Source: a virus. Taken from it: 25,703 nt of DNA. The DNA lies in the IMG/VR virus record IMGVR_UViG_3300044712_002122, positions 1 to 25,703 of that record, one strand, 5' to 3'. The notes under the pieces were generated by a model, which was not told where the DNA came from, made no database searches, and was given only the letters and a program-made list of their open reading frames with translations. Shown in pieces: positions 1 through 25,703 of the stretch (the stretch's first letter is position 1; every line of letters starts with the position of its first letter). The position numbers and the translations under genes were made by a program.

Positions 1-609
1 CGCGGGCTCGTGAAGCCACTCGGCCAGGGTGCGGCGTCGCGGGGCACCTGGGGCGGAGGCCCAGCGCGGCACGTAGGCATCGAATTGCGCCCGGGTGGGG
101 CCGTTGTAGGTGTCGCCCGTGGCGGCGCACTCGGCGAGGATCTCGGTCTCGTCGGCGTTGCCCTGCCAGTACGTGAAGCGGGCGAAGCTCAGCACGTCGC
201 CCGGCGTGATCATGCGCAGGCCCGTGGCGCTCGCGGCTTCGAGCGTTTGCATGACGAGGCGCGCGGCGGGCTCGGGCAGCCGCTCGAGCGCGCGGCCGAT
301 GAAGACGTGCGGGACGGAGCGGCAGCGCAGGATGAGCGCGGAGCACTCGGTCGGCGCGCCGGTCCAGCGATGCAGCGCGCCGGCCTCGTAGTACTCCACG
401 CCCACGCGGATGCGCCGGCAGCCGTCAAGCTGGCGGTCGAGCCACTGGGCGAGGCCGTGGCGCAACACCTCCGCCGGCGTGCGCCCAGGCGTACGCGGCG
501 AGATGACGCCGGCGTCGAGCAGCGCGGCCGCGGTCGCCGCGGTGACGGCCATGTCGCCGGGGATCGTGTACGCGCGCGGCACGCGTGCGAGAGAGGGGAG
601 TGCCAGCAT
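1..609 (-). CDS. PRTRC system protein F (partial, C-terminus off window)
   Basis: This minus-strand frame stays open from an ATG at 609 to the window edge, giving 203 residues without a stop. The ATG overlaps the TGA of the preceding gene (ATGA). The part resembling the PRTRC F family is residues ~150-190: a Phe/Tyr/Trp stretch, 'YWQGNADETEILAEC', followed by a 'P-T-R-A-Q-F-D-A-Y-V-P-R-W-A' segment. Family F proteins carry a comparable Trp/Tyr-x-Gly-x-(D/N)-x-D-E motif, an acidic Cys stretch and a '(A/F)-P-x-W-A' end. Earlier, 'LAQWLDRQLDG' fits the family's amphipathic helix. The biochemical role of F is unknown; it is defined by co-occurrence with ParB-like, ThiF-like and A-E proteins. It sits downstream of E and C here, the usual cassette order. 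The plus-strand open frame over the same bases is judged a GC-rich shadow. Confidence 0.75.
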   Translation of the reverse strand, partial: MLALPSLARVPRAYTIPGDMAVTAATAAALLDAGVISPRTPGRTPAEVLRHGLAQWLDRQLDGCRRIRVGVEYYEAGALHRWTGAPTECSALILRCRSVPHVFIGRALERLPEPAARLVMQTLEAASATGLRMITPGDVLSFARFTYWQGNADETEILAECAATGDTYNGPTRAQFDAYVPRWASAPGAPRRRTLAEWLHEPA

Positions 610-836
610 CAGGGGAGCACGCCCACCAGCTCAGCCGGCGCAGGCCTGCGCGTGACGGCCACGCGCCGGCCGAAGCGCCCGCCTTCGACGCGCTCCTGCA
701 CGAGGCAGCGGCCGACGAGCAGCGCGACGTCGAGCACCGCCTCGCACTGCGCGGCGGTGAGGATGTTGCGGCGGCGCGTGGGGATTTCGCCGGCGGCGAT
801 GGCGCGCATGCGGATGGCGAGGGGGCAGGGTTTCAC
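609..836 (-). CDS. Small hypothetical protein between PRTRC C and F
   Basis: A 75-residue frame starting with GTG at 836, whose GTGA overlaps the stop of the PRTRC C fusion gene. It ends at 609 in an ATGA overlap with the protein F gene. Both overlaps point to translational coupling and argue for the GTG start over an ATG further upstream. The protein is basic and Arg-rich, with a central helix-like segment 'TAAQCEAVLDVALLVGRCLV' (about residues 27-46). There is no membrane segment and no motif I recognise. Its place inside the PRTRC gene order suggests a function tied to that cassette, but that is context only. Confidence 0.6.
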   Translation of the reverse strand: MKPCPLAIRMRAIAAGEIPTRRRNILTAAQCEAVLDVALLVGRCLVQERVEGGRFGRRVAVTRRPAPAELVGVLP

Positions 837-1273
837 TCGGCCACCTTGGGTGCGTGGAACCAGCTCCGCCACCCTTCCATGCTGTCGGCGAGCTTCAAGG
901 CCTCCGCGATCTTCTCCGGCTCGTGCGTGCCCTCGGCCATCGTTGCCCAATGGCGCACGGTCTGCGTGGCGAGCGGGTCCTTCGCGCGCAGCACGAAGAG
1001 CGGCTCGTGCGGCTCGGCCTTGTTGAGGCACGAGGTCGGGCGCATCAGCTCGTCCTGCTTCGTCGCGCCCTTCGTTCCCACCGCGCGCCGGAACGTGTAC
1101 GTCAGCGTGTCGCCGTCCTCTTCGGGGCCTTCGACGGCGGCGGAGGTGATCTCCGGATAGGTGGCGGCGTAGAGGTCGCGCACCTGCTCCACGGTGTACG
1201 TGGGGCCGGGGTCGGGCAGGGTCACGCTGTTGTAGCGGAACACGCGCTTAAGCGGGGTCGCGATCAGGCTCAT
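833..1273 (-). CDS. PRTRC system protein C (prokaryotic ubiquitin-like) fused to a small phage domain
   Basis: This gene encodes 146 residues. Residues 1-69 match the PRTRC protein C family closely: 'LPDPGP', 'VEQVRDLYAATYPE', 'AAVEGPE' and a closing 'YTFRRAVGTKG'. As I recall, protein C belongs to the Prok_Ub beta-grasp (ubiquitin-like) group, found with ThiF/E1-like, E2-like and JAB proteins. The family normally stops at about 65-75 residues, at the Gly. Here it continues with residues 70-146, a second domain ('SCLNKAEPHEPLFVLRAKDP', then 'VRHWATMAEG', 'EKIAEALKLAD'). To my knowledge this second domain occurs as a stand-alone small phage protein. The ATG at 1273 has an AGAGGAA ribosome site and lies 26 bases inside the end of protein E. 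The likely role is a modifier or partner protein; conjugation activity is untested. Confidence 0.88.
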   Translation of the reverse strand: MSLIATPLKRVFRYNSVTLPDPGPTYTVEQVRDLYAATYPEITSAAVEGPEEDGDTLTYTFRRAVGTKGATKQDELMRPTSCLNKAEPHEPLFVLRAKDPLATQTVRHWATMAEGTHEPEKIAEALKLADSMEGWRSWFHAPKVAE

Positions 1274-2114
1274 GGGATTCCTCTGTGGTGACGATGGGCC
1301 GCGCGCCGGCCCTGGGGCCGACGACGCGGGGCTTGTCGGGTGCAGCGACGACCGGGGTGGTCCTCGCCGAGTCCGTCGGGGATTCGGACTCGACGCCCGC
1401 CGGCGCCGCTGCGTTGATGGGTTCGGGGAAGGGCCACGCGGCGTTCGCGTCCAGCGCGACGTGCGTGGTCGCGGCGGGCGGCGTGGTCACGGGCGTCGCC
1501 GCGGTCGCGGGCTCCATCGGCAACTCGCCCTGCGCGCCGTCGGCGCAGAAGGCCTCGAAGTTCTTCCACAGCTTCTCGTAGCGCCGGCCGGTGGCGGCTT
1601 CCTTGATGAACTTGCGGCGCGTGAGCTTGGCCCCGTGCTTCGTCTGCAGCGCGCGGAGGTCGGCCAGGCACTCGGGCTTGCCGGGCAGGTCTGCGCGCGG
1701 GGCGTCGGCCTTCGCGGGCTTCGGTGCACGAACATTCACTTTCATTACAGCTTTCGGCGGTTTCGTTGCAGATTTCGGCGATTTCGTTGCACGCGGAGCC
1801 GGCTTCGGTGCGGTGGCCTTCTTCGCCGCTACCTTCCTGGCGGCGGGCTTCGGCGTGACGCTCTTGCCCTCCGCCGTCGGCGCCGGCAGCGCGATCGCGG
1901 TGGCCGGCGCGGCGACCTGCGCGGCGTACGCGGCGAGCTGCGCGGGCAGCTCGGCGTCGAGTTCCTCGGGCGTGCCGGTGACGCGCACGGGCTGGGCGAA
2001 CGCGCGCGGCTTGTCACCCTTGCCTGCAATGATCACGTGCAGGCGGTCGGCCTCTGCGGTGACGGTGAAGGTGAGGGCGGTGTCGCGCGCGATGGCGGCG
2101 ATGGCTGCGAACAT
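1248..2114 (-). CDS. PRTRC system protein E
   Basis: A 288-residue protein. The N-terminal domain (1-~70) begins 'MFAAIAAIARDTALTFTVTA' and contains 'VTGTPEELDAELPAQLAAY', the hallmark of PRTRC protein E. Residues ~84-137 form a Lys/Ala/Pro-rich linker like a histone H1 tail. Residues ~145-195 form a compact basic domain ('LTRRKFIKEAATGRRYEKLW'), and the last ~90 residues are Ala/Pro/Thr-rich and probably disordered. I chose the ATG at 2114 because the family start matches it and the previous gene stops at 2117-2119; the frame itself is open to 2411. The linker suggests contact with nucleic acid, but this is inference; the family's function is unknown. The gene overlaps the start of protein C by 26 bases. 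Confidence 0.85.
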   Translation of the reverse strand: MFAAIAAIARDTALTFTVTAEADRLHVIIAGKGDKPRAFAQPVRVTGTPEELDAELPAQLAAYAAQVAAPATAIALPAPTAEGKSVTPKPAARKVAAKKATAPKPAPRATKSPKSATKPPKAVMKVNVRAPKPAKADAPRADLPGKPECLADLRALQTKHGAKLTRRKFIKEAATGRRYEKLWKNFEAFCADGAQGELPMEPATAATPVTTPPAATTHVALDANAAWPFPEPINAAAPAGVESESPTDSARTTPVVAAPDKPRVVGPRAGARPIVTTEESHEPDRDPA

Positions 2115-2116
2115 GG

Positions 2117-2326
2117 CTACTTCCCGGTGATGGTCTGGACGAGGGAGAGCACCGCGCGGGGGCTGGTGCGCTTGCCGACGCGGATGTTCTGCGGGCTCGC
2201 CTTGCGATAGACGATCCAGCACGGCACGCGGCGGCCGTCGCGCTTCACGTCTTCCTTCTCGGTGATGAGGTAGCCGCAGCCGTCGGCGATGCTGCGGGCG
2301 ATGGCGAGGGCCTGGGCGCCGGTCAT
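2117..2326 (-). CDS. Hypothetical phage protein, 69 aa
   Basis: A small basic protein starting at the ATG at 2326, nine bases beyond the stop of the membrane-protein gene and two bases before PRTRC E. Visible features are an N-terminal helix 'GAQALAIARSIADGCGYLIT', then charged beta-like stretches with 'CWIVYRK' and a basic 'VGKRTSPRAV' segment. No signal peptide or membrane span is seen. I do not recognise the family. The close spacing places it in the same transcript as the PRTRC genes. An in-frame upstream ATG at 2389 exists, but it would overlap the membrane-protein gene by over 50 bases, so I prefer 2326. Confidence 0.65.
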   Translation of the reverse strand: MTGAQALAIARSIADGCGYLITEKEDVKRDGRRVPCWIVYRKASPQNIRVGKRTSPRAVLSLVQTITGK

Positions 2327-2334
2327 GAATCGGC

Positions 2335-2526
2335 TCACGGCGTGCAGGGCCAGAGCAGCACGCAGGCCCAGGCGACAATCGCAAGGCAAAGCACGACGGA
2401 AAGGCCGTCATGCGCCCGCGTCCAAGCAGGGCGCGGCCGCGGATACTCGCTGCGGATCAGGTGGACGAAGTCGACCACGCCGACGATGGCGTAGAGCGTC
2501 GCGATGGTGATGATGAACGCGGTCAT
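2335..2526 (-). CDS. Small membrane protein with two predicted helices, 63 aa
   Basis: The ATG at 2526 overlaps the previous stop in an ATGA junction. The 63 residues hold two hydrophobic segments: residues ~3-23 ('AFIITIATLYAIVGVVDFVH') and ~41-59 ('GLSVVLCLAIVAWACVLLW'). They are joined by a charged loop with 'RSEYPRPRPAW'. This is a small inner-membrane hairpin protein in an early operon. Such proteins in phages can act in superinfection exclusion, in lysis control or as toxins, but nothing here separates these options. It is one of three small membrane proteins around the control region. Confidence 0.7.
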   Translation of the reverse strand: MTAFIITIATLYAIVGVVDFVHLIRSEYPRPRPAWTRAHDGLSVVLCLAIVAWACVLLWPCTP

Positions 2527-2789
2527 GCGGCCACCTCGAGCAGCTCGGCGGCCTGCTCGTTGCGGTGGAAGGCTTCGTCGGCGGCGGCTTCGATCTTGGC
2601 GCGCTCGGCGGGCGTGTCGGCTGCCGGGACGTGAATCGTTGCCCCGTCGTACACCTTGGCGGCCTCGTGGCTCGGCGTGCTCGCGATGACGACGAAACAC
2701 TGCCGGTTGGTCTCGCGGTCGATGAAGCGCACGAGGATGTCGCCGGGGTACTGCGCTCGCATGGTGGTCCAGGCGGAGGGGGCGCTCAT
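2523..2789 (-). CDS. Hypothetical phage protein, 88 aa
   Basis: The start at 2789 and the stop at 2523 are both in four-base overlaps (ATGA) with neighbouring genes, which supports the exact ends. The first half has beta-like stretches ('GDILVRFIDRETNRQCFVVI'). The second half is an acidic, Ala/Glu-rich helix ('PAERAKIEAAADEAFHRNEQ'). There is no membrane segment and no catalytic motif that I recognise. Its place in the chain of small early genes suggests an accessory or host-takeover role, by context only. Confidence 0.7.
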   Translation of the reverse strand: MSAPSAWTTMRAQYPGDILVRFIDRETNRQCFVVIASTPSHEAAKVYDGATIHVPAADTPAERAKIEAAADEAFHRNEQAAELLEVAA

Positions 2790-3034
2790 GCGTGACCTCC
2801 GCCGGCCGGGATTTCCTCGCGCCGCTCCAGGCGATCAGCCGTCTCGCGCAGCGTCTTCACCATGTCGCCGCGGTTGGTGTTGCTGATGTAGTTGGCGCTG
2901 CCCGTCGCGTTGAAGTTGAAGATGAGCAAGGTGAAGGCCATCCCGGGAAACACCTCGCTGATGCCGCGGGCGACGATGCGCATCAGCTCCTCGGCCTGGG
3001 CGTGGTCCGCCGGCGTCGGGTCGCTGATGCTCAT
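2786..3034 (-). CDS. Conserved phage early protein of the 'NYISN' type, 82 aa
   Basis: An 82-residue protein with a hydrophobic core stretch 'FPGMAFTLLIFNFNATG', followed by 'ANYISNTNRGDMVKTLRETA'. I recognise this Asn-Tyr-Ile-Ser-Asn motif followed by Asp-Met and an amphipathic helix as a widespread family of small phage proteins without known function. These are usually found in early regions near replication or recombination genes. Both ends overlap neighbours by four bases. It is probably cytosolic, since the hydrophobic stretch is beta-like rather than a membrane helix. Confidence 0.75.
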   Translation of the reverse strand: MSISDPTPADHAQAEELMRIVARGISEVFPGMAFTLLIFNFNATGSANYISNTNRGDMVKTLRETADRLERREEIPAGGGHA

Positions 3035-3198
3035 GGCTTCCTCGCCAGCGTGCGCACCTTCGCCGTCTCGGCGTGCTCGCGCGCCTCAATGGTCTTGCGC
3101 TCGGCTTCCTGCTGCTTGCGGATCTCGGCGAAGCGCCGCGCCAGGTAGCCGGGCTTCATGGCGTGCGAGGGCGCGTAGCCAGAGGGTTTGGGCTTCAT
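3031..3198 (-). CDS. Small basic hypothetical protein, 55 aa
   Basis: ATG at 3198 and TGA at 3031-3033, both in ATGA overlaps with the genes on either side. The protein is Lys/Arg-rich. The N-terminal part has 'MKPKPSGYAPSHAMKPGYLA', followed by one long charged helix ('RRFAEIRKQQEAERKTIEAR') that could form a coiled coil. No membrane segment or recognised family. Its charge would allow nucleic-acid or acidic-protein contact, but this is speculative. The coupled overlaps are the best evidence that it is translated. Confidence 0.6.
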   Translation of the reverse strand: MKPKPSGYAPSHAMKPGYLARRFAEIRKQQEAERKTIEAREHAETAKVRTLARKP

Positions 3199-3422
3199 GC
3201 GTCGACCCCCGCCTCGCTAAGCGCCCACGTGTTCTTCCACGTGTAGCCGTCGGTCAGCTTTTTGATCAGCAGCCTATCGCCGCCCTGCGTGGCGAGGTGC
3301 TTGACTGCCACCTGTGTCGGTAGCGCGGTCAGCCACGCGTGATTCATCACCACGCCGGTGCGGTCGTTGATCTCGACGCCGATTCGCACGGCGTCGCGGA
3401 TGGTCAGCGCGCGGTCGCTCAC
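3195..3422 (-). CDS. Hypothetical phage protein, 75 aa
   Basis: I place the start at the GTG at 3422, because GTGA there overlaps the stop of the upstream membrane-protein gene, and the stop at 3195 overlaps the next ATG. The protein has 'RIGVEINDRTGVV', 'HAWLTALPTQVAVKHLATQ' and 'GDRLLIKKLTDGYTWKN', a mixed alpha/beta pattern with a basic C-terminal half that could be a small winged-helix-like fold. I would not assign DNA binding from this alone. It is the second gene of the minus-strand operon. Confidence 0.65.
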   Translation of the reverse strand: MSDRALTIRDAVRIGVEINDRTGVVMNHAWLTALPTQVAVKHLATQGGDRLLIKKLTDGYTWKNTWALSEAGVDA

Positions 3423-3670
3423 AGCCACCACCCCGCGCGGATGCTCGCCGTGAGGTAGTTCAGGAACCAGACGAAGCCGGCCATCGCGAACGCGATGACC
3501 ACGCACTCGCCGGTGATCTGGCCGAGGGCGCGCCAGGTCAGCCCGTCGAGGAGGCGGTGCGCGCGCCGGCGCTCATGCGCAACGTCCGGCTCGGCGTCGA
3601 GCAGCGGCGATTTCTCGGCGCGGCTGTGGTGGAGCGCGATGACCTGCGCGGTCGGGTAGGGGTGTCGCAT
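3419..3670 (-). CDS. Small membrane-anchored protein, first gene of the minus-strand operon, 83 aa
   Basis: The ATG at 3670 is preceded by a clear CGGAGG ribosome site. An in-frame ATG at 3700 lacks one, so I prefer 3670. The first ~55 residues are charged and soluble ('SRAEKSPLLDAEPDVAHERR'). Residues ~53-75 are a single hydrophobic helix ('CVVIAFAMAGFVWFLNYLTA'), ending in 'GWWL'. This looks like a tail-anchored inner-membrane protein with a cytoplasmic N-terminus. It lies directly behind the 3708-3738 operator/promoter, so it should be the first product of this arm. Function unknown. Confidence 0.7.
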   Translation of the reverse strand: MRHPYPTAQVIALHHSRAEKSPLLDAEPDVAHERRRAHRLLDGLTWRALGQITGECVVIAFAMAGFVWFLNYLTASIRAGWWL

Positions 3671-3704
3671 GGCGCCTCCGTTGAACGGGATGACGCGCAT
3701 GGTG

Positions 3705-3743
3705 CGTAAAACTTTGCTCAGTTGTCAAGCAAAGTTTTGCTCA
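3705..3743 (-). promoter_or_regulatory. Early promoter with operator inverted repeat for the minus-strand operon
   Basis: Bases 3708-3718 (AAAACTTTGCT) and 3728-3738 (AGCAAAGTTTT) are perfect 11-base inverted repeats nine bases apart. On the minus strand a consensus -35 box TTGACA lies at 3728-3723, just at the edge of one arm and inside the loop. A convincing -10 is not visible. The extended right copy (3729-3743, GCAAAGTTTTGCTCA) recurs with one change at 4819-4833 next to the repressor. Each 12-base core is itself a near-palindrome (GCAAAGTTTTGC). A regulator bound here would cover the -35 box. Confidence 0.6.
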
Positions 3744-3799
3744 GGGTTCCAAGGTTTCCCCTGGTGGGCTAGGATCGCGGGGCTTGCCGGGGAGGGGTT

Positions 3800-4066
3800 A
3801 TGCGCTGGGTGTTGATGATCTTTGCGATGGTGGTCGGCTTCGTCGCGGTGGTGGTGTTCGTCGCCGCGCGCGGGGCCATACAGGAGGCGGTCGCCGGGAC
3901 GCTACTCGTCACCGCGGCGGTGCTGTTCGTGGGGGCGTGCATCGTGGACGCGATCGTGCGCCACGGGAGTCACGCCAAGGAGGCGCAGGGCGAGATCCTG
4001 GTGCTGATGAACTCGCTCGATCGGCGGCTGCGCGATGCGCTGGAGTCGCCGCGCGACTCCAAGTAG
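3800..4066 (+). CDS. Small two-helix membrane protein, 88 aa
   Basis: The ATG at 3800 follows a GGAGG ribosome site (3791-3795). Two hydrophobic helices are seen: residues ~3-23 ('WVLMIFAMVVGFVAVVVFVA') and ~28-53 ('EAVAGTLLVTAAVLFVGACI'). A charged C-terminal tail of ~35 residues follows ('HAKEAQGEILVLMNSLDRRL') and could form a coiled coil in the cytoplasm. The gene points away from the minus-strand operon and converges with the repressor transcript. A TAGGAT -10-like box at 3770-3775 lies at a suitable distance, with a poor -35. In a lysogen such isolated genes next to the repressor often serve superinfection exclusion; that is only context here. Confidence 0.72.
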   Translation: MRWVLMIFAMVVGFVAVVVFVAARGAIQEAVAGTLLVTAAVLFVGACIVDAIVRHGSHAKEAQGEILVLMNSLDRRLRDALESPRDSK

Positions 4067-4068
4067 AA

Positions 4069-4302
4069 CTACGCGGCGCGACGGCCGAGGTCGTCGTGCA
4101 GGTCGGACACCATGCCGCGCGCGAAGGTGGGGTTTCGCGCGCACTCGCCCGTGTAGCCGACCAGGTACTCGCGGCGCTTGTACATCGCGGCAAAGGCGAC
4201 GCCGATCAGGTCGCCCGCCTTGGCGGCCTTCAGTAGCTCGTTGAGCACGGCAATGGTGTCGCCGGAGGGCTCGGCTCCGACGAACCGGAAGGGGGGTCTC
4301 AC
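4069..4302 (-). CDS. Hypothetical phage protein co-transcribed with the repressor, 77 aa
   Basis: The start is the GTG at 4302, whose GTGA overlaps the repressor stop. The frame is open much further upstream, but those residues are the Pro/Arg/Gln-rich shadow of the repressor. The protein has 'NELLKAAKAGDLIGVAFAAM', 'YLVGYTGECARNPTFARGMV' and an acidic end 'SDLHDDLG'. I recognise the pattern (helix, small beta unit, then 'NPTFARGMV') from many small phage proteins found in control or early regions; none has a known function to me. Coupling to the repressor means it would be made in the lysogen. Confidence 0.7.
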   Translation of the reverse strand: MRPPFRFVGAEPSGDTIAVLNELLKAAKAGDLIGVAFAAMYKRREYLVGYTGECARNPTFARGMVSDLHDDLGRRAA

Positions 4303-4769
4303 GCGCCCGCCTTCTTGCGCTTGGCCCCGACGTTGTACCGCATCTCGCGCTCGTGGACTGTGGTCGGAAGCGGTGTGCTTCTTCGGCGCTTGATGGTCGG
4401 GGGCAGGCTGCTCGACTCGTCCGGCTGGTCTCCAGGATCGCTGTCGCGGCGGTTCCGTACCTCCAGCACCTTGTCGAGGATCTCCTCGGCCTCCAGCGCC
4501 CGGCTGACGTTCGGATGTAGCAGGTGCCACGCCTCTTTGCCCATCGCCAGGGCCACGGTCTGGAGCGTGTCGACGGTGGGGTAGCCCTGCGGCTTGTTGG
4601 TCGTGAGGCGTCGCTCCGGATGCAGCAGGTTGTTGATCGTCCCCGGAGACACCTGCGCCTTTTTCGCGAGTGCTCTTCTGCTTGTCCATGGCGGGTGCGC
4701 GCGCGCCATCAGCGTCGCGAGGTTGCGCGCGATCCTGTCGTTGAGGTCCTGTTCATCGTCTTGCGTCAT
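4299..4769 (-). CDS. HTH (XRE-type) prophage repressor, 156 aa
   Basis: I start at the ATG at 4769, after a short CAGG-type ribosome site; earlier in-frame starts would run through the operator. Residues ~12-80 form an XRE-like domain with the recognition region 'SRRALAKKAQVSPGTINNLL' (~30-49) and a following helix 'TVDTLQTVALAMGKEAWHLL'. The C-terminal ~60 residues are charged and low in structure, ending in a Lys-rich tail. There is no S24/LexA-like peptidase domain with Ser-Lys pair, so RecA-driven self-cleavage is not expected. Position between two divergent operator clusters, opposite a Cro-like gene, indicates the lysogeny repressor. The likely targets are the GCAAAGTTTT sites at 3708-3743 and 4819-4833. 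Confidence 0.82.
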   Translation of the reverse strand: MTQDDEQDLNDRIARNLATLMARAHPPWTSRRALAKKAQVSPGTINNLLHPERRLTTNKPQGYPTVDTLQTVALAMGKEAWHLLHPNVSRALEAEEILDKVLEVRNRRDSDPGDQPDESSSLPPTIKRRRSTPLPTTVHEREMRYNVGAKRKKAGA

Positions 4770-4786
4770 CAACCTGACGGTAGCAC

Positions 4787-4833
4787 TTGACGCGAGCAAT
4801 GCCTTGCGCGCAAGATGGGCAAAGTTTTGTTCA
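4787..4833 (+). promoter_or_regulatory. Rightward early promoter and operator upstream of the Cro-like gene
   Basis: A TTGACG -35 box lies at 4787-4792 and a weak CAAGAT -10 box at 4811-4816, with an 18-base spacer. This places the transcript start just before or within GCAAAGTTTTGTTCA (4819-4833). That motif differs by one base from the one at 3729-3743. A perfect 12-base palindrome CTTGCGCGCAAG lies at 4803-4814 across the spacer and -10, a candidate second operator. The layout (divergent repressor gene on the left, Cro-like gene on the right) is that of a lambda-like switch region. The promoter call is by eye and uncertain. Confidence 0.5.
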
Positions 4834-4842
4834 CACGCGAGC

Positions 4843-5115
4843 ATGATGGACGATCTCCAGGTACGGGTGCGGGATGAGCTGCAGCGGCGCAAGGGCGAGT
4901 GGCCTCAGATCGCCCGGGACGTGCCGGTTGTCTCGTATTCGTTCATTCAGAAGGTGGGAAACGGCTCGTACAAGGCCGCGCCCACCTATCGCCGGCTGCG
5001 CGCGCTGTTCGACTACTTCCAGGCCAACCCGCTGCCGCCCGCGCCTCAGAGCGCGAGCCAGATCAGCAGCAGCCACACCGTGACCGAGACCGTCGCGGGC
5101 ACCACCACGGCGTAG
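4843..5115 (+). CDS. Cro-like DNA-binding regulator, 90 aa
   Basis: Two adjacent ATGs (4843 and 4846) are possible starts, with no clear ribosome site, so a short leader is likely. The protein has 'DELQRRKGEWPQIARDVPVV', 'YSFIQKVGNGSYKAAPTYRR' and 'LRALFDYFQANP'. This is the helix-turn-helix layout seen in many small phage Cro-like proteins: 'IARD', a turn, a recognition helix with 'SYSFIQKVGNG', then 'RLRALFDYF'. The last ~20 residues are Ser/Thr-rich and may be unstructured. The gene is divergent from the repressor across the shared operator. The expected role is to shut off the repressor promoter and favour lytic growth. Confidence 0.7.
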   Translation: MMDDLQVRVRDELQRRKGEWPQIARDVPVVSYSFIQKVGNGSYKAAPTYRRLRALFDYFQANPLPPAPQSASQISSSHTVTETVAGTTTA

Positions 5116-5129
5116 AAAACGAGCCGCAT
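5046..5129 (-). CDS. Possible antisense micro-membrane protein, 27 aa
   Basis: On the minus strand an ATG at 5129 has a strong GGAGG ribosome site five bases upstream. The 27 codons give one uninterrupted hydrophobic helix ('VFYAVVVPATVSVTVWLLLI') and then a TGA at 5046-5048. It lies antisense to the Ser/Thr-rich tail of the Cro-like gene. Single-helix peptides of this size are known as phage or type I toxins and as lysis or membrane modulators. No promoter was found, and a hydrophobic frame opposite a Ser/Thr-rich one can arise by chance, so this is only a candidate. Confidence 0.28.
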   Translation of the reverse strand: MRLVFYAVVVPATVSVTVWLLLIWLAL

Positions 5130-5196
5130 GCCGGCCTCCGCCGAAACAACAATGCAAACCGCACGACCGGCCGTCGCGAGCGCCCGGGGGAGATCC

Positions 5197-5379
5197 ATGA
5201 CCACAGAAAAGCTGACGCAGGAGCTGCCCCGCGTGCGGGTCAGCGAGCAGATGGAACTCGATCTCATGCGCGCGGCGGCCCATCAGGACCGCTCGGTCTC
5301 CGACCTGGTGCGCGTGATTCTGGGCGAGTGGCTGTATGGCCATGCCCGCAAGCTACCCGACGACTCCGAAAGATCGTAG
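5197..5379 (+). CDS. Ribbon-helix-helix-like DNA-binding protein, 60 aa
   Basis: The ATG at 5197 follows GGGGGAGA, a good ribosome site; an in-frame ATG at 5128 has none and adds a low-complexity leader. The short beta stretch 'LPRVRVSEQM' is followed by two helices ('ELDLMRAAAHQDRSVSDLVR', 'VILGEWLYGHARK'). This is the length and pattern of Arc/MetJ-type ribbon-helix-helix proteins, which dimerise and bind DNA with the strand residues Arg-Val-Arg. It stands second in the rightward early operon. A role as an auxiliary early regulator fits, but the DNA target is unknown. Confidence 0.65.
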   Translation: MTTEKLTQELPRVRVSEQMELDLMRAAAHQDRSVSDLVRVILGEWLYGHARKLPDDSERS

Positions 5380-5462
5380 GGCGCAATGGGGCGCATTGGG
5401 GTGCACGATCGTAACCGCCGACGGCGCAACGGCTTTCCGCGTCCCCAGCCCTAGGCCCGCGC

Positions 5463-5777
5463 ATGCATCCGGATCGCTACGCCGGCTTGCCGGCAGACCT
5501 CGCGCCCCCTGCGAAAACCGCTGCGGCCATCGCCGCGCGGAATGAGGCGGGCGAGCGCGAGGTCCTCCTCGCGCGCGTGCCGCCGCAGTGGCGCGACTGG
5601 ATCGCCAAGCTGGCGGTGGTGGCCATCGCGGCGCGCATCGTGGACACACCCGGCATCGAGAACCGCCGCCGGATGGTGGCCGAGGTGCCGGAGCCGTGGC
5701 GTGCGGACGTGACCGCGCACGTGCGCCGGCTGTGGGTGGTGGCGCAACTGCGCGCGGCCGAGGCCGAGGCGGCCTGA
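5463..5777 (+). CDS. Conserved hypothetical protein upstream of primase, 104 aa
   Basis: The stop codon TGA at 5775-5777 overlaps the primase ATG by one base (TGATG), so the two genes are translationally coupled. The protein is Ala/Arg-rich and helical: 'ERVxxP-WRDWIAKLAVVAIA' type segments, then 'TPGIENRRRMVAEVPEPWRA' and 'VTAHVRRLWVVAQLRAAEAE'. I recall similar small proteins directly in front of phage primase-helicase genes, but no function. Possible roles are loading or pairing with the primase. The start at 5463 lacks a strong ribosome site, so it could be off by some codons. Confidence 0.65.
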   Translation: MHPDRYAGLPADLAPPAKTAAAIAARNEAGEREVLLARVPPQWRDWIAKLAVVAIAARIVDTPGIENRRRMVAEVPEPWRADVTAHVRRLWVVAQLRAAEAEAA

Positions 5778-8506
5778 TGGCCACACTGGACGACGTCCGC
5801 TTGCAGATGATCGCCGCGGGGATCGACCCGCCGGCGGAGATGCACGCCGACGGCGTGATGCGCCGCTTCGGCCGCGGCAAGCATTCGTGGTACCGGCTGC
5901 ACGAGTTCCTCTCGCGCGAGGGCACGCGCGTGGTGGTGGGGAGCTTCGGCAACTTCATCGGCGCGGACAAGTTCGTCTACAAGGTCCAGGTCGACTGGAA
6001 ACAGATCTCGGTCGATGAGCGCGAGCGCATGCAGCGGGCGTCGGCTGAGGCGGAGGCGCGGCGGGTCGCAAACGACCGGAGTCGCGCCCGCTTTGCCGCC
6101 AACCGCGCGCGCCAGCAGTGGAACTCAGGCCGCGCGGTGCTGCGCGAGGGCGAGCGCTGTCCCTACCTCGATCGGAAGGGCGTGGAGCCCGACAAGGGGC
6201 TGCGCTTCCTGCCAGACGGCACGCTGCTCGTGCCGATGGTGCGTTACGACGTCACCGAGGACCAGGCCGCGGACCCGGCGTACACGGGCCCCATGCCGCT
6301 CGTGGGCCTGCAGAAGATCTCGCCCGATGGTGAGAAGCGCTTCAACAAGGGCATGGCGAAGGAGGGCGCGGCCTGCCGCATCGGCTCCAAGCCGCGTAAC
6401 GGCGATCTCCTGATCATCGCGGAGGGCGCGGCCACGGCGCTGTCGATCCGCATGGCGCTGGATCGCGAGCACCCGGTGTTCGTGGCGTTCGACGCCGGCA
6501 ACCTCGCGCCCGTGGCGCGGATCCTGCGCGCGCTGTATCCGCGCTCGCCGATGCTCTTCGCGGCCGACGATGACGCGTACCTCGAGGCCCAGCTCAACAA
6601 GCGCCTTCGCGACGACTACGGGGTGCAGGCCACTTACCGCGTAGCGATGGGCGAGACGCAGCTCCTCGGCCGCGGCGAGAAGCTCATCGGCATCAGGGCC
6701 GAGGCGCAGCGCGATCCGGCGGGCGTGGAGGGCATCACCGCGGCCATCACGGTGGACGAGGTCACGCGGCCGCTGTCGTTTGTGAACACAGGGCGCTTGA
6801 AGGCGCGCGCAGCGGCCGATGAGGTCGGCAATGCTCGCGTGTGGCGGCCGGTGTTCGAGCGCCGCGAGCTGCACGCGGACCCCGACGGGCCCAAGCTCAC
6901 CGATTACAACGATCTGCACGCGAGTGAAGGCCTCGGGCGCGTACGCGACCAGCTGCTCGCGGCGATCTCCGCCATCCTGGGCGAGCGCGCGGAGCACCGC
7001 GAAGCGCCACAGGGCGAGAATGCCGCGCCGGCTGCGCCTGCGGCTGCGGAGAACGCGCGCGAGGCGGGCGCTGGCGGCTCTGGCGGCTCGCGTGGCGGGG
7101 GCGGCAGGGGTGGCGGCGCGGACAGCGATCCGCCCGACTGGAGCCTTTACCGCACGCTGCTTGATCGCTTCGTGCTCGTGTACCCCAGCGGCGAGGCCTA
7201 TGACCGGCTGCTCGGGCGGCTGGTGAAGATCGAGCACATGCGCAACCTCTTCGGCAAGCGCTACGTCGGCATGTGGATCAACTCCGACGCAAAGCGCGTG
7301 GTGCTCGACGAGAACGTGGTCTTCGATCCGACCGGCGCGGCCGATCCTGAGAAGACGGTGAACCTCTTTCACGGCCTGCCGCTGAAGCCTGACGCCGGCA
7401 AGAGCTGCGCGCGCGTGCTGGAGCTGCTGCAGTACCTCTGCGGCGAGGAGGGGCGCGATATCTCCCCGGTCACCGATTGGGTGCTGCGGTGGCTCGCGTA
7501 TCCGCTGCAGCACGTCGGTGCCAAGATGCGCACGGCCGTGGTGATGTACGGCGACGAAGGCACGGGCAAGAACATGCTCGGCGCCGTGATGCAGGAGATC
7601 TATGGCGACCACGGCTCGGTGATCACGCAGCAGCAGTTGAACAGCCAGTTCAACGGCTGGCTCTCGGCGAAGCTGTTCATCGCGGCCAACGAGGTGGTCA
7701 CGCGCCAGGAGATGACGCACCACGTCGGCCTGCTCAAGCACCTGGTCACCGAGCCCGACATCTTCATCGAGCGCAAGGGCGTGGACGCGCGGCGCGAGAA
7801 CAACCACGCCAACCTGATGTTCTTCAGCAACGAGCTCCAGCCGCTGAAGATCAGCCCGGGCGATCGGCGTTACATGGTGATCCGCACGCCCAGGCCCAAG
7901 CCCGACGAGTTCTACGCAAAGGTGGGCGAGGAGATCCGCGCGGGCGCCGCCGAGGGTTTCTTCGCGCACCTGATGGGCCTGGATCTGGGTGACTTCAACC
8001 CGTTCACCAAGCCGCTCATCACCGAAGCGAAGCGCGACCTCATCGAGATCGGCATGAGCGCGGCGGAGCTCTTCTGGCACGACCTGCACGACGGCACCAT
8101 CGGGCTGCCGTACTGCCCGGCGCAATCGGACCACGTGTATCGCGCGTACCTGCGCTGGTGCTTCCTGAACGGCGAGCGCATGCCGGCGCGGATCAACCGG
8201 TTCATTCCCGACTTCATGAAGCTGAACGGCGTGTCGCGCCGCTCGGTGGATATCCCGCCGCCGGAGCGGCCCGCGGAGGTGAACCTCTTCCTCGCCGGCC
8301 AGGACGCGGTGCTCAAGCAGCGGCGCGTGCTGGTGATGGGCGACGCGGTCGCCGATAGCGACCTCGAGCGACAGCGCATCGCCAAGGGTTGCGCGGACTT
8401 CTACGAAAAGCTGCGCGAGTACACGCGTGGCGAGCAGCAGGGCTCACCCGATGGCGCGCCAGCGCCATCCGACAAGGCCAAACCCGAACCGGAGGCGCCG
8501 CTATGA
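5777..8506 (+). CDS. Phage primase-helicase (Toprim plus SF3/DUF5906-like ATPase), 909 aa
   Basis: This protein likely unwinds the phage origin and primes replication. Residues 1-~110 form an N-terminal module with 'KHSWYRLHEF', and no CHC2/CHCC zinc finger is visible. A Toprim fold follows: the Glu motif 'IAEGAATALS' (Glu216), then 'FAADDDAYLE' with Asp264 and Asp266. A Gly/Ser-rich linker lies at ~431-451. The helicase half has Walker A 'YGDEGTGKN' (Lys598), Walker B-like 'KLFIAANEV' (Glu639), then 'NHANLMFFSNEL' and 'PGDRRYMVIRTP' with a sensor/arginine-finger look. This matches virus-type SF3/DUF5906 helicases as in P4-alpha-like and NrS-1-like primase-polymerases. The ATG overlaps the preceding stop; its own stop overlaps the next ATG, and the repeat array at 8547 begins 41 bases downstream. 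Confidence 0.92.
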   Translation: MATLDDVRLQMIAAGIDPPAEMHADGVMRRFGRGKHSWYRLHEFLSREGTRVVVGSFGNFIGADKFVYKVQVDWKQISVDERERMQRASAEAEARRVANDRSRARFAANRARQQWNSGRAVLREGERCPYLDRKGVEPDKGLRFLPDGTLLVPMVRYDVTEDQAADPAYTGPMPLVGLQKISPDGEKRFNKGMAKEGAACRIGSKPRNGDLLIIAEGAATALSIRMALDREHPVFVAFDAGNLAPVARILRALYPRSPMLFAADDDAYLEAQLNKRLRDDYGVQATYRVAMGETQLLGRGEKLIGIRAEAQRDPAGVEGITAAITVDEVTRPLSFVNTGRLKARAAADEVGNARVWRPVFERRELHADPDGPKLTDYNDLHASEGLGRVRDQLLAAISAILGERAEHREAPQGENAAPAAPAAAENAREAGAGGSGGSRGGGGRGGGADSDPPDWSLYRTLLDRFVLVYPSGEAYDRLLGRLVKIEHMRNLFGKRYVGMWINSDAKRVVLDENVVFDPTGAADPEKTVNLFHGLPLKPDAGKSCARVLELLQYLCGEEGRDISPVTDWVLRWLAYPLQHVGAKMRTAVVMYGDEGTGKNMLGAVMQEIYGDHGSVITQQQLNSQFNGWLSAKLFIAANEVVTRQEMTHHVGLLKHLVTEPDIFIERKGVDARRENNHANLMFFSNELQPLKISPGDRRYMVIRTPRPKPDEFYAKVGEEIRAGAAEGFFAHLMGLDLGDFNPFTKPLITEAKRDLIEIGMSAAELFWHDLHDGTIGLPYCPAQSDHVYRAYLRWCFLNGERMPARINRFIPDFMKLNGVSRRSVDIPPPERPAEVNLFLAGQDAVLKQRRVLVMGDAVADSDLERQRIAKGCADFYEKLREYTRGEQQGSPDGAPAPSDKAKPEPEAPL

Positions 8507-8778
8507 GCGGCAGGGGCTTCATCCCGGTTCGCAAGGGTCTTCTCGCCTGGACGGTCTGGACGGTGTCTGGACGGTGCTTGAGGGTGTGGATAACTCGGAA
8601 ATCTCGTTTCCGATCAACGTCGGCTGGACGGTCTGGACGGTCCGGCCTCGTGCGCGTGCGCGGCCGCGCGTGCGCGCATGCGTGGGGCGCGCGCGTGCGG
8701 GCGCGGGCACGCACGCGCGCGGCCGCGCGTACGCGCGCACGACTGTCCATACCCTCCAGACCAGAGACAAGGAAATGA
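8503..8778 (+). CDS. Doubtful small ORF lying inside the repeat array, 91 aa
   Basis: The ATG overlaps the primase stop as ATGA, like real coupled genes here. However, the product is dominated by the DNA repeats: 'GLLAWTVWTVSGRC', then long Arg/Ala runs coded by the alternating GC tract. Two other frames are also open across the stretch (8427-8783 is one). The parsimonious reading is that the DNA serves as a non-coding origin or control element and that any peptide is incidental. I include it because the coupling signal is present. Confidence 0.28.
   Translation: MSGRGFIPVRKGLLAWTVWTVSGRCLRVWITRKSRFRSTSAGRSGRSGLVRVRGRACAHAWGARVRARARTRAAARTRARLSIPSRPETRK
8585..8593 (-). other. Perfect DnaA box (TTATCCACA on the minus strand)
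   Basis: The plus strand reads TGTGGATAA, the exact complement of the consensus DnaA box TTATCCACA. It lies between two clusters of the CTGGACGGT repeat, followed by a locally AT-richer stretch (about 8590-8618). The match is exact; its use as a host-initiator site is inference from position. A single 9-mer can occur by chance, but it is unlikely exactly inside an iteron array in DNA this GC-rich. Confidence 0.5.
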
Positions 8779-8779
8779 A

Positions 8780-8808
8780 TTGACAGAGGAATCTCGCCTG
8801 GACGGTAG
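8780..8808 (+). promoter_or_regulatory. Candidate promoter for the HTH gene at 8854
   Basis: A consensus -35 box TTGACA lies at 8780-8785. At a 17-base spacing the -10 position (8803-8808, CGGTAG) is poor. A CTGGACGGT copy (8798-8806) overlaps the -10 position, and three inverted copies (8816-8844) follow before the start codon at 8854. If this promoter is active, a protein bound to the repeats would control it. The -35 is convincing; the promoter as a whole is not proven. Confidence 0.35.
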
Positions 8809-8853
8809 CGCGTTGACCGTCCAGCCACCGTCCAGACCGTCCAGGAGACAAGC

Positions 8854-9165
8854 ATGAAGCTGCGCGAACGGTTCCGCATCGATTGGCCCGTGGTGCTGGG
8901 AACGCTGCAGAAGCGGGGTCTGTCGCAGCGACAGATCGCCGATCGCATCGGGTGCAGTCAGGCGCTGCTCTCGCAGCTTGCATCGGGCGAGCGACGCATG
9001 GCTGGGTACGACATCGGCGCGGCCGCGCTGCAGCTGCTCGCCATCACCACGGCCGGCACCGAGCGCATGGACTCGCACGGCGAGGCCTCGAAAGAAATCT
9101 GCACCCAGACAGCAAGTGATTGCCATAGCAATCACGAAAGCTCGGAGACTCACTCACGCGACTAA
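8854..9165 (+). CDS. HTH (XRE-type) DNA-binding protein, 103 aa
   Basis: The ATG at 8854 follows AGGAG within the last inverted repeat copy. Residues ~10-60 form a helix-turn-helix domain: 'VVLGTLQKRGLSQRQIADRI', 'GCSQALLSQLASGERRM', then 'GYDIGAAALQLL'. The rest is a short Ser/His-rich tail. Proteins of this type at the end of a phage early operon often act as late-gene or copy control regulators. Its leader carries the CTGGACGGT repeats, so they are natural candidates for its binding site. A separate palindrome (9116-9135) sits within its own 3' end. The gene ends 34 bases before a strong terminator. Confidence 0.78.
   Translation: MKLRERFRIDWPVVLGTLQKRGLSQRQIADRIGCSQALLSQLASGERRMAGYDIGAAALQLLAITTAGTERMDSHGEASKEICTQTASDCHSNHESSETHSRD
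9116..9135. promoter_or_regulatory. Perfect palindrome GTGATTGC-cata-GCAATCAC
   Basis: Eight-base perfect arms separated by four bases, unusually AT-rich for this genome, inside the last codons of the HTH gene. It has no T-run after it, so it is not a terminator by itself. It looks like a dimer-binding operator and could be the site for the HTH protein or an antitermination/late-control factor. Confidence 0.35.
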
Positions 9166-9199
9166 GGTCGCGCCTCCTTTGGTGATGACGATGCGCCTC

Positions 9200-9234
9200 A
9201 AAGGCCCGCGCGATTCGTGCGGGCCTTTTTCTTT
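9200..9234 (+). terminator. Rho-independent terminator after the early/replication operon
   Basis: A perfect ten-base stem AAAGGCCCGC (9200-9209) pairs with GCGGGCCTTT (9219-9228), with a nine-base loop, followed by a T-rich run (9226-9234). It separates the rightward early operon (Cro-like to HTH gene) from the HNH and late genes. Late transcription therefore either starts after it or needs antitermination. Confidence 0.85.
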
Positions 9235-9285
9235 CGAGGGCAACCAGGTGCAGATGCAAGCGAACAAGATCGGAGCGTTGACCAC

Positions 9286-9654
9286 GTGCCTCGCCGTGCT
9301 CCTTCTCCTTGCAGCGCTGGCTGTGGCCGCCTGGTTGCCGAAGGTGGTCGATGTTCCACGTGTAACGCAAGTGCCCGGCGGCAGCACGATGCTCGGCGAG
9401 GCAAGACTGCAGAGCGTGGGTACGGTGGACGATGGCAGCGAGAGCGAGTCGATTACCTTCGACGGAATCCGCTGTGTGTGGACTGTCGAGGCCGAGGACT
9501 ACTCGTCGCAGCCACGGACGTTGACCACGTTATCCCGCATCGTGGTGACGAGCGACTCATGTGGGACCAGTCCAACTGGCAGTCCCTCTGCGGCTTCTGT
9601 CACAAGTCCAAGACCGCACGCGAAGACCGGCTCCACCCACCCGGGGGGGCATGA
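9286..9654 (+). CDS. HNH endonuclease (packaging-associated), 122 aa
   Basis: The catalytic core is clear: zinc pairs Cys64-x2-Cys67 and Cys102-x2-Cys105, 'DVDHVIPHRGD' with Asp80-His81 and His85, then 'DQSNWQSLCGFCHKSK' with Asn97 and His106. A second Cys cluster lies at the N-terminus (Cys9, Cys13, Cys23, Cys26). The start is uncertain: GTG at 9286 follows GGAG at suitable distance, while GTG at 9217 would lie inside the terminator. In HK97-like phages an HNH protein next to the terminase genes is needed for DNA cutting at cos during packaging; this position matches. Codons here use more A/T third bases than the genes around it. A hydrophobic alternative frame across the same DNA is rejected. 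Confidence 0.87.
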   Translation: MPRRAPSPCSAGCGRLVAEGGRCSTCNASARRQHDARRGKTAERGYGGRWQRERVDYLRRNPLCVDCRGRGLLVAATDVDHVIPHRGDERLMWDQSNWQSLCGFCHKSKTAREDRLHPPGGA

Positions 9655-9752
9655 AATCTCTACCTCGATTCACGCCCTGACCGATTCCCCAACCGCACGC
9701 GTGGCGTCGGGAAATTACGGGGCGGGGGGGTATGCCGCCGGGGAGGGTGTCG

Positions 9753-10292
9753 ATGCCCGCGGGTAGGCCGCCGCTGCCGGCGAACGTTCACGCGCTCAAC
9801 GGCAATCCGTCGAAGAAGCCCGAGGACCAGCTCAAGCCTGGTGCCGAGCCGACGGTCGAGCTGCCGCCGCCGCCCGACGTGCTCAACGAGCAGGCGTGCA
9901 AGGTCTGGTACGAGCTCGGCGAGGACCTGCGCACGCTCGGCCTGATCTCGAAGGTGTACTCGCCGGTGTTCGCGCTGCTGTGCGCGGCGAAGGCCGACTG
10001 GATGCGGCTGCGCGCCGCGCTCGAGAAGGCGTACGCCGCCGGCGCGGAGGACGAGCTCCGCGGCTACGTGGCGAAGTATGAGTCGGGCGCCACGCAGATC
10101 ACCGGCCTGCACGTCGCGCTCAACAAGGCCGAGGAGAAGCTGCTGCGCTACGCGCAAGAGTTCGGCCTCACGCCGGCGAGCCGCACCAAGGTGACGATGG
10201 GCGGCAGCGCGCAGATGGCGCTCTTCCCGACCGAGACCGATCCGATGGCGGCCTTCACGCGCGCGGCCGCCAACGCGACGGGGCGCACGTGA
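9753..10292 (+). CDS. Terminase small subunit, P27 family, 179 aa
   Basis: This subunit recognises phage DNA and hands it to the large subunit. The ATG at 9753 is preceded by GGGGAGG; the in-frame ATG at 9732 overlaps that ribosome site. The N-terminus 'AGRPPLPANVHALNGNPSKK' has the Gly-Arg-Pro...Leu-Asn-Gly-Asn-Pro pattern of P27-type subunits. It is followed by an acidic/Pro linker 'EPTVELPPPPDVLNEQACKV', the helical 'VWYELGEDLRTLGLISKVYS', and the typical end 'EFGLTPASRTKV'. The stop overlaps the large-subunit ATG by one base, so the two are coupled. Confidence 0.9.
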   Translation: MPAGRPPLPANVHALNGNPSKKPEDQLKPGAEPTVELPPPPDVLNEQACKVWYELGEDLRTLGLISKVYSPVFALLCAAKADWMRLRAALEKAYAAGAEDELRGYVAKYESGATQITGLHVALNKAEEKLLRYAQEFGLTPASRTKVTMGGSAQMALFPTETDPMAAFTRAAANATGRT

Positions 10293-12082
10293 TGGAAGCG
10301 GGATTCGTGGCGACGACGGGCCGGAAGCCTCGGCCGACGCAGGGGGCGGGGGCGCGTGCCTCCGCCCCCGCTGTTCGTAAGCGCGTCGTGTACCCGAAGG
10401 ATCCCGCCACCACGTACGCGCGCCAGGTGGTGAAGGGCAAGATCGTCGCCGGCCCGTGGGTGCGCCTCGCGTGCGAGCGGCACCTGCGCGATCTCGTCGA
10501 GGGCCCGAAGCGCGGCCTGCAGTGGAAGCCCGAACTCGCCGAGCGCGTGTTCGCGTTCTTCCGCGCGCTGCGCCTGGCTGACGGGGAGCACGCCGGCCAG
10601 CCGTTCGAGCTGGGTGCGTGGCAGAAGTTCGTCGTCGGGAACCTCTTCGGCTGGCTCGGTGCGGACGGTACGCGGCGCTTCCGCACCGCGTACACCGAGA
10701 TCGGCAAGGGCAACGGCAAGACGCCGCTCGCCGCAGGCCTCGGCCTCTACATGGCGCTCGGTGAGTGCCGCCAGGGCGCGGAGTGCTACTCCGCCGCGGT
10801 GGGCCGCGACCAGGCCGGGATCATGTTCCGCGACGCCTCGCGCTTCCGCAACGCGTCGCCGGCGATGATGAACGCGAGCGTGGAGCACGCCGCGAACATC
10901 AGCTTCCCGGCGCTGAACAGCTTCTTCCGGCCGATCTCCTCCGAGGGCCGCGGCCTGGACGGCAAGCGGGTGTTCTTCGCCGGCGTCGACGAGCTGCACG
11001 AGCACCCGTCGTCCGTCGTGCTCGACAAGATGCGCGCCGGCACCAAGGGCTGGGCCGACGCGCTGATCTTCATGATTACCAACAGCGGGTACGACCGGCA
11101 CTCGGTCTGCTACCAACAGCACGAGTACTCGCTCAAGGTGCTCGAGGAGGTCATCGAGAACGACGCGCACTTCGCGTACGTGTGCGCGCTCGATGAGGAG
11201 GACCGTCGCGTGGACAAGCGCACGAACCTCGAGCGCTGGATGCACGACGAGAAGTGCTGGTTGAAGGTGAACCCGAACCTCGGCGTCTCGATCCAGCCGC
11301 GGTACCTCCGCGAGCTGGTGGCCGAGGCGCGCGAGATGCCCTCGAAGTGGAACATCGTCGCGCGCCTGAACTTCTGCATCTGGACCGAGCAGGCCACGCG
11401 CTGGCTGCCGATGGAGAAGTGGACGGCGTGCGCTCTGCCGGTGGACGCGGAGGCCCTGCGCGGCCGCGAGTGCTTCGGCGGCCTGGACCTCGCGAGCACC
11501 GAGGACATCGCCGCGCTGGTGTGGCTCTTCCCGCCGGTGGCCGAGGGCGAGCGCTGGCAGGTGCTGCCGCGGTTCTGGATCCCGGGCGATCGCATCGCCG
11601 AGCGGGTGAAGCGCGCGCGCGTGCCGTACGACCAGTGGGTGAAGACGGGGCTGATCCAGGCCACCGACGGCAACATCACCGACTACGCGTACATCCGCGA
11701 GCAGATCCTGCAGGACTGCGAGCGCTTCCGTGTACGCGAGATCGCGGTGGACCGCTGGAACGCCACGCAGCTCGTGACGCAGCTGCAGGAGGAGGGGCTC
11801 AACGTGAGCCTCTTCGGTCAGGGCTTCGCGAGCATGAGCGCGCCGGCCAAGGAACTGGAGCGCCTGGTTGCCGGCGAGCTGCTCGCGCACGGCGGGAACC
11901 CGGTGCTGCGCTGGATGGCGGGCAACTGCGCGGTCTCGCAGGACCCGGCGGGCAACATCAAGCCGGATCGAAGCAAGGCGACCGAGAAGATCGACGGGAT
12001 CGTGGCGCTGATCATGGCGCTGGGGCGCGCGGTCGCACTGCATGAGCCCGAGGGGCAGTCCTTCTGGGATGTGCCGGCGTGA
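10292..12082 (+). CDS. Terminase large subunit (HK97-type), 596 aa
   Basis: This is the packaging motor ATPase with a nuclease that cuts concatemers. The N-terminal domain has 'QPFELGAWQKFVVGNLFGW' before Walker A 'IGKGNGKT' (Lys143). Walker B is 'RVFFAGVDELHE' (Asp233-Glu234). The RNase H-like nuclease domain begins near 'CFGGLDLAST' (Asp399), with further acidic positions 'EIAVDRWNA' (Asp487) and 'EKIDGIVALIMALGRA' (Asp568), the usual three-metal-site pattern. Length fits the family (about 550-600). A GTG three bases earlier (10289) is an alternative start. The end overlaps the portal GTG by four bases. Confidence 0.95.
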   Translation: MEAGFVATTGRKPRPTQGAGARASAPAVRKRVVYPKDPATTYARQVVKGKIVAGPWVRLACERHLRDLVEGPKRGLQWKPELAERVFAFFRALRLADGEHAGQPFELGAWQKFVVGNLFGWLGADGTRRFRTAYTEIGKGNGKTPLAAGLGLYMALGECRQGAECYSAAVGRDQAGIMFRDASRFRNASPAMMNASVEHAANISFPALNSFFRPISSEGRGLDGKRVFFAGVDELHEHPSSVVLDKMRAGTKGWADALIFMITNSGYDRHSVCYQQHEYSLKVLEEVIENDAHFAYVCALDEEDRRVDKRTNLERWMHDEKCWLKVNPNLGVSIQPRYLRELVAEAREMPSKWNIVARLNFCIWTEQATRWLPMEKWTACALPVDAEALRGRECFGGLDLASTEDIAALVWLFPPVAEGERWQVLPRFWIPGDRIAERVKRARVPYDQWVKTGLIQATDGNITDYAYIREQILQDCERFRVREIAVDRWNATQLVTQLQEEGLNVSLFGQGFASMSAPAKELERLVAGELLAHGGNPVLRWMAGNCAVSQDPAGNIKPDRSKATEKIDGIVALIMALGRAVALHEPEGQSFWDVPA

Positions 12083-13329
12083 GATGGCTGCAACGGCTCT
12101 TCGGCATCGAGCAACGGGCGGCGCAGCTGACCGCGGAGCAGATCTACGCGCGCCTCGACGGCCTGGCCGACATGGCGAAGGCGGGCGTGTACGTGAGCGA
12201 CAAGACCGCGCTGCGGGTCTCCACGGTGCTCTCGTGCGTGCGCGTGATCTCCGAGGGCTGCGCCACGCCGGAGCTCCACGTCTACCGGGACAACGAGGAC
12301 GGGCGCCAGCAGCGCGCGACCAACATTCCGGAGTACCGGCTGCTCAATCGCCGGCCGAACGAGTGGCAGACCAGCTTCGAATGGCGTCGGATGATGACCA
12401 TTCATGCGGCGCTCGCCGGCACCGCGGTGTCGATCAAGGTGCGCGGAAACAACCGCCGCGTACGCGAACTGATTCCCGTGGAGCCCGGCCGGTGGACGCT
12501 CGAGCGCAACGGGCGCTACGACTGGGTGTACCGCTGCTACGACGAGTGGGGCCCGATAGGCACGTTCGCCCCGGAGGACGTCTTCACCCTGCACAACGTG
12601 CAATGGGAACTGATCCGGCGTCTGGATGTGGTGGATCTCGCGCGCGAGGCGATCGGTCTGGCGATTGCCGCGGAGAGTTCGCAGGCCAGGTTCCACCAGC
12701 AGTCGCTGCGGCCGTCGGGCATTTACTCGGTGGACGGGGCGCTCAGCACGGAGCAGTACGACCGGCTCGTCAAGCATCTGGACGAACGCTCGGGCGTGAC
12801 GAACACCGGAAAGCCGATGGTGCTGGACCGCGGCGGCAAGTTCTCGCCCACCACCATGACCGGCGTGGACGCGCAGCACATCGAAACGCGCGACCACCAG
12901 GTGGGGGAGATCTGCCGTGCGTTCGGCGTGTTCCCGATCATGGTCGGGCACGCGGACAAGACCGCCACGTTCGCTTCCTCCGAGGCGTTCTTCAGCGCGC
13001 ACCTCAAGCACACGCTCAAGCCCTGGCACCAGGCGTGGACGCAGCGCATCGACGAGACGCTGCTGGACGGCGCCGGCCCGCTCTACGCCGGCTTCGACAC
13101 GCGCTACCTCACGGCCGGCGCCATGAAGGATCGCGCGCAGTGGGCGCGGACCATGGTCGAGATGGGCATCTACACCCGCAACGAGCTGCGCGAGGAGGAG
13201 GGCAAGGATCCGCTGCCCGGCCTCGACGAGCCGCTCACGCCGCTGAACATGCAGGCCGGCGCTGCCGGCGGCACCCCTGACGACAAGGACGACCCCGATG
13301 CGAATCCGCAAACCGATCCCGCAGCTTGA
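12079..13329 (+). CDS. Portal protein, HK97 family, 416 aa
   Basis: The portal forms the dodecameric ring through which DNA enters and to which the tail connects. The start GTG at 12079 overlaps the terminase stop (GTGA). Family marks are 'AGVYVSDKTALRVSTVLSCV', 'RLLNRRPNEWQT', 'LIPVEPGRWTLE', 'EDVFTLHN' and 'QVGEICRAFGVFPIMVG'. The last ~25 residues are Asp/Pro-rich and lie over the first codons of the protease gene (32-base overlap), an arrangement often seen in this module. Confidence 0.95.
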   Translation: MRWLQRLFGIEQRAAQLTAEQIYARLDGLADMAKAGVYVSDKTALRVSTVLSCVRVISEGCATPELHVYRDNEDGRQQRATNIPEYRLLNRRPNEWQTSFEWRRMMTIHAALAGTAVSIKVRGNNRRVRELIPVEPGRWTLERNGRYDWVYRCYDEWGPIGTFAPEDVFTLHNVQWELIRRLDVVDLAREAIGLAIAAESSQARFHQQSLRPSGIYSVDGALSTEQYDRLVKHLDERSGVTNTGKPMVLDRGGKFSPTTMTGVDAQHIETRDHQVGEICRAFGVFPIMVGHADKTATFASSEAFFSAHLKHTLKPWHQAWTQRIDETLLDGAGPLYAGFDTRYLTAGAMKDRAQWARTMVEMGIYTRNELREEEGKDPLPGLDEPLTPLNMQAGAAGGTPDDKDDPDANPQTDPAA

Positions 13330-14002
13330 GTGTCGCGCCGCGCGCGAAGGCCGGCAGAGCATCGCCGTTCCGCTGCAGATCAAGGCCGCCAAGGACGACG
13401 GCACCGTCGAGGGCTACGGCTCCGTCTTCGGCGTCTCCGACGACTGGGGCGACGTCGTGGCCAAGGGCGCGTTCGTGGCCACGCTCGCCGCGCACAAGGT
13501 CGCCGGCACCATGCCCGCGATGCTCTGGCAGCACGACGCCGCGGAGCCCGTGGGCGTCTGGACCGACATGTCGGAGGACGACAACGGCCTGCGCGTGGTG
13601 GGCAAGCTCGCCGTCGAGACCACCCGCGGCCGCGACGTACACGCGCTCCTCAAGATGGGCGCGGTCACGGGTCTCTCGGTCGGCTTCGTCTCGAAGACCT
13701 GGAACTACGACAACGAGAAGGACATCCGCACGCTGCTCGAGGTGGACCTCTGGGAGGTGAGCCTGGTCACCTTCCCGGCCAACCGCGAGGCGCGCGTCAC
13801 CAACGTCAAGGCCGCGGCGGATCACATCGCGGTACCGAAAGATGCCGAGCGGATCCTGCGGGATGCGGGGTTCGCCAAGGCCGACGCGACGGCATTCGTG
13901 TCGCGCGTCATGCGGCTGGGAGAGGAGCGGCGAGAGGCCGCGCAATCGCTCGCGCACATGGACATGGCAGCCGCACGGCTGCTCTCCAACCTCAAACCCT
14001 GA
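13298..14002 (+). CDS. HK97-type prohead maturation protease (U35), 234 aa
   Basis: A serine protease that cleaves the N-terminal part of the major capsid protein in the prohead. The likely catalytic residues are His79 in 'MLWQHDAAEPVG', Ser127 in 'AVTGLSVGF' and a Glu at 'LLEVDLWEVSLVTFPAN' (Glu149 or Glu153). The N-terminal 'VEGYGSVFGVSDDWGDVVAKGAF' is typical of the family. The C-terminal ~50 residues (helical, 'LGEERREAAQSLAHMDMA') probably keep it in the prohead. The start lies 32 bases inside the portal gene, in another frame. Confidence 0.94.
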   Translation: MRIRKPIPQLECRAAREGRQSIAVPLQIKAAKDDGTVEGYGSVFGVSDDWGDVVAKGAFVATLAAHKVAGTMPAMLWQHDAAEPVGVWTDMSEDDNGLRVVGKLAVETTRGRDVHALLKMGAVTGLSVGFVSKTWNYDNEKDIRTLLEVDLWEVSLVTFPANREARVTNVKAAADHIAVPKDAERILRDAGFAKADATAFVSRVMRLGEERREAAQSLAHMDMAAARLLSNLKP

Positions 14003-14013
14003 AAGGCGAAACC

Positions 14014-15408
14014 ATGAAATCGATGCACAAGGACTTCGCGGCGTTCCGCAACAAGCTGGCCGCCGTCGCCGTGGCCGGCGCGCTGGGCCGCTACGAGAAG
14101 CGCGAGGCGCCCGAACTGAAGAAGATGGCCGAGACCCTGGAGGGCATCGGTCGCGCCTTCGAGGAGTACAAAAAGGCCAACGACCAGGCGCTCACCGAGA
14201 TCAAGGGCAAGGGCAGCGTCGACCCGCTGCTGCAGGAGAAGGCCGCCAAGATCGACGCCGAGCTGCAGCGCCTCGGCGAGATGAAGGCCGAGTACGAGCA
14301 GCTCATCACCCGCGCCGCGCGCCCGGGCCTCATCCACGACGCGCGCAAGGAAGAGCGCCTCTCGCAGGAAGAGGCCGAGTACAAGGCCGCGTTCTTCGCC
14401 TGGGTGCGGCAGCCCACCGAGCTGCGCTCTCTCCAGCGCGTGCAGGAAGCGCAGAAGAAGCTCCAGGCCAAGGCGAAGGCCACGGAAGACCTCGAGACCC
14501 GCGCCACGCAGACCGTCACCTCCACCGGCTCGGCCGGCGGCTTCGCGCTGCCCGAGGTGATCGAGCGCACCATCGTGCGGCTCTCGGTGGACATCTCCCC
14601 GATCCGGCAGATCTCCACCGTGCGCGCCGTGGGCAGCCCCGACTACAAGGAACTCTTCGACATCAACGGCGCCGCCTTCGAGTGGGTGGGCGAGGCGGGC
14701 ACCCGCAGCCAGACCAACACGCCGGATCTGGCCGAAGTGGCGCCGACGTTCGGCATGGCCTCGGCCAAGCCGCAGGCCTCCGAGGAGTCGCTCGACGACC
14801 TCTTCTTCGACGTCGAGCAGTGGCTCATCGAGAGCGCGGTCGAGGCGATCGCGCAGGGCGAGGGCGCCGCGTTCGTGAACGGCAACGGCACCAACCGCCC
14901 GACCGGCTTCCTTGCCGGCCCGACGCCGGTGACCACCGTGGACGCGTCGCGCGCCTTCGGCACGCTGCAGTACATCGCCTCCGGCCAGGCCGCGGCGATG
15001 CCGACCAGCGCGGACATCTTCTACGACGTGATCTACGCGCTGCGTGCCCGCTACCGCGCCAACGCCCGCTGGGTGACGAGCAAGCTCGTCCTGTCCTCGA
15101 TGCGCAAGTACAAGGACACCACCAACCAGTACCTCTGGCAGCCGAGCCTGGTCATGGGCCAGCCCGACACGTTCATGGGCTACCCGGTGACCGAGGCGGA
15201 GGACATGCCGGCGGTCGCGGCGAACGCGTTCTCGGTCGCCTTCGGTGACTTCCGTCAGGGCTACCTCATCGCCGACCGCGTCGGCATGCGCATGACCCGC
15301 GACGAGATCACCACGCCCGGCTTCGTGAAGTTCTACGTGCGCAAGCGCGTGGGCGGAAAGATCCGCAACAGCCAGGCCATCAAGCTGCTGAAGATCGCCG
15401 CGTCGTAA
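14014..15408 (+). CDS. Major capsid protein, HK97 fold with N-terminal scaffold (delta) domain, 464 aa
   Basis: The ATG at 14014 follows GAAAGG. Residues ~20-155 are charged and helical ('LKKMAETLEGIGRAFEEYKK', 'EKAAKIDAELQRLGEMKAEY'), the delta domain that acts as internal scaffold and is removed by the preceding protease. Cleavage likely falls before 'TSTGSAGGFALPEVIERTIV', as in related capsids; the exact site is not visible. The mature body has 'SPIRQISTVRAVGSPDYKEL', 'GTNRPTGFLAGP', 'ARWVTSKLVLSSMRKYKDTT', 'MGYPVTEAEDMP' and 'VAFGDFRQGYLIADRVGMRM', the classic order. A hairpin after the stop may reduce read-through to the next genes. Confidence 0.96.
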   Translation: MKSMHKDFAAFRNKLAAVAVAGALGRYEKREAPELKKMAETLEGIGRAFEEYKKANDQALTEIKGKGSVDPLLQEKAAKIDAELQRLGEMKAEYEQLITRAARPGLIHDARKEERLSQEEAEYKAAFFAWVRQPTELRSLQRVQEAQKKLQAKAKATEDLETRATQTVTSTGSAGGFALPEVIERTIVRLSVDISPIRQISTVRAVGSPDYKELFDINGAAFEWVGEAGTRSQTNTPDLAEVAPTFGMASAKPQASEESLDDLFFDVEQWLIESAVEAIAQGEGAAFVNGNGTNRPTGFLAGPTPVTTVDASRAFGTLQYIASGQAAAMPTSADIFYDVIYALRARYRANARWVTSKLVLSSMRKYKDTTNQYLWQPSLVMGQPDTFMGYPVTEAEDMPAVAANAFSVAFGDFRQGYLIADRVGMRMTRDEITTPGFVKFYVRKRVGGKIRNSQAIKLLKIAAS

Positions 15409-15429
15409 CAGCGCTGCCCGCGCTGCTTC

Positions 15430-15453
15430 AAGCCGCCCCTCGCGGGGCGGCTT
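15430..15453 (+). terminator. Hairpin (attenuator-like) after the major capsid gene
   Basis: AAGCCGCCCC (15430-15439) pairs perfectly with GGGGCGGCTT (15444-15453) over a TCGC loop. No T-run follows, so it would act as a weak terminator, attenuator or 3' stabiliser of the capsid message. A second small hairpin GCGGC-ctta-GCCGC (15463-15476) lies just ahead of the next ribosome site. Confidence 0.6.
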
Positions 15454-15491
15454 CTGACAGCGAGGCGGCCTTAGCCGCGAGGAGAACGGCA

Positions 15492-15671
15492 ATGCGTGTA
15501 CGCGTGAAGGAAGGGTGCTCGGTGGGGGTGGACGGAACCTTCCACCCGAGCGGGGCGGAGGTGGTGCTGTCGGCGCACGAGGTGGTCAAGCACCTCGCGT
15601 CGCTGGAGCCCGCGGACGACAAGGCCGAGGCGTTCTTCGCCGCGGCCGCCGATGAGGGAGGTGCGGCATGA
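15492..15671 (+). CDS. Small virion-region protein, 59 aa
   Basis: An ATG at 15492 with a GAGGAG ribosome site (15478-15483) opens a 59-codon frame whose stop overlaps the next ATG (ATGA). Residues 1-~38 form a beta-rich unit ('[20 protein letters not shown]', '[17 protein letters not shown]') and the rest is an Ala/Glu-rich helix. This resembles small proteins found directly after the capsid gene in many phages. They have a short beta domain with a 'G-x-x-(Y/F)-x-P-G' core, and I know no function for them. A head-associated role is inferred from position. Confidence 0.7.
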
Positions 15672-16372
15672 ACGGCATCAACGAGCGCGGCAACGCGCAC
15701 AACGGCCTGGGCGCCGCGGTGTTGGCCGGGGCCGCGCTGGCGGAGAGGATGCCCGCGCCACGCTTCGCCTTCGACGTCGAATGCCTGCGCCCGCGCGCGT
15801 TCGAGTCCGGCGTGTACGACCGGCTGCGCGGCGTGCGCGAGGGAATTGCCCTCCTGCCGGTGGAGGATCCCGACCGCGCCATGCGCCTCAACGCGCTGGA
15901 TGCGCAGATCCGCGCCGTGTGCGAGACGCCCTGGCACGAGCGCTACCTCAACACGGTGCTCACCGCCGGGAAGAACGACCTGCTCGACAAGTACTTCGCG
16001 GGCAGCGCGTACACCGCGGCCTGGTTCGTGGGCCTCATCAGCTCGGTGAGCTATTCGGCGATCGCCGCCGGCGACACCATGGCGTCGCACTCCGGCTGGA
16101 CCGAGGCGGGCCCCACCAACGCGCCCAACTATTCGCAGGGCACGCGGCCGGCGCTGTCGTTCTCGGCCGCGGCGGCCGGCAGCAAGGCCACGAGCGCGGC
16201 CAGCGCCTTCAGCATCACCGCCACCGGCACGGTGAAGGGCGCGTTCGTGGCGAGCAACAGCACCAAGGACGGCACCACGGGCATCGCGTACTCGGCGGGG
16301 CTCTTCTCCGGCGGCGACCGCGCCGTCATCAACGGCGACACGCTCAACGTCACCGGCACCTGGAGCGTCTGA
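15668..16372 (+). CDS. Putative virion structural protein (possible capsid decoration), 234 aa
   Basis: The N-terminal ~100 residues are helical. The C-terminal part, from '[20 protein letters not shown]' onward, is Ser/Thr/Ala/Gly-rich and beta-like: '[20 protein letters not shown]', '[17 protein letters not shown]', '[20 protein letters not shown]', '[20 protein letters not shown]'. I recognise this C-terminal pattern in unannotated virion-region genes of related phages. The fold looks like a single beta-sandwich exposed on a surface, so decoration of the capsid is a reasonable guess, not shown. ATG overlaps the previous stop. Confidence 0.72.
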
Positions 16373-16857
16373 TGCTCACCCTCGCGCAGCTGCAGACGCT
16401 CAAGGCCGACATCGTCGCCGACCCGGTGCTCGCGGCCATCCCGAACACGCCGGACGGCGCGTTCGCGGTGGCCGACGCGTACAACCTCGCGGCCTCGCCG
16501 GCGTTCATCGTCTGGAAGACCAACGTCACCGCCGCCGAGATCATGCAGAACGGCTTCAACTGGACCCGCGTCGACAACCTGGCCGTCGGCAAGGCGCGGA
16601 TCTGGGAGTGGATGTTCCAGTTCGGGTACATCGACGCCTCGAAGCCGAACGTGCGCGCCGGCATCGACCAGGTGTGGCAGGGCACCGCGGCCGACCTCGC
16701 CGTGCGTGACGCGGTGTACGTGCACTGCAAGCGCGCCGCCACGCGGGCGGAGAAGCTCTTCGCCACCGGCACCGGCACCGAGGCGGCGCCGGCCACCATG
16801 ACCGTCGAGGGCCGCCTGACGTACCAGGACGTGCTCGACGCGCGGGCGCTGCCGTAG
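16372..16857 (+). CDS. Conserved phage protein in the head region, 161 aa
   Basis: The start ATG overlaps the previous stop (TGATG). The protein begins '[20 protein letters not shown]' and continues with 'AAIPNTPDGAFAVADAYNLA', 'FIVWKTNVTAAEIMQNGFNW', 'VDNLAVGKARIWEWMFQFG', 'VRAGIDQVWQGTAADLAVRD' and 'VHCKRAATRAEKLF'. The whole pattern is familiar from a conserved family in phages of GC-rich proteobacteria, always between the capsid and connector genes. Function unknown. The long helical N-terminal half and the conserved Cys in 'HCKR' are its main visible features. Confidence 0.75.
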   Translation: MLTLAQLQTLKADIVADPVLAAIPNTPDGAFAVADAYNLAASPAFIVWKTNVTAAEIMQNGFNWTRVDNLAVGKARIWEWMFQFGYIDASKPNVRAGIDQVWQGTAADLAVRDAVYVHCKRAATRAEKLFATGTGTEAAPATMTVEGRLTYQDVLDARALP

Positions 16858-16875
16858 GGCGCCGGGGAGTAAGCC

Positions 16876-17397
16876 ATGGCCGACATCAAGATCAAGTACC
16901 CGGCGAGCAGCGCGAACACCGTCGCGCTGACGATCAGCCTCGCCAGCCTGGCGAGCTCCACGACGCGGCTCGGCGGCCGCGAGTCGACCGCGGTGGACAA
17001 CACCACCAACGTCGACCTCGACCACCTGCTCTCCGGCAAGATCCGCGTGGGCACGAGCCCCACGGCGAGCAAGCTGATCGAGGTGTGGGCCTACGCGCCG
17101 ATCAGCATCGCCGGCGGCACGCCGGTGTATCCGGATGTGCTCGACGGCACGGACTCCGACGAGACCCTCACCTCGGAGAACGTCAAGAACAGCGCGCTGC
17201 GCCTGGTGTGGTCCACGCTGACTGACAGCACCAGCGACCGCGACTACTTCATCCCGCCGACCAGCATCGCCGCGCTCTTCGGCGAGCTGCCGCCGTACTG
17301 GGGCATTTTCGTCACGCACGACACCGGCGTGGCGCTCAACAGCACGGGCGGCAACCACGCGCTGCATTACCACCGCGTGCAGCGGCAGAGCGTGTAA
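16876..17397 (+). CDS. Conserved virion-region protein, 173 aa
   Basis: The ATG at 16876 follows GGGGAG. The protein is beta-rich throughout: 'IKYPASSANTVALTISLASL', 'STAVDNTTNVDLDHLLSGKI', 'TASKLIEVWAYAPISIAGGT', 'GTDSDETLTSENVKNSALRL' and 'YFIPPTSIAALFGELPPYWG'. It ends in 'HALHYHRVQRQSV'. It travels with the two genes before it in related phages. A structural role in the head surface or neck is inferred from location and from its small, Ser/Thr-rich beta character. No catalytic motif is seen. Confidence 0.72.
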   Translation: MADIKIKYPASSANTVALTISLASLASSTTRLGGRESTAVDNTTNVDLDHLLSGKIRVGTSPTASKLIEVWAYAPISIAGGTPVYPDVLDGTDSDETLTSENVKNSALRLVWSTLTDSTSDRDYFIPPTSIAALFGELPPYWGIFVTHDTGVALNSTGGNHALHYHRVQRQSV

Positions 17398-17409
17398 GGG
17401 GCGCGGGGC

Positions 17410-18783
17410 GTGGCGGATTTCCTGGCGCGGAGGTGGAGGCAGCAGCCGCAGGGTGCTGTCGAGCCCGACTGGTCGAACCCTCTGACGCGAGGGTTGATCT
17501 ATCTCGACCATGCGCCGATGGGGTATCGCTCCGCATTCTCGCGGGTGAGCGGCGCGTCCTGGGTCAACATCGGAGCGGGTGGCGTTGTCCAGGGCGCGGT
17601 TGGCCGCAGGGCGTTTCTCAGCACCAACGACAACCGCACGCAGTTGGAGTTCTCGGGGTCGAACCTATCGACGCTGCTCGCTGGGCAGGCTGCCACGCTT
17701 GCGCATTTCGTCTACTTCCCGCTAGGCAACTCGGTTAATCACGGTTTCTCGAGGTTTGGATCGTCTGGTGAGCTGAGCCATTACGGCTTTTCGGGGACGA
17801 TGTATATCGACGCGTTCCGCACCTCGCGGGAAAGCTTCGCAGTCCCCAATGAGGTGTTCGCGCGGCCGCACGTCGTCTCGATCGCCCACGGCTTCCGGTG
17901 GCGCGCCTATGCCGGCGGCGTGATGCGTCACGACACCACGGCGTCGTGGGGGCTGTACTCGACGCCTATTCTGTACGGCAACACCAGTGCGGCCGCGGCC
18001 CACACTGGAATGAACGAGTGGGTGTTCGGGTCGGCGATCTGGGCGCGGGAGCTTTCGCCGTCGGAGAACCAGGCGCTGGATGAGAACTTCAACCAGATCT
18101 TCCGTCCCCGCCGCACCATCACCTACAGCCTGCCGTCGAGCGGCGCCACTTACAACGAAGGCGTCACCGAAACCGCTGCGGCCAATGACAGCGTCGCGTC
18201 CGCCGCGGTGTTCCCGCGAGCGGTCACCGAGAGCGGCTCGGCCGCTGACACCGTCAACGCCACCTGCGTCTTCACCCGCGCGATCGCGGAGTCGGCCTCC
18301 GCGGCGGACAGCGTGGCATCCGGCGCCGGCGTGTACGCCGTGAGCGTGAGCGAAGCCGCGAGCGCGGCTGACACGGTCGCCTCGCTCGCCGTGCTCGCCG
18401 GCGTACTGACCGAGGCTGGTGCAGCGGCCGATACGGTCAACGCCACGCGCGTGGGCACCAGCAGCATCACCGAGACCGCTGGGGCGGCTGATGCCGTGGC
18501 TGCCGGCGCCAACATCTACGCGGTGAGCGTGAGCGAGGCCGCCAGCGCCACGGACAGCGTCGCCACGCTCGCGGTGCTCACCGGCTCGGTGGCCGAGAGC
18601 GCCGCGGCCGCCGACGCCGTCGTGGCGCAGCTCGTGGCGCAGAGCGCCATCGTGGAGACCGGCCTCGCGCTTGATCTCATGGCCGCGAGCGGCGGCATCG
18701 TGATCTCCAACATCTTCCGCGCGGCCGTCAACGACGCGCTCGCCTTCCGCTGCGTGTGCTCCGACCAGGAGCTTGCGGCATGA
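17410..18783 (+). CDS. LamG/ConA-like virion protein with tandem ~20-residue repeats, 457 aa
   Basis: The start is the GTG at 17410 after GGGGCGCGGG. Residues ~20-235 look like a concanavalin-like (LamG) jelly roll: 'DWSNPLTRGLIYLDHAPMGY', 'TLAHFVYFPLGNSVNHGF', 'HVVSIAHGFRWRAYAGGVMR', then 'GMNEWVFGSAIWARELSPSE' and 'QALDENFNQIFRPRR', which is the usual end of such domains in phage proteins. From residue ~252 eight repeats of the form '(V/I)-x-E-x-x-x-A-x-D-x-V-x-A' follow. The C-terminal ~35 residues are unique and end in 'CVCSDQELAA'. The base composition of the lectin part (17410-18130) is visibly less GC-rich than its neighbours. Sugar or host-surface binding at the head or neck is inferred. 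Confidence 0.75.
   Translation: MADFLARRWRQQPQGAVEPDWSNPLTRGLIYLDHAPMGYRSAFSRVSGASWVNIGAGGVVQGAVGRRAFLSTNDNRTQLEFSGSNLSTLLAGQAATLAHFVYFPLGNSVNHGFSRFGSSGELSHYGFSGTMYIDAFRTSRESFAVPNEVFARPHVVSIAHGFRWRAYAGGVMRHDTTASWGLYSTPILYGNTSAAAAHTGMNEWVFGSAIWARELSPSENQALDENFNQIFRPRRTITYSLPSSGATYNEGVTETAAANDSVASAAVFPRAVTESGSAADTVNATCVFTRAIAESASAADSVASGAGVYAVSVSEAASAADTVASLAVLAGVLTEAGAAADTVNATRVGTSSITETAGAADAVAAGANIYAVSVSEAASATDSVATLAVLTGSVAESAAAADAVVAQLVAQSAIVETGLALDLMAASGGIVISNIFRAAVNDALAFRCVCSDQELAA
18163..18680 (+). repeat. Protein-coding tandem repeat, eight units of ~60 bases
   Basis: Units of 20-21 codons with the consensus (V/I/L)-x-E-(S/T/A)-x-x-A-x-D-x-V-x-A-x-x-V, spanning residues ~252-415, with a partial ninth. 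Units 3-4 and 6-7 are closer to each other (both contain 'YAVSVSEAASA') than to the rest, which suggests that a two- or three-unit block was duplicated. Such stretches expand and contract by recombination. Confidence 0.75.
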
Positions 18784-19073
18784 ACGCGTACAAGGTGGGC
18801 GCCAGCGTGCGCTGCTCGGGCGCCTTCACCAACGAGGCCGGCGACCCGGTGGACCCGACCACCATCACGTTCCGCGTGCGCAAGCCGGACGGCGCGGTCA
18901 CCGTGTACGTGTACGGCACCGATGCCCAGCTGGTGAAGGACGGCGTCGGTGCGTACCACGTCGACCTCGCCGCCACGCTCGCCGGCCGCTGGGCGTACCG
19001 CTTCGAAGGCACGGGCGCGGCGCCCTCGGCCGACGAGTCGCTCTTCCTCGTTGAAGCATCGAGGGTGCTCTGA
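18780..19073 (+). CDS. Small Ig-like virion protein, 97 aa
   Basis: The ATG at 18780 overlaps the preceding stop (ATGA) and is chosen over an in-frame ATG at 18756, which lies inside the repeat protein. The protein has a beta-sandwich pattern: 'VGASVRCSGAFTNEAGDPVD', 'TITFRVRKPDGAVTVYVYGT', 'GVGAYHVDLAATLAGRWAYR', 'FEGTG', as seen in bacterial Ig-like and adhesin-type phage domains. Its place beside the LamG-like gene suggests that the two are a functional pair, for example a surface module on the head. Function unproven. Confidence 0.7.
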   Translation: MNAYKVGASVRCSGAFTNEAGDPVDPTTITFRVRKPDGAVTVYVYGTDAQLVKDGVGAYHVDLAATLAGRWAYRFEGTGAAPSADESLFLVEASRVL

Positions 19074-19657
19074 TGCAGCTCGAACTCAACACGCCGCCCG
19101 CCGACGAGCCGATCGCCGTGGCCGAGGCGCGCGACTTCTGTCGCGTGACCGGCACGTCCGAGGACGCCACGCTGCTCGCACTCATCGGCGCGGCGCGGCG
19201 CCTGTGCGAGCAGAAGACTGGCCGGCAGCTCGTCACGCAGACCTGGAACATCTGGTACGACAGCTTTGCCGAGGCGGACCCGCGGTGCCGTGGCGAGATC
19301 TGGCTGCCGCGCTCGCCGATCCAGTCGGTGGCGTACGTGAAGTACTTCGACGCGGCCGGCGTGCAGCAGACCTGGTCGAGCGCCAACTACCAGCTCGCCA
19401 AGGGCATGCACCCGCGCCTGGCGCCGGTGTCGGGCGTCTCGTGGCCCACCACGTACGACCGGCTGCAGGCCGTGGAGATCCAGGTGGTGTGCGGCTACGG
19501 CGCGCCGGAAGACGTGCCCGAGGACCTGCGCCTGTGGATGCAGGCGCACGTCTCCACTTGGTTCGACAACCGCGCCACCGGTGCGGAGCGGCAGCTGCAC
19601 CCCGTCAGCCACTTCGACGGTCTGCTCGACCGCGAGTCGCTCGTGGTGCTGGGGTAG
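19073..19657 (+). CDS. Head-tail connector (phiE125 gp8 / HK97 gp6-like), 194 aa
   Basis: This protein joins the portal ring to the neck. Marks of the family are 'PIAVAEARDFCRVTGTSEDA', 'LLALIGAARRLCEQKTGRQL', 'QTWNIWYDSFAE' and the later 'VEIQVVCGYGAPEDVPEDLR', followed by 'WMQAHVSTWFDNR'. It starts in a TGATG overlap with the Ig-like gene and lies in the usual order before the head closure protein. The size matches the phiE125 gp8 family (about 190-200 residues). Confidence 0.9.
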   Translation: MQLELNTPPADEPIAVAEARDFCRVTGTSEDATLLALIGAARRLCEQKTGRQLVTQTWNIWYDSFAEADPRCRGEIWLPRSPIQSVAYVKYFDAAGVQQTWSSANYQLAKGMHPRLAPVSGVSWPTTYDRLQAVEIQVVCGYGAPEDVPEDLRLWMQAHVSTWFDNRATGAERQLHPVSHFDGLLDRESLVVLG

Positions 19658-19659
19658 CC

Positions 19660-19986
19660 ATGCAGGCCGGTAGCCTCCGCGATTACGTGACCATCCAGCA
19701 GCCCGGCACCGCGCGCTCCGGCACCGGCGCGGCCGCGCCCGTATGGACCACGTACGCCGCGGTGTGGGCGCGCATCCGGCCGCTTACCATGCGGGAGCGC
19801 GTGAACGGCGCGCAGCTCGCCCCAGAGGTGGACACCGAGATCGAGATCCGCTGGCTCGCCGGCGTCACCGCCGGCATGCGCGTGGTGGCGGGCAGCGAGG
19901 TGTACGGCATCGATGGCGCCGAGGATCCGGAGCGCAAGCGCCAGCGGCTGGTGCTGCGGTGTGTGAAGGGGCGGCCTGGTGAGTGA
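19660..19986 (+). CDS. Head closure protein (SPP1 gp16 / phage_H_T_join type), 108 aa
   Basis: The ATG at 19660 is two bases beyond the connector stop. The start 'MQAGSLRDYVTIQQPGTARS', then 'WTTYAAVWARIRPLTMRERV', 'DTEIEIRWLAGVTAGMRVVA' and 'VYGIDGAEDPERKRQRLVLR' are classic for this short beta-barrel family. It plugs the DNA exit of the filled head and is the docking site for the tail. It overlaps the next gene by eight bases. The longer frame open upstream is the shadow of the connector gene. Confidence 0.9.
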   Translation: MQAGSLRDYVTIQQPGTARSGTGAAAPVWTTYAAVWARIRPLTMRERVNGAQLAPEVDTEIEIRWLAGVTAGMRVVAGSEVYGIDGAEDPERKRQRLVLRCVKGRPGE

Positions 19987-20512
19987 GCTGAAGTACATCG
20001 AGGGCCTCACTGAGCTGCGCGAGGCGATGCTGCAGTTGCCCAAGCGCCTCGACCGGCGGGTGCTCAACGCCTCGCTCATGGCGGGCGCGCGCCTCATCGC
20101 CGGCGCCGCGCGCGGTCTCGCGCCGGAGCTCCAGCCGTACGAGAACGGCAAGCTGGATCCGCGGCGCCGCCCTGGCACCCTCCGGCGCAACATCACCGCG
20201 CGGCCCATCCGCCCGCGGCCCGGGGCGAGCGCGACCGTGGGAGTGTATGTGCGCAAGCTCTCCAGGCGCTCGCTCGAGCGTTTCAAAAACCAGCAGTGGC
20301 GGCGCGGGCAGCAAATGCGCGGCGCGGACAACCCGAACGATCCGTTCTACTGGCGCTTCGTGGAGTTTGGCACTCGCAAGATGGCCGCGCGGCCGTTCCT
20401 GCGGCCGGCATTCCAGCTGGGCAAGGACGCGGCCATCGACCTCTTCCGCCAGCGCATGACGCAGCGCCTCGTGGTCGAGGCCCGCAAGCTCAACAAGGGG
20501 CCGAAGCGATGA
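19979..20512 (+). CDS. HK97 gp10-type tail completion/neck protein, 177 aa
   Basis: The start is the GTG at 19979, in an eight-base overlap with the previous gene. The N-terminus 'ELKYIEGLTELREAMLQLPK' followed by 'RVLNASLMAGARLIAGAARG' and the later 'DPFYWRFVEFGTRKMAARPF', 'LRPAFQ' form the signature of HK97-gp10-like proteins. Residues ~60-105 are Arg-rich and unusually long. The protein functions in joining tail to head. A 16-base gap separates it from the next gene. Confidence 0.9.
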   Translation: MSELKYIEGLTELREAMLQLPKRLDRRVLNASLMAGARLIAGAARGLAPELQPYENGKLDPRRRPGTLRRNITARPIRPRPGASATVGVYVRKLSRRSLERFKNQQWRRGQQMRGADNPNDPFYWRFVEFGTRKMAARPFLRPAFQLGKDAAIDLFRQRMTQRLVVEARKLNKGPKR

Positions 20513-20528
20513 ACGAGGCCTCACGACC

Positions 20529-20912
20529 ATGAGCTTCGAGACCGACCTCTTCGCGCTGCTCAACGCCAATGCCGGCGTCACCGCCCTCGTCGGCGCAGGC
20601 ACCGCGGCGCGCGTGTACCCGGTGCTCGCCCCGACTGACGTCGACGCGCCGTTCATCACGTGGCAGCGCGTCGGGAGCGAGCCCACCGACCTCATCGGCC
20701 GGAGCAACACCGTCCGCCTCAGCGTCCAGCTCGACTGCTGGGCCAAGACCTTCGACGAGGCGCTGGCCCTCTCGGAGGCCGTGCGCGTGGCCATAGAAGG
20801 CTCGCAGGGCGCGATCCGCGGCGCGCTGGAGACCGACACCGACTTCTTCGAGGATGCAAGCCGGCTGTACCGGCGCCTCGCGTCCTACGTGCTTTACCAC
20901 CCGGCCAACTGA
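20529..20912 (+). CDS. Tail terminator / completion protein (DUF3168-like), 127 aa
   Basis: Features are 'MSFETDLFALLNANAGVTAL', 'RVYPVLAPTDVDAPFITWQR', 'VRLSVQLDCWAKTFDEALAL' and 'AVRVAIEG', a layout typical of DUF3168, whose members cap the tail tube and set its end. The gene sits between the gp10-like and tail tube genes, its usual place. It is followed by a 15-base gap with a GGAG-type ribosome site. Confidence 0.87.
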   Translation: MSFETDLFALLNANAGVTALVGAGTAARVYPVLAPTDVDAPFITWQRVGSEPTDLIGRSNTVRLSVQLDCWAKTFDEALALSEAVRVAIEGSQGAIRGALETDTDFFEDASRLYRRLASYVLYHPAN

Positions 20913-20927
20913 TAGGAGATCGAGGCC

Positions 20928-21590
20928 ATGAGCAAAACCCTTGCAGTCGGCACGCAGATCGCGATCGCGAAGACCTACGCCGCGTCGCAGGCCTTCACGA
21001 GCATCACCAACGCCACCGAGGCCGTCGCGAGCTTCGCGACCGACCCGACCCTTGTCGCGGGCGACATCATCGAAGTCACCTCCGGCTGGGGCCGCCTCAA
21101 CAACCGCGTGGTGCGCGTCAAGACCGTGAGCGGCGCCGGTCCGTATCTGGTCACGCTGGAGAGCGTGAACACCTCCAGCACGGCGCGCTACCCAGCCGGC
21201 AGCGGCGCGGGCTCGGTGCGCAAGATCAGCGCGTGGGACACCTGCACGCAGATCTCGAACGTCGAGATTGGCGACCCGACGATCCAGTACGCGGACGGCT
21301 CCGACTACGACAACCCGGTCGACATCCGCATCCCGGCCTCGATCCAGCCGCCGGACGGCTCGTTCACATTCCACGCCGACGGCACGCTCGCCTGGCTGCC
21401 CACGGTGCGCGATGCGTCGGAGAGCACCGCGCAGACCGGCATCCGACTACTCACGCCCAGCGGCGCGGTGACGTACGGCAACGCGTACTGGCTGCTCAGC
21501 GAGTTCCCGCAGCTGCCCGGCCGCACCGAGACCATCAAACAGAAGGTCACGTTCGGCTTCTCGTCGCTGCCGATCGGGTACGCCTCCTGA
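20928..21590 (+). CDS. Major tail tube protein, 220 aa
   Basis: The ATG at 20928 follows TAGGAG. The protein is beta-rich: 'TLAVGTQIAIAKTYAASQAF', 'DIIEVTSGWGRLNNRVVRVK', 'AWDTCTQISNVEIGDPTIQY', 'GSFTFHADGTLAWLPTVRDA' and a final 'TIKQKVTFGFSSLPIGYAS'. This agrees with the phage tail tube families of siphophages from GC-rich proteobacteria. It assembles as hexameric rings around the tape measure. The position before the tail chaperones confirms the call. The stop overlaps the chaperone ATG by one base. Confidence 0.88.
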   Translation: MSKTLAVGTQIAIAKTYAASQAFTSITNATEAVASFATDPTLVAGDIIEVTSGWGRLNNRVVRVKTVSGAGPYLVTLESVNTSSTARYPAGSGAGSVRKISAWDTCTQISNVEIGDPTIQYADGSDYDNPVDIRIPASIQPPDGSFTFHADGTLAWLPTVRDASESTAQTGIRLLTPSGAVTYGNAYWLLSEFPQLPGRTETIKQKVTFGFSSLPIGYAS

Positions 21591-21985
21591 TGGACTTCTC
21601 CACGCTCTCGGCGCTGGTGGAGGAGGCGCGCACGTCCACCGAGGAGGTGGCCGGCGCGTCCTTCCGCCTGCGCCGCCCTTCGGTGGATGGCTGGATCGCG
21701 TGGAGCGAAGCCTGCCGGAAGGATGGCCAGGTCGACGCCCAGCTGCTCAGCCAGCAGTACCTGCCGGACTGCGTGGTCGGATGGAACGGGGTCACGCTGC
21801 GGCACTTCGGCGCGGACTCCGACAGCCCGGTGGACCACTCGTTGCAGGCGGTACGCCTGCTGCTGGCCGACAACAAGGCGATCGAGACGCATCTCACACG
21901 CCGGCTCGTGCACCGCGTGAACGAGGCCATTGCGTCGCTGGGCGCCGACGCAAAAAACTCGTCTCGCGTCTCCGCTCCCAGCTGA
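21590..21985 (+). CDS. Tail assembly chaperone (G-type), 131 aa
   Basis: The ATG at 21590 overlaps the tail tube stop. The protein has 'MDFSTLSALVEEARTSTEEV', 'FRLRRPSVDGWIAWSEACRK', 'QYLPDCVVGWNGVTLRHFGA' and a helical end 'THLTRRLVHRVNEAIASLGA'. This is the G-like half of the chaperone pair that keeps the tape measure soluble and loads the tube protein. Near its end, the slippery site A AAA AAC (21952-21958) allows ribosomes to shift to the -1 frame. Unshifted ribosomes end at the TGA at 21983-21985. Confidence 0.88.
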   Translation: MDFSTLSALVEEARTSTEEVAGASFRLRRPSVDGWIAWSEACRKDGQVDAQLLSQQYLPDCVVGWNGVTLRHFGADSDSPVDHSLQAVRLLLADNKAIETHLTRRLVHRVNEAIASLGADAKNSSRVSAPS

Positions 21986-22203
21986 CAGGAGAGGAGGCGC
22001 GCAACTATGACGCGTGTGGTCTCGGAATGCTCTTCGCGCCCGAACCGCTTCGGCCGCGAGCAGCCCTTGCGCTCGAGCTCTGGAGCTTCACCGGTGGCGA
22101 GTTCGACCGGTTGCCGTTCGCGCTCGCGTGGTACGGCGTGAGCCGCGGCGAGGAGATCGAGGCCATGGTGTACCTCTTCAACGTGATCCGGAGGGCGGGC
22201 TAG
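21590..22203 (+). CDS. Tail assembly chaperone GT fusion by -1 frameshift, 204 aa
   Basis: The zero frame (21590-21958, 123 codons) continues after a -1 shift at 21958 with 81 codons ending at TAG 22201-22203. The T part begins 'LVSRLRSQLTGEEARNYDAC' and has 'ALALELWSFTGGEFDRLPFA', 'LAWYGVSRGEEIEAMVYLFN', a compact helical domain with no start codon of its own near its beginning. The tape measure ATG follows the stop directly. This arrangement matches the conserved G/GT system of long-tailed phages. The protein sequence is continuous only if the shift takes place. Confidence 0.85.
21952..21958 (+). promoter_or_regulatory. Slippery heptamer A AAA AAC for -1 programmed frameshift
   Basis: In the zero frame the codons are GCA AAA AAC, so the heptamer is in the X XXY YYZ register needed for simultaneous slippage of two tRNAs. 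It lies ten codons before the zero-frame stop. A run of six A in this GC-rich genome stands out strongly. Confidence 0.85.
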
Positions 22204-24087
22204 ATGGCCGACGTACTCGGCTCGCTGATGATCGAGCTCTCCACGAACCTCGCCCGGTTCGAGGGCGAGATGCGCTCGGCCTCCAACATCGCCACGCAGG
22301 CGATGCGGAAGATCGATACCGAGGTGTCGCAGGTCAAGAAGGTGCTGGCCGGTCTGGGCGTGGGGTTCGGCGTCAGCGAGATCGTGTCCTTCGCGAGGGG
22401 TGCTGTGGAGGCCGTCGGCGCCCTCGACGACCTCGCCGAGCAGACCAGCCTGTCGGTGGAGTTCCTCGACAAGCTGCAGCAGGTGGCCACGCGCGGCGGC
22501 ATCGCGTTCGACACGGTGGCCAAGGCCGCCGGCAAGTTCAGCGAGAACGTGGCCAAGGCGCGCGGCGGCGACGAGGGGCTGCTCACGCTGTTCAAGAACC
22601 TCGGCGTCAGCGCGCAGGAGCTGAAGACCCTCGGCATCGATGAGCTCTTCCAGCGCGTGTCCTCGCGCATCGCCAACGCCTCGGACAGCGCCAACGCCAA
22701 CGCGTACGCCACCGCGCTGATGGGCAAGGCTGCACGCGATCTCGCCCCGCTGCTCAACGACATCCGCGACAAGGGCCTCGGATTCGCGCGGGTGAACAGC
22801 CAGATGGCCGCCGCTGCCGACGAGGCCAGCAAAGCGCTCAACGAGTCCAAGGTGCGGTTCGAAGGCCTGAAGCTCGCCGTCGGCGTGGAACTCTCCGAGC
22901 GTTTCAACGCGCTTTCCCGCGCGTTCGACGCGGCCAAGCGCTCCGGCGACAGCCTGGCCGGCACCCTCGCCGTGGTGTTCCGCGCCATCGTGTACGGGGG
23001 CGACCTCAACGAGGCGCAGAAGCGCTTCCGTGACACGTCGAACGAGATCGTCCAACTGGACGCGCGCCTCAAGCTGCTGCAGAAGAACCGCGAGCAGCGA
23101 GGCGACCAGCCGAGCATCGTGGAGACGGAGCTCGAGAAGCGCCTCAACACGCTCAAGCGTCGGCGCGACCAGGCGGTCCAGGACATCAACCGGCTGACGG
23201 AGCCGGAACCACCCAAGCCCAAAAAGGAAGAGCTCCCGCCGCCGCCCGATGCCGGCGCCGGGGCGGCCGCAAAGGCGGCTGCGGAGAAGGCCGCCGCCGA
23301 GCGCAAGCGCCTGCTCGAACTCGGCAGCCGCGAGACGGCCAAGTACGTCGAGGAGCTGCAGAGGCAGTTCGACGAGGTGGTGTACACCTGGGACGAAACC
23401 GGCCAGCAGCGCATCGAGATCGACAAGCGCGTGTACGACCAGCAGATCAAGCAGGCCGAGCGCGCCGCGAGCGAGCTTTCGCGCATCCAGCGAGAGCAGA
23501 ACGCCAGGATCGCCGCCGAGGTGGAGGCGGGTCTCGACGGCACCACATCGGCCGCCATCACGCGCGACCGGCTGCGCGACGAGATGAGCGACATCGAACA
23601 GGAAGCCCGCCGCGGCGCACAGGCCGCCCAGGAGCTGGGCCTCACGTTCTCCAGCGCCTTCGAGGACGCGATCGCTGGAGGGAAGGGCCTGTCGGACATC
23701 CTGCAGGGCATCGAGCGCGACATCATCAAGCTGGTGACCCGCAAGCTCGTGACCGAGCCGTTCATCGGCGCGTTCGACACCGTGTTCGGCTCCGGCAAGG
23801 GCGCGGGCGCCGAGGGGTTCCAGGGCGTGGTGGAGAAGGGGCTCGGCTTCCTCAAGGATCTGATCCCCAAGTTCGCCGAGGGCACGCCCTATGTGCAGCG
23901 CACAGGTCTCGCCATCGTGCACCAGGGCGAGCGCATCGTGCCCGCCGCTCAGAACCGCGCCGGCGGGGCTGGCGGCGGCATCAACATCACCATCAACGCC
24001 AGCGGCGGCATGGATCGGCGCTCGGCGCAGCAGCTCGCCGCCGAGACCGGCCGTGCGGTGGCGCGCGCGCAGCGGAGGAACGGCTGA
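22204..24087 (+). CDS. Tail tape measure protein, 627 aa
   Basis: This protein sets tail length and leaves with the DNA. The start is 'MADVLGSLMIELSTNLARFE', the usual opening of tape measures, followed by 'NIATQAMRKIDTEVSQVKKV'. There are long helical stretches, a charged coiled-coil near residues ~280-345 and a Pro/Lys-rich break ('EPEPPKPKKEELPPPP'). The domain 'SSAFEDAIAGGKGLSDILQG' to 'VTRKLVTEPFIGAF' (~480-525) resembles the lambda tape measure C-terminal region. The end has 'VHQGERIVPAAQN' and 'INITINASGG'. At about 0.15 nm per residue, 627 residues predict a tail near 94 nm. The stop overlaps the next ATG by one base. Confidence 0.93.
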   Translation: MADVLGSLMIELSTNLARFEGEMRSASNIATQAMRKIDTEVSQVKKVLAGLGVGFGVSEIVSFARGAVEAVGALDDLAEQTSLSVEFLDKLQQVATRGGIAFDTVAKAAGKFSENVAKARGGDEGLLTLFKNLGVSAQELKTLGIDELFQRVSSRIANASDSANANAYATALMGKAARDLAPLLNDIRDKGLGFARVNSQMAAAADEASKALNESKVRFEGLKLAVGVELSERFNALSRAFDAAKRSGDSLAGTLAVVFRAIVYGGDLNEAQKRFRDTSNEIVQLDARLKLLQKNREQRGDQPSIVETELEKRLNTLKRRRDQAVQDINRLTEPEPPKPKKEELPPPPDAGAGAAAKAAAEKAAAERKRLLELGSRETAKYVEELQRQFDEVVYTWDETGQQRIEIDKRVYDQQIKQAERAASELSRIQREQNARIAAEVEAGLDGTTSAAITRDRLRDEMSDIEQEARRGAQAAQELGLTFSSAFEDAIAGGKGLSDILQGIERDIIKLVTRKLVTEPFIGAFDTVFGSGKGAGAEGFQGVVEKGLGFLKDLIPKFAEGTPYVQRTGLAIVHQGERIVPAAQNRAGGAGGGINITINASGGMDRRSAQQLAAETGRAVARAQRRNG

Positions 24088-24740
24088 TGTTTCTCGAGAC
24101 GCCGCGGTTCCCCACCTTCACCACGCGTACGCCGCAGGGCGGGCCGATGTTCTCCACGGAGGTGGCGGAGCTCTCCGGCGGCAACGAGTCGCGCAACGGC
24201 GCCTGGAACCTGCCGCGGCATCGCTTCGAGGTGGACCTGCAGAACCGCAGCGAGGTGGAGTTCGAGGCGGTGAAGTCGCTCTTCCTCATCGCGCGCGGCC
24301 GGCTGCACGGCTTCCGGTTCCGCGACCAGACCGACTGCTCGGCCACCGCCACCGTCGGCCTGCTGGGTACGGGCGTGGGCTCGGGCGTGGCGGCCTACCA
24401 GATGTACAAGCGCTACACCGCGGGCAGCAACACCTTCGACCGCAAGATCCTCAAGCCCGTATCGGGCTCGATCAGCGTGTTCAAGAACGGCACCCCGCAG
24501 ACGATCGTGGTGAGCGCGCCGGGGGCCGGGCAGTGCACGGTGGACACCACCACGGGGATCGTGACGTTCGGCGGCAGCGCGCCCACCGGGGTCGATGTGC
24601 TCACGTGGAGCGGCGACTTCGACGTGCCGGTGCGCTTCGACCTGGACGCCATGCAGGCGCGCGCGGTGCGCACGTACGCGGCGAAGTCCCTCATGTCGTG
24701 GGACTCGATCGCGCTCATCGAGCTGCGGAACCCGTCGTGA
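24087..24740 (+). CDS. Distal tail protein, DUF2460 (RcGTA gp12-like), 217 aa
   Basis: Family marks are 'FLETPRFPTF' at the N-terminus, 'HRFEVDLQNRSEVEFEAVKS', 'LFLIARGRLHGFRFRDQTD', 'YQMYKRYTAG', 'ILKPVSGSISVFKNGTPQ' and 'FDVPVRFDLDAMQ', the DUF2460 signature. It forms the ring at the end of the tail tube. The gene order DUF2460, DUF2163, NlpC/P60 matches the tail tip of the Rhodobacter gene transfer agent and many siphophages. The stop overlaps the next GTG (GTGA). Confidence 0.92.
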   Translation: MFLETPRFPTFTTRTPQGGPMFSTEVAELSGGNESRNGAWNLPRHRFEVDLQNRSEVEFEAVKSLFLIARGRLHGFRFRDQTDCSATATVGLLGTGVGSGVAAYQMYKRYTAGSNTFDRKILKPVSGSISVFKNGTPQTIVVSAPGAGQCTVDTTTGIVTFGGSAPTGVDVLTWSGDFDVPVRFDLDAMQARAVRTYAAKSLMSWDSIALIELRNPS

Positions 24741-25579
24741 AGAGCGTCAGCAGCAACCTCGCCAACCACACCGCCGGCGAGACGACGACGCTCGTCACGT
24801 GCTGGAAGATCACGCGCGTCGACGCGCAGGTCTTCCGCTTCACTGACCACGTCGAGAACCTTCCCATCGGCGCGGAGACCTACCTCGCCGCCACCGGGTA
24901 CACCGCGAGCGCCGTGCAGTCCTCGGCGGATCTGGCGGTGGACAACCTCGAGATCGAGGGCGTGCTCGACAGCAGCACCATCACCGAGGGCGATCTGCTC
25001 GCCGGGGTGTGGGACTTCGCGCAGGTGGAGATCTTCCGCGTGAACTACCTCGCCACGGCCGACGGCGTGCTCTGGCTGCGCAAGGGGCGGCTCGGGCAGA
25101 TCCGGCTCTCGCGCGCGACGTTCGTGGCCGAGCTGCGCGGCCTCGCGCAGGCGATGCAGCAGGTCATCGGCGAGGTGTACTCGCCTTCGTGCCGCGCCAA
25201 CCTCGGCGACACCCGCTGCGGCGTCAACCTGGCGCCGCTCACGGTGGCCGGCACGGTGACCGGCGGCATCGTGGGGCGCAGTGTGTTCGCCGACACCGCG
25301 CGTACCGAGGCGCTCGGATGGTTCGACGGCGGGTTGCTCACCTGGACCAGCGGCGCCAACGCCGGCCGGACCATGGAGGTGAAGCTCTGGACGCTCGCGG
25401 GCACGCTCTTCACGCTCGCGCTGCCGATGGTGGGCACCATCGCCGTGGGTGATGCGTACACCGTGTACCCGGGCTGCCAGAAGCGCGTGTACACCGACTG
25501 CCGCGACAAGTTCAACAACATCGTCAACTTCCGCGGCGAGCCGTTCGTGCCGGGCGAGGAGGCGCAGTGGGCGCGGTAG
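24737..25579 (+). CDS. Tail hub protein, DUF2163/BR0599 family, 280 aa
   Basis: The start is the GTG at 24737 in a four-base overlap. The N-terminal half has 'TLVTCWKITRVDAQVFRFTD' and 'YTASAVQSSADLAVDNLEIE' (DUF2163). The C-terminal half has 'YSPSCRANLGDTRCGVNLAP' and 'YPGCQKRVYTDCRDKFNNIV', then 'NFRGEPF' (BR0599 type). Four conserved Cys residues (152, 161, 247, 255) could hold an iron-sulphur or zinc centre, as reported for the homologous RcGTA hub. It sits at the tail tip and probably supports the peptidase. Confidence 0.92.
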   Translation: MKSVSSNLANHTAGETTTLVTCWKITRVDAQVFRFTDHVENLPIGAETYLAATGYTASAVQSSADLAVDNLEIEGVLDSSTITEGDLLAGVWDFAQVEIFRVNYLATADGVLWLRKGRLGQIRLSRATFVAELRGLAQAMQQVIGEVYSPSCRANLGDTRCGVNLAPLTVAGTVTGGIVGRSVFADTARTEALGWFDGGLLTWTSGANAGRTMEVKLWTLAGTLFTLALPMVGTIAVGDAYTVYPGCQKRVYTDCRDKFNNIVNFRGEPFVPGEEAQWAR

Positions 25580-25703
25580 ACCTTGACCCGCGCGCAGCCA
25601 TCGTCGCCGAGGCGCGCCAGTGGCTGGGCACGCGCTTCCGGCACCAGGGCCGCAGCCGCGAGGGCGTCGACTGCGCGGGGCTGGTGATCTGCGTCGGGCG
25701 CAC
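25567..25703 (+). CDS. NlpC/P60 tail-tip peptidase (partial, C-terminus off window)
   Basis: The GTG at 25567 lies 13 bases inside the hub gene and opens a frame that runs off the right edge. The 45 visible residues contain 'AEARQWLGTRFRHQGRSREG' and then 'VDCAGLVICVG', where Cys36 is the nucleophile of the NlpC/P60 fold. The catalytic His lies beyond the window. It likely cuts peptidoglycan cross-bridges during DNA entry. Position after the DUF2163 hub is standard. Confidence 0.88.
   Translation, partial: MGAVDLDPRAAIVAEARQWLGTRFRHQGRSREGVDCAGLVICVGR

Follow-up and report, generated by a model that had tools for sequence, protein, structure and literature searches.

A conserved four-block iteron array directly downstream of a phage primase-helicase gene is very probably a replication origin read by the helicase's own C-terminal domain

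A major question raised by this locus is "What is a dense array of one short word doing directly after the gene of a phage primase-helicase, and which protein reads it?" The window, by which we mean the whole stretch of DNA analysed, is a complete virus record of 25,703 bases, and it contains nine exact copies of CTGGACGGT, six on the plus strand and three on the minus strand, all of them at 8547-8844 and none elsewhere in the window (shuffled sequences held a mean of 0.28 copies and a maximum of 2). The array adjoins a Toprim/DUF5906 gene (5777-8506, plus strand), the first exact iteron lying 40 bp past its stop codon, so that the count, the strands and the place given in a preliminary description of this DNA all hold. 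Comparison of the sequences leads us to regard 8547-8844 as very probably the origin from which the phage replicates; the self-loading primase-helicase encoded upstream would bind it through its C-terminal domain and assemble there as two opposed rings.

The array is organized in four blocks around a GC-rich centre. Block I (8547-8575, plus strand) consists of three exact iterons at 8547-8555, 8556-8564 and 8567-8575, with a doubtful fourth copy at 8577-8585 that has two mismatches, and block II (8624-8641, plus strand) is a tandem pair of exact iterons. The centre (8642-8741) is 100 bp long and 87% GC, with alternating purine/pyrimidine runs of up to 20 bases. The preliminary description had this middle part alternating throughout; it is indeed GC-rich with much alternation, but the longest strict run is 20 bases (shuffles of its own bases give about 7). 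Its list of nine repeats was also correct as far as it went but overlooked block III (8742-8759, minus strand), a tandem inverted pair of degenerate copies, of which 8751-8759 (one mismatch) emerged as the tenth copy from a one-mismatch search of the window and the weaker 8742-8750 (two mismatches) was placed as an eleventh by comparison with relatives. We accept both because relatives carry copies at those positions, and with this pair the four-block layout is complete. An AT-richer spacer follows (8760-8797, 45% GC in a record of 69% GC), and then block IV (8798-8844), with one plus-strand copy at 8798-8806 and three minus-strand copies at 8816-8824, 8827-8835 and 8836-8844. The long inverted repeat noted earlier is likewise real, 8539-8575 against 8816-8852 being 92% complementary over 37 nt.

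Is such an array peculiar to this phage? A profile search supplied 80 viral and 80 bacterial-genome loci, in which we scanned the 350 bp past the helicase stop codon and counted an array as present from a simple repeat score of 15 upward, using other windows from the same loci as controls. Of the 165 regions following the primase stop, 136 attained that score, as against 0 of 495 control windows, in a k-mer scan that includes words of fewer than three different letters, such as GTGTTGGGT. Among the 29 of 165 loci below the threshold are some with 8-bp or divergent units; one (L010) has a TCAGACA-type array when read by eye and is counted as a miss because its initiator gene is split and the wrong half was taken. 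Arrays were thus found in well over 100 viral and prophage loci. The layout is shared among relatives and the 9-mer itself is not: we recognized about 60 distinct iterons by in-register consensus, all with the shared block layout and with a common profile of approximately T-G-T-G-N-N-G-G-G, in which positions 2, 3 and 7 are strongest and position 6 is nearly free. For instance, the one locus that a search for the closest relative with the single protein gave (L008, about half identical) has the same arrangement in the same place with the word GGTGTAGAC, and phages of Pseudomonas, Stenotrophomonas, Moraxella and Halomonas have the array with TGTGTTGGG (the Pseudomonas word), TGTGCGGGA, CCCTGCACA or TCAGACA-type words. 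Since the word changes, searching for it exactly is unsuited to finding relatives; an exact 18-mer search of viral contigs gave four matches, none beside this primase family and at least two in collagen-like coding repeats, and no DNA similarity to the array was found in a phage collection.

Several individual loci deserve mention. The helicase cores of L016 and L017 are 91% identical, and their words are TGGAGAGGG and TGGCGAGGG, respectively; a stray copy of TGGAGAGGG occurs in block III of L017 and one of TGGCGAGGG in block II of L016, so that the two look like a word change caught half-way. Units of 8 bp instead of 9 bp in a similar block order occur in L066, L087, L118 and the Streptococcus phage Sfi21 (L175), e.g. 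CGCGTAAC. TGGACGG-type repeats in both orientations were also seen in a short region of a viral contig (L001:7722-7848) that is without this primase family.

Across the loci, block I usually has 3-4 direct copies that are 9-12 bp apart, block II has 2-3 tandem direct copies, the centre spans about 60-100 bp, block III has 2-3 tandem inverted copies, the III-IV spacer is about 25-40 bp and block IV has 2-4 copies, mostly inverted (in 24 of 84 loci they are direct). The distances between copies, 9, 11-12, 20-21, 31-32 and 43-44 bp, show a periodicity of about 10.5 bp (R=0.74) and thus cluster at multiples of the helical repeat, which places the iterons on a single face of the DNA; in L016 four consecutive steps measure exactly 21 bp. 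The alternating purine/pyrimidine centre is conserved, its longest run having a median of 16 bases versus 6.5 in controls and 6.6 in shuffles of its own bases, and the alternation is significant in 87% of loci, AT-richer ones included. Many centres have a GC-alternating tract and, behind it, an AT-rich stretch; in the window the GC part occupies the entire centre. The III-IV spacer is also AT-richer than the locus around it (median GC 0.48 versus 0.61). A question arising from these observations is why the centre of a phage origin should alternate purines and pyrimidines even where nearly all its bases are G or C.

Which protein reads the word? The gene upstream encodes a protein of 909 aa with a Toprim-type primase and a DUF5906/D5-like superfamily 3 (SF3) helicase (Pfam DUF5906 2e-21, Toprim_3 6e-5; PHROG DNA primase 2e-112), and it is our proposed initiator. 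An AlphaFold2 model of residues 455-909 (60-sequence alignment, pLDDT 92) matched in Foldseek the C-terminal region of the NrS-1 polymerase (5e-21), the SaPI5 primase-helicase (3e-9) and the poxvirus D5/E5 helicases, in agreement with the assignment to the SF3/D5-like helicases. The proposed iteron reader is its C-terminal domain, residues 801-909 (8177-8503, plus strand). Taken alone, this domain was predicted well yet gave no significant Foldseek match, and the window's own segment has no Pfam match; among the C-terminal segments of relatives, 29 of 56 match Pox_D5 and 3 of 56 the Cdc6_C winged helix, and because of these matches a reader of the winged-helix type is likely in the window's helicase too.

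Iteron identity tracks the C-terminal domain of the helicase, not its core or the primase domain. With the helicase core held constant, iteron similarity correlated with similarity of residues 801-909 (partial rho 0.32; the best of 500 label permutations gave 0.14, p<0.002), whereas with the C-terminal domain held constant the correlation with the core was -0.06, in a set of pairs that share ancestry and so are not phylogenetically independent, and with a C-terminal domain that changes more quickly than the core and is the part that changes fastest. When core identity is equal, two loci that share an iteron also resemble each other more in the C-terminal domain (p 7e-12 and below), whereas the identity of their primase domains hardly differs. 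A sliding scan gave some of its highest values at the C-terminal end and mostly low ones in the primase part. L012 and L013 are a natural primase swap with the iteron unchanged: L012 has a Prim-Pol and L013 a PriCT_2+Toprim primase, the primase parts being 20%, the helicases 82% and the C-terminal domains 71% identical, and both carry the same iteron. All of this suggests that the C-terminal domain binds the iterons. Covariation with the iteron rises once more at residues of about 476-525, immediately ahead of the helicase core.

The helix-turn-helix (HTH) protein encoded downstream (8854-9165, plus strand; Pfam HTH_31/HTH_3) had been named as the other possible initiator, an idea the relatives do not support. 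Genes downstream of the arrays fall into 37 unrelated clusters, Q-like antiterminators included, and the window's HTH gene is alone in its cluster. Because the downstream gene varies freely, and the array and its word follow the helicase and its C-terminal domain, we regard the HTH gene as a neighbour outside the origin and its product as no partner of the array.

How does this arrangement compare with known origins? Iteron plasmid and lambda-type origins have tandem sites for an initiator (RepA, O protein), an AT-richer segment and DnaA or IHF sites nearby. Unlike RepA or lambda O, which recruit a host helicase, the initiator proposed for the window is itself the helicase and the primase. Closer parallels are found among self-loading helicases. 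In SaPI elements the iterons lie directly downstream of the rep gene, and the Rep protein recognizes them through its C-terminal domain, it seems as a pair of hexamers (PMC7581432); the SaPI5 primase-helicase is among the nearest solved folds to the window's helicase. For SaPI Rep/SaPI5 and for SCCmec Cch2 the likeness lies in a self-loading helicase with repeats just past its own gene; both are satellite or cassette elements, unlike the phage here, and the Cch2 iterons are shorter (5 nt, three copies). The nearest solved fold, the C-terminal region of NrS-1 polymerase, is a hexameric SF3 helicase fused to a primase, but NrS-1 differs from the window in using a single 8-nt priming motif, present in two copies per genome, and no iteron array (PMC7102993).

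An annotated origin of similar build is that of Sfi21. In its GenBank entry (AF115103) the 302-bp PER element at 34487-34784 is annotated as "origin of replication", as non-coding and as a phage inhibitory sequence; it lies directly after orf382, whose product matches DUF5906 (6e-18) and Pox_D5 (3e-20) and can be aligned to our helicase profile (E 2.5e-6). The PER element is reported to serve as a replication origin and, in many copies, as an inhibitory decoy (PMC6356513). We found 11 GTTAC/GTAAC sites in it, versus at most 4 in control windows, and in terms of GTTACT/AGTAAC scattered copies come first and then two direct copies in tandem; an alternating AT centre separates these from two inverted copies in tandem, and the last copies lie beyond a spacer. 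Sfi21 therefore resembles the window in having its array directly downstream of a DUF5906/Pox_D5 helicase gene and in the same block order; it differs in its GTTACT-like iteron at about 8 bp spacing, its AT-rich centre and its Gram-positive (Streptococcus) host, and in orf382, in which no primase domain was found. Thus the window shares with SaPI Rep and Sfi21 a short-repeat array directly downstream of the (in the window, proposed) initiator gene, and the earlier idea that the primase-helicase reads an iteron-type origin gains strong support from the relatives and from an annotated origin of the same place and anatomy. The spacer following block III in L013, a Pseudomonas phage, contains a stretch, CTTTGATATATAAGGGTTT, that is very similar to CCTTGATATATAAGGGGTTT of Sfi21 (L175:6690-6712).

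If the protein encoded just upstream of the array is a self-loading D5-like (superfamily 3) initiator, origin firing can be pictured as follows. Its C-terminal domain would bind the 9-bp iterons along one face of the helix, blocks I and II and blocks III and IV would gather two opposed hexamer rings, and the duplex would open in or beside the alternating centre or in the AT-richer III-IV spacer. The rings would then unwind outward and the fused primase would make the primers. As iteron and reading domain co-vary, each phage lineage would have an origin word of its own. Two features of the window count against this picture: the centre, at 87% GC, is hard to melt, and the AT-richer spacer is short. 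In addition, GC skew, which had been suggested as a check of the origin, makes no turn at the array in the window.

Are host proteins involved as well? The DnaA box reported earlier, TTATCCACA (8585-8593, minus strand), is exact and the sole one in the window (shuffles give 0.01), and L015, L016 and L017, the three relatives nearest to the window, share it: in all four an exact box adjoins an iteron, following either block I or block IV. Same-size control windows contain essentially no DnaA boxes. Nevertheless, only 3 of 109 non-redundant loci have one within 330 bp of the primase stop, and conserved DnaA boxes, as expected of a DnaA-dependent origin, are not a feature of the class among those 109. 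Of the suggestion that DnaA is a co-initiator there remains that it may assist the origin in the window's clade, nearly all other non-redundant loci being without a box. The small hairpin described with it, TCGGAAATCTCGTTTCCGA (8595-8613, 7-bp stem), is present in the window but is not conserved among relatives; a hairpin between blocks I and II was rejected as a class feature (mean stem 4.0 versus 3.8 in controls). Over the whole region, 16 of 109 loci have an exact match to the IHF consensus where 0.85 would be expected. The III-IV spacer is the commonest place for such a match, and that of the window has none, either exact or with one mismatch. In L015, L016, L024, L095, L097, L136, L146 and L158, among others, such matches lie at a near-constant distance past block III.

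Could the repeats serve some other purpose? They might be operators of the HTH regulator, controlling its own or late genes; a DNA-binding protein is encoded 9 bp past the last copy, and repeated sites can be operators. Against this, the HTH protein has no counterpart among the 37 unrelated clusters of genes downstream of other arrays, the iteron follows the helicase C-terminal domain, 9-11 sites over 300 bp in four conserved blocks are not operator-like and no sigma-70-like promoter was found at 8400-9300, and we consider such a role very improbable. The inverted arms, 37 nt and 92% complementary, could instead act as RNA or single-stranded DNA, forming a large hairpin or cruciform that would be a terminator, an attenuator or a structural element. 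In 24 of 84 loci, however, blocks I and IV cannot pair because they have the same orientation, and the blocks are kept all the same; moreover, the spacing is phased with the DNA helix, no RNA family reached its gathering score (Rfam gave one sub-threshold match, to an unrelated family), and there is no terminator-like site within the array, the sole plus-strand candidate being at 9200-9228. To a structural role of this kind we therefore give very little credence.

A further alternative is an array that is read by the primase-helicase but serves copy control, partition or as a decoy. The crr repeats of P4 are an example of initiator-bound repeats that lie apart from the origin. The Sfi21 element, too, is an inhibitory decoy when multicopy, but it is annotated as the origin and reported to act as one (PMC6356513), most loci have the array beside the initiator gene and the control windows show no other conspicuous array, all of which makes a non-origin function very improbable. 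That the repeats are chance, low-complexity or coding repeats, e.g. of a small gene from 8503, has next to no probability. A 91-codon frame does start there, overlapping the primase stop, and a 9-bp period keeps the frame within a block; the frame is broken between copies, however, copies lie on both strands, a family search with this frame gave no match and relatives build the conserved layout from different sequences, and 136 of 165 regions versus 0 of 495 control windows refutes the idea.

Returning to the origin read by its own helicase, what were the forces that led to so many words in one layout? One speculative scenario, possible but rather less than an even bet, is that the word is a fast-changing origin password: the words (about 60) and the reading domain would co-diversify while the block geometry stays fixed, because a word shared with a resident prophage or satellite would expose the phage to titration or hijacking of its initiator, as with the cloned origin of Sfi21. 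The alternating centre would then act as a B-to-Z switch or as an element sensitive to strain, exploited by the two rings for opening even when it is GC-rich. If the origin reading is true, these loci offer about 60 natural pairs of initiator and origin, and because a reading domain of about 100 residues changes along with the DNA word, swaps could reveal the code by which self-loading replicative helicases recognize DNA. The layout would also serve as an origin finder for many uncharacterised Gram-negative phages and prophages, the place to look being 0-300 bp past the DUF5906 primase-helicase gene. Further downstream in the window, the HTH gene is followed by a strong terminator-like hairpin with a T-run (9200-9228), and an HNH endonuclease gene and the genes of the small and large terminase subunits follow directly (9217-12082); with these genes next to it, the putative origin sits at the border between the replication and packaging genes.
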